49,223 bases of DNA from Verrucomicrobiota bacterium (lineage in GTDB: Bacteria; Verrucomicrobiota; Verrucomicrobiia; Chthoniobacterales; UBA10450), in NCBI GenBank assembly GCA_003218535.1, contig QHNV01000042.1:1-49223 (forward strand). Reading direction: 5' to 3'. This document shows positions 1 to 49,223 of this stretch, piece by piece (within the stretch, counting starts at the first letter, position 1; every line of letters begins with the position of its first letter). The position numbers were made by a program, and so were the translations under genes. Below the pieces are notes generated by a model. That model saw nothing but the letters and a program-made list of their open reading frames with translations, was not told the origin of the DNA and made no database searches.

Positions 1-75
1 CCTCGGTTAGGACTTGATATAATGCGCACTCCGCGTGCCGCAACTAATTTGCCCGCGTGGCGCCGTTAAGTCGGT

Positions 76-1263
76 TTACTTGAAAAACTCGGCGATTGAA
101 CTTACCACATATCGTTGCGCTTCGCGCGAAATCTCCGGGTAAATCGGCAGCGCAAGCGTCTCGCGCGCAGCGCGCTCCGCCTCCGAGAAATTGCCTTTCC
201 CGTATCCGAGATGCGCAAAGCATTTTTGCTGATGCAATCCGAGCGGATAGTAAATCGCTGTCTCGATCTCGCGCTCTGTAAGATGCTGCCGCAACGCATC
301 GCGCCTTGGCGCGCGAATGACGTATTGATGATAAATGTGGTGATTCGTTAAGCGGCGATCGCGATAAGGCTCGGCTGGCAACGCGATTTTTTCCGTCAAT
401 CCAGATCTCACGAATTCCGCACCATAAAAATCCGCAGCGGCACGCCGCGCCGCTGACCAATGATCCAGATGCGGTAGTTTGACCAAGAGGATGGCAGCTT
501 GCATTTCGTCGAGGCGGAAATTGCCTCCGATCACATGATGATAATAACGGGGTTCCATCCCGTGCTCGCGGAGGATGCGCAGCTTTCTAGCAAGCTCATC
601 ATCGCTGCAAATGATCATTCCTGCATCGCCGGCGGCTCCCAAATTTTTTGAAGGATAAAAACTGAGCACCCCGGCCTTACCCATCGTTCCCGCCTTCGCA
701 ATTTTTCCACCCAATTGATATTCTGCGCCAATCGCCTGTGCCGCGTCTTCGATCACATCGAGGTGATAGCGCTCTGAAATTTCTTGAATCGCATCCATTT
801 CACAGCACAATCCAAACAAGTGCGCCGGAAGAATGGCGCGGATTTTCTCGCCGCCTGGTGTCATCAATTCACCCTTCGAATCAGTTCGACAATTTTTTTC
901 CAGATGCTCCTGAAGAGCAGACGCACTGATGTTGTAAGTGCTCGGATTTATATCTACAAAAAGCGGTTTTGCTCCAACGCGTGTGATGCAGGCAGCTGTG
1001 GCAAAAAATGCAAAAGGTGTCGTAACGACCGCGTCACCGCGCCCGATTCCGAGTGCCATCAAAATCGCCAGCAGAGCATCCGTGCCGGATGAAACGCCGA
1101 TTGCATGTGGCGCGTTGCAATAATCGCTGATCGCCTTCTCGAAGGCGTTCACTTTCGGGCCGAGAATGAAGCGCTGACTTGCTAGGACAGCGTCGATGGC
1201 CTCATGGATTGGCTCGGCCAAAGTGCGATATTGTTGGCTAAGATCGAGCAGTGGTACGCGCAT
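76..1263 (-). CDS. DegT/DnrJ/EryC1/StrS family PLP-dependent sugar aminotransferase
   Basis: ORF 76..1293; start MRVPLLDLSQQY preferred. Motifs: GVSSGTDALLAILMALGIGRGDAVVTTPFAFFATA, DVIEDAAQAIGAEY, SFYPSKNLGAAGDAGMI. Confidence 0.93.
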   Translation of the reverse strand: MRVPLLDLSQQYRTLAEPIHEAIDAVLASQRFILGPKVNAFEKAISDYCNAPHAIGVSSGTDALLAILMALGIGRGDAVVTTPFAFFATAACITRVGAKPLFVDINPSTYNISASALQEHLEKNCRTDSKGELMTPGGEKIRAILPAHLFGLCCEMDAIQEISERYHLDVIEDAAQAIGAEYQLGGKIAKAGTMGKAGVLSFYPSKNLGAAGDAGMIICSDDELARKLRILREHGMEPRYYHHVIGGNFRLDEMQAAILLVKLPHLDHWSAARRAAADFYGAEFVRSGLTEKIALPAEPYRDRRLTNHHIYHQYVIRAPRRDALRQHLTEREIETAIYYPLGLHQQKCFAHLGYGKGNFSEAERAARETLALPIYPEISREAQRYVVSSIAEFFK

Positions 1264-1450
1264 GGCGCGAAAAGCATGGCAGTTTCGCCGCACCGTTCAA
1301 GCGCTGTAGAGTCCTGAGCGGATTATCCGAGCTCCTTTGCTTTACTCTGCTCTTTAGAATCGGTGTTGGATCAAAAGCCATGACTCGCCGTCACTGACTC
1401 GGCTGCCTTCGCGAGTTGATTGGACGGATCGCCGGCGATAATCTTCTGGC

Positions 1451-1627
1451 ATGTTTCTTTTGCGCGGGCTTTTCTGGCTCGTTTTATTTGTCGTCTTGGC
1501 TTTTTGCTTCGTGGTGTTGTTTCAGTACGGCCCACATAATTTCACAAGTGGTTTTCAGAAGGAGTTCGCCCGCACAAAATCATTTTTAGTTAAGGAAGTG
1601 CACAAAGCGAAGGAGCCGAAAAAATAG
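1451..1627 (+). CDS. small single-TM membrane protein (58 aa), unknown function
   Basis: Read directly: ATG 1451, MFLLRGLFWLVLFVVLAFCFVVLFQYGPHNFTSGFQKEFARTKSFLVKEVHKAKEPKK*. Shorter than the ORF-track cutoff. Confidence 0.4.
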   Translation: MFLLRGLFWLVLFVVLAFCFVVLFQYGPHNFTSGFQKEFARTKSFLVKEVHKAKEPKK

Positions 1628-1645
1628 CTCGCGGGATTTTCGTTC

Positions 1646-1699
1646 GGGAGCGCAAGTGCCTTGCGTGCTGGCGATGACGCTCTCGTCCTCGCGAAACTT
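1646..1699. repeat. partial/degenerate copy of the dnaE2 palindromic element (left part)
   Basis: gggagcgcaagtgccttgcgtgctggcgatgacgctctcgtcctcgcgaaactt resembles the left half of copies 1 and 2. Confidence 0.6.
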
Positions 1700-1714
1700 G
1701 GTTCCGAAATGCGA

Positions 1715-2575
1715 CTATTCGACGAACTCTGCGTCAATGAGAGTGTCGACATAGCCTTTGTCCCGCGCGTTCGCGAGGAATTTGCGAATCGCAGCGCGCC
1801 CAGTCTCGCCGTAATCGCGAGTGAATTCGTTCACATACATTCCGATAAATTTGCCGGCTAGATCAGCGTTCATGTCGCGCGCATAAGGAAGGGAATGCCG
1901 CAGCGCTTCGTCCCAATGTGCCAAACCATAATCAATGCTTTCACGAATAATCTCGAGTAATTCGTGCCGCACCGGTTTTGGGATATCCTTGCGTAGCACG
2001 TTCCCACCAAGCGGAAGCGGCAAACCGGTTTGGCTCTTCCACCATTCGCCAAGATCGACCATCTTCTCGAAACCCGATCGCGCGTATGTGAGCTGGCCTT
2101 CGTGAATGATTAGCCCGACGTCCGCGCGACCGCTTTTGACTGCGTCGAAAATTTCATCGAACGGCACGACAAGGTAATCGAATTTTCCGAGGAAAAGCTG
2201 GAGCGCCAGAAACGCGCTCGTCATTTCTCCCGGAACGGCGATCATGCAATCGCGTAACCACTCCCGAGAATCGATATCCTGATCTAAATTTCGAATTTTC
2301 CTCACAAGGATTGGTCCGTAACCATCGCCCATGCTCGCACCGCACGGCAGCAGCGCGTATTTGTCCGCGACGTACGCGTACGCGTGGATCGAGATTGCGG
2401 AAATATGCAAGTCGCCGCGCCGCGCGCGTTCATTCAGCGTCTGAATATCTTCCAGCCGATGTTCGAATCGATAACCGCGAAGATTGATTTTGTTTTCCGC
2501 CATCGCATAAAACATGAACGCATCGTCCGGATCAGGCGAGTGGCCCAAGGTGAACACGGGACAGGCGGGCAGCAT
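1715..2575 (-). CDS. mqnD: 1,4-dihydroxy-6-naphthoate synthase (futalosine menaquinone pathway), MqnD-like
   Basis: FTLGHSPDPDDAFMFYAMAENKI..., DIQTLNERARRGDLHISAISIHAYAYV, GYGPILV; MqnA/MqnD periplasmic-binding-like fold. ORF extends to 2617. Confidence 0.82.
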   Translation of the reverse strand: MLPACPVFTLGHSPDPDDAFMFYAMAENKINLRGYRFEHRLEDIQTLNERARRGDLHISAISIHAYAYVADKYALLPCGASMGDGYGPILVRKIRNLDQDIDSREWLRDCMIAVPGEMTSAFLALQLFLGKFDYLVVPFDEIFDAVKSGRADVGLIIHEGQLTYARSGFEKMVDLGEWWKSQTGLPLPLGGNVLRKDIPKPVRHELLEIIRESIDYGLAHWDEALRHSLPYARDMNADLAGKFIGMYVNEFTRDYGETGRAAIRKFLANARDKGYVDTLIDAEFVE

Positions 2576-2676
2576 CAGCGGATGGTATCTGTTGGGACAG
2601 GTCGTGCAACAAATCACCCACAGGAGTAGATTGTTGTAATTTGCGTTCGTGATGCTGTTCCGGTAGCCTCAGGCGC

Positions 2677-3567
2677 ATGGCGAGATCGAGTCTCGGAAAA
2701 GGTCTTGGCGCACTGATTGGCACACCTTCGCCTGTTCCAAGAGAAGAGGTCGTCGAGTCGGGCGAGAGAGTTCGCCAGATCAATCTTGCAAGCATTACCC
2801 CGAGCCCTTTGCAGCCGCGCAAAGATTTTGGGCGGGAAGCGTTGCAGGAATTGATCGATTCCATTCGGCAACACGGTATTATTCAACCGCTCATCGTCCG
2901 CCAGGTTGGCACTCGATTTGAATTGATTGCGGGCGAGCGGCGCTGGCGCGCGGCGCAGGAGGCGAGTCTTACACAGGTGCCGGTGATCATCCGGAGCGCC
3001 AGCGACATGGAGGTGCTCGAGCTATCCTTGATCGAAAACCTCCAGCGCGCGGATCTGAACCCAATCGAGGAGGCGCAAGGTTACGCGCGGCTCGCCAACG
3101 AATTTGGGATGCGCCAGGAGGACATTGCGCTCAAGGTTGGGCGGAGTCGAGCGGCAGTGGCGAATGCGATGCGACTTTTGGATCTGCATCCGCAGGTGCA
3201 GATCTGGCTCGCTCAGAATTTAATCACGGTCGGGCATGCGAAAGTTGTGCTCGCGTTAAAAACGCCCGAGGAACAGCTCTTGGCGGCAGAGACCGTTCTG
3301 CGGCGCAACGCCACAGTGCGCTCCACCGAGAGGTTGGTCGCGCGCCTGCTTGGAATTGGCCGTTCCCGGCGGAAACATCGCGCTTCTGAGCAGGCGGTCA
3401 CTTCTGCGGCAATCCATGATTTACAAAACCGTTTGCAAGAATATCTCGCGACCCACGTGGCTATTCACCACGGAGAAAAACGCGGACGAATCGAGATCGA
3501 CTATTACGGAAACGATGATCTCCAGCGGATCGTCACCGCTCTCGGTCTGACGCCCAGCGAGACCTGA
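2677..3567 (+). CDS. parB: ParB/Spo0J chromosome partitioning protein
   Basis: SITPSPLQPRKDF, GIIQPLIVR, ELIAGERRWRAAQEA, SLIENLQRADLNPIEEAQGY, HTH GRSRAAVANAMRLL. Confidence 0.95.
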   Translation: MARSSLGKGLGALIGTPSPVPREEVVESGERVRQINLASITPSPLQPRKDFGREALQELIDSIRQHGIIQPLIVRQVGTRFELIAGERRWRAAQEASLTQVPVIIRSASDMEVLELSLIENLQRADLNPIEEAQGYARLANEFGMRQEDIALKVGRSRAAVANAMRLLDLHPQVQIWLAQNLITVGHAKVVLALKTPEEQLLAAETVLRRNATVRSTERLVARLLGIGRSRRKHRASEQAVTSAAIHDLQNRLQEYLATHVAIHHGEKRGRIEIDYYGNDDLQRIVTALGLTPSET

Positions 3568-3626
3568 TTTCGGCTGTGCGTCGTGGCCTTGCATCGTTAG
3601 GCATTGAATCGTTACAGCGTTAAAGC

Positions 3627-4532
3627 GTGAATCGACGACGCGTTCTGCTTATCTTTGTCCTCTTCGCCTCCATTTTCCGCGAAGATTCAGCTCGCGCTGC
3701 GCAGGCGAAGATTTGGGAAGAATTTTCCGGTGAGAAAGTTTTGGCTCACGTCCAGCGACTGGTTGATTTCGGTCCGCGTCCGCCCGGGTCCGAGGCGCTC
3801 GAAAAATCCAGAGATTACATTGAAGGTCAGCTTCACCTTTCAACATGGCAGGTGAGCCGGCAGTCGTTTACCGACGAAACACCGCGTGGTAAAGTTCGCT
3901 TCGTGAATCTTATAGCGCGATTTCCCGCGCATGGGAACGACGCAGCCTCTTTTCTGTTGTGCGCCCACTACGACACCAAGACGTTCGACACGATCCGCTT
4001 TGTCGGCGCGAACGACGGCGGCTCCGGCACCGGGTTATTGTTGGAATTGGGGCGAGTACTTGCGCAACGCCCTGATCTCGCTGCAAAGATTGAACTGGTG
4101 TTTTTTGACGGTGAAGAAGCATATGAGAATTTTTCGGGGAGGGACGGACTCTACGGCAGCCGTTATTTCGCCAGGCAGCTTGGAAACGGTGGGGCCAATC
4201 AATTTCGCGGCGGCATTTTGTTCGACATGGTGGGTCAGCGTTCATTGAAGATCACGTTGCCGACGAATTCGCCCGCCGAAATGGCGCGCGACATTTTTGC
4301 ATCAGCCGAGGCGCTGAAACTTAGAAGTCATTTTACCTATCTTGATCGGGAAATGATTGATGATCATACACCGTTGAACGCTATCGGGATTCCGACAATC
4401 GATCTGATCGACTTTAGTTTCCCTTGGTGGCACACAGCTGAAGACACGATCGACAAGCTAAGCCCGCAAAGCCTCCAGATTGTGGGTTCAGTCGCCTTGT
4501 ATTACTTGTCCGAATTTGCGCCAAAACGCTGA
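3627..4532 (+). CDS. M28-family metallopeptidase / glutaminyl-peptide cyclotransferase-like, secreted
   Basis: Signal-like N-terminus; FGPRPPGSEALEKSRDYI, LLCAHYDTKTF, GANDGGSGTGLLLELGR, VFFDGEEAY, DDHTPLNAIGIPTIDLIDF. Confidence 0.87.
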   Translation: MNRRRVLLIFVLFASIFREDSARAAQAKIWEEFSGEKVLAHVQRLVDFGPRPPGSEALEKSRDYIEGQLHLSTWQVSRQSFTDETPRGKVRFVNLIARFPAHGNDAASFLLCAHYDTKTFDTIRFVGANDGGSGTGLLLELGRVLAQRPDLAAKIELVFFDGEEAYENFSGRDGLYGSRYFARQLGNGGANQFRGGILFDMVGQRSLKITLPTNSPAEMARDIFASAEALKLRSHFTYLDREMIDDHTPLNAIGIPTIDLIDFSFPWWHTAEDTIDKLSPQSLQIVGSVALYYLSEFAPKR

Positions 4533-4742
4533 GCAACGAAATCGAGTAATCAGTTAATGACGATGCACGAGTGGGGGGAATAACGATGCAGTGTTCAAAC
4601 CAATGAGCAGAGAGGAAGTGCTTTCGTCTTCGTAATTTCTTTGACATTTCTGCATTGCCTGCTCGTGGTTTTGCCGACAGTTTTGACAAGGAAATTTCAG
4701 CGTTCACACTCCGCCTGAATGCATATCTCTCAGCCAACGCAC

Positions 4743-5846
4743 ATGAAGATTGGAGTCATCGGCCTCGGCATTATCGGTCGCGGAGTGGCTGCGCACCTGC
4801 GCCGTAAAGGGTTTCAGGTTTTCGTTTGGAACCGAACACCGCGTCCCGTTCCGAATTTTGTCGGCTCGTTACAGGAGATCGCTGAGCTCTGTAAATATAT
4901 TCAAATCTTTGTCTCGAACGATGAGGCGCTGCTGGAGACTGTGCACCGTTTGAGCGAAAAGCTCGCGCGTAAACACGTCCTGCTTGCCCATTCCACGGTG
5001 GCTCCGGATTCTATGCGCGCCGCTGCGGAAATAGTTGAACGTTCCGGCGCGCGATTCGTTGATGCACCATTTACCGGGAGTAAGCTTGCTGCGGAAAAGG
5101 GCGAGTTGGTTTACTACGTTGCGGGAAATCGAGCGGCACTGCGGGATGCTCGCCTCGTGCTCGAAGCGAGTGCCAAACAAATCGTTGAGATTGGCTCGAT
5201 CGGCCAGGCGACCGCGCTCAAAATTGCAACCAACATGATCACCGCGGCGAGCGTCCAAGCTGCGGCGGAAGCCTTGGCATTGGCCCAGGCTTTAGGTTTG
5301 CCACTGGAAAAGTTCGTCGAAGCGATGGAAGCCAATGCGAGTTATTCCGCCACTTTGGCGATGAAAATGCCGAAAATGATACAGCGTGATTTTGAGCCGC
5401 ACTTTTCCGTCAAACACATGCTCAAAGACATGCAAATCGCCAATCAACTCGATTCGTTGCACCACCTCGATCTTGGAATAACCGCCGCTGTCCGCGATCG
5501 CTTGCTGGAGCAAATGCAGTGGGGGCGTGGGGACGAAGATTACTCGGCTGTCGCACGAAAATATTTTCCAGAAATTGAACCGGTGAGTGAGCACGAAATG
5601 AAAAGTGAGGATGTGCAGCAGCCGATCGCCCATGCAAGTGCGCGGGCGTCCGAAGCGAAGAGCATTTCGGAAGAACCCAAGCTGCCCATGGAGAACCGCA
5701 TCGCTGCTGTCGAACCGGCGGCGAGTTCCCCTAGCGAAACGGTGAAAGAAGAAGCGCGGCTGCGTTGGGGCTTTCTCGGGCAACTTATGCAGCGGGCCCG
5801 GCGCCTCCGAAAACGTTCCGAGCCTGTCTCCTCCAAAGAAGGATGA
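4743..5846 (+). CDS. NAD(P)-dependent 3-hydroxyisobutyrate dehydrogenase-like oxidoreductase with charged C-terminal extension
   Basis: MKIGVIGLGIIGRGVAAHLRRKGFQVFVWNRT; FVDAPFTGSKLAAEKGELVYYVAG; KIATNM. Confidence 0.88.
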   Translation: MKIGVIGLGIIGRGVAAHLRRKGFQVFVWNRTPRPVPNFVGSLQEIAELCKYIQIFVSNDEALLETVHRLSEKLARKHVLLAHSTVAPDSMRAAAEIVERSGARFVDAPFTGSKLAAEKGELVYYVAGNRAALRDARLVLEASAKQIVEIGSIGQATALKIATNMITAASVQAAAEALALAQALGLPLEKFVEAMEANASYSATLAMKMPKMIQRDFEPHFSVKHMLKDMQIANQLDSLHHLDLGITAAVRDRLLEQMQWGRGDEDYSAVARKYFPEIEPVSEHEMKSEDVQQPIAHASARASEAKSISEEPKLPMENRIAAVEPAASSPSETVKEEARLRWGFLGQLMQRARRLRKRSEPVSSKEG

Positions 5847-6739
5847 TAACGCCCAAGACGCTCTTTCTTGATTTTTCGAGGCGGACAAAGCTTCGCATCA
5901 GGGGGAATGATCGCCTTCGTTTCCTGAATGGACAGGTCACTAATGATCTACGCAAGGCTAGCGAAAGCGCTGCGATGGAGGCGTGCGTGCTTAACGCAAA
6001 AGGCAAGATGAATGCCCACATTTTCGTTTCTACCGGGCCAGATTGCTTTTTTGTCGATACCGATCCCGAACTGCGCGAAAGACTATTGGCCAGGCTCGAG
6101 CGCTACGTGATTGCCGATGACGTTCAGATCGACGACCTCACCGACCAATTATCGATCTTTCATGTGTTATCGCCAGTCGCGCCGACTTTGAGCAATTGCC
6201 GGCTCGTTTCCGCACGCCGTTTCAGCGACGCGGGATGGGACATTTGGACGGACAGAGCGGCTCATGATGCTGTCTCGCAGCACTTATCATCGAGGTTCGA
6301 AGTTCTAGACTCCAGCGCGGCGGAGATCATGCGAATCGAACAAGGAATTCCTCGCTGGGGACGTGAACTCACCGAGGAGATTATTCCGATTGAAGCCAAC
6401 TTAGAGGAGCGCGCGATCAGTTACGAGAAGGGCTGTTACATTGGCCAGGAAGTGATTTCGCGGCTGAAGATGTCCGGCCAGACGAATAAACGACTACGCG
6501 GCCTGATTTCGTTGCGCGAGGTTCCGCTCGGACCGGGGATGAAACTGGCTGCCACCAGCGGCAAAGAAGTCGGCTGGATCACCAGCGCGACGCGCAGCCA
6601 GCGGATTGGAAAGGAAATCGCCCTCGGCTACGTCAAACGCGGCTTCAACGATTCCGGCGCGAAGCTCGAGACACGCGCGCCTGAAGGGGGAGGTGAAGCG
6701 CGGCTCCCCGCCGAAGTTGTCCCACTTCCATTCGTATGA
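5843..6739 (+). CDS. ygfZ: YgfZ/GcvT-domain folate-binding protein
   Basis: Start ATG 5843 overlaps the upstream stop (ATGA). NDRLRFLNGQVTNDL, GIPRWGRELTEEIIPIEANLEERAISYEKGCYIGQEVISRL (KGCYIGQE signature). Confidence 0.9.
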   Translation: MITPKTLFLDFSRRTKLRIRGNDRLRFLNGQVTNDLRKASESAAMEACVLNAKGKMNAHIFVSTGPDCFFVDTDPELRERLLARLERYVIADDVQIDDLTDQLSIFHVLSPVAPTLSNCRLVSARRFSDAGWDIWTDRAAHDAVSQHLSSRFEVLDSSAAEIMRIEQGIPRWGRELTEEIIPIEANLEERAISYEKGCYIGQEVISRLKMSGQTNKRLRGLISLREVPLGPGMKLAATSGKEVGWITSATRSQRIGKEIALGYVKRGFNDSGAKLETRAPEGGGEARLPAEVVPLPFV

Positions 6740-6907
6740 GATCATCATGGCCATAATGGCGTCGCCGATACCAGCTCGACAAAGAGATCCGAGTCAGTTT
6801 ATAATTTCCGTCCGCCTCGTGGCTTGCGTAAATTTTCCTCTTGCGTTTTAAAGACCGCGACGTGTAAAGTCCCCAGCTTCAGGCTTCGTCACTTAATCAT
6901 CGCTTAT

Positions 6908-7546
6908 ATGAATCAACGCTTAATCGCAGAAATTGGTCGGACCCAACGGCTCGCAATTATCAATTCGCTCAAGCGCACCAAGGGCATGTCCGTCAACGAG
7001 TTGGTTGACAAAATGGGCATGAGCTACATGGGCATCAAACAGCATTGTCTCACCCTTCAACGAGATGGCTACTTGGATACATGGCGTAGGCCGCAAAGAA
7101 TGGGGCGCCCGGAAATGGTTTACCGGCTCACCCGCCGTAGCCACGATCTTTTCCAGTCCGATAGCAACCAGCTCACGCTCGATCTGTTAAAGTCCGCCGG
7201 CGAAATCTACGGGGCCAACGCGCCAGAGAAACTTCTCTACAATGCGTTTGAGAAAAAGACCGCCGCTCTGAAAGCTAAGATGAAAGGGGCTACTGTAGCG
7301 GAGCGCGCTAAATGGCTCATCCGCATCCGGGATGCTGAGGGGTACATGGCGCAGTTCAAGCCTGACGGCGAGGGCGGTCCGCACATTTTAGAATGTCACT
7401 CCCCGATCATGAACATGATCGAGCGTTACCCGATCATCGCTCGCCTCGAGCAAGAGATGTTCGAAACGGTGCTTCGCACTCCGGTGCGCCGCCAAATGAT
7501 TCGCAACTCGGGACTGTACGAGTGCGCGTTTTATTTCGCGGGCTAG
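6908..7546 (+). CDS. HTH transcriptional regulator, ArsR/SufR-like
   Basis: wHTH: TQRLAIINSLKRTKGMSVNELVDKMGMSYMGIKQHCLTLQRDGYLDTWRRPQRMGRPEMVYRLT. C-terminal Cys residues (ILECHSPI, YECAF). Confidence 0.75.
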   Translation: MNQRLIAEIGRTQRLAIINSLKRTKGMSVNELVDKMGMSYMGIKQHCLTLQRDGYLDTWRRPQRMGRPEMVYRLTRRSHDLFQSDSNQLTLDLLKSAGEIYGANAPEKLLYNAFEKKTAALKAKMKGATVAERAKWLIRIRDAEGYMAQFKPDGEGGPHILECHSPIMNMIERYPIIARLEQEMFETVLRTPVRRQMIRNSGLYECAFYFAG

Positions 7547-7623
7547 GTCCCCCGCTGTACCTTCTTTAGACCATCTGCGCTTTTTGCTTTCGCAGCCAGT
7601 GAATTTCGGTTGATTCATGGCCC

Positions 7624-9570
7624 ATGTCTCGGGCCTTTCCTTCCGCGGTCATCGAGAACCTGCAACCGTTGATTGATGGCGGACGCTATCCGGTAAAGCG
7701 TATCGCAGGCGAAGATCTCGTGGTCGAGGCGGACATCTTTAAGGACGGGCACGACGTGGTTGCAGCTGTTCTGAAATGGCGCGCCGTTGGAAAGCGCAGC
7801 TGGCGGGAAACGGCGATGGTATTCGTCGATAACGATCGCTGGCGCGGCGTCTGCGCTCTGTACGATCAAGGCACTCACGAATATACGGTGGAGGCGTGGA
7901 CGGATATGTTTCGTAGCTGGCAACGCGAGTTCACGGCGAAATTTGAAGGCGGCATTACTTCGCTGCGGAGCGAAGCGTTGGAAGGAGCGGCGTTGGTCAA
8001 AGCTGCAGCTGGGCGCGCGCGTGATCGCTCGGACGCGACGCGATTACTGGAATTTTCCGAACAAATCGCCACCCGCGCGAATTCGCAGATTAACGCTATC
8101 GCGAAATCTGGCGAGCTCGAGGTATTGATGGCGACTTATCCGGATCGATCGAACGGCACGGAATTCATTCCGGTCGCGCTTGTGATGGTGGATCGTCGCG
8201 CGGCCTTGTTCGGCGCGTGGTATGAATTTTTCCCGCGTTCGGCGGAGGGTCGTGGCGATCGCAGCTCGACGTTTCGCAATTGTTTGCCGCGGATCGATGA
8301 TGCGAAGACGATGGGTTTCGACGTCATCTATTTTCCGCCGATTCATCCGATCGGTCACACGAATCGCAAGGGCCGCAATAACTCAACCGTGTGCGAGCCG
8401 AGGGATCCGGGAGTGCCGTGGGCGATTGGCAGTGAAGCCGGCGGCCACAAGGCCGTCGAACCTTCGCTCGGAACACTAGCCGATTTCGATTGGCTCCAGA
8501 AACAAGTACGAAGACGCGGAATGGAAATCGCGCTCGACTTCGCGTTGAATTGTTCGCCCGATCATCCATACGTCAAGGAGCATCCCGAATGGTTTTACAA
8601 GCGACCGGATGGCACAATCAAATACGCCGAGAATCCGCCGAAAAAATACGAAGACATTTATCCGCTCAACTTTCGATGCGCAAACTGGCGCGCCTTGTGG
8701 GCCGAGATAAAGAGCATCGTGCTTTTTTGGGCAAAACGCGGCGTACGCATCTTTCGCGTGGACAATCCGCACACCAAACCGGTCGCGTTCTGGGAATATT
8801 TGATCGAGGGCGTCCGCGACAAATATCCCGATGTGATTTTTCTCTCGGAAGCCTTTACCAGGCCGAAGATGATGAAAGCGCTGGCCAAAGCCGGTTTTAA
8901 CCAGAGCTACACATATTTCACCTGGCGAAACTCGAAGCGAGAGCTTATCGAATATTTCACGGAACTGACGCAGACCGAGATGCGCGAATATTTTCGGCCG
9001 AATCTTTGGCCGAATACGCCAGATATCTTGCCGTTCGTGCTACAGGAGGGCGGCCGGCCGGCGTTCATGATTCGAGTGCTCCTGGCTGCGACACTCTCAA
9101 CGCTCTATGGCATCTATAGCGGATACGAACTTTGCGAAAACGAGGCTCTACCAGGTCGCGAAGAGTATCTCGATTCCGAAAAATACCAGTTCAAGAAGCG
9201 TGACTGGAATGCGCCGGGCAACATCAAGGATTGGATCGCGCGCTTAAATAAGATCCGAAGGGAAAATCGCGCGCTTCAGTCTTACACGAATCTGCGATTC
9301 TACTGGGCGGAGAATGACGCGATTTTGTTTTACGTGAAGATGACGCCAGCTCGGGATAACATCATTCTAGTAGTAGTGAATCTGGATCCGCATCGCAAAC
9401 AGCATTCATTTGTTGATGTACCAATCGATCAGTTCGGGCAAATGGAGAGAGATGTGTATCAAGTGCAGGATTTGTTGAGCGGCCTGACCTACACGTGGCG
9501 CGGCCGCAGAAATTACGTCGAACTCGATCCACAAATTCAGCCGGCGCACATTTTCCGCGTGCGCCGCTGA
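7624..9570 (+). CDS. glgE: alpha-1,4-glucan:maltose-1-phosphate maltosyltransferase
   Basis: GH13_3-like: GAWYEFFPRS, DVIYFPPIHPIGHTNRKGRNNS, ALDFALNCSPDHPYVKEHPEWF, VRIFRVDNPHTKPVAFWEYLI, FLSEAFTRPKMM, GYELCENEALPGREEYLDSEKY. Confidence 0.93.
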   Translation: MSRAFPSAVIENLQPLIDGGRYPVKRIAGEDLVVEADIFKDGHDVVAAVLKWRAVGKRSWRETAMVFVDNDRWRGVCALYDQGTHEYTVEAWTDMFRSWQREFTAKFEGGITSLRSEALEGAALVKAAAGRARDRSDATRLLEFSEQIATRANSQINAIAKSGELEVLMATYPDRSNGTEFIPVALVMVDRRAALFGAWYEFFPRSAEGRGDRSSTFRNCLPRIDDAKTMGFDVIYFPPIHPIGHTNRKGRNNSTVCEPRDPGVPWAIGSEAGGHKAVEPSLGTLADFDWLQKQVRRRGMEIALDFALNCSPDHPYVKEHPEWFYKRPDGTIKYAENPPKKYEDIYPLNFRCANWRALWAEIKSIVLFWAKRGVRIFRVDNPHTKPVAFWEYLIEGVRDKYPDVIFLSEAFTRPKMMKALAKAGFNQSYTYFTWRNSKRELIEYFTELTQTEMREYFRPNLWPNTPDILPFVLQEGGRPAFMIRVLLAATLSTLYGIYSGYELCENEALPGREEYLDSEKYQFKKRDWNAPGNIKDWIARLNKIRRENRALQSYTNLRFYWAENDAILFYVKMTPARDNIILVVVNLDPHRKQHSFVDVPIDQFGQMERDVYQVQDLLSGLTYTWRGRRNYVELDPQIQPAHIFRVRR

Positions 9571-9680
9571 GATCGTGGGAGCCAGTTTGTTTTAGCAACC
9601 GAGCGGGCTGGTGCGTTTCATCTTGCGGTTGTGCATTTGCATCGATTGACCGCTCCGCATATCGTTACCCGGTTTTTCGC

Positions 9681-10451
9681 ATGAAGAGTTGGTTCCTGTT
9701 GTTCATTACGCTGGCGTGCGCTCCTTCTCTGCTGGCACAGTCCGCCACGCCCCCTTTGGTGCCGGAGGTTGTCCGCTCCCAGACGATTATGGACACGCTC
9801 ATCAAAGCTGGGCCGGTCATGATCCCGCTTTTTCTCTTGTCGGTTTTTTTCGTCATGCTCGTGATCGTTTATCTGATGACTATCCGGCGAGGCGCCGTCG
9901 TCTCCAGCGGTTACATGGCAACGGCGGACGCGCTTTTACGCAAACGCGATTATCTGGGTTTGCTGGCTGTTTCTAATCGGCACGGCGAAGCCATCGCGCG
10001 AGTCGTGCAAAAAATGCTCGATTTTACGACGAAGAATCCGAACGCAGACTTTCAACAAGTCCGCGAGATCGCCGAGACGGAAGGAAGCCGGGTCGCGGCG
10101 AGTTTGAACAACCGCGTAATTTATCTGGCCGATATCGGGATGATAGCGCCGCTGCTCGGTCTGCTAGGCACCGTTTTTGGAATTATCCATTCTTTCGGTG
10201 CGCTCGGAGCCGATGTGGGATCGGCTCGTTATGTGGCTCTCTCACGCGGGATCAGCGAAGCGCTGGTAAACACTGCGGCAGGGCTGGCCATTGGCATTCC
10301 AGCGATGATCTTCTACGCTTTCTTCCGCGGCAAAGCGCAGAAGTTGATCTCAGAATTGGAAGCCGCTTGTACCCATGTTTTGGCTCTGCTCTCCTTGCAT
10401 TACGGTAAACGGGTGGAGCGAACTCCGGTATTGATAGAGGACGAACTATAG
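9681..10451 (+). CDS. exbB: MotA/TolQ/ExbB proton channel family protein
   Basis: Start MKSWFLLFITLACAPSLLAQ; AGPVMIPLFLLSVFFVMLVIVYLM; DIGMIAPLLGLLGTVFGIIHSF; ISEALVNTAAGLAIGIPAMIFYAFF. Confidence 0.92.
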   Translation: MKSWFLLFITLACAPSLLAQSATPPLVPEVVRSQTIMDTLIKAGPVMIPLFLLSVFFVMLVIVYLMTIRRGAVVSSGYMATADALLRKRDYLGLLAVSNRHGEAIARVVQKMLDFTTKNPNADFQQVREIAETEGSRVAASLNNRVIYLADIGMIAPLLGLLGTVFGIIHSFGALGADVGSARYVALSRGISEALVNTAAGLAIGIPAMIFYAFFRGKAQKLISELEAACTHVLALLSLHYGKRVERTPVLIEDEL

Positions 10452-10502
10452 CCTGGCCAGCTTGGCAATGGTTCGCAAAATCGACATCGTTTCTTTGCTC
10501 AT

Positions 10503-10910
10503 ATGAATCTCCGCGGTCGCGCGCCGCTGCATCATCCCGGCATTCAACTCGCTCCGCTCGTGGATGTGCTGTTGTTGTTGTTGATTTTTTTCCTCCTGAC
10601 CTGGAATGCAGCGCGCACTGAGAATGAACTCGACGTGAAAGTGCCCAAGGCGTCGGCTGCCAGAGAAAAAACCGCGCCCATTGGAGATGTTGTGGTGAAT
10701 GTGAAAGCTGACGGCAACGTTGTCGTGAACCGCCGGACTCTGAGTGGTGCCGAATTGAGCGAGTTGCTGAAGAGCCTGGTTCAACTCAATGCCGAGCAAG
10801 CCGTCGTGATCCGCGGCGACGAGGCTGGTGCCTATAAAAACATCATCGGCGTGCTGAATATTTGCAGCGAAGCGGGGATCACTAACGTAGCTTTCGCGAC
10901 GGCGAAATGA
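10503..10910 (+). CDS. exbD: ExbD/TolR biopolymer transport protein
   Basis: IQLAPLVDVLLLLLIFFLLTW; VVIRGDEAGAYKNIIGVLNICSEAGITNVAFAT. Confidence 0.92.
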   Translation: MNLRGRAPLHHPGIQLAPLVDVLLLLLIFFLLTWNAARTENELDVKVPKASAAREKTAPIGDVVVNVKADGNVVVNRRTLSGAELSELLKSLVQLNAEQAVVIRGDEAGAYKNIIGVLNICSEAGITNVAFATAK

Positions 10911-13396
10911 AAACGACGCGAGGCGTGTCCCGGCTCTTGGGACTGGCGACGCTGGCTTGGACAACGGCTACTGTGTTCGCACAGTGGCCGCCGGAAGTAC
11001 GCCGGGCGCGGCCCGCCGATGAGCCGCCAGTCGCGCGCGCACTCCCTTTGGATGAATTGGACACGCCAACGCCGCGCCATTCTGCGGAAGACATTCCGGA
11101 ATCGCGCACACGCGAGAGCGAAGCATCCGATCGTCGCCAGCTCGACTACGCAAACGGGCTGTTCACCCGCAAACTTTACGACCTTGCAGCGCCGGAATAT
11201 CAGAAATATCTGGACGATTATCCCGGCTCTTCTGGCCGGGCGAACGCTTATTTTTCACTGGGCGAATGCTACCGCAATCTGAATAAACCATCGAGCGCGC
11301 GCACAAATTTTCAGAAGGTCCTAAATGAATACGATAACAGCGAGTTTGCCGGTCCTGCCGCCTATGCGCTGGCGGAAATGGCTTTCACGCAAAAGGATTA
11401 TGCCGCGGCGCTTCCGCTCTTTCACCGTTCTGCCGCAAAATCAAAGGAACCGGCCGTAGCACTTTCCGCGCACTATTTCGAAGCGCGCTGCCTAGAAGCG
11501 CTCGGTCGCAAAGAGGAAGCTTCCGATATTTATGTGGAAGTTGCCGAGGCCGGGAATCCAAATCCGTACCGGGAAGATGCGCGCTGGACGGCCGCATCTA
11601 TTCTCGTCGGCCGAGGCAGAAAAATCGATGCGCTGAAACAATACGAAGCGCTCTCAAATGAAACGCAAAAGCCAGCGCTAAGAGCGGAATCAGCGGTGCG
11701 CGGCGGCATGATAGCCTTGGACCTTATCCAGGCAGAGAAGGGCAAGATCGACAAGACGCTAGTCGATCGGGCTACAGCGTTACTCCAGAAAGGGCGGACT
11801 TTGCCCGAAGCGGGAAAATTCCGCGCGATTGCGCAGGTCGGTTTGCGCCGGTTGCAATATCAAACTGGCCAATACGAGCTGCTGCTGGCCGATTACAAAA
11901 AAGACCAGGATAAACTTCCTGAGGCGGCGCAGGCCGAGGTATTGTTGCTGGCTGCAAACAGCGAGCGGCAACTAGGTCGCGCCGATAAAGCTGAAGAACT
12001 TTATCGCCAGATTGTGGTGAAATATCCAGACCGTGAGGAAGCGAAGGACGCGGCTTATCAACGACTGATCAATGTCTATAACTCGGAACCCTCGATGCTG
12101 CTTACGCAAGTGGACGAATTCTTGGCTACACATCCGACAGATGAACGCGCCGATCAGGCTAGGCTGTTAAAAGCGGAAGCACTCTACAAACAACAGAATT
12201 ACCGTGAAGCTGCGGCGACCTATGGCGAGCTGCGCGCTTCTCAGCTTTCGCCGAAGTTGCGGGCCGAATCGGCCTACAAGCTCGGCCTATGTCAGGTTCA
12301 GTTGAAAAGCACGCCGGACGTGATCGAAGCCTTCACTTATTATGTGCAAACATTTTCTGATGGCCCGCAAGTGACAGCGGCCCTGTCGCAGCGCGCGCTG
12401 GCTTATGAACAGGACAAGAACTATAACGCCGCGCTTTCGGATTTAGACCTTATTCTCTCGAAATATCCGAACGCCCATGAGCGCGAGGCAGCGCTGCAAA
12501 TGAAGGCTTTGATTCTCGGCCAACAGGAAAATAACAGAGGAATGGTGGAGACGTTTCGCCAACTACTGAAAGAATTCCCCAAGAGTTCTGTCGCAGCGCA
12601 GGCGCAATATTACATCGGCAAGGCTGCATTCGAGGCGAAAGATTACAAAACGGCGATGACCGCGCTCAACGCCGCCCGGCAGTTGAACAAAGATCAATAC
12701 TACAACCTCGCCTCCCTTCGGCTCATTTTGTGTCAGTTTTATCTGAAAGACCAGCCTGCACTTACCAAAGAAGTGAACAATTTCATGGCAGCCAGCCCCA
12801 ACGTGAATGTGCCACCGGAGGTTCTGGAGTGGCTCGGCATCGAGTATTATAACGAAAAAAATTACGACGCGGCGGAAAAGTATCTCAGCGCACTCGCAAA
12901 GATCGACAATCGAGGGAGCGTCAAGCCAGATTTCTTATTCTATCTGGGAGACGCGGCGACGAAGCGGAAAAATCTTCCCGGAGCCGAAGACGCGTTTGGC
13001 AAGTACTTGCAGATCGCGAAGGATCCTGCGGGTAAAGCCAAAGTGTTGCTGGCGCTCGGTGTGATCAAGATCAGTCTGCACAAACCGGATGACGCACAGA
13101 AGATTGCGGAGGAAATCATGGCGCTGCAACCTGAGGGCCGTGTGAATGCAGAAGCGCGTCTTCTAATGGGCGATGTCCAACTGGAGCGCGGAAATTTCGA
13201 TGACGCGGGCAAGGCATTCCAAGGAGTCGCCTTGCTGTATGATGATCCTGCCGTCACGCCGAGAGCTTTGGACAAGGCCGCATCCGCTTATCAGCGCGCT
13301 GGTAAAACCGCTGAGGCCGATCAGCTCAGTCGGGAATTGCATCAGCGTTATCCGAATTACGTCGCTGTAGCCGCACCCATGCCTGCCGCGCCGTAG
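10907..13396 (+). CDS. secreted tetratricopeptide-repeat protein (829 aa)
   Basis: Repeated TPR motifs (AYFSLGECYRNLNKPSSARTNFQKVLNEY, AQYYIGKAAFEAKDYKTAMTALNAAR); ATGA overlap with exbD. Confidence 0.88.
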   Translation: MKTTRGVSRLLGLATLAWTTATVFAQWPPEVRRARPADEPPVARALPLDELDTPTPRHSAEDIPESRTRESEASDRRQLDYANGLFTRKLYDLAAPEYQKYLDDYPGSSGRANAYFSLGECYRNLNKPSSARTNFQKVLNEYDNSEFAGPAAYALAEMAFTQKDYAAALPLFHRSAAKSKEPAVALSAHYFEARCLEALGRKEEASDIYVEVAEAGNPNPYREDARWTAASILVGRGRKIDALKQYEALSNETQKPALRAESAVRGGMIALDLIQAEKGKIDKTLVDRATALLQKGRTLPEAGKFRAIAQVGLRRLQYQTGQYELLLADYKKDQDKLPEAAQAEVLLLAANSERQLGRADKAEELYRQIVVKYPDREEAKDAAYQRLINVYNSEPSMLLTQVDEFLATHPTDERADQARLLKAEALYKQQNYREAAATYGELRASQLSPKLRAESAYKLGLCQVQLKSTPDVIEAFTYYVQTFSDGPQVTAALSQRALAYEQDKNYNAALSDLDLILSKYPNAHEREAALQMKALILGQQENNRGMVETFRQLLKEFPKSSVAAQAQYYIGKAAFEAKDYKTAMTALNAARQLNKDQYYNLASLRLILCQFYLKDQPALTKEVNNFMAASPNVNVPPEVLEWLGIEYYNEKNYDAAEKYLSALAKIDNRGSVKPDFLFYLGDAATKRKNLPGAEDAFGKYLQIAKDPAGKAKVLLALGVIKISLHKPDDAQKIAEEIMALQPEGRVNAEARLLMGDVQLERGNFDDAGKAFQGVALLYDDPAVTPRALDKAASAYQRAGKTAEADQLSRELHQRYPNYVAVAAPMPAAP

Positions 13397-13412
13397 TCCG
13401 GCAAAGCCGGAC
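13396..13412 (+). terminator. hairpin at the stop codon of the TPR gene, possible terminator
   Basis: GTCCGGC-AAA-GCCGGAC perfect 7-bp stem, 3-nt loop; no clear U-tract. Confidence 0.4.
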
Positions 13413-13528
13413 GAAGGCCGATTAAACGCCCGGCGGCGGATGAAACACATGCGTTGTTTGCAATCCATGTTGGCGGGCAATGACAAACGTGATTGTCAAT
13501 GGCGGCACAATCTGATTGCATCCCAGGC

Positions 13529-14185
13529 ATGACAAAGTTTCGCCCGTTGCTTGCAGAATTTATTGGAACGTTCGCACTGATCTTTGTCGGCATAGGCGTG
13601 ATCAAAACCGCCGGGCACGACGTTCTGGCCGTCGCGCTCGCTCACGGTCTTACCATTGGAGCTTTCGTTTCTGCGACCCTGCATATTTCTGGCGGGCAAT
13701 TAAATCCGGCGGTGACTTTCGGGTTGGTTTGCGGCGGTCATATGAAATGGACGAACGCTCTTCGTTATTGGATCGCACAATGTCTCGGTGGAATCTCGGC
13801 TGCGTTAATCTGCCTCGGTTTGTTCGGACGGGATGTGGTCGTAACTGGCACTCCGCAACTGGCAATTAATCTCACGGCAGCGCAGGGGATCCTCGTTGAA
13901 GGTATCCTCACTTTTTTTCTGGTCTTTGTGGTTCATGGGACTGCTGTCGATGAACGCGGGCCGCGGTACGTCGCTGGTCTTGTGATTGGATCAACAATTA
14001 CGCTCGACATCTTGTTTGGGGGACCGCTTACAGGCGCAGCGATGAACCCCGCGCGCGTGTTCGGACCGGCGGTCGCGGCAAATTTCTGGCACGACCATTA
14101 TGTTTATTGGATCGGACCGCTGATCGGCGGAGCACTGGGCGGTCTTGTTTATCGCCTCTTGATCGAACGCAGACCGGGGGTCTGA
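13529..14185 (+). CDS. MIP family aquaporin/glycerol facilitator
   Basis: Two NPA boxes: GGQLNPAVTFG and GAAMNPARVFG; six-TM pattern. ORF from 13493. Confidence 0.93.
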   Translation: MTKFRPLLAEFIGTFALIFVGIGVIKTAGHDVLAVALAHGLTIGAFVSATLHISGGQLNPAVTFGLVCGGHMKWTNALRYWIAQCLGGISAALICLGLFGRDVVVTGTPQLAINLTAAQGILVEGILTFFLVFVVHGTAVDERGPRYVAGLVIGSTITLDILFGGPLTGAAMNPARVFGPAVAANFWHDHYVYWIGPLIGGALGGLVYRLLIERRPGV

Positions 14186-14234
14186 GGAAAGGTGGGTCGG
14201 CAACCAGTACGCCCTGCGCGCGAATACACCACGG

Positions 14235-14253
14235 GCGATTGAGGTTCAATCGC
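14235..14253 (-). terminator. stem-loop spanning the stop codon of the N-terminal imuB gene
   Basis: GCGATTGA-ACC-TCAATCGC on the minus strand: 8-bp perfect stem whose 5' arm contains the TGA stop. Confidence 0.4.
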
Positions 14254-14815
14254 TCCTAGCTGCGAGCGCTAATGTTTCAATTGGTAATGGCGCAAGAAAT
14301 TCCTTCGCATTCTCAATTTGCAACACGGGGCTCGCTAAATGCGCGACAAGAAAACTTGCATCTGGCGATGAAGCAATGCCGGCCTTAGCGGTGATGTCAC
14401 ATTTGCTTAGCTGTTGGATGACGCGCAAGACATTGTCATGGCATTGACTTGCAGCCAATCGATTATCGGCAGGATGCCGATGCCACTTTGTAAATTGCAC
14501 GGTGCAAATGCCGGGAGCGGTATTTTCCACAAACGGGCTAAGCGTAAACGCGTGATGAAGCAAAATTTCTTGGATCGATTTTTCCTGCGATCGTGCGCGC
14601 ACTTTGATGACGACCTGCAAACAGCGCGCCAAGGCCTGGCTTGGTGTCATTCCTTTGCAAATTCCGGCTTTTTCCGCAGCCTCGTTCAGTTGAATGATGA
14701 GAGGTTTGCGTTCCTGTTCTTCGATCAACGCCACGGGCTTTGAACACAGTTGCGGCTGATGCCGCATTGCCGCCTGCAAATAAAAATTGGGCAGATAAAT
14801 CGTTGCGAACATCAA
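14246..14815 (-). CDS. imuB: ImuB N-terminal half (Y-family polymerase-like palm/fingers region), separate 189-aa gene
   Basis: MMFATIYLPNFYLQAAMRHQPQLCSKPVALIEEQERKPLIIQLNEAAEKAGICKGMTPSQALARC...AKAGIASSPDASFLVAHLA...FLAPLPIETLA then stop. Follows imuA with a 4-bp overlap. HhH and C-terminal domains absent. Confidence 0.85.
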   Translation of the reverse strand: MMFATIYLPNFYLQAAMRHQPQLCSKPVALIEEQERKPLIIQLNEAAEKAGICKGMTPSQALARCLQVVIKVRARSQEKSIQEILLHHAFTLSPFVENTAPGICTVQFTKWHRHPADNRLAASQCHDNVLRVIQQLSKCDITAKAGIASSPDASFLVAHLASPVLQIENAKEFLAPLPIETLALAARSD

Positions 14816-15471
14816 TAGCTGACCTCTGATCCGAGATGAGATCGTTGCACGCGAATCCGCGGCAATGACAGTGCATCCTGATCGTCAAAAATTTTGAGAG
14901 TCCACGAATTTTCGAGAATAATTTTGAGTTGTGCGCTGCTGACCATTCCATGCCGCGTGAGGATGAGACACCCCGTAGGTGCCGATTTGACCAGCCGTTG
15001 CAGGCGATACCAGCTCGTCTGAGGAATTTTATGCAATTCCTCCGCCGGATTGAGGATAAGATCGATAATCACAAGCGGGAAATTCCTGTCGCGTAACAGC
15101 AGATCAGCCGCTTTGATTGCTTCGAAAGCTTTCGTGCAACGCACCCAAAGCAAATGAGGCAACGAAGACTGATTCAGCGCGCATGGATCGAAGGAATCGC
15201 GACCATCAATCAACGCGACAAAATAATGATTTCGCAGCGCCGATAGCAGCAGCGCGTGAATGAGCGATGCGCTTCCCGCACTTGCTCGTGGGCTGATTAA
15301 TTCCGTGATCCCACCTTTTGGCAATCCCCCGCCGGTCACTTGGTCAAGGAAAGGTAAACCGGTGATTAAACGCGTCGTCGCAACAGCAGGTACCTGTGGG
15401 AAACGCTCCGCTAACAGTTTCCGAAGATCGATAATCTTGCCGTTTGGAGCCATCCAAGAACAAGATGGCAC
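14812..15471 (-). CDS. imuA: ImuA/SulA-like RecA-fold mutasome protein
   Basis: TTRLITGLPFLDQVTGGGLPKGGITELISPRASAGSASLIHALL; LVIIDL; context lexA-imuA-imuB. Confidence 0.82.
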   Translation of the reverse strand: MPSCSWMAPNGKIIDLRKLLAERFPQVPAVATTRLITGLPFLDQVTGGGLPKGGITELISPRASAGSASLIHALLLSALRNHYFVALIDGRDSFDPCALNQSSLPHLLWVRCTKAFEAIKAADLLLRDRNFPLVIIDLILNPAEELHKIPQTSWYRLQRLVKSAPTGCLILTRHGMVSSAQLKIILENSWTLKIFDDQDALSLPRIRVQRSHLGSEVSY

Positions 15472-15483
15472 GTGTCGGTTATA

Positions 15484-15497
15484 TGTTCAAACGAACA
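15484..15497. promoter_or_regulatory. LexA box upstream of imuA
   Basis: TGTTCAAACGAACA = perfect TGTTC-N4-GAACA, 13 bp before the imuA ORF start. Confidence 0.85.
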
Positions 15498-15539
15498 GTG
15501 ATTTTGCTCCTGGACATGACAGCGCGCGCGCCCTGCAAG

Positions 15540-16157
15540 TTACTGTCTTTTCCGCCGTTCTTGTTTGCGCACCAGCGAGACCATCACGCCTTGGATTTTC
15601 AGCTCGCGTGCTGGAATTAGGTTCGGATAACGCGGGTTTTCCGCCTTGAGATAGGGTCGGCCATATTCGACAACATACCGTTTCAACGTTGTTTCGCCGT
15701 CGATCAACGCGGCGACAATATCGCCATTGTGCAGCTCCTTGTGGTCTTCCAAAATCACGATGTCGCCATCGATAATGTGCGCGCCGACCATCGAGTCACC
15801 TCGCACCCGCAGCGCAAAGGTGCCGCGATTTTTTGAAACGTTGGCCGAGCGCGCATCGAGTGAAACATGGCCTTCGATTGTCTGTTCGGTCAACGCCGAC
15901 ATCCCTGCCGGGATCTGGCCATAAATCGGAACATCAGTAATCCTGATTTTCATCGCCGGAGTAATCAATGCGCGTGCCTTACGCGCGTGGCGATCCAGAA
16001 AACCTTTGCGTTCGAGCGCCGCAATGTATTGCATCACCGATGTCTGGCTTGCAAAACCGAAATGACGTTGGATTTCGCGCGTGCTAGGGGTGATACCTTT
16101 CTCGCGCTGCTCGCGTTGAATGAAATCGAGAATGTTTCTCTCGCGCTCGGTTAGCAT
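15540..16157 (-). CDS. lexA: LexA repressor
   Basis: TERERNILDFIQREQREKGITPSTREIQRHFGFAS; Ala-Gly cleavage site YGQIPAGMS; catalytic GDSMVGAHI and ETTLKRYV. Confidence 0.95.
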   Translation of the reverse strand: MLTERERNILDFIQREQREKGITPSTREIQRHFGFASQTSVMQYIAALERKGFLDRHARKARALITPAMKIRITDVPIYGQIPAGMSALTEQTIEGHVSLDARSANVSKNRGTFALRVRGDSMVGAHIIDGDIVILEDHKELHNGDIVAALIDGETTLKRYVVEYGRPYLKAENPRYPNLIPARELKIQGVMVSLVRKQERRKRQ

Positions 16158-16189
16158 TCCTTATTGTCGCTGGAAGCGAGGGCAGCGCA

Positions 16190-16203
16190 AGTTCAAATGA
16201 ACA
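16190..16203. promoter_or_regulatory. LexA box upstream of lexA (13/14 match)
   Basis: AGTTCAAATGAACA versus TGTTC-N4-GAACA, one outer mismatch, 33 bp upstream of lexA. Confidence 0.75.
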
Positions 16204-16334
16204 GATCAGCGCAGCTTCAGGCGGACATTTCTGTAGAAGACGCTGACCTCTGGGGCAGCACTAGCGCGTAAAGTGTTTGGCTCACAAGCGGTGTCGCATC
16301 GCAGCGGGACGCGATTACAGCGTTTCGTTTCGAA

Positions 16335-16715
16335 TCAGACAGCGAAGCTTTCGCCGCAGGAACAGTGCGCGACCGCGTTTGGATTGGTGACTTTAAAACC
16401 GCCTTTTTGCAGGTCCTCGCTATAATCGAGCACCGAGCCGCTTACGAACAGCGCGCTTTTTGGATCAACAACCAAACGGACGTTTGACATTGGCACGAGA
16501 ATGTCGCGCTCTTTAGGACCGTCCACCAAATCCATCATGTATTGCAATCCGGAACAGCCGCCACCTACGACGGCGAGGCGCAAGGCGCCATTGGGTTTGC
16601 CTTTTTCTTGGAGCAGCGAGGCTAGTTTATTCGCTGCCTTCTCGGTGACTTTGATCAGGCGTTCGTTGCCGATCTTGTAATTGAGCGGCGGAGATTCGGT
16701 GGTCATGGTGGTCAT
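16335..16715 (-). CDS. HesB/IscA/ErpA iron-sulfur cluster assembly protein
   Basis: LRLAVVGGGCSGLQYMMDL ... DYSEDLQKGGFKVTNPNAVAHCSCGESF; C-x(n)-C-x-C pattern. Confidence 0.93.
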   Translation of the reverse strand: MTTMTTESPPLNYKIGNERLIKVTEKAANKLASLLQEKGKPNGALRLAVVGGGCSGLQYMMDLVDGPKERDILVPMSNVRLVVDPKSALFVSGSVLDYSEDLQKGGFKVTNPNAVAHCSCGESFAV

Positions 16716-16728
16716 TTAAAGAATATTC

Positions 16729-17235
16729 TCAATGCCGCGCCACGGCGCCCAGCAGTTGTGCAACTTCGTTTTGCACGGTTTCCAATTCGTCCAGGCGCAA
16801 TTGCGGGTCGGGCACGATGAAGACGTCCCCAGTGGCGCTGTGTTCGTAGATCAAAACACGCCTCCCATCACTGCGGGATTCAGTTGTTACCTGTTTCAAG
16901 ATCCGTTTCCGTTCGAGCATCACAGCCAGAACATAACATGCATTTGCTGGCGGGTTGTTCGAGGCGATCAAATGGCGAAAGAGTTGTTCCGCATTTTCGC
17001 TGGCGAGAGGCTCCGGGGGTCGCAGAGGCTCATAGCGCGATTTCCAGAACGAGAATGGCTGAATATTTTCGTTCCGGTTCGACCAGGCTTCTTCGCTCAA
17101 ATCTTCTCGGCGATACCCGTCGGCATCGTGAAAAAGCAGAGTATAGAAATATTCGCCCGGCACAAAACGCCGCTGTGTCACCGCACATGCATCGGCGCGA
17201 TGCCTGATCGCCCATTCATTTGGGAGCGGGTTCAT
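16729..17235 (-). CDS. conserved hypothetical protein
   Basis: Start MNPLPNEWAIRHRADACAVTQRRFVPGEYFYTLLFHD at 17235; overlaps the upstream lptF/G stop by 4 bp. Confidence 0.7.
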   Translation of the reverse strand: MNPLPNEWAIRHRADACAVTQRRFVPGEYFYTLLFHDADGYRREDLSEEAWSNRNENIQPFSFWKSRYEPLRPPEPLASENAEQLFRHLIASNNPPANACYVLAVMLERKRILKQVTTESRSDGRRVLIYEHSATGDVFIVPDPQLRLDELETVQNEVAQLLGAVARH

Positions 17236-18371
17236 CGCGCAACTATACGTCGCGCAGTAAAAAGATGAAAGCCGGGCGCTTCGCGATTGGAAGCACGAAG
17301 ATAAAAAAGATACAGCCCGATCGCGGCGAACAGCAGATTCGGCGCCCAAGCCGCAATCCATGGAGAAACGCGGTCGCCTTCGCCAAGAGCGAGAAAAAGA
17401 TGCACGAGAAAGTTCATGGAAAAAACCAGAAGGACCGCAGCTGCGACACTGGATAGCACGCCTCGCCGCGAGTAGCCGATTCCAAGCGGCGCGGCGATAC
17501 AGACGACCACCAGGCACGTCCACGGTAAAGCCAGTCGATACTGGAAATGCGTACGGAATGGTGCGAGCAGCGTGGCCGGAAAATCGGCATTGAAGCGCAG
17601 ATATTCCTGCAGCTCCGGCAAACTCAGAAATTCCGCCCGCACATTTGCACTACCGAGCCGGAACGGTGTTTCGCTCCAATGCTGAATTGTCAGCGAAGGA
17701 TAAATTTCCTCGGTGGTGATGTTTCCGGCCGGATCGTAGTGGACGACTTTTACGTTTTCCAAATCCCATGTTCTCGTTTCTGGCCGATAGAAAGCGCGTC
17801 CCGCCACATAGTTGGTGACGATATTGTCATTTGCGTCCTGCTGTAGCACCTGGACATTGTTAAATGTGTTGCTGCCAAGGCGAAAATTCTGAACGAACCA
17901 GGTACGGGCGTCTGTTCGATTGCGAAAGATTTGTCCTTCAATCCTGCGTTCAGGGCGGGCGTGCGCTTCAGAAAGAAAAGCTTTGCGCGCCAGCTCAGCG
18001 TGTGGAGCAAGTGAATAATTTAGCGCCATGCTTGCGGCTACCGTGATCAGTCCCATCCCAATCAACGGCAACAGAACGCGAGGCAGACTTACGCCAGCGG
18101 TTAGCATCGATACGATTTCGTTGGCACGCGACATTCGCCCCAGAGCAAAGAGAAGCGCCAACAAGAGGGAGACCGGCAGGAGAATAATGAAAACTTCTGG
18201 GACCTGCGTCCCATAATAGCGCACTGCGAGAAGCAGACCGACGCGTTCGTCGATAAATGTGGAAATGTTGTCGCTGATATCGAAGATGAGCCAGATCGAG
18301 ATGAAGCCCGCGATGCAGTAAAAATACACCTGCAAAAAATTGCGGATAACGTAGCGATCAAGCAGTCTCAC
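17232..18371 (-). CDS. LptF/LptG family LPS export permease
   Basis: VRLLDRYVIRNFLQVYFYCIAGFISIWLIFDISDNIS ... LPVSLLLALLFALGRMSRANEIVSMLTAGVSLPRVLLP. GTG start at 18371 preferred over ORF start 18695, which overlaps dinG. Confidence 0.88.
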   Translation of the reverse strand: MRLLDRYVIRNFLQVYFYCIAGFISIWLIFDISDNISTFIDERVGLLLAVRYYGTQVPEVFIILLPVSLLLALLFALGRMSRANEIVSMLTAGVSLPRVLLPLIGMGLITVAASMALNYSLAPHAELARKAFLSEAHARPERRIEGQIFRNRTDARTWFVQNFRLGSNTFNNVQVLQQDANDNIVTNYVAGRAFYRPETRTWDLENVKVVHYDPAGNITTEEIYPSLTIQHWSETPFRLGSANVRAEFLSLPELQEYLRFNADFPATLLAPFRTHFQYRLALPWTCLVVVCIAAPLGIGYSRRGVLSSVAAAVLLVFSMNFLVHLFLALGEGDRVSPWIAAWAPNLLFAAIGLYLFYLRASNREAPGFHLFTARRIVAR

Positions 18372-18463
18372 GGAATTTCGAATTTCGATTTGCGATTGGC
18401 CAATTACAATAGCATTTCCGCTATGATGACCCGGCGTCAAGACGCTGGGTATATTCAATCCAA

Positions 18464-20446
18464 ATGATCGCGTTAAAAAACGCCTTGGGCGGCGAATTTG
18501 TCGAGCAAATCCGCGCGATTTTTTCTGACAAGGGCCTCTTGTCCAAGGCGAAGAATTTCGAGTTCCGTCCGCAGCAGCAGGAAATGGCGGCCGGCGTAGC
18601 GCACGCGCTCGAGGAAGAGCGCCACCTCGTGGTCGAGGCGGGCACGGGGGTGGGCAAATCGCTCGCTTATTTGGCGCCCGCAATTTTATTCGCACGCGCG
18701 CAGCACAAGAAAGCGATCGTCTCCACGCACACCATCAATCTTCAGGAGCAGCTTCTCTACAAAGACATCCCCATCTTGAAAAAGATTCTCCCGGTCGAGT
18801 TCGAAGCGGCGCTCATCAAAGGCCGGCAAAATTATCTTTGCCCGCGCCGGCTCGATCGGGCGCTGGAACAGGCAAACGAGCTTTTCACAGGACCTGAGCA
18901 AAATGAGTTGAACCGCCTTGCTAAATGGGCGCGTACGACGCGCGATGGTTCGCTCAGCGATCTCGCAATCGAGCCCGATCCAAAAGTATGGACGCAAGTC
19001 TGCAGCGAAGCGCACATCTGCACACAAAAAACGTGCGGGCAGGACCCGCGCTGTTTTTATCAGCAAGCGCGCAAACGTCTGCTAGCGGCCGATGTGCTGG
19101 TGATTAATCACACGCTGCTGTTCATGCTTTTGGGAAGCCCTGAGACGCAGGAAGAACGAGAAAGCGGTTTCCTTTTCCCGAACGATTTCCTCATTTTGGA
19201 TGAAGCGCATACGGTGGAGCAGGTCGCCTCGCGGCAGATCGGCATCGGCATTTCCCAGTACGGTCTGCGATCGACAATTCAGCGGCTGTACAACGCGCGG
19301 ACGCGCAAGGGGCTTTTCACAGTGATGCGAGATGCGGAGGGTGTGAGGTTCGCGGCTGGCCTTGTCGATGATGCCGAGAAGTTTTTCGCCGCAGTCGAAT
19401 CAAAATGCGATTTTAAGAAAGGCCGCGAGTTTCGCGTGCGCGATGTCGACCTTGTTCCGGATACGATCACAGGCCAGCTCGCCGCGTTGCAGGCGCGGAT
19501 CGCCGAGGTTGCCAAGCGGGCGGACGACGAATTTCTGAAAGCCGAATTACAGGAATATGCCCGACGGATTCGTGATGTCCGCACCGGTATCGCTGTTTTC
19601 CTGGACCAAAGCGCGCGTGAACATGTCTATTGGGTCGAGCGTACTGGGAAGACGGCGCAATTCCTAACGCTCAACGCCGCGCCGATCGATATCGCGCCCG
19701 TGGTGCGCCGAATGATTTTTCGCGACAATTGCTCCTGCATCATGACCAGCGCCACGCTGGCAGTGGGTCGCTCCGATCTCGCTTATTTCCGGCGGCGCAT
19801 CGGCGCGGATGAGGCCGAGCCAATGTTGCTTGGCAGTCCATTCGATTTTCGCAAACAAATGAAGCTGTTCATCGTGCAGAAAATGCCCGATCCGCGCGAC
19901 GCGGGTTATGAGGAAGCGCTCGAATACTGGATCGCGCATTTTGTCGAAAAAACCGACGGCCGCGCATTTGTCCTTTTCACAAGCTACCGCGGAATGCAGC
20001 AAGTGGCGGGACCGATGCGTGATTTTTTTTCCCGCAAGAAATTACGTCTTCTCGTGCAAGGCGAAGGCACACCGCGAGGACTTTTGCTGGAGCAATTCAA
20101 GACAACACCGCGCGCCGTCCTGTTCGGGACCGACAGTTTCTGGATGGGAGTCGACGTTCCAGGCGAAGCGCTCTCGAATGTAATCATTACGCGCCTGCCA
20201 TTTGCGGTGCCGGATCACCCGCTCATCGAAGCGAAACTCGAGTTAATCGAGGGACGCGGCGGCGATCCGTTCACGGAATACTCTCTGCCGGAGGCGATCC
20301 TGAAACTTCGCCAAGGCGTCGGCCGGCTGATCCGAACAAAGGGTGACCGCGGCATCATCGTCATCCTCGACAACCGCGTCGTCACTAAACCCTACGGCCG
20401 CGCTTTCATGCAAGCGCTGCCGAAATGCCCAGTCGAGATCGTCTGA
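18464..20446 (+). CDS. dinG: DinG/XPD-family ATP-dependent DNA helicase
   Basis: Walker A VVEAGTGVGKSLAYLAPAI; Fe-S cysteines (NYLCPRR, CSEAHICTQKTCGQDPRCFYQQAR); LILDEAHTVEQ; LRQGVGRLIRTKGDRGIIVILDNRV. Confidence 0.93.
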   Translation: MIALKNALGGEFVEQIRAIFSDKGLLSKAKNFEFRPQQQEMAAGVAHALEEERHLVVEAGTGVGKSLAYLAPAILFARAQHKKAIVSTHTINLQEQLLYKDIPILKKILPVEFEAALIKGRQNYLCPRRLDRALEQANELFTGPEQNELNRLAKWARTTRDGSLSDLAIEPDPKVWTQVCSEAHICTQKTCGQDPRCFYQQARKRLLAADVLVINHTLLFMLLGSPETQEERESGFLFPNDFLILDEAHTVEQVASRQIGIGISQYGLRSTIQRLYNARTRKGLFTVMRDAEGVRFAAGLVDDAEKFFAAVESKCDFKKGREFRVRDVDLVPDTITGQLAALQARIAEVAKRADDEFLKAELQEYARRIRDVRTGIAVFLDQSAREHVYWVERTGKTAQFLTLNAAPIDIAPVVRRMIFRDNCSCIMTSATLAVGRSDLAYFRRRIGADEAEPMLLGSPFDFRKQMKLFIVQKMPDPRDAGYEEALEYWIAHFVEKTDGRAFVLFTSYRGMQQVAGPMRDFFSRKKLRLLVQGEGTPRGLLLEQFKTTPRAVLFGTDSFWMGVDVPGEALSNVIITRLPFAVPDHPLIEAKLELIEGRGGDPFTEYSLPEAILKLRQGVGRLIRTKGDRGIIVILDNRVVTKPYGRAFMQALPKCPVEIV

Positions 20447-20581
20447 TGTTAAGTGAAGTATCAGAAGCCTGATGAGCCGCTGGTTTACGAAGAGGTCTGA
20501 CAATGCCTAAATGCCGGCTATGGCGGTGGCGACTCAATTACAAAGAAGAGCTGTCGCATTAACAATATAAGCTAGCAAAAA

Positions 20582-20595
20582 TGTTCAGTTGAACA
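20582..20595. promoter_or_regulatory. LexA box upstream of the C-terminal imuB gene
   Basis: TGTTCAGTTGAACA = perfect TGTTC-N4-GAACA, 29 bp upstream of ATG 20625. Confidence 0.85.
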
Positions 20596-20624
20596 TGTCC
20601 AACTATCTGCTGTAAATTGACCGC

Positions 20625-21704
20625 ATGGAACGGCAGATGGAGGTCCAGGAGATCCTGGTGATCCTGCACAAATGGGGGATTCATAGGCTGGGGCAGATGG
20701 CGGCGCTTGATAAGGAGCAGCTTGGGGCGCGACTTGGCCCCGAAGCAATCCGAATGTGGGAGCGGGCAAATGGGCGATCCAGCAGAGTGCTCAAGCTGGT
20801 GCGGCCGCCGGAGTCATTTGAAGAGAGCTTCGAATTTGAAAATGAGATTGAAACAGCCGAGCCACTCCTTTTCATGTTGCGACGTTTTTTGGAGCAGCTT
20901 GCAGTGCGGTTGGGCGCAATCTATCTCGTTGCAAAAGAATTGACCCTGCGCATCACGTTCGCGAATCCGCCACAGGACGGATCCGCCGTGGCGGACAAAC
21001 AGATTTACGAGCGGGTTTTCACAATTCCGCAGCCGACCAACGACGTCGATCTTCTGTTCCGAATGCTGCACACGCATTTGGAGAATTTTCGATCCGAACA
21101 TCCGATCGTTGCTGTCGCGCTGAACGCGCAGCCGATCAAACCCGTCATGGAACAATTCGGATTGTTTGAAACCACCTTACGCCACCCGCATCAATTATCA
21201 GAAACGCTCGCGCGTTTGATCGCTCTTGTCGGCGCTGCTCGAGTTGGCACCCCGGTTTTGGAAGAGACCCATCGGCCCGACGCATTTCGGATGGAGCCAT
21301 TTTCGTGGAATTTCGACCCTGATGAATTCCCTCACCGCCGCGCTGCCGCACGCGCGCCTCTCCCTGAGGGAGAGGATGGAGGTGAGGGTCATCGACGTTT
21401 AAAAACAGTTTCCAAACTCAGAGTTGCCCTGCGCCGATTTCGGCCGGCCACACCGGCATCAGTCTTGTTAGATGAAGACAAGCCCACATATGTTTGCAGC
21501 TCAGAAATTCGGGGGAAAGTCATCGAACAGCGAGGCCCTTATTTGATTTCCGGAAACTGGTGGGACGAAAAATCGTGGGTGTGCGCAGAGTGGGACTTGG
21601 AACTGGAGAATGGAGGACTGGTTCGCGTTCATGAAAGCCCGCCTTCGCCAAATTCTGGCGGGGTAGGCGAGGGAACATGGAAGGTGGATGGGATTTATGA
21701 TTGA
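20625..21704 (+). CDS. imuB: ImuB C-terminal half (HhH + little finger + C-terminal domain), separate 359-aa gene
   Basis: QEILVILHKWGIHRLGQMAALDKEQLGARLG; EFENEIETAEPLLFMLRRFLEQLAVRL; clamp-motif-like QFGLF; THRPDAFRMEPF; C-terminal GPYLISGNWWDEKSWVCAEWDLELENGGLVRVH...WKVDGIYD. In-frame TAA four codons upstream of ATG. Confidence 0.85.
   Translation: MERQMEVQEILVILHKWGIHRLGQMAALDKEQLGARLGPEAIRMWERANGRSSRVLKLVRPPESFEESFEFENEIETAEPLLFMLRRFLEQLAVRLGAIYLVAKELTLRITFANPPQDGSAVADKQIYERVFTIPQPTNDVDLLFRMLHTHLENFRSEHPIVAVALNAQPIKPVMEQFGLFETTLRHPHQLSETLARLIALVGAARVGTPVLEETHRPDAFRMEPFSWNFDPDEFPHRRAAARAPLPEGEDGGEGHRRLKTVSKLRVALRRFRPATPASVLLDEDKPTYVCSSEIRGKVIEQRGPYLISGNWWDEKSWVCAEWDLELENGGLVRVHESPPSPNSGGVGEGTWKVDGIYD
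21329..21388. repeat. 60-bp palindromic repeat, in frame within the C-terminal imuB gene
   Basis: CCCTCACC...CCTCTCCCTGAGGGAGAGG...GGTGAGGG: outer 8-bp and inner 9-bp inverted arms; 60 bp = 20 codons. Confidence 0.75.
21637..21673. repeat. CCCGCCTTCGCCAA...GGCGGG repeat near the 3' end of the C-terminal imuB gene
   Basis: cccgccttcgccaaattctggcggggtaggcgagg; related sequence in moaE near 27115-27150. Confidence 0.6.
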
Positions 21705-21712
21705 CGATCGGA

Positions 21713-21805
21713 GTCATCCTGAGCGGAGCGCAGCGAAGTCGAAGGATCCCGCGGAATTACCTTTAAGCTCGACCACAGGATTCCTCGACTTTGCTCGGAA
21801 TGACA
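21713..21805. repeat. paired inverted-arm repeat abutting the dnaE2 start codon
   Basis: GTCATCCTGAGC...GAAGTCGAAGGATCC ... GGATTCCTCGACTTTGCTCGGAATGACA; related to copies at 41992-42021 and 48265-48353. Confidence 0.75.
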
Positions 21806-24800
21806 ATGAGCTACATCGAGTTACATACTTGCAGCGCGTTTAGCTTTTTGCGCGGCGGTTCGTTCCCCGAGCACTTAGCTGAAACAGCAGCGGAACTTGA
21901 AATGCCGGCGATGGCCTTGCTGGATCGCAATGGCGTTTACGGTGCACAACGATTTTCCATCGCTGCACGCGAACACAACGTGCGGCCGATCATCGGGTGC
22001 GAATTGTCAATGCAAGATGGCAGCATTTTGGCTGTGCTGGTTGAAGATCGCAGAGGTTACAAAAATTTGTGTGAGCTGCTGACCCAGGCGCATTTGCGCA
22101 GCGAGAAAAGCAAATGCGCAGTGCGATGGGACGAACTGCCGCAATTTGCGGAAGGCTTGGTTGCGCTCTTCGGATTGGGGAGCGCACGGGTCTCGCGTGC
22201 TGGCGAGGGCGTCCTCGCCATCGCGAACTTTTCCGGACGCGCGAAATCGATGATGACTCGCAAATCGTCAGAAAGATTGTTTCGGCGCGACGCGGAAACC
22301 AGCACGCGGGACGCGCGCCCTTCCCAGAATTTCGCAGACTGCGCCAAACTGCTGATTGGTACGTTCGGCCGCGAAAATGTTTTCGTAGAAATCCAGCGGC
22401 ATTTCGTTCGTGGCGAGGAACGCATCAATCGCGAACTGATCGATCTGGCACGTGCGAATCAATTATCGCTCGTCGCCACCAATGGCGTACAATACGCAAA
22501 ACCCTACGGGCGCGAGGTGCTGGATGTTTTCACCTGCATCCGCGAACACACTCATCTCGATGACGCGGGGAAATTGTTAACACAAAATGCTGAGCGCCAT
22601 CTGAAGAGCGAGCGGCAAATGCGAGCAATTTTCGCGGATTTACCGGAAGCGATTGAAAACACTTCACGCCTAGCGGAGCGGCTCACATTTTCGCTTGAGA
22701 ATCTCGGATATGAATTTCCCGAATATCCGGTGCCGGCCGGTCATACCATGGATTCATTTTTGCGCACTATCGTGTGGTTCGGCGCGCAACAGCGTTACGC
22801 CGCGGTCAGCCCAAAAGTGAAGCATCAGCTTGAAGAAGAACTTGCCCTTATCACGAAACTCGGGTTTGGCGGTTATTTTTTGATTGTCTGGGACATCATC
22901 AATTTCTGCCGCGAGCACAACATCATGGTCCAGGGCCGGGGCAGCGCTGCCAACAGTGCGGTTTGTTATTGCCTGGGGATCACGCCGGTTGATCCGGTGA
23001 GCACTCATCTGGTGTTCGAACGTTTTTTAAATGAGAGCCGCAAAGGCTGGCCGGATATCGATCTCGATCTTCCCAGCGGCAATCGTCGCGAAGCGGTGAT
23101 CCAGGAAATTTATCGCCGTTACGGCAAACACGGCGCCGCAATGACTGCGAACGTGATCAGTTACCGCGGACGCAGCGCGGCGCGCGAGATTAGCAAGGCG
23201 CTGAATTTTTCGCCGAGCGTCATTGACCGGTTCTCGCACCTGTTCGCGAACGGCGATTTCCCGCACACGTTGGAATTGGAAGCGCAAATCGAAGCGGCCG
23301 GTCTGCCGAAAGATCATCCGCGGATGCCTGCATTCGTCAGGTTGTATCACGCGATCTACGGCTTGCCGCGACACCTCGGTCAGCATTCGGGTGGGATGAT
23401 CATTTGCCAGAATAAACTTAGCTGGTTTGTGCCGCTGGAAAACGCGTCAATGCCCGGGCGGGTTGTGGCTCAATGGGACAAGGACGATTGCGAAGACCTC
23501 GGCATCGTGAAGGTGGACTTGTTAGGCCTCGGTATGATGTCGGTAATGCAGGATGCGTTTGAGTTGTGTCAGCAGCGCGAACGTCCCGACAGGTCGGGAC
23601 TCGATCTGGCACATATTCCGAAAAACGACGAGAAGACGTTCGAGATCATGCAAAGCGCCGACACGATCGGCGTATTCCAAATCGAAAGTCGCGCCCAAAT
23701 GGCCACCTTGCCGCGGATGAAACCAGAATGTTTTTACGATGTGGTGATCGAAGTGGCGATTATTCGGCCCGGCCCGATCCAAGGCGATATGGTGCATCCT
23801 TATCTGGCGCGTCGCGCTGGGAAGGAGCCGGTGACCTATTTCGATGATCGGTTGAAGCCAGTCCTCGAGCGCACCCTTGGCGTTCCGTTGTTTCAAGAGC
23901 AGATGCTCAAGATCGCAATGGTGATGGCGGATTTTTCCGGTGACGAAGCGGAAGAGTTACGCCGCGCACTGAGTTTCCACCGTTCAGAAGAACGGATGAA
24001 TAAAGTCTGCGCGAAATTGCGCGCGGCGATGGAACGCAAAGGCGTTGCGCCGGACAAGATCGACAAAATCATTCAATCGATCTCGTCGTTCGCCCTTTAC
24101 GGGTTTCCCGAATCGCACGCGATCAGTTTCGCCATTCTCGCTTACGGCAGCGCATATTTGAAAGTGCATCGCGCGCCGGAATTTTATGCCAGCTTGTTGA
24201 ACAATCAGCCGATGGGTTTCTACACTCCGGCGACGATTGTAAAGGATGCGCAGCGACACGGACTAAAAATTAAGCCGGTTTGCGTCGCGCATTCCGGTTG
24301 GCGTTGCACCGTAGTGGATGACAACACAGTGCGACTCGGACTTTGCGTAGTAAACGGATTGCGACAGGAACACGCCGATGAACTCGTTAGGCAACGGCTG
24401 GATCGACAATTCGAGTCATTGGAGGATTTCAAGCGCCGCGTCCCGCTTGCAAAAGACGAATTGCGCACATTAGCGGAGTTGGGAGCGTTGAATTGTTTTG
24501 CCCCACATCGCCGCGCGGCGATGTGGGACGTGGAAGAAACAATACATGATGACCTTCTGGGGAGCGTACTCATCTCGCGTGCTGGCGAGCGCGTCCCGCG
24601 ATCGCGAACTTTTCTTCTTCCGCACAGGCCCTCCGAATCTGATTGTGGGCAAAGCATGTTTCGGCGCGACGCCGAAACCAACACGCGGGACGCGTGTGCT
24701 ACTCAGAAACCGGAATCTCCCCTTGCGCCGATGACCTTACCCGAGCGCGTGAAGGCAGACTACGAGACGATGAATCTGACGACCGGGCCGCATCCGATGA

Positions 24801-25144
24801 AGCTGTTGCGGAAAAGTTTGCCGAACATTTGGCGGGCGAGCGATCTCGTTCACGCCCGGCACGGTTCGATCATTCAAATCGCCGGCAACGTCATTTGCCG
24901 GCAGCGTCCCGGCACGGCGAAAGGATTTGTTTTTATCAGCCTCGAAGATGAGACCGGCGTTTCAAATGCAATTGTCGAGCCGGACTTGTTTGAACGCTTT
25001 CGACTCGTGATCACTGAAGAAGCGTTTCTGCTCATCGAAGGCGAAGTACAGAATTCAGAAAACGTCGTTTTGATTAAAGCGCGCGAGATCAGCCCGCTCG
25101 CGCACGAACAACTCATCGGGAGCGAATCGCACGATTTCCATTAA
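21806..25144 (+). CDS. dnaE2: error-prone DNA polymerase DnaE2/ImuC
   Basis: MSYIELHTCSAFSFLRGGS; VQGRGSAANSAVCYCLGITPVDP; FERFLNESRKGWPDIDLDLPSGNRREAVIQEIYRRYG; FQEQMLKIAMVMADFSGDEAEELRRAL. Confidence 0.95.
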   Translation: MSYIELHTCSAFSFLRGGSFPEHLAETAAELEMPAMALLDRNGVYGAQRFSIAAREHNVRPIIGCELSMQDGSILAVLVEDRRGYKNLCELLTQAHLRSEKSKCAVRWDELPQFAEGLVALFGLGSARVSRAGEGVLAIANFSGRAKSMMTRKSSERLFRRDAETSTRDARPSQNFADCAKLLIGTFGRENVFVEIQRHFVRGEERINRELIDLARANQLSLVATNGVQYAKPYGREVLDVFTCIREHTHLDDAGKLLTQNAERHLKSERQMRAIFADLPEAIENTSRLAERLTFSLENLGYEFPEYPVPAGHTMDSFLRTIVWFGAQQRYAAVSPKVKHQLEEELALITKLGFGGYFLIVWDIINFCREHNIMVQGRGSAANSAVCYCLGITPVDPVSTHLVFERFLNESRKGWPDIDLDLPSGNRREAVIQEIYRRYGKHGAAMTANVISYRGRSAAREISKALNFSPSVIDRFSHLFANGDFPHTLELEAQIEAAGLPKDHPRMPAFVRLYHAIYGLPRHLGQHSGGMIICQNKLSWFVPLENASMPGRVVAQWDKDDCEDLGIVKVDLLGLGMMSVMQDAFELCQQRERPDRSGLDLAHIPKNDEKTFEIMQSADTIGVFQIESRAQMATLPRMKPECFYDVVIEVAIIRPGPIQGDMVHPYLARRAGKEPVTYFDDRLKPVLERTLGVPLFQEQMLKIAMVMADFSGDEAEELRRALSFHRSEERMNKVCAKLRAAMERKGVAPDKIDKIIQSISSFALYGFPESHAISFAILAYGSAYLKVHRAPEFYASLLNNQPMGFYTPATIVKDAQRHGLKIKPVCVAHSGWRCTVVDDNTVRLGLCVVNGLRQEHADELVRQRLDRQFESLEDFKRRVPLAKDELRTLAELGALNCFAPHRRAAMWDVEETIHDDLLGSVLISRAGERVPRSRTFLLPHRPSESDCGQSMFRRDAETNTRDACATQKPESPLAPMTLPERVKADYETMNLTTGPHPMKLLRKSLPNIWRASDLVHARHGSIIQIAGNVICRQRPGTAKGFVFISLEDETGVSNAIVEPDLFERFRLVITEEAFLLIEGEVQNSENVVLIKAREISPLAHEQLIGSESHDFH
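22177..22320. repeat. ~144-bp palindromic element, copy 1, in frame in dnaE2
   Basis: ggggagcgcacgggtctcgcgtgctggcgag...cgcgaacttttc...tttcggcgcgacgcggaaaccagcacgcgggacgcgcgccc; terminal arms GTCTCGCGTGCTGG / CCAGCACGCGGGAC. Confidence 0.8.
24559..24700. repeat. ~142-bp palindromic element, copy 2, in frame in dnaE2
   Basis: ggggagcgtactcatctcgcgtgctggcgagcgcgtcc...atcgcgaacttttc...tgtttcggcgcgacgccgaaaccaacacgcgggacgcgtg; matches copy 1 at both ends. Confidence 0.8.
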
Positions 25145-25189
25145 AGCTAGCGCAAGCCTCCGGCTAACGGTGCAATCGGAACGGTCGCG

Positions 25190-26674
25190 TTACTCTCCTG
25201 CGTGATGTGGCTCGGGTATTTTTGGCTCGGTAGGTCTTTCGGCTGGTTTCTTCTCCGGTTCGAGCCATTCGGTGTGAAAAACGCCTGGCCTATCAATGCG
25301 TTCGTAAGTATGCGCGCCGAAGAAATCGCGTTGCGCCTGCAGGAGATTCGCTGGCAAACGCCCCTGACGATAACTGTCGAAGTAAGCGAGCGATGCAGAA
25401 AATGCAGGAACAGCCACGCCGTGTTTGATGGCTGTTGATACCGCGACACGCCAATTGCGCTGCGCCTTTTTGACGATCCTCGTGAAATAACGATCGAGCA
25501 GGAGGTTGTGGAGCGCGGCGTCGCGTTTGTACGCCTGGACAATCCGGTTTAGAAATTTCGCGCGAATGATGCACCCGCCTCGCCAGATCGTGGCGATGTC
25601 GCTGAGGTTGAGATTCCACTTGTATGCAGTGCTTCCAGAGCGCAGAAGCTCCATTCCTTGCGTATAAGAGACGATTTTCGATGCATAAAGCGCGTCGCGT
25701 ATTGAATCGACGAGGCGCGTTCGATTGCCTTTAAACCTTCGAGCCCTCGGTTGTGGCAGAATTTTGGACGCGGCCACGCGCTCTTCTTTCCGCGAAGAGA
25801 CAACGCGCGCTTCAACGGCGGCGTTAATTGTGGAAATGACTACAGATTGCCTGATAGCAGACTGAAGCGTCCAGATGCCAGTGCCTTTTTGTCCGGCTTT
25901 GTCGAGGATCATATCAACCAGCGGCTTGCCGGTATCAGGATCGATTTTTCGAAAAATCTGGGACGTGATCTCAATAAGGTAGCTGTCGAGCTCGCCCTTG
26001 TTCCATTCTGCAAAGACCTCGGCGAGCTCCGGAGCTTGCATCTCCAAGACATCTTTCAGGATCGCATACGCCTCGCAAATCAATTGAATGTCGCCGTACT
26101 CGATCCCGTTATGCACCATTTTGACGTAATGACCGGCGCCATCCGGTCCCATGTAGCGACAACACGGTTCGCCATCCACTTGCGCGGCGATCTTGCGGAA
26201 AAGGGGCGCGATAATTTCCCATGACTCGCGCGAGCCTCCCGGCATGAGCGAAGGACCCTTGAGCGCGCCCTCTTCGCCTCCCGAGACACCCATGCCGACA
26301 AAGTGAATTCCTGTGCCTTCCAATTCTTCGCCCCGCCGTTGCGTGTCGGTGAATAGAGAATTTCCTCCGTCAATAATGACATCGCCTTTTTCGAGCAGCA
26401 GCGCGAGCTGCCCGATGACCGCGTCCACAGGCGCGCCGGCTTTGACCATCATCATCGCTACGCGCGGTTTTTTAAGCGCAGCGACAAATTCCTCCAGCGT
26501 GCGCGTCGGCTGAATATTTTTTCCCTGGGCGCGACCGGCGGCGAATTTCTCCGTGACTTCAGTTGTGCGATTGAAAACGGCGACAGAAAAGCCCTTCGAT
26601 TCAAGGTTCAGGGCGAGATTTTCGCCCATCACAGCGAGGCCGATCAGGCCAATATCACATTGATTCGTGTTCAT
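25190..26674 (-). CDS. gnd: 6-phosphogluconate dehydrogenase (decarboxylating)
   Basis: CDIGLIGLAVMGENLALNLESKGF; GDVIIDGGNSLFTDTQRR; GPSLMPGGSRESW; HYVKMVHNGIEYGDIQLI. Confidence 0.97.
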   Translation of the reverse strand: MNTNQCDIGLIGLAVMGENLALNLESKGFSVAVFNRTTEVTEKFAAGRAQGKNIQPTRTLEEFVAALKKPRVAMMMVKAGAPVDAVIGQLALLLEKGDVIIDGGNSLFTDTQRRGEELEGTGIHFVGMGVSGGEEGALKGPSLMPGGSRESWEIIAPLFRKIAAQVDGEPCCRYMGPDGAGHYVKMVHNGIEYGDIQLICEAYAILKDVLEMQAPELAEVFAEWNKGELDSYLIEITSQIFRKIDPDTGKPLVDMILDKAGQKGTGIWTLQSAIRQSVVISTINAAVEARVVSSRKEERVAASKILPQPRARRFKGNRTRLVDSIRDALYASKIVSYTQGMELLRSGSTAYKWNLNLSDIATIWRGGCIIRAKFLNRIVQAYKRDAALHNLLLDRYFTRIVKKAQRNWRVAVSTAIKHGVAVPAFSASLAYFDSYRQGRLPANLLQAQRDFFGAHTYERIDRPGVFHTEWLEPEKKPAERPTEPKIPEPHHAGE

Positions 26675-26730
26675 TTTGATATCTTCTTCTCTAACGGCTC
26701 CAAAACAGGGCTACTCACTCTAGCGAACAG

Positions 26731-27174
26731 TTGAAGCTTATGGCAAATCCGGTTTGCGAAGTTTTAGTGACCGAAGCACAGCTTAGAGCGCCACCGATTG
26801 ACGTCGATCCAAGCGCAGGCGCAGCGGTTGAATTTTGGGGAATTGTTCGTGGCTCCGAGGATGGGCGCGAAATCGATGGAATCGAATACGAAGCGCATCG
26901 GGAAATGGCAGAACATCAATTGAAAGGAATTGCCGCGCAGGTTCTGGAAAAATTCGGGCTTACCCTCGTTATCATCCATCACCGAATTGGATTTATCCCT
27001 GTTGGGGAACCATCGTTATTCGTGCGGGTTTGTAGTTGCCATCGGAAAGAAGGATTTTTAGCCAGTCAATGGGTCGTAGAGGAGTTGAAGCAAAAAGTGC
27101 CGATTTGGAAACGGCCCGCCTTCGCCAAGGCTACGGCGGGGCAGGCCCCGGTAACGAGTGTAACGACGGAATGA
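26731..27174 (+). CDS. moaE: molybdopterin synthase catalytic subunit MoaE-like, C-terminus altered by a repeat
   Basis: AAVEFWGIVRGSEDGREIDGIEYEAHREMAEHQL; IIHHRIGFIPVGEPSLFVRVCSCHRKEGFLASQWVVEELKQKVPIWKR. Confidence 0.9.
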   Translation: MKLMANPVCEVLVTEAQLRAPPIDVDPSAGAAVEFWGIVRGSEDGREIDGIEYEAHREMAEHQLKGIAAQVLEKFGLTLVIIHHRIGFIPVGEPSLFVRVCSCHRKEGFLASQWVVEELKQKVPIWKRPAFAKATAGQAPVTSVTTE

Positions 27175-27749
27175 ACTGGGCGAACCGAATTACTTTAAGC
27201 CGGCTTGCGTTGACTCTGCTTTTTGTAGTGGCGCTGAATTCCTCCTGGCACTATGCGCGCACATCCGCGCTGGTGATTTTTTTGATCGCTGGACTGACGG
27301 ATTTTATCGATGGTGAAATTGCCCGGCGCTACGGAGTTATCACCAACTTTGGCAAGTTGATGGATCCACTTGTGGACAAAATAATGATGGCGGCAGCATT
27401 TATTTCGCTGGTGCCGTTAAAGGCAATTCCGGCGTGGGCGGCAACGACGGTAGTAGCTCGGGATTTTTTAATCACCGGGTTGCGGCTAATGGCTAGCGCC
27501 AAGGGGCGCGTTCTCCCAGCAGAGCGACTCGGGAAACAAAAAACCTCCTGGCAGATTATTACCGTGATTTTTTTCCTGGTTCTCTTCTCAGCAACCGAAC
27601 TGCGCCTTGCCGATGCAGGATCGGCATGGTGGGTGCGTGCTTGGAATCAAGCAGGCCCGATCTTAGTTTGGATCACTGTGGTATTAACGATTTACTCAGG
27701 TTTCGGCTACGCGTGGCGACATAGAGAATTGATTGCGCCTGATCAATAG
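27171..27749 (+). CDS. pgsA: CDP-diacylglycerol-glycerol-3-phosphate 3-phosphatidyltransferase
   Basis: MNWANRITLSRLALTLLFVV; DFIDGEIARRYGVITNFGKLMDPLVDKIMMAAAF (CDP-alcohol phosphotransferase motif); ATGA overlap with moaE. Confidence 0.93.
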   Translation: MNWANRITLSRLALTLLFVVALNSSWHYARTSALVIFLIAGLTDFIDGEIARRYGVITNFGKLMDPLVDKIMMAAAFISLVPLKAIPAWAATTVVARDFLITGLRLMASAKGRVLPAERLGKQKTSWQIITVIFFLVLFSATELRLADAGSAWWVRAWNQAGPILVWITVVLTIYSGFGYAWRHRELIAPDQ

Positions 27750-28128
27750 CCGACAGCGGGAATCGAAGCCGCATTTCGCTGGGAGGCAGGCCGGGAATTT
27801 TCTCAGGTAAAACGGCCCAAAGATCGAGAACGTAAAGAACATCAGGTCAGAACAAGTCCGCCAATTTCTGCCGATTTTTACGTTCAAATGGGCGCAGGAC
27901 TGACGATCCAGTTGTAGATGAACACACGAATGTCGGCGGCCTGCACGACGAGAGCATGTCGGTCGCGCGCAATAGCGAGATTGGCCATGCGGTAAACTTC
28001 AATGATCCATTGCCCAACGAGAGTATATACGCGAGACTCGACGTGCCGTTGCGCGGGGCAGCAGGCATACCATTGTGGGTGACGCTCGAAGCTGCCCTCG
28101 AGACACCGCGCCTGCAACCCGCAGCCTG

Positions 28129-29184
28129 ATGACGCTACGCACTCTCCTTCCCTGCCTCGCGATTATCGCGATTACCGCGTGCGATGGCGGTGGCCAGACG
28201 CGCAAGCCGGGCGCGCCGGAAAAGGATCTGCCGCCAAATATCACGCAGTTGGTTGCGTTCGGCGAACGCCCAGCGTGGTCGCCGGACGGTAAGCGCATAG
28301 CGTTTATCGGAAAGAGCTTCGGCGACGCATATGAGATCGACCTCCGCACGCACCTCGTGCGCAAGCTCACCGGACACTTCACGCACGCCGGCTTTCTCCG
28401 CGTGCAGTTTCTTCCCAACGGCGATTATCTCCTCATCGGCGCGCGCACCTTTCGCGACATCCAACACACGCGGTACGAGGACGAGGAGATGTGGGTGATG
28501 AAAGCGGACGGCGCGAGCGCGCCGGCCTCGCTCGAGTCCAAGGTCGACGAAGGCGTGGCCATTTCACGGACGCGGATGCGCATCGCCTGGTCGAGCTCGC
28601 ACCAGCAGTATCCCGATCGGTTCCAGCCTGGTGAATCGGCCCTCTACGTCGCGGACGTGGTGTACGACGGCGGTGTGCCGCGCCTCGCGAACACGAAGGA
28701 GATCCTTCGCGCGCACCAGCCGGACTGCACACTCGACGCGCAGGATTTTCGCTTCGACGACACGCAGCTCATTTACACATGCTACCGCGAGAACAAGGCA
28801 GACGTGATGGGCGTCGATCTCCGTACTGGCCAGATCTCGACGTACCGCAAGATTGCCGACGAATACAATGAAGCAGAGGGCGTCTCGTCCGACGGTAAAT
28901 GGGTGCTCGTCGAGTCGAGTCGCGATCAAGGGCCGGCGGAGCGGCAGACGTTACACTACATTGACATCTGGAGGCTCCGCCTCGACCCGAATGGGACAAA
29001 CTTCGTGCGCATGACGCGGTTCGGCGAGTTCGAGGGACACAAGGCGTCGAATCCTGTCGTGAGTCCGGATCAGCGATCGTTCGCGTTTCAGGCCGGTCGC
29101 AGCAGCGACCCGCCGGGTGTGGGATACGGCATTTTCGTCTTTCGGTTGTGCGACGATCTCTCAGTACTTCACGAAACCAAGTAA
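28129..29184 (+). CDS. TolB/PD40-like beta-propeller lipoprotein
   Basis: Lipobox-like MTLRTLLPCLAIIAITACDGG; ERPAWSPDGKRIAFIGKS; VSSDGKWVLVESSRDQGP; NPVVSPDQRSFAFQAGRSSDPPG. Confidence 0.75.
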   Translation: MTLRTLLPCLAIIAITACDGGGQTRKPGAPEKDLPPNITQLVAFGERPAWSPDGKRIAFIGKSFGDAYEIDLRTHLVRKLTGHFTHAGFLRVQFLPNGDYLLIGARTFRDIQHTRYEDEEMWVMKADGASAPASLESKVDEGVAISRTRMRIAWSSSHQQYPDRFQPGESALYVADVVYDGGVPRLANTKEILRAHQPDCTLDAQDFRFDDTQLIYTCYRENKADVMGVDLRTGQISTYRKIADEYNEAEGVSSDGKWVLVESSRDQGPAERQTLHYIDIWRLRLDPNGTNFVRMTRFGEFEGHKASNPVVSPDQRSFAFQAGRSSDPPGVGYGIFVFRLCDDLSVLHETK

Positions 29185-29303
29185 TGACATGTCTCCCCAT
29201 CACCGAATTTTCATGCGTGCGGAACTGGTGCCAGGTATCGTTTCTCGGTATTGGTCGATCAGTAGTCCACACGTCCCGGGACGTTGCCGCCGACAACGAG
29301 ACC

Positions 29304-29843
29304 CTACTTCACGTCGGCCAACTCCGGAACGCTACACAGAAAATGAAGCATCTTATCTCGAACGCGTGTGCACGCCGTGGACCAAGCTTCTGATTCCAGT
29401 CGCAGGCGACGCACGCGTTCATCCGCGTGGCGTTGCAGATAATAAGGCGCATTTCTTCTTAACTCGAATATTGCCCGCTCCACTTGCGCAGTGGCGTTTG
29501 GCTCTGGCAGCCAAACTCGATCTTCACTGGTCGGCGAAGGCCAACCCAGAAAAAGATGGAAATGCCCATCTGTCGCACCGAAACAATCGAACTTGAGAAT
29601 CTGGAACCCAAAAGCATAAAGCGAAATGGCTGGGCCTTTTCCAATCGGCAACACTTTCCAGTATACCTCCAAATCGACGTCAGGCTGGACATGTATCCAC
29701 TCCACGTCACGCCGGATTCCCGCTGTCAAACCGTCCGGATTGAAGCTGACGCTTGCATCGTAACACAGGCGCCGGAGCAACTGTCGCTTGATTTGTGCGC
29801 GGAGGGCTGAAAGCATCGCTGGTAGTTTCATCAAAGGAAGCAC
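29304..29843 (-). CDS. hypothetical protein (179 aa)
   Basis: Protein-like composition: WIHVQPDVDLEVYWKVLPIGKGPAISLYAFGFQILKFDCFGATDGHFHLFLGWP; preferred over the antisense ORF 29117..29596. Confidence 0.6.
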   Translation of the reverse strand: MLPLMKLPAMLSALRAQIKRQLLRRLCYDASVSFNPDGLTAGIRRDVEWIHVQPDVDLEVYWKVLPIGKGPAISLYAFGFQILKFDCFGATDGHFHLFLGWPSPTSEDRVWLPEPNATAQVERAIFELRRNAPYYLQRHADERVRRLRLESEAWSTACTRVRDKMLHFLCSVPELADVK

Positions 29844-29860
29844 GGCACGGACTAAATTTC

Positions 29861-30763
29861 ATGGAAATAGGTTTGATTGGTTGTGGCGCATGGGGTCGTA
29901 AGATTCTCTGCCAGCTCAGGGAATTGGATTGTCGTGTCGTGGTCTTCGATCCTTCGGAGAGCGCGCGGCGCGCAGCAATTCAAGAGGGGGCTATTAATGC
30001 GCGGTCTCAAGTTGCTGGAAAAACAGATGGCTGGATCATTGCCAGTCCAGCTTCAACGCATGCGAGCATGCTGGCTCAATTGGCAGGCAGTGGATCCCCC
30101 ACATTTGTAGAGAAACCGTTTACCACCGATCTCGCCAGCGCTCGCCGCTATGCCGATGATTCGCAGATCTTCGTCATGCACATCTGGCGCTATCATCCGG
30201 CGATTCAGTTCCTCGCCTCCCTCGTTCGAGACGGCCGTATTGGACAGATCAAACTGGTACGCTCGACGCGAACGAACTGGACCAGCCCCAGGACGGACGT
30301 TGACCCTGTTTGGACGCTTGCTCCCCACGACCTCTCGCTCGCGGTGGAAATCTTGGGCGAGATTCCCCCGCCGAAAGCAGCTTGGAGTGAACGGCACCAA
30401 GGCTGCCCCGTTGGATTGATCGGCATTTGCGGCGCGGATCCCGCGCTGGTTTTTGAAGTCTCCTCTCGCTTTGCCGATAAGCGACGTGAACTGCGCATTC
30501 ACGGCACCGATGGAGTGCTTTCCTGGCGTGACGAACAGCCATGGGTGGAACTGCACAAAGGAAATCGTTCTTCACCGCAGCGCGCTACTCTAAAAATTCC
30601 CTTTTCCGGCGAGTCTGCACTTCGCACGGAATTGCGAACCTTTGTCGAGTATTTACGCGGCGGACCGCGACCGCCGACTACAGCGCGTGAAGGAGCTGCC
30701 GTAGTCGAGGCATTGCTGGAGCTTAGGCGGATGGCTGGAATTGCCGATCCATTGCCGGACTAG
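29861..30763 (+). CDS. Gfo/Idh/MocA family oxidoreductase
   Basis: MEIGLIGCGAWGRKILCQLREL; IIASPASTHASMLAQLAGSGSPTFVEKPFTTDLASA; start ATG 29861. Confidence 0.9.
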   Translation: MEIGLIGCGAWGRKILCQLRELDCRVVVFDPSESARRAAIQEGAINARSQVAGKTDGWIIASPASTHASMLAQLAGSGSPTFVEKPFTTDLASARRYADDSQIFVMHIWRYHPAIQFLASLVRDGRIGQIKLVRSTRTNWTSPRTDVDPVWTLAPHDLSLAVEILGEIPPPKAAWSERHQGCPVGLIGICGADPALVFEVSSRFADKRRELRIHGTDGVLSWRDEQPWVELHKGNRSSPQRATLKIPFSGESALRTELRTFVEYLRGGPRPPTTAREGAAVVEALLELRRMAGIADPLPD

Positions 30764-31367
30764 AAGCTTGGCTCATGGTCTTTTCAATTTTCGCCCGCGC
30801 TTCCGCCAAACTCCCGAAAGCACTCGCCTTCGGCGAAACAATCTTTGGCTTCTCCGGCCACCGTAGATTTAGCTCCGGATCGTTCCAATGTATCCCAAGA
30901 TTGTCGTCCCCTTTATAGTCCGCGTAAGTTTCGGAAACCGCCTGCAAGTGGATCGCGTCGGTGATAAATAACCATCCATGAGCAATACCGCATGGAAAGC
31001 TTAACGCGACCGGTTCAACCCCGTTTACATGGATTAACATCGACTCGTACTTCGTCGGCGATGCCGGGCGTAGGTCATAGAGCCCGACGCAGGCACTTCC
31101 GCTGATACAAAGAAAGTACTCGGAATGTCTTATGTGCAGATGCATTCCCCGCAGGGTTGCGGCGACAGATCGCACGATACTCCATTGAGCTGGGACGATA
31201 GGCAGGGCCCAAGTGTCGCAATATACTTCGGTGAAACTTCCGCGTGTGTCGCGTTGCTCCTCTAGTAACCGGAGATTGACACCATCCAAAAAGGTTCCTT
31301 CAAATCTGGCCGGCGCTCGGTTGAATTTTTCGCTGCCCGAGACGGCTCTTTTCAGAGTCGGCGACAT
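30723..31367 (-). CDS. dTDP-4-dehydrorhamnose 3,5-epimerase-like (RmlC-type cupin)
   Basis: DTRGSFTEVYCDTWALPIVPAQWSIVRSVAATLRGMHLHIRHSEYFLCISGSACVGLYDLR...SFPCGIAHGWLFI. Confidence 0.85.
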   Translation of the reverse strand: MSPTLKRAVSGSEKFNRAPARFEGTFLDGVNLRLLEEQRDTRGSFTEVYCDTWALPIVPAQWSIVRSVAATLRGMHLHIRHSEYFLCISGSACVGLYDLRPASPTKYESMLIHVNGVEPVALSFPCGIAHGWLFITDAIHLQAVSETYADYKGDDNLGIHWNDPELNLRWPEKPKIVSPKASAFGSLAEARAKIEKTMSQASSPAMDRQFQPSA

Positions 31368-31436
31368 TAGCGCATACTGAGTCGATCATATCCCAAAAGC
31401 AAGCATAGATACGGCCACTGTAATCACTGCGTAGAT

Positions 31437-32381
31437 ATGAACGGCGAACTCGAAGCAAGTGTGCTTATTCCGACCACCGGTGATCGCGGCGATCTATTGC
31501 GATGCTCGATTGCTAGTGTCTTGCGCCAGACTGAGAATCGTTTGGAAGTCCTCGTAGTCGGCGACGGGATGTCGTCGAATTCACGAGGGGCAATTGAGGA
31601 CATGGCCCATTCGGATCATCGCATCCGGCTCTTCGATTTTCCCAAACACGAAAACCGTGGAGAGCCAAACCGCCATTATATTTTACTTCATGAGGCGCGC
31701 GGGCGGAACATCTTCTATCTATGCGATCGCAATTTGCTGCTGCCCGATCATGTGGAACGGCTCGGCCGCTTGCTTAAGGATGCCGACGTGGCCCATGGCT
31801 TGATGGTAGCCATTCGACCCGATGGGCAGCCTGTCATTGCGGACTACAGCGGGATCTTCGGCTTCAGGGGCGTCCCCGACTTGGCGAAAGCATGGCAGCG
31901 AAGGTTGACCGTTAAACGCGGCAGCGTCGTTCCTCTCTCGTCGTGGGGCCATACGCTCAGGTTCTATCGAAAGCTTCCGCGAGGTTGGGAGCCGCCACCG
32001 GCCGGTTGGTTCTCAGACCAACATATGTTGGCGCAACTTCTTGCCCACCCGGGATGCAAGGTAGCAAGTACTATGGTGCCAACAGCCCTGAATTTTCAAA
32101 AATTGTGGCGCGGCCAGGACGCGGTGACCGTGTGGCGACAGGAACTGCCGCTTTGGTTCAAGAGGTTAAATGAGCCTCATTTTGCCGAGCAGTTCCGCGA
32201 GACTGTGATGGAAAAGGCGATTGTTGAGCAGCAGACCCAGATTGATGACCAGCAGACACAAATCGATCAACTCGCGACCACTATTCGTTTCTTCCACCGC
32301 CATCCGCTTCGCTACGTTTCAAGCAAGCTTAAAGCAAAGCTTAAGTCTCAAATTAAAGCACGACTGAAACCTCGAAACTAA
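31437..32381 (+). CDS. family 2 glycosyltransferase with C-terminal coiled coil
   Basis: ASVLIPTTGDRGDLLRCSIASVLRQTENRLEVLVVGDG; C-terminal EQQTQIDDQQTQIDQLATTIRF. Confidence 0.85.
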   Translation: MNGELEASVLIPTTGDRGDLLRCSIASVLRQTENRLEVLVVGDGMSSNSRGAIEDMAHSDHRIRLFDFPKHENRGEPNRHYILLHEARGRNIFYLCDRNLLLPDHVERLGRLLKDADVAHGLMVAIRPDGQPVIADYSGIFGFRGVPDLAKAWQRRLTVKRGSVVPLSSWGHTLRFYRKLPRGWEPPPAGWFSDQHMLAQLLAHPGCKVASTMVPTALNFQKLWRGQDAVTVWRQELPLWFKRLNEPHFAEQFRETVMEKAIVEQQTQIDDQQTQIDQLATTIRFFHRHPLRYVSSKLKAKLKSQIKARLKPRN

Positions 32382-32477
32382 GCCGTTTGGAGTGGGCCTT
32401 GCTCAGTTCAAAGCCGGCCACTCGCCTTCTGGATCTGTGCTGGCCGCTCGTTCACGATTGCGGCGAGACTCTCCATT

Positions 32478-32945
32478 TCAGACCTTGGCTCTGCGATTGC
32501 CTTTTAATCTCCCATTTGTGCTGTCATTTGAGCCGTTCCCCGATGAGGACGTCGCGAGCGCCCGGATTTCTGGTCCGAGTGGATCGACAAAACGCAAGCG
32601 CTTTGCGATGGAGTGATTCGGCAGGTATTCGATAAGTTGTCGAATCCGTTGATACACGACGGAGCCAGGTGCATCGGTTCGAATGGCAAACGCTAAATAG
32701 CGCGCCGGTTGATCGTCCGCGGCCTGCGCGACGAGATCCCAGTAGATTTTCGGGCTTGGCCACTCTTTCCACGGATTCAGGGGAAAGTGATGACGGAGTA
32801 TTCCCAATAGCCTTTTGGCGAATCGGCGAGGCCACGACTGTAAGGCGGTCAGGTAGTCATAGGCTGTGAGAAGATAGATCTTTACGCGCGCTGCTGGAAC
32901 GAGAGAGACATGCTGCCCTTCCTTTTTTGTACTAGATACACTCAT
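32478..32945 (-). CDS. hypothetical protein
   Basis: 155-aa ORF with no competing plausible ORF; no family recognised. Confidence 0.45.
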   Translation of the reverse strand: MSVSSTKKEGQHVSLVPAARVKIYLLTAYDYLTALQSWPRRFAKRLLGILRHHFPLNPWKEWPSPKIYWDLVAQAADDQPARYLAFAIRTDAPGSVVYQRIRQLIEYLPNHSIAKRLRFVDPLGPEIRALATSSSGNGSNDSTNGRLKGNRRAKV

Positions 32946-33180
32946 TCAGCGGTACATCATCTACGGTGATGTGGTCGATATTTCGCGGTTGGATCTAAGA
33001 CCCTGGGAAACCCGCGAGGGGCCACGCTGGTGGTGCTACTGCGATCGTGTCAGCGTGAAGTAATCTGGCAGGTGCGGCAAGTCTGCTGGAAGTCAAAATC
33101 GCGCCCGGTCTAGGGGTGAGTTTCGACCTGGCAGGTGAAAACTTTCAGACAAGACGCATTTACCCATGAAAACGCGGAGA

Positions 33181-33250
33181 GCGGGCAACGGGAATCGAAC
33201 CCGCATGGCCAGCTTGGAAGGCTGGAACTTTACCATTAAGCTATGCCCGC
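33181..33250 (-). tRNA. tRNA-Gly (anticodon UCC)
   Basis: Minus strand GCGGGCA...CCAGC-CTTCCAA-GCTGG...GGTTCGATTCC...TGCCCGC: acceptor, anticodon and T arms pair. Confidence 0.93.
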
Positions 33251-33397
33251 GTGTGAGCTGATTACTGAAATTCTAAACTTAAGCGAATAAATAGTGACTG
33301 GCGCTGGTGAATAGTCAAAGGTGGGCTCGAATCGAGGGGCTACGAATGCGCCATTGGCGAGGCGCTAATCCGCAGCACGCGAGGGCGCATGTGCTCC

Positions 33398-34648
33398 CTA
33401 TTTCTCGAATGCAGCGGCGACTAGAGTGGCGTTGTGACCCCCGAAGCCGAAGGAGTTGTTGAGGGCAATGCGCACTTTCTTTTCGCGCGCGACGTTTGGC
33501 GTGTAATCCAGATCACATCCTTCGCCGAGATTTTCTAAATTGATTGTAGGCGGGATTACGGAATCGCGGATAGCAAGTGCGCATGCCGCCATTTCTACTC
33601 CACCGGCGCCGCCTAACAAGTGGCCCGTCATCGATTTTGTAGAACTGACAGAGAGCTCGTAAGCATCTTCTCCGAAGACCTGCTTGATGGCGCGTGTCTC
33701 GCAAAGATCGCCAATATCGGTCGAAGTGGCATGCGCGTTGATGTAATCCACTTGGTCAGGCAATATGCGGGCATGCTCGAGCGCCAATTGCATGGCGCGC
33801 GCCGCGCCTTCGCCGTCCGACGGCGGAGCCGTCATATGGTAAGCGTCGGCAGAAAGGCCGTATCCTATAATTTCGCAATAAATTTTCGCGCCACGCGCTT
33901 TGGCATGCTCCAATTCTTCCACCACTACGATTCCTGCGCCCTCGCTCATTACAAAGCCGTCCCGATCGCGATCGAACGGACGTGAAGCGCGCTCGGGTTC
34001 ATCGTTGCGTGTGCTCAGCGCCTTCATTGCTGAAAACCCGCCTAGACCGATCTCGACAATCGAAGCCTCCGAGCCTCCGGCAAGGAAAATATCGGCGTCG
34101 CCAAATTTGATGATTCGCCAGGATTCACCGATCGCATTGTTCGATGTCGCGCAGGCGGTAACGATACACATGTTCGGCCCGCGGAGATTGAACTCCATCG
34201 AGATGAGACCGCTGGCCATATTGCTGATCAACATTGGAATGGTGAACGGCGAATTTCGCCCGGGTCCTTTTGATAACAAAATCACCAACTGATCCTGCAA
34301 CGTTTTCAGGCCGCCAATGCCGCTGCTAACGAGGACACCGAAACGATCTCTGCGCTCTAGCTTCTCTGCATCAATCCCGCTGTCTTCTAGAGCCATTTTT
34401 GCTGCTGCCATTGCAAGATGTCCAAATCGATCGGTGCGGCGGACATCCTTTGGATTTTTGAAGAATGGCTTCGGATCGAAGTCGCGGACTTGGCCGCCGA
34501 TTTGGCAATCGTAACCGGTGGTATCGAATGCATCGATTTTGCGAATACCACTGACGCCGTTCTTTAGACTCGTCCAGAATGTCTCCACATCATTGCCGAT
34601 CGGTGTGACGGCGCCCAAACCTGTAATGACGACTCTGCGATCATTCAT
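33398..34648 (-). CDS. fabF: beta-ketoacyl-ACP synthase II
   Basis: RRVVITGLGAVTPIGNDVETFW; CATSNNAIGESWR (active Cys); NAHATSTDIGD; STKSMTGHLLGGAGGVE; NNSFGFGGHNA. Confidence 0.97.
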   Translation of the reverse strand: MNDRRVVITGLGAVTPIGNDVETFWTSLKNGVSGIRKIDAFDTTGYDCQIGGQVRDFDPKPFFKNPKDVRRTDRFGHLAMAAAKMALEDSGIDAEKLERRDRFGVLVSSGIGGLKTLQDQLVILLSKGPGRNSPFTIPMLISNMASGLISMEFNLRGPNMCIVTACATSNNAIGESWRIIKFGDADIFLAGGSEASIVEIGLGGFSAMKALSTRNDEPERASRPFDRDRDGFVMSEGAGIVVVEELEHAKARGAKIYCEIIGYGLSADAYHMTAPPSDGEGAARAMQLALEHARILPDQVDYINAHATSTDIGDLCETRAIKQVFGEDAYELSVSSTKSMTGHLLGGAGGVEMAACALAIRDSVIPPTINLENLGEGCDLDYTPNVAREKKVRIALNNSFGFGGHNATLVAAAFEK

Positions 34649-34736
34649 AAATGATGAGTGACTAATGACGAGTGTTAAGTGAAGAAGCGGCGAGCGACAA
34701 TTAACTTGTCACACGTCGCTTGTCACTGGTCACTTT

Positions 34737-35915
34737 TTAGCTGGTCCCCATTCCGACGCTTTGAACGGTTTGGAAGAGTTTCCCTTCAGTCTTGATTGAA
34801 GGCGCGATAATGATTTCGGTTTGCTGGAATTCGGCAATGTTGCGCGCGCCAACGTTCCCCATGCAGGTAGTAATCGCGCCGACTAAATTTTGACTACCGT
34901 CATCCACCTCTGCCGGACCGAACAGGATTTGTTTCAACGAGCCAGTAGCTCCGACTTTGATACGAGTCCCTCGCGGGAGATTTGCATGCGAAGTTGCCAT
35001 TCCCCAGTGATAGCCGCGACCGGGTGCTTCTTCGGCTCTGGCAAACGCGCTCCCCACCATCACGGCGTCCGCGCCGCAGGCGAGCGCTTTGCAGACATCG
35101 CCGCCTCTGCTCATCCCCCCATCGGTGATGATTGGGACATATCGCGAAGTTTTTTTGAAGTAAGCGTCGCGCGCCGCAGCGCAATCGACTGTCGCAGTGA
35201 CTTGCGGGACGCCGAGACCCAAAACGCCACGCGAAGTGCAAGCAGCCCCTGGTCCGACCCCTACCAATACCGCAGCCGGTCCGCATTCCATGATTTCGGA
35301 CGTCACATCGTAACCGACGGTGTTGCCGACGATCACGGGAATGCGCATCTCACGACAAAATTTTTCCAGATCCAGCGATTTATATTCCGACGAAACATGC
35401 CGGACGGTGGAGACCGTGCTTTGCACAACGAAAACGTCCGCACCTGCTTCCTGTGCGATCTTCCCAAATTCCGCGGCACGCTGCGGAATGGAACTGACCG
35501 CTGCTACCGCTCCGCCGTCTTTAATTTGTCGCACGCGGGCCGCAATCAAATCTTCCTGGATTGGCTCCTGATAAATCCTTTGCAACAGCGCGGTGATGTC
35601 CGCTTTGTCGGCCTCGACAATTTTTTGCAGAACTTCCCTTGGGTTTTTGTAGCGCGTTTGGACGCCTTCCAGATTAAGAACAGCAAGCCCGCCGAGTTTG
35701 CTCATGGCGATGGCGAATGGGACATCGACCACACCATCCATAGCGCTCGCGAGGATGGGAATTTTCAGCACCAGCGGGTCCGCGTCTTTGCGTGGCAAAC
35801 CGAAGGTAATATCTACTTCATTTGGGTTAACCGTTACCCGGCCCGGAACGAGCGCGATTTCGTCGAATCCATAGGTCACGCGTGCTTTGCGATTGCGACC
35901 AATCCACATTCCCAT
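34737..35915 (-). CDS. IMP dehydrogenase/GMP reductase-family protein, GuaB3-like
   Basis: TYGFDEIALVPGRVTVNPNEVDITFG; GVGPGAACTSRGVLGLGVPQVTA; PIITDGGMSRGGDVCKALACGADAVMVGSAFA. Confidence 0.9.
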   Translation of the reverse strand: MGMWIGRNRKARVTYGFDEIALVPGRVTVNPNEVDITFGLPRKDADPLVLKIPILASAMDGVVDVPFAIAMSKLGGLAVLNLEGVQTRYKNPREVLQKIVEADKADITALLQRIYQEPIQEDLIAARVRQIKDGGAVAAVSSIPQRAAEFGKIAQEAGADVFVVQSTVSTVRHVSSEYKSLDLEKFCREMRIPVIVGNTVGYDVTSEIMECGPAAVLVGVGPGAACTSRGVLGLGVPQVTATVDCAAARDAYFKKTSRYVPIITDGGMSRGGDVCKALACGADAVMVGSAFARAEEAPGRGYHWGMATSHANLPRGTRIKVGATGSLKQILFGPAEVDDGSQNLVGAITTCMGNVGARNIAEFQQTEIIIAPSIKTEGKLFQTVQSVGMGTS

Positions 35916-35917
35916 GC

Positions 35918-36157
35918 TTAAATTTGCTCCATTCTAAATCGTTCGTTCAAACTTCCACAGCGGGGACACCGTGGCAGCAATGCGTCGGTTCGATCCTCAA
36001 ATTCGAACGCGCAAATTACGCAGCGCAGCCGATACTCCAAGGCTCGGCGCTCCCGGCGCCGGCGATTCCATTCTCCCACTATCCAAAGCAAGAAAACTAC
36101 CGCAAGAAAAAGCAGCAAATAAATCGTGACCAGGATGGCAAGACTGACGCGGATCAC
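35918..36157 (-). CDS. small membrane protein with zinc-ribbon-like cysteines
   Basis: N-terminal TM then RCVICAFEF...LLPRCPRCGSLNERF; ATGA-type overlap with the upstream gene. Confidence 0.7.
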   Translation of the reverse strand: MIRVSLAILVTIYLLLFLAVVFLLWIVGEWNRRRRERRALEYRLRCVICAFEFEDRTDALLPRCPRCGSLNERFRMEQI

Positions 36158-36933
36158 GGAGTAGCAGTTTCTGTCGGTTGCGAATTGGCCCGAACAACAT
36201 CAGTTCCCCGTTCGACTGTCGCAATTCCCCAAATGAGAGCGGAACCTTGCTGTAAAGGAAACCGGCACAGCGTCAGATAGTGGCGTGCTTGTTCATCGAG
36301 AAGGGGATCGCCTGACGAGTTCAGCGGAAAGCTATAGCGAATTTCGCCCGTGCTGCCAACGGCGACGCGAAACCGGATTGCTTCAGGGGTTTTGTTATTG
36401 GATGCAGTAAAACCGAACTCGGGCAAACTCGTATCGCCTAAAGGCAGGAGGTCTTCCGAAAATGAGACAAACGTTTTACTCGGACCAACAGCTGGCATCG
36501 TTTGATGATGAAGAAAGGGCACAGGCCCCGGCGGATGCGCGCTGGGGATACTTAGATCGACATCCAATCTGGGCACCTCTTTCAAGGCTGGCTCCACCCC
36601 AAAATAAGACGGGACGTATTCAACTTTAGGCAGCGCGTGCAGCCTCGCCTCAGGTGGCTGCTGGGTCGCAAAGGCGAGCGCTGGATCTTCCGCGTCGATC
36701 CAGCGTAGTAAGCTTCGGCCTTCTTCAGAGCTAGAACTAATTACACTGATACGCGCTGGCGGCGGCAACAATGAAACCGTCGGCGGATAGACGATTTGGA
36801 AAAGGTAGAAGCAGAAGGCGTGCGCCAGGAGGGACAATACTAAGAAACCCGCAATTGCCAGTCGTTCGCTCTGCGGTCGCTCCCAGCTAAAAAGTAGTGG
36901 CTCAGTAGTTAAGTCCGGAGCAGAGACGTTCAT
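36154..36933 (-). CDS. TonB-like energy transducer (single TM, TonB-type C-terminus)
   Basis: Position after exbD; TM LAIAGFLVLSLLAHAFCFYLFQIVYP; C-terminal RFRVAVGSTGEIRYSFPLNSSGDPLLDEQARHYLTLCRF. Confidence 0.65.
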   Translation of the reverse strand: MNVSAPDLTTEPLLFSWERPQSERLAIAGFLVLSLLAHAFCFYLFQIVYPPTVSLLPPPARISVISSSSEEGRSLLRWIDAEDPALAFATQQPPEARLHALPKVEYVPSYFGVEPALKEVPRLDVDLSIPSAHPPGPVPFLHHQTMPAVGPSKTFVSFSEDLLPLGDTSLPEFGFTASNNKTPEAIRFRVAVGSTGEIRYSFPLNSSGDPLLDEQARHYLTLCRFPLQQGSALIWGIATVERGTDVVRANSQPTETATP

Positions 36934-37334
36934 TGTGGAGGAGTCGCAGCCAGGGCTACTGAAGTGATCCCGTGTTCGAGCGCAGCATTCGTTACACGAA
37001 TAACTGTTTCGTAAGGAGTCAAACGATCAGCTTTGATGATTATCGATTTGCCGTCGTGCTTCGCGGCATCCAGCAACGGCCCAAGTTGTTCGATGGTGAC
37101 CCTTTGGTCCCGAAAGTAGACTGCCGGCGCTGCGCCGCCGGTGATGCTTATAATTTGCTGGTTGACCTGCGGTGCAAGGGTAAAACGCGAGAACGGCATG
37201 GAAACAGAGATTCCTGGCTGCAAAATAAAATTCGAACTAAGCAAAAGGAAAAAAAACAGAAGAAATACAACGTCGGCCAACGCCAGAAGCACCAGCCAGG
37301 CGAAATTATATTCCTTGGTCCGACTTAGCTTCAT
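36930..37334 (-). CDS. exbD: ExbD/TolR biopolymer transport protein
   Basis: LVLLALADVVFLLFFFLLLSSNF; IIIKADRLTPYETVIRVTNAALEHGITSVALA. Confidence 0.88.
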   Translation of the reverse strand: MKLSRTKEYNFAWLVLLALADVVFLLFFFLLLSSNFILQPGISVSMPFSRFTLAPQVNQQIISITGGAAPAVYFRDQRVTIEQLGPLLDAAKHDGKSIIIKADRLTPYETVIRVTNAALEHGITSVALAATPPQ

Positions 37335-37366
37335 ACGGCGGGGATGCCTGTCGATTTAGCAAATGA

Positions 37367-38041
37367 TCAATCGATACGTGCATCGGATTGAACCGATTCT
37401 TCCGCGGGTTGGAAACTGATGATGCCGCTAAGCGGCCGGCTCTCAGTCAGCATGTGAACAATCTCAATCCCGGCGCGCTCCATATCGTGGAGCATGGTAT
37501 TCACGCGGGCAGAGAGGTAACTGTAAGCGACAAACGTTGGCGTGGCGACGACCAACCCAGCGGCGGTTGTCAACAAACTCTTGTAAACGCCGCTGGAAAG
37601 CTCGGTCACACTGGCGTAACCGCCACTGGAGGCCACGGTGCCGAAGGCATCAATCATTCCGGCGACGGTTCCGAGTAGACCCAATAGCGGCGTAAGAAAG
37701 GCGATTGTTGCCAGCACTCCAAGGAACCGCTCGAGCTTGGGTACTTCGAGTTGAGCGGCCTCTTGGACAATATCGCGCAGTTCGCTACGCGGCGCATCAT
37801 GTCGGATTATCGCCGCATGGATCACCCGCGCGACTGGCCCAGGGGTCCCGGCCGACTCATGCAGCGCCTCAGCGAAATTGCGCCGCCGGATGATATTCGA
37901 GAGACCCTTCAAAAATTCACCGACATGAATTGTTGCCCGGTGCAAGTAAAACAGGCGTTCAAGGAAAACCGCAATGGAGATGATGCTGCACGCCGCAATT
38001 GGCCACATCAACAGTCCGCCCTTTTGGATGTAGTCGATCAC
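37367..38041 (-). CDS. exbB: MotA/TolQ/ExbB proton channel family protein
   Basis: GGLLMWPIAACSIISIAVFLERL; LGVLATIAFLTPLLGLLGTVAGMIDAF; SLLTTAAGLVVATPTFVAY. Confidence 0.93.
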   Translation of the reverse strand: MIDYIQKGGLLMWPIAACSIISIAVFLERLFYLHRATIHVGEFLKGLSNIIRRRNFAEALHESAGTPGPVARVIHAAIIRHDAPRSELRDIVQEAAQLEVPKLERFLGVLATIAFLTPLLGLLGTVAGMIDAFGTVASSGGYASVTELSSGVYKSLLTTAAGLVVATPTFVAYSYLSARVNTMLHDMERAGIEIVHMLTESRPLSGIISFQPAEESVQSDARID

Positions 38042-38110
38042 GAGAGTGTTTTCTTAGACCTCTTTGGCGAAAGTCGCAAGCCGACACCTATTGACAGGAA
38101 AGCCGAGCAA

Positions 38111-39013
38111 CTAGACGACTAGAGTTCCCTCGCTCGTGGTGCGCTGGGCGTAAAGATCGCTTAAGCGTTTTGTGATTGGGCCAACCTTGCCGCTTTTGAT
38201 CTGGCAATTGTCGATCTTAATTACGCCGGCGAGTTCGCCCATCGTGCCCGTGCAAAACACTTCATTCGCTCCGTACACATCGGCAAGCGATAAATCGGCT
38301 TCGACGCAATGAATCTTTTCGGCAGCACAAATCTCGATTATCGTCGCGCGCGTAATTCCTTCAGGGCATGCCACCACCCGGCTCGTCGCCAGAGCGCCAT
38401 TGCGCACGATAAACACATGGGTCGCATTCGTTTCCGCAACGAAACCGCGCGTATCGAGCATGAGCGCGTCATCCGCGCCCGCGTTGTTCGCTTCAATCTT
38501 TGCCAGAATCGAATTCAGCAGATTCGCGTGATGAATTCGCGCATCGAGAATCTCCGGCGGCGGCCGCCGCACCTTGCTCGTGACCAACGTCAGTCCTGTC
38601 TTCGCGTAAACCGGCGCCTTGTGTTCGGCGAGCACGATTAACGTCGGCCCGCTTTGGTTCAGACGCGGGTCCATGCCCGACGTGATTTTGACGCCGCGTG
38701 TTAGCGTGAGGCGAATATGAACCCCGTCGCGCATTTTGTTTGCGGCAAGCGTGCGTCTGATTTCTTCGATAATTTTTTCCCGTGGCTGAATTTCGGCGAA
38801 CGAGAGCGCCCGCGCCGAACGTTCCAGCCGATCGAGATGTTCGTGAAGTTTGAAAATGCGGCCGTTGTAGAGCCGCAATCCTTCCCACACCGCGTCCCCT
38901 CCTTGCACCGCCGAATCGAACGGGCTTATCCCAGCCTTATCGCGATGCAGAAGCTCCCCGTTGATGTTCACAATCAGGTCGCGGTTTCGTTTGTCGAATT
39001 TCTGGAGCATCAC
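38111..39013 (-). CDS. ilvE: class IV aminotransferase (branched-chain/D-amino acid aminotransferase-like)
   Basis: DSAVQGGDAVWEGLRLYNGRIFKLHEHLDRLERSARAL; DDALMLDTRGFVAETNATHVFIV; VYGANEVFCTGTMGELAGV. Confidence 0.87.
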   Translation of the reverse strand: MMLQKFDKRNRDLIVNINGELLHRDKAGISPFDSAVQGGDAVWEGLRLYNGRIFKLHEHLDRLERSARALSFAEIQPREKIIEEIRRTLAANKMRDGVHIRLTLTRGVKITSGMDPRLNQSGPTLIVLAEHKAPVYAKTGLTLVTSKVRRPPPEILDARIHHANLLNSILAKIEANNAGADDALMLDTRGFVAETNATHVFIVRNGALATSRVVACPEGITRATIIEICAAEKIHCVEADLSLADVYGANEVFCTGTMGELAGVIKIDNCQIKSGKVGPITKRLSDLYAQRTTSEGTLVV

Positions 39014-39091
39014 TTTGACCGCGGATTACGCGGATTTGGCTGATAAACAAACGAAGAAAATCTTTTAACCGGGTGATCCAGCATCCGCATT

Positions 39092-39832
39092 TCAACGCAG
39101 TCGATATTCGTACAATCTTTGGTAACACTCGCCGCAGCGTTCGTAAATTTCACCGAACTGCTCCGGTATCTCATCATCTCTGGGACGATACGGCCGAAAC
39201 GATGTCGATCTTGCCACTTCGCCATACCAATGCTTTGCCCAAATACCATCGGTCTCGCGGAAGCCTGGCGGCCACGAAAGCATCGACTCGGTAAAGTCGA
39301 CACCGACCGCCTTGCAAAGTAGCCGCAACATTCGTTTTGGATTTTCCAGCACATCTTTTGCATCGAGGATTGGCGGAATCGCATTCGTGCGAGCGCGGAC
39401 GAAATCGAAGATCTCCATTTGTTGCACATAGCCGAGATCTTCCAGCGCTGGGTCCTCGCGCTTTTTGCGGTACGAGACAATGACTTCGCGCGGGTCGCGA
39501 ATAAGAAAACAATTCGTAACCGAGCCGAGCCATTGCCGATCGATATCGGGGAGGAGATGATGCGTCATCTGCTTTTGAAAGAAAATCCGCTTACCGTTAG
39601 GAATTGGCCCGGTCAATTGCGCTACGACTTTCCGCCAGTCCGTCTCACCGGTGGCGATTACTTCATCTGCGCCCGGATGCTGCTTCCTGGTCGCCTTTAG
39701 GTAGTAGGCGTAAAACGGCTCATCGATGACAAAGGTATCGCGCCGATTATCCCAGGCGCGCATCATCGCGGTAGAGATGTTCCGCGGGCCCGACCACGTG
39801 GCAATGCGAATCGGAACTTCGATCTGGGACAT
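39092..39832 (-). CDS. sulfotransferase-fold family protein
   Basis: RIATWSGPRNISTAMMRAWDNRRDTFVIDEPFYAYYL; FFQKQMTHHLL; FLIRDPREVIVSYRKKREDP. Confidence 0.83.
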   Translation of the reverse strand: MSQIEVPIRIATWSGPRNISTAMMRAWDNRRDTFVIDEPFYAYYLKATRKQHPGADEVIATGETDWRKVVAQLTGPIPNGKRIFFQKQMTHHLLPDIDRQWLGSVTNCFLIRDPREVIVSYRKKREDPALEDLGYVQQMEIFDFVRARTNAIPPILDAKDVLENPKRMLRLLCKAVGVDFTESMLSWPPGFRETDGIWAKHWYGEVARSTSFRPYRPRDDEIPEQFGEIYERCGECYQRLYEYRLR

Positions 39833-40315
39833 CTCTTAAGATCAAATCACAACGAGTGTATTACAGGAAGCAATCGTCTGACGATCATGAGGGAATTCCA
39901 CAGATTTCCCTAAGAAATTCGTGTCGGTTCTGGCGAGCACGCATCTTGGAACGGGACCGGTTCCACAGCGGGCATTGCGCCGTCGATCCAAGCAAAAATT
40001 CCCTATGTCAGCAAAGTTGTCTTTCCCGACGCGGCATGTGTAGCCGTCGACAGCGGGCCGAATATCGTCAGTCGCAAAGCTGTGCGCTCGTCTGGGCGGA
40101 ACGCGGCTGAGCGTAATGCCATCGTCATCGATCGGTTTTTCAACACCAAACAAGAGGCGCTCACTTAGTCAAAAGCGCATCCGCATTTCATGACGGTGCG
40201 AATTCTGACGCCCGACGTCCGAATATTGCCAGCGGTGGTCGTTTCGATTTGAGAAGTGCGGAATGACTCCCAGCCGGTTTTGAATCCTCACTTACCGCAG
40301 ACGCGTGGTGACGTC

Positions 40316-40867
40316 CTAAGTCTTCGCAAAAACCCCAATCAACGGACGGCGGGATGGCGTTTTTGAACGAAAATCGCTCACGAAACCGTCCTCGGTGCGA
40401 ATCTCCACGTGACCGGCCGCGCTATTCGCGCCATAGACCAGCACCGCGCCCACTGGCGCTTGAAACGGATCCGAGACAGGAAGCTTCTTGAACCCATAAC
40501 TGTTGACCAATTCCTTCCCCGCCTCCTTTGCCAATAGGGTTGTGGGTCGCGAGCGCACCACGCCAGCGGCCACGAGCGCTTCCTTCACATAGTGCCAGCA
40601 TTTCGAAAGGGAGTGGGCATGGGCGCGTTCTTGGGCGATCGTAGCGGCCCGACGTAGTTTCGGATCGATCTTCGAATCCCGGGCAAACGGCTGCACAATT
40701 TTCTTCGGATAGTACTTGTCCACGATTTCTGCCGCTTGCTTTTTGCCGGACGCGTCCTCGTAGGTAAAAGTTGATTTTGCTGCCAGCGTGGTCAACGCCG
40801 CCGCCGAATGCGGACAAAATGCTGCGCAACAAAGGCCGATAACGAAAAGGGGGACGATTTTTGGCAT
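40316..40867 (-). CDS. secreted protein, possible CHAP/NlpC-P60-like amidase
   Basis: Signal peptide MPKIVPLFVIGLCCAAFCPHSAAA; SKCWHYVKEALVAAG; VGAVLVYGANSAAGHVEIRTEDGFVSDF (Cys...His spacing). Confidence 0.6.
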   Translation of the reverse strand: MPKIVPLFVIGLCCAAFCPHSAAALTTLAAKSTFTYEDASGKKQAAEIVDKYYPKKIVQPFARDSKIDPKLRRAATIAQERAHAHSLSKCWHYVKEALVAAGVVRSRPTTLLAKEAGKELVNSYGFKKLPVSDPFQAPVGAVLVYGANSAAGHVEIRTEDGFVSDFRSKTPSRRPLIGVFAKT

Positions 40868-41010
40868 AAAGAGCGCGTCCTATCGGTCATCTTCGAGCCT
40901 TCCGCAAGCGATTTTTTCAAAAATCGGAATTTTTTCTGTGGACCATGCCGGATGGGTGCGGGAAGCCTCCAGCCGTGGGTAGCGAGTGGCCTCCCGATGG
41001 CCCTGGAAGG

Positions 41011-41973
41011 CTACAGCGTTGAGACGAATGCGATCATTCGCTGACGCATTTTTGCATCGGGAAGACGGCCTATGCCCGCAGCCATGTTATCTTCCATGTG
41101 CTGCGGATTATTTGTAGCAGGTATCACGCAAGTGACCGCCGGATGAGCCACAATCCATTTCAGAAAGAACTGTGCCCATGATCGACAATCAATTTCGGCA
41201 GCCCAGGGCGGCAGCGACTTTCCAGCAATGCGTCCAAACAAACCGCCGCCACCGAACGGGCGATTAATGATCACCGCCATGCGAAGTTCTTGGGCCAGGG
41301 GTAGAAGTCGTTGTGCCGCTTGGGGTTCCATGATCGAATAATTGATCTGAACAAAATCGGGCTTCTGACTACGCATGTTTTTTTCTACGTCGTAAAAGCC
41401 ACGCGCCTGTGAATGCGTGATGCCGGTGTAACGGATGCGTCCTTTGGTTTTCCACTCACGAAGTGATGACATTTGTGTTTCCACGTCGACCAGGTTGTGT
41501 ACTTGCATCAGGTCAATCCGCTTAGTCCGAAAGCGATCCATCGAGCGCTCCATCATCGTGATCCCGGCCTCTTTACCCGCCGTCCAGACCTTGGTGGCGA
41601 TAAAGAGCGAATCGCGCAAATGCAATTGAGCGGCGAGTTCACCGATCACGCCTTCGGCGCGGCCGTACATGGGCGAGGAGTCGATGACCTTCCCGCCGTG
41701 CTTTACAAAAAGCGACAACACTTCTCCGAGTCGCGTTCTGTTCTCAGGGGTAAGATTAACATCGAACACGCTCCAAGTTCCAAGGCCAATCATGGGAAGT
41801 TTATCGCCCGAAGAAGGAATCGCTCTTGTCAGCATACCTGATGATTGAGCTGCCGCTTCCGTGCGCGATGTGGGAATCTGCAGTAGCAAGCCGGCCGTGC
41901 CGGCGCCAATCAGTCTGGATGCCTCGCGACGCGTAAGATTGCCGCCTGCCATGTTGACCGAAGTGGATATCAT
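41011..41973 (-). CDS. aldo/keto reductase with Tat-like signal
   Basis: LTRREASRLIGAGTAGLLL; IGLGTWSVFDV; VIDSSPMYGRAEGVIGELA; FVQINYSIMEPQAAQRLLPLAQELRMAVIINRPFGGG. Confidence 0.88.
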   Translation of the reverse strand: MISTSVNMAGGNLTRREASRLIGAGTAGLLLQIPTSRTEAAAQSSGMLTRAIPSSGDKLPMIGLGTWSVFDVNLTPENRTRLGEVLSLFVKHGGKVIDSSPMYGRAEGVIGELAAQLHLRDSLFIATKVWTAGKEAGITMMERSMDRFRTKRIDLMQVHNLVDVETQMSSLREWKTKGRIRYTGITHSQARGFYDVEKNMRSQKPDFVQINYSIMEPQAAQRLLPLAQELRMAVIINRPFGGGGLFGRIAGKSLPPWAAEIDCRSWAQFFLKWIVAHPAVTCVIPATNNPQHMEDNMAAGIGRLPDAKMRQRMIAFVSTL

Positions 41974-41991
41974 TATTGCCCAACGACAGCA

Positions 41992-42021
41992 AGAGATCCC
42001 TCGACTTCGCTCGGAATGACA
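41992..42021. repeat. single arm of the GGATTCCTCGACTTCGCTCGGAATGACA repeat family
   Basis: agagatccctcgacttcgctcggaatgaca; matches arms at 21713-21805 and 48265-48353. Confidence 0.7.
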
Positions 42022-42094
42022 AGATGCTAATCTTCATGTGAATATGACGCGCAAACGCTTCCTTTGTCCTCCGCCATTCGAACTTCGGCATTAA

Positions 42095-43453
42095 ATGAAA
42101 CGTCTCTTGGCAAAGATCGTCGATGTAAAACCGGAGGAAATTCGCGCTCTCTGGCTCGGATTTCTTTTTAACTTCCTGGTTCTCGGCGGCTACTATGTGA
42201 TTCGGCCGATTCGCGATGAGATCGGCGCTTCCAGCGGTCTCGAAAACTTGCCGTGGATGTTTACTGCAACGCTGATCGCCATCCTGATCGCGAACGCGCT
42301 TTTCTCTGCGATCGTCGCGCGCATGTCGCGGCGGCGGTTCATTCCGATCGCTTACCGTTTCTTCGTGGCGAACCTCATTATTTTTTTCGTCTTGATGCGC
42401 ACGATGTCGCCGGCGCAACAGCCGTGGATTGGCCGCACATTCTTCGTTTGGCTCAGCGTTTCGAATCTTTTCGTCGTCACAGTGTTTTGGGCGTTCATGA
42501 CGGACCTATTCAGCAACGAGCAAGGCAGACGGCTGTTCGGATTTATCAGTATCGGCGGTGCAATCGGCGGGATCGTCGGCCCGATCATTACCGCGTCACT
42601 CGTTCGACGAATTGGCGCCCCCAACCTTCTACTTATTTCGGGTGCAATGTTCGAGCTCGCTGCGGAATGCGTCCGCTTTTTCCCGGCTGATTTCCGAACT
42701 GTAGGGGAAGGTACCAGCTTCCTTGGGACGACAACGTCGTCCCCTGCAGCGCCCCGCGGAAGGGAGGAAGCTCCGATTGGCGGCAGTTTGTGGTCGGGAA
42801 TCACGCACATTTGTCGCTCACCGTATCTGTTTGGATTGTTCGCGTTCATCATGCTGTACTCGCTGACCTCAACCTGGGCGTATTTCCAGCAATCCGATCT
42901 CGCCGGCCACGGCATTCAAAACCGCGCAGCGCGCACGGCGTTTTTTGCGAAGCTCGATCTTTCGGTGAACACGTTGGAGTTATTGGGCCTGTTGTTTCTC
43001 ACCGGCAGATTGCTGAAAACGATCGGTGTGACGCTCACGTTGCTGTTGATGCCGATGCTAAGCTTGCTTGGCTTCGTCTTCATCGGCGTTACTCCGCTAC
43101 TTGGAGTGCTTGCAGTTTTCCAAGTGCTGCGACGCGCGACCACGTTCGCGTTCATGCGGCCAGCGCGCGAAGTGTTGTTCACCGTGCTGAAACGCGAAGA
43201 CAAATACAAAGCGAAAAGCGTCATCGACACTTTCGCTTACCGCGTGGGCGATCAGATCGGTGCCTGGACTTATGGCGGGTTGCATGCGCTTGGCCTGACG
43301 ATTCGCAGTACGAGCTTCATCGCCGTGCCGATCGTCGCCGGTTGGTGCGCGTTGACCGCATGGCTCGGGCGAAGGCAAGCCGTTTTGGCGCAAGCTCGCG
43401 ACGCGCAGCGCTCTACTCCGCTCGGCGATATCACTGCCCCTGAACCTGCGTGA
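42095..43453 (+). CDS. NTP/NDP exchange transporter-like / MFS-type membrane transporter
   Basis: VKPEEIRALWLGFLFNFLVLGGYYVIRPIRDEIGASSG; VFWAFMTDLFSNEQGRRLFGFISIGGAIGGIVGP; multiple TM segments. Confidence 0.8.
   Translation: MKRLLAKIVDVKPEEIRALWLGFLFNFLVLGGYYVIRPIRDEIGASSGLENLPWMFTATLIAILIANALFSAIVARMSRRRFIPIAYRFFVANLIIFFVLMRTMSPAQQPWIGRTFFVWLSVSNLFVVTVFWAFMTDLFSNEQGRRLFGFISIGGAIGGIVGPIITASLVRRIGAPNLLLISGAMFELAAECVRFFPADFRTVGEGTSFLGTTTSSPAAPRGREEAPIGGSLWSGITHICRSPYLFGLFAFIMLYSLTSTWAYFQQSDLAGHGIQNRAARTAFFAKLDLSVNTLELLGLLFLTGRLLKTIGVTLTLLLMPMLSLLGFVFIGVTPLLGVLAVFQVLRRATTFAFMRPAREVLFTVLKREDKYKAKSVIDTFAYRVGDQIGAWTYGGLHALGLTIRSTSFIAVPIVAGWCALTAWLGRRQAVLAQARDAQRSTPLGDITAPEPA
42711..42775. repeat. 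palindromic repeat in frame in the transporter gene
   Basis: AGCTTCCT ... GGGACGAC-AAC-GTCGTCCC ... AGGAAGCT. Confidence 0.6.
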
Positions 43454-43564
43454 GTTTGTAGCGGCGCTTGTACCAGGCGCCTTCATTTGGTTTGCGAAAA
43501 CCGGATTGCGCTCATCCGTGTTCGCGCGAATCGTATTCAAAAACCAACAAAAGGAGCAAAACCA

Positions 43565-43990
43565 ATGGTAACACGAACTGGATCGGCGGTGTGGGAGGGA
43601 ACACTGAAGCAGGGCAGAGGAACCATGAAACTCGGAAGCGGCGCGTTCGAAGGTCCTTACTCATTCTCATCGCGCTTCGAGGAAGGGAAGGGGACGAATC
43701 CGGAAGAGCTCATCGGCGCAGCGGAGGCCGGCTGCTTCTCCATGGCGCTTTCGTTTAATCTTGAGAAAGCAGGGCATCCCGCCAAACGCGTCAGCACCAC
43801 CGCAAGGGTAAAGCTGGAGCCGGCCGACGGCGGATTTAAAATCACGTCTATCGATCTCAAAACGGAAGCCGACGTTCCCGGAATCGACGAACCAAAATTT
43901 CGTGAGCAAGCCGAGCTGGCCAAGAAGAATTGCCCAGTTTCAGTCGCGCTCGCTGCCACGCAGATCAATCTCGACGCAAAGTTGCTGTAG
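43565..43990 (+). CDS. OsmC family peroxiredoxin
   Basis: SAVWEGTLKQGRGTMKLGSGAFEGPYSFSSRFEEGKGTNPEELIGAAEAGCFSMALSFNLEKAG; KNCPVSVAL. Confidence 0.93.
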   Translation: MVTRTGSAVWEGTLKQGRGTMKLGSGAFEGPYSFSSRFEEGKGTNPEELIGAAEAGCFSMALSFNLEKAGHPAKRVSTTARVKLEPADGGFKITSIDLKTEADVPGIDEPKFREQAELAKKNCPVSVALAATQINLDAKLL

Positions 43991-44023
43991 TCCCTACCTT
44001 GGCCAGGGCAACGCTAGCGGTCG

Positions 44024-44479
44024 TTACTCCTGCAGAAAATAAATGCCGTGCTCGACACCGATCTGGATGATCCTGGGCATGTCGGGACCGCCGGGCTTGG
44101 CAAATTCCTCTGCGCAACGCGCGAAGAATTTCTCGAAACCTGACGGCGTGGTGCTAATTAGCATGCGAGACGACTGGTCGCCAACATTCTTGAACGTGTG
44201 CACGACACCGCGCGGCATGTAAGCGGCGCCACCGGGACCGACTTCATGCCATTCGCCGTCTGAAAGGAATGCAACTCGTCCTTCGAGGACGTGAAATGCT
44301 TCATCCTCATTTACGTGATGATGTGGCGGCGGCCCACCGCCGGGCGGCGTGATCTCCGTCCACATCGTCAGTTTTCCGCCAGTGCGTTCGCCGTCCAGAT
44401 GAATGGTGACTTCTTCCCCGAAAGCGCGAAGCACACGTCCTTCATGTTGCCCAACTATCGCCCCTGAATTCTTGGTCAT
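44024..44479 (-). CDS. cupin domain protein
   Basis: PPGGGPPPHHHVNEDEAFHVLEGRVAFLSDGEWHEVGPGGAAYMPRGVVHTFKNVGDQ. Confidence 0.93.
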   Translation of the reverse strand: MTKNSGAIVGQHEGRVLRAFGEEVTIHLDGERTGGKLTMWTEITPPGGGPPPHHHVNEDEAFHVLEGRVAFLSDGEWHEVGPGGAAYMPRGVVHTFKNVGDQSSRMLISTTPSGFEKFFARCAEEFAKPGGPDMPRIIQIGVEHGIYFLQE

Positions 44480-44481
44480 GA

Positions 44482-45972
44482 TTACTTTGCCAGTTCGTAG
44501 AGATATTCCACAAACGATATCACAGCACCATCGAACCCCTGTATTTTCGGGTTCGCAGATTCAATGATGTAATATTCGTCCGGCGCATGGGCACCGCTGC
44601 CGTGGCCGAGACCGAAATGTCCGGCGGCAAGCTTGACCGGTTCGCCGGTAAAGACGTAACCTGGATACGAGCCCGCATTACGCGGCCAGAGCAGCGGATC
44701 AATTCCGAATTTTTTGTAAGTCGCGACCTGGGCCTTTATGAGCGCGGAATCGGCGGATGTGCTTGTGGGATCGTACCCGCCGGTCATGTTCACTTCGATG
44801 TCGCCGAAGCCGTGCTTCGCCAGATGTGCCTTCAACGCCGCGAGCGCGTCCGTCGCCTTCATCTCGGGTACGAGACGCATGTCGATCTTTGCCACCGCGC
44901 GATGCGGCAAAATTGTTTTGCCGCCGGGCCCGGTGTAACCGCCGACCAAGCCTTCAATGTTCACCGTCGGCTGCGATTCAAGCCGTTCGTTCGCTTGTTC
45001 CCACGGCAGATCGTTGATCCAATGCTGGACGTTGAATAGTCTTTTTGTCTGCGCTTCATTTCGCACCGTCGAGACTTTTCCAATCATCGCTTTCTCTTCG
45101 GCGCTCAGTGGCTGCGGTTTTGGATAATTGTCGATCTTGATTTCGTTGCCGTCGTCTGAGACGAGCGTGTTGAGGGCTTTCACCAAATGCCATGCCGGAC
45201 TGTCGACCATCGCCTTGAGCGATGAGTGAATGTCTTTCGCGGGACCGCGTCCCCATTTTTCGCCACTCGATACCAACTCGAGCTCGATCACACCTTTCGA
45301 GCCGAGGTTCACTGTGACGATTCCATCTAAGTCCTGCGTGGCCGAAGGCATGAACACGCCGATACATTTCTTGAGCGCATCCAACACTTCTGGCCGCCTA
45401 ACGAGTTGCGGAATGTGTGGTGAACCAATCTCTTCTTCGCCTTCGGCCACCATCACCAGATTCACCGGCATTTTCTTGCCTGCACCGCGAATGGCATGCA
45501 GGGCCGCGAGGAACGCAGCTTCCGGTCCCTTCTGGTTTACCGCGCCACGCCCGATGATTACTTTGCCCAGTGGCGCTTTGTCCACATTTCGCGCTTCGGT
45601 CGGCGGCGACGTCCATTCCGCCGGATCGAACTGTTTTACGTCGTACATGAAATAAAGCCCAACCGTTTTTGGTGCGCCCACATCGAGAGTCGCGAACACT
45701 CCCGGTTTGCCGTCGGTGTTGATCACCGTTGCTTGCTGGAATCCCGCATCGCGCGCCAGCTTCGCCATGTACTCCGCACCCTCGGGATATCCGCGGTCCT
45801 CCGCTGCGATCGACACCTGCCCGATCCAGTCCTGCAACCGCTTCACTGCCTCATCATGCCGCTTAGTAATCTCGGTTTTGATTGCGGCGAAATCGTTTTC
45901 AGCTCCGCTGACACGGTGAACGCCTGCAAGGAGCGCGACAGTTAATAATGGTGATAGAAGTCGAATAATCAC
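44482..45972 (-). CDS. M20 family peptidase, secreted
   Basis: GLYFMYDVKQFD, GRGAVNQKGPEAAFLAALHAI, LVMVAEGEEEIGSPH; C-terminal NAGSYPGYVFTGEPVKLAAGHFGLGHGSGAHAPDEYYIIE. GTG start at 45972 suggested. Confidence 0.85.
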   Translation of the reverse strand: MIIRLLSPLLTVALLAGVHRVSGAENDFAAIKTEITKRHDEAVKRLQDWIGQVSIAAEDRGYPEGAEYMAKLARDAGFQQATVINTDGKPGVFATLDVGAPKTVGLYFMYDVKQFDPAEWTSPPTEARNVDKAPLGKVIIGRGAVNQKGPEAAFLAALHAIRGAGKKMPVNLVMVAEGEEEIGSPHIPQLVRRPEVLDALKKCIGVFMPSATQDLDGIVTVNLGSKGVIELELVSSGEKWGRGPAKDIHSSLKAMVDSPAWHLVKALNTLVSDDGNEIKIDNYPKPQPLSAEEKAMIGKVSTVRNEAQTKRLFNVQHWINDLPWEQANERLESQPTVNIEGLVGGYTGPGGKTILPHRAVAKIDMRLVPEMKATDALAALKAHLAKHGFGDIEVNMTGGYDPTSTSADSALIKAQVATYKKFGIDPLLWPRNAGSYPGYVFTGEPVKLAAGHFGLGHGSGAHAPDEYYIIESANPKIQGFDGAVISFVEYLYELAK

Positions 45973-45982
45973 AACAGAATGC

Positions 45983-48247
45983 CTATAGAGCCAAGCTTTC
46001 CTGCTTCGCAGAGGAACTGGCAACAGCGGTAAGTCCACCGAATTTTTTCATGAGGTCATCGAGCTTGGCCACGTAGTAATCGACGTTTTCGTCACGGTTT
46101 TGCGGGTCGAAATCGCTGGCGAGCTTGGCGGCTTCATAGGCGGGAACTTTTTTGGGCGTCGCTTTGATATAGTAACTGATCTGGTCGCCGGGTTTGTAAT
46201 TGCGGCCGCTGGCGAGAGCGAGCTCGTACGCGGCGGCGCGATTACGCGCGGAGCCTGCGATCTTGGCGCGATATTTATCAAGCGAATCCTGGAGCGTGTC
46301 GGTCTTCATCAACATGTCGATCTTCCATTCGCGGTTCCTGATTTTTCGCTCGAATTCGTCCCGTAGCTGCGGGATCGCTTCCGGTTTTCCCTTCATGATG
46401 AGCTTGATCATTTCCTCGACAAAAACGCGCTGGAATTTTTCGAGTCCACGCGATTTGAGCGCGCCACCTTTGATGATGACGTCGCCGGCTTTTGTCAGCA
46501 GCGCGTAATTCTTGGCTTTGTAACTGAACATGGCATCGAACTGCTCGTCGATCTCGACGTCGATTCCCGGCGGCAATTCCTTTGTCAGCGCACGTTGTAG
46601 TTCGTCGACCTGATTTTCTGTAGTGGCAGCCGTGCCGGCTGCATGTAATTGCAGTTTTGCAGGCGACACGCCTGCCTCTACAGAAGACGGCGGGACGAAG
46701 TAAATTCCGTCGGTATCGACTTCGATCACTTGCGCACCGTGTTTGCCTAACCAGTCGATCATTTTCTTGAGCAAATCGCGTCCGATCTGAGTCACATGCG
46801 CAGCAGCATCGAAATCGGCGAAATGTCCCTGGGCGAATCCAAGATAGCCGTAGAAACTGTTCAGCAGAATTTTGAACGTATTTTGCAGCGCCTGAAGATG
46901 ATGCTGCTTGGCGGGATCTTGTTCCGCTCGCATTTCCGCCTTTGCTTCCAATCGGAAGGTGCGGAGATCAGTGAGCAAATGTCGGAAGATTTGCAGTTGA
47001 TCGGTTGCGGGGAAGCAATCGAATTGCAACATGATAGATGGGTAGAGTGAAGCGATGTCGCAGTGCCAGACATTTCGCGCAACGCCAGTTAAGAAAATGT
47101 CGGTGTATCCGCCTTCGAATGCCTGCACCATCGGCAGTTCGGGAATGGAATGGCGCTGCCGAAAATACTCGCGCAGGAAAAGCGCGTTGATACGCGTGGC
47201 GTTGCCACGCACGATCACGTCCTGGTAATTGTAAGGAAAAATTTGCGCTTGGATGAAGTAACTTTGGCTCAGCAAATCCGATAACGCGCGCGTTTCCCGA
47301 ACACCGCATAACGCGCGCCGGCGGAACGCTTCTGAATCGTCCTTGTACGCGCACTCCAATTCTTTGCCCGTGAGCGCTGAAATTTGTTCGCTGTCGCAGA
47401 GGTCGAAATGCCGCGCGACATCCGTCCGTTCGAAACCGGCAAGAGAACGCATGCCGACATCGTAAAATTGCGCGAGCAGAAACGTATCAACGAAATGACG
47501 GCCACCGACTGTAAACTTTGGATAGTCGATTGTTTTTTCCGCGATTTGGAGTCGTGATGGTCGCGAGCGTAGGAATCCATCGCTGCGTCCCCAATCGAGC
47601 TTGGTTTTCAGTTTTTTCGCGCGGGCGACAAGCGGCGGAAGTTGAACGCGGAACAAGTCGTGGCCTTCGATCACGTCGGGATCCCGCTCCTTGATGATCG
47701 TGGTCAGCCTCTTCAGTGCTGCGTGCTCCGATTCCTGCATATTTTTTGGATCGACAATAAGCAATTCTTTCCAACCGGTGTTATCCGAGAGCGCAATGCT
47801 CACGATGTGATCGTTGTCGCCGAGGTCACCGCCCCCGACTACAGAGAGAACTTCCAGCTGCATGCGTTTCAGTTCTTCAAACGGCAGGTCCTTAAACAAT
47901 GTGCGGCCGGTAGCTGTGAGATAATGCTGCACCGGGTCGGTGAAGGCGAAGAAATCGCGCCCGGCGTTCCTGAGTCCGTTACGCAGCGCAAGCAGTTCCT
48001 TCCAGCTATCGACTGTGATCAGCCAGGCGTACTTGAGATCACCACGGAGTTTTTCGGTTTCGATGCCGAGATCGACAACGTCGCTATCGGCCCACACAAA
48101 TGGATGGAACGGCTCGACATCGGCAACTGTCGATCCATCGTTTTCCCTCCGATAAACGCGGACCGTGCCGGTCTCGCCCAGCTCAATGGCAACAATGCGA
48201 GGCGTCGGATCAGCCCCGAAAAGCATCGTGTTCTTTTCGAATTCCAT
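45983..48247 (-). CDS. family-B DNA polymerase with apparently degenerate 3'-5' exonuclease motifs
   Basis: Pol motifs DIASLYPSIMLQFD, NSFYGYLGFAQG, EVDTDGIYF, YALLTKAGDVIIKGGALKSRG. Confidence 0.92.
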   Translation of the reverse strand: MEFEKNTMLFGADPTPRIVAIELGETGTVRVYRRENDGSTVADVEPFHPFVWADSDVVDLGIETEKLRGDLKYAWLITVDSWKELLALRNGLRNAGRDFFAFTDPVQHYLTATGRTLFKDLPFEELKRMQLEVLSVVGGGDLGDNDHIVSIALSDNTGWKELLIVDPKNMQESEHAALKRLTTIIKERDPDVIEGHDLFRVQLPPLVARAKKLKTKLDWGRSDGFLRSRPSRLQIAEKTIDYPKFTVGGRHFVDTFLLAQFYDVGMRSLAGFERTDVARHFDLCDSEQISALTGKELECAYKDDSEAFRRRALCGVRETRALSDLLSQSYFIQAQIFPYNYQDVIVRGNATRINALFLREYFRQRHSIPELPMVQAFEGGYTDIFLTGVARNVWHCDIASLYPSIMLQFDCFPATDQLQIFRHLLTDLRTFRLEAKAEMRAEQDPAKQHHLQALQNTFKILLNSFYGYLGFAQGHFADFDAAAHVTQIGRDLLKKMIDWLGKHGAQVIEVDTDGIYFVPPSSVEAGVSPAKLQLHAAGTAATTENQVDELQRALTKELPPGIDVEIDEQFDAMFSYKAKNYALLTKAGDVIIKGGALKSRGLEKFQRVFVEEMIKLIMKGKPEAIPQLRDEFERKIRNREWKIDMLMKTDTLQDSLDKYRAKIAGSARNRAAAYELALASGRNYKPGDQISYYIKATPKKVPAYEAAKLASDFDPQNRDENVDYYVAKLDDLMKKFGGLTAVASSSAKQESLAL
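46618..46683. repeat. 66-bp palindromic repeat in frame in the family-B polymerase gene
   Basis: CTGTAGTGGCAGCCGTGCCGGCTGCATG...TTTTGCAGGCGACACGCCTGCCTCTACAG; ends CTGTAGTGGCAG/CTGCCTCTACAG 11/12 complementary; 66 bp = 22 codons. Confidence 0.75.
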
Positions 48248-48264
48248 CGGTCAACAAACCTTTC

Positions 48265-48353
48265 TGTCATTCCGAGCGAAGTCGAGGAATCTCTTACCCT
48301 TTATTGCCGCGGAATTAAAATTGAGAGATGCTTCGACTTCGCTCAGCATGACA
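48265..48353. repeat. 89-bp paired inverted-arm repeat upstream of the M20 gene
   Basis: TGTCATTCCGAGCGAAGTCGAGGAATCTCT ... AGAGATGCTTCGACTTCGCTCAGCATGACA: ~30-bp imperfect inverted arms. Confidence 0.8.
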
Positions 48354-48356
48354 AGT

Positions 48357-49223
48357 ATGAAAATTCGTTCCTTCTCAATCTTGTCGGTATTAACGCTGGT
48401 TTCGGCGCTCGCAACTGCGCAACAGACACCGCAATCACTCGCCGATGCGGAACTACCGTCACTGCTCGCGATTTACAAAGACGTCCATACCCATCCGGAA
48501 TTATCAGGACATGAAGAACGCACGGCGGCGATCGTGGCGAAGGAATTGCGCGCTGCGGGTTGCGACGTGACCGAAAATTTCGGCAAATACGACAAGCCAA
48601 ATCTGAAGTGTTACGGAGTGATCGGCGTGATGAAGAATGGCGAGGGGGCGACAGTGCTCGTCCGCACCGACATGGACGCGTTGCCGGTGAAGGAGGAGAC
48701 CGGGCTGCCCTACGCGAGCAAAGTTAATACTAAAAATGACAGCGGTCAGGAAGTTTGCGTGATGCATGCCTGCGGTCACGACGCTCATATCGCTGCCTTC
48801 ATCGGCACTGCGCGAGCATTACAGCATCTGAAAGATCAATGGACGGGGACGATTATTTTTGTGGGTCAACCGGCGGAAGAAGCAATTGGTGGCGCCCGCG
48901 CGTTGCTTAAAGGCGGGCTCTACGATCGATTCGGGAAACCGAATTTTGCGCTCGGTTTTCATGACAAGGCCGATCTTGAAACTGGCCGCATTGGTGTAAC
49001 CGAAGGTTACACGTCCGCAAATGTCGATTCGGTCGACGTCACCGTCCGAGGCGTGGGCGGACACGGTGGGTATCCGCACAAAACGAAAGACCCGGTCGTG
49101 CTCGCCGCGGAAATGATTAACATGTGGCAAACAATTGCCAGCCGAGAAAATAATCCCATTGATCCGATCGTGGTGACAGTCGGTTCAATTCATGGCGGCA
49201 CGAAGCACAACATTATCCCGGAT
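48357..49223 (+). CDS. M20 family amidohydrolase, secreted, truncated by window end
   Basis: ATG 48357, MKIRSFSILSVLTLVSALATAQQTPQ; TVLVRTDMDALPVKEETGLPYAS; VMHACGHDAHIAAFIG; VGGHGGYPHKTKDPV. Open at the window edge. Confidence 0.9.
   Translation, partial: MKIRSFSILSVLTLVSALATAQQTPQSLADAELPSLLAIYKDVHTHPELSGHEERTAAIVAKELRAAGCDVTENFGKYDKPNLKCYGVIGVMKNGEGATVLVRTDMDALPVKEETGLPYASKVNTKNDSGQEVCVMHACGHDAHIAAFIGTARALQHLKDQWTGTIIFVGQPAEEAIGGARALLKGGLYDRFGKPNFALGFHDKADLETGRIGVTEGYTSANVDSVDVTVRGVGGHGGYPHKTKDPVVLAAEMINMWQTIASRENNPIDPIVVTVGSIHGGTKHNIIPD

Follow-up and report, generated by a model that had tools for sequence, protein, structure and literature searches.

REPINs are REP doublets that form a hairpin (PMC3116915) and are moved by RAYT, or TnpA-REP (PMC3116915, PMC8266576). 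RAYT-associated REPs are marked by a tetranucleotide tag (PMC8266576, PMC6006769), which is usually GTAG and is given as GT[AG]G in PMC6006769. Classical REPINs lie mostly between genes, and intragenic REPs have been published as well: Di Nocera 2013 (PMC3733652) reports that DnaE2, UvrA and further repair genes contain REPs and REP dimers in frame, names Opitutus terrae (Verrucomicrobia) as the genome with the most intragenic GTAG REPs, and reports different REPs at about the same site of two Xanthomonas recB genes. The dnaE2 insert described below therefore belongs to a known class. For the intragenic GTAG and CGTC REPs, the accessible text describes neither a succession of occupants at fixed sites across tens of species nor a RAYT in frame in a host protein; it is in these two respects, turnover at fixed sites and RAYTs in frame inside MetH, RecG, AlaRS, LeuRS and IspG, that our results go beyond PMC3733652.

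The window, a stretch of 49,223 nucleotides from an uncultured soil bacterium of the Verrucomicrobiota (2.69-Mb assembly, 90% complete), carries on its forward strand dnaE2, which encodes an error-prone DNA polymerase III alpha subunit (21791..25144, a 1117-aa open frame that likely starts with the ATG at 21806). Pfam analysis of the product revealed PHP, DNA_pol3_alpha, finger, HHH_6 and OB-fold domains. The initial annotation had placed an in-frame miniature palindrome with inner hairpins at 22177-22320, in the PHP region. The element and its inner hairpins are indeed present, but its right end had been set a few bases short, since the arms reach 22176 and 22326. Within this span of the forward strand (22176..22326), about 50 residues (GSARVSRAGEGVLAIANF...LFRRDAETSTRDARPSQ) are encoded in frame in the PHP domain. 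The left REP (22176..22203, +) consists of a GGAG tag (22179-22182) and the hairpin GCACGGGTCTCGCGTGC (22184-22200), and it is followed by the second hairpin of the left half, TGGCGAGGGCGTCCTCGCCA (22201..22220, +), detected as a self-match on the opposite strand. The right half contains its own second hairpin, GTTTCGGCGCGACGCGGAAAC (22279..22299, +), recovered by the repeat search, and ends with the inverted REP (22299..22326, -), whose tag has degenerated to GAAG. The repeat search gave arms of 28 nt with 82% complementarity and 95 nt between them, and copy 1 folded as single-stranded DNA at -47.6 kcal/mol (z -3.7 against dinucleotide shuffles).

The initial annotation had also claimed another site within dnaE2, and this was confirmed as copy 2 (24558..24705, +; matched to copy 1 as far as 24708), located in frame in the HhH/OB-fold linker near the C-terminus. 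Aligned from end to end, the two copies are 74% identical (E = 9e-20); the fold of copy 2 is likewise more stable than dinucleotide shuffles (z -3.0), and neither copy contains a stop in the dnaE2 reading frame. In an AlphaFold2 model of DnaE2 built with 46 orthologues (mean pLDDT 80), pLDDT fell below 50 at residues 122-168 (copy 1) and 912-963 (copy 2), by far the longest such stretches of the protein. Both inserts are thus predicted by the model to be disordered loops, consistent with their being tolerated.

BLAST search of the assembly with a 161-bp copy 1 query showed that the element, as the initial annotation had expected, is repeated: 47 matches were obtained, to be read as roughly 25-30 places because both strands of a palindrome match, and the next-best full-length copies of this family (family A) scored E values of 2e-23 to 8e-16, which indicates repetition far beyond chance. 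Nearly all genomes used in this work are draft or metagenome-assembled, a point in favour of an assembly artefact, but independent copies at E down to 2e-23, and the same sites filled in about 50 separately assembled genomes, make an artefact, or chance palindromes in GC-rich DNA, vanishingly unlikely. One intergenic half-element lies in the window itself (1643..1695, +, 79% identity over 53 nt). In each half of a family-A element the order is a GGAG or GTAG tag, a hairpin of the type GCACGCGTCTCGCGTGC, a second hairpin and a spacer. Among the source-genome loci listed, the tag preceding family-A-like stems was GGAG in 22 of 36 and GTAG in 6, together 28 of 36. CT beside the tag, the cutting place of the E. 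coli TnpA-REP, is enriched only modestly (44% vs 18% background).

Copies 1 and 2 accordingly have two inverted REPs that fold into one hairpin, a tetranucleotide tag at the hairpin foot, of which GGAG is a variant of the usual GTAG, and many dispersed relatives. A RAYT flanked by REPs of the same family was found on contig C205, with the stem variant GCCTCG; the 90% complete assembly yielded no RAYT with GTCTCG, the exact stem of copies 1 and 2. Extragenic location, which is typical of REPINs and not structural, does not apply to copies 1 and 2 or to a copy in uvrA, the other copies being intergenic; we do not count this against membership, because intragenic REPs are already published (PMC3733652). 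We therefore read copies 1 and 2 as REPINs, RAYT-type, non-autonomous elements of family A. They share with the REPINs of PMC3116915 and PMC8266576 two inverted tagged hairpins, a variable spacer, dispersed copies and a RAYT flanked by the family, and differ from classical ones in their in-frame location in conserved genes, in having two hairpins per half and in their mostly GGAG tag.

The initial annotation had likened the element to the Rickettsia RPEs. As an analogy this is fair, given that RPEs are likewise in-frame, repeated and palindromic and occur in housekeeping genes, among them, according to PMC3733652, replication and repair genes. As an identity it fails: RPE-4 and RPE-6 are described there as CGTC-tagged and as having no dedicated transposase, and they belong to an unrelated lineage, whereas the elements studied here have the GGAG/GTAG tag and hairpin of RAYT-associated REPs and a RAYT flanked by family A. 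We consider homology to the Rickettsia elements scarcely credible.

Family-A copies outside genes were about as open in six frames as dinucleotide shuffles, suggesting that the element is not built to code and that the in-frame copies are what remains after selection on the host gene. A special coding design of family A was rejected on the same comparison. Long frames running over the copies in L002, L005, L009 and L020 resemble extensions of genes on their upstream side and were left out of the in-frame inserts.

To compare the two dnaE2 sites, a scan of named genomes supplied 80 DnaE2 orthologues, about 50 of them with >70% identity; these close orthologues come mostly from soil Verrucomicrobia, including Candidatus Udaeobacter. 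With families defined by hand-made stem patterns and a few labels corrected by eye, site 1 was occupied in 40 of 47 close orthologues by 9 families and site 2 in 44 of 48 by 10 families, and no stop occurred inside any site segment. The segment first reported is thus not conserved in all DnaE2 orthologues: occupants differ by family, and judged from the aligned sequences what the orthologues share is the site, not the element. The clean insertion that had been anticipated is only partly seen, since at site 1 the loop of the outgroup (LTGDEEGPL...) was replaced as well as interrupted.

On a tree calculated without the insert columns, at least 23 changes of occupant are required at site 1 and at least 28 at site 2, only slightly fewer than the means for shuffled labels (28.1 and 33.2, respectively). 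Leaving aside families I and G, most occupants have a G[T/G]AG-tagged stem of at least 6 bp at one or both ends, compared with about 5% per end in shuffled controls. Family I at site 2 and one family G occupant at site 1 lack this tag, so not every occupant is a REPIN. Several short forms of the sites are REP scars: L052 retains GGTAGCGCGTGCGCTACCC, for example, and L048 no more than a right end. Among the matches listed, counted on both strands and in genomes related to each other, genomes with family B in dnaE2 had a median of 24 other B matches vs 0 in those without (Mann-Whitney p = 1.5e-5); the corresponding value for family A, also among the matches listed, was p = 0.013. The dnaE2 sites hence more often hold families that are abundant in the same genome.

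Turnover of this kind might be only apparent if each dnaE2 site held one ancient palindrome whose interior was overwritten, by recombination or gene conversion, with elements sharing GGGGAGC...GCTCCCC termini. The first 6-8 bases are indeed common to families A, B, C and D, and GGATTGGGGAGC is the left flank of several families at site 1. Such termini are absent, however, from families E, F, I, J and K, which nonetheless fill these loops and have other flanks there. Moreover, single positions in RecG and MetH are found empty in some cases and filled with a whole RAYT in others. Overwriting is therefore unlikely. It is also conceivable that the inserts are selected parts of DnaE2, such as peptides tuning the polymerase or partner binding, in that the sites are filled in almost every close orthologue and always open, and REPs recur in DNA-repair genes of other phyla (PMC3733652). 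But the insert peptides are unrelated between families and occur in both orientations, they are predicted by AlphaFold2 to be disordered, and family-A copies outside genes are no more open than expected, so that we regard a selected function as very improbable. Repeated replacement of mobile palindromes in two tolerant loops is the reading that we retain.

UvrA provides a further case. A family-A REPIN lies in frame at a UvrA loop in the source genome and in G002, whereas in the other readable orthologues the same anchors are separated by about 29 ordinary residues. Part of the loop was replaced by the insertion, which parallels dnaE2 site 1. In a separate observation (L232-L259), the UvrA frame of the clade was often about 2000 aa long and matched the query a second time, more distantly, a picture resembling a fusion of two UvrA copies.

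The source genome contains six Y1_Tnp matches, one of which (C205:12662-12928) lies between family-A REPs. This RAYT shares a 1564-aa frame with S-methyl_trans, Pterin_bind, B12-binding and Met_synt_B12 domains and thus lies in frame inside the methionine synthase MetH (C205:9701-14392). Further on in the same metH gene there is a second in-frame palindromic element (NPGSTPVPGVGAVVPAARTS...GGRDAYASQ). Assignment of the embedded enzyme as a RAYT follows from a Pfam Y1_Tnp match above the cut-off and from the HUH motif (H-x-H) and the catalytic tyrosine (YI..NP), both kept in the aligned copies. Relatives of the MetH RAYT were found in 24 of 35 clade genomes, most in long frames. The states of the MetH linker could be read in only a minority of the clade, the anchors often not being in one frame.

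At least 15 of the relatives are inside RecG, between APTQILAEQH... and IIVGTHALL. In a set that includes one genome outside the clade, this site carries a RAYT in 17 genomes and a REPIN alone in 1, and is empty in 9; the RecG tree requires at least 15 changes of state. In the RAYT tree, sequences flanked by the same REP family fall together, and the two main RAYT kinds share one RecG position. In each group the RAYTs have a pN/pS ratio of about 0.2, measured with synonymous sites close to saturation; the embedded RAYTs are thus under purifying selection, and the enzyme has been kept functional. Two assemblies contain two recG copies each, one empty and one with a RAYT (G030, contigs C178 and C12; G014, contigs C129 and C334), which represent either a paralogue or a mixed assembly.

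Outside the clade, this RAYT type was matched in 10 of 289 sampled Verrucomicrobiota genomes, with hosts that include RecG, AlaRS, LeuRS, IspG and a PLP-dependent decarboxylase. Including one clade genome, a RAYT in one frame with a host domain was recorded at eight loci (L189, L191, L193, L194, L196, L197, L198 and L151; AlaRS, LeuRS, PLP-dependent decarboxylase, IspG and carbamoyl-phosphate synthase), the clade locus being L151, where the RAYT precedes the carbamoyl-phosphate synthase domain and is known from the downstream side alone. Free-standing RAYTs seem to exist as well, at L195 and in a few clade copies whose frames measure 220-271 aa, indicating that embedding is common and not universal.

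Inteins with homing endonucleases offer a parallel: they too carry a DNA-processing enzyme in frame within an essential protein, and their sites alternate between an empty and an occupied state. The embedded RAYTs share these two features and differ in being HUH tyrosine transposases with REP ends; neither a Hint splicing domain nor a Pfam intein was found among the Pfam matches of the RAYT-bearing proteins. In three genomes (G099, G189 and G303; 94, 99 and 98% complete, respectively) the interrupted AlaRS, in one open frame, is the only AlaRS found. Removal of the inserts after transcription or translation, leaving host proteins with none, would easily explain this, but besides the missing intein and Hint domains, the dnaE2 region matched nothing in Rfam at E up to 1, and the frame is always kept although removal at the RNA level would not need it. 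We give such removal next to no chance, and the inserts are presumably translated and left in the host protein.

We have good confidence in the following explanation as a whole, namely REPINs in tolerant DnaE2 loops with an in-frame REPtron as their partner. A REPIN, with two inverted GGAG/GTAG-tagged REPs and a spacer, would have inserted in frame in the PHP loop of DnaE2, and a second member would have settled in the linker near the C-terminus. Both loops would act as tolerant landing sites at which in-frame inserts survive; insertion itself is probably random, the inserts being retained there because they are tolerated and not because the loops are targeted. Inserts would decay by internal deletion to short REP scars, and would give way to palindromic families that are active in the genome concerned. 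As their autonomous partner we propose the REPtron, a RAYT gene bounded by REPs of these families; in the clade and elsewhere in the phylum this gene lies in frame inside RecG, MetH, AlaRS, LeuRS and IspG. REPINs would then be non-autonomous relatives of REPtrons, probably moved by RAYT catalysis, and the two would fill an intein-like niche with no sign of splicing.

A broader proposal, which we favour only slightly over its negation, is that a RAYT lineage of the Verrucomicrobiota lives inside essential or housekeeping proteins, translated as an insertion domain of RecG, MetH, AlaRS, LeuRS or IspG, while REPINs turn over at fixed DnaE2, UvrA and RecG loops, together an intein-like refuge without splicing. 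With such host proteins, imprecise loss of the RAYT would be lethal or damaging to the bacterium. Should the embedded RAYTs be translated as part of RecG, MetH or AlaRS, the transposase would be protected and expressed by the host gene, and would be a source of new domains in essential enzymes. No prior report of a RAYT inside RecG, AlaRS, housekeeping genes or host proteins was found in the open-access literature. Unexpectedly long TnpA-Y1 proteins were discarded as fusions or annotation errors in PMC6006769, so embedded RAYTs may have been overlooked. In-frame REPs have so far been reported genome by genome; the two DnaE2 loops record which mobile palindrome was active in each of about 50 species, and allow the origin, decay and replacement of REPINs to be measured directly.

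Some further repeats were observed near dnaE2. A palindrome of another family (TCATCCTGAGCG...CGGAATGAC; 21712..21806, +), predicted to form a hairpin, lies between the upstream frame and dnaE2, and its relatives are the family I occupants of dnaE2 site 2 in other species. The frame 5′ of dnaE2 (20625-21704) encodes a putative ImuB-like protein without the N-terminal half and contains the repeat-like stretch APLPEGEDGGEGHR. Finally, the frame from 26731 ends with a repeat-like tail, RPAFAKATAGQAPV (about 27036-27174 of the window), the DNA of which is also read, in another frame, by an overlapping frame at 27036.
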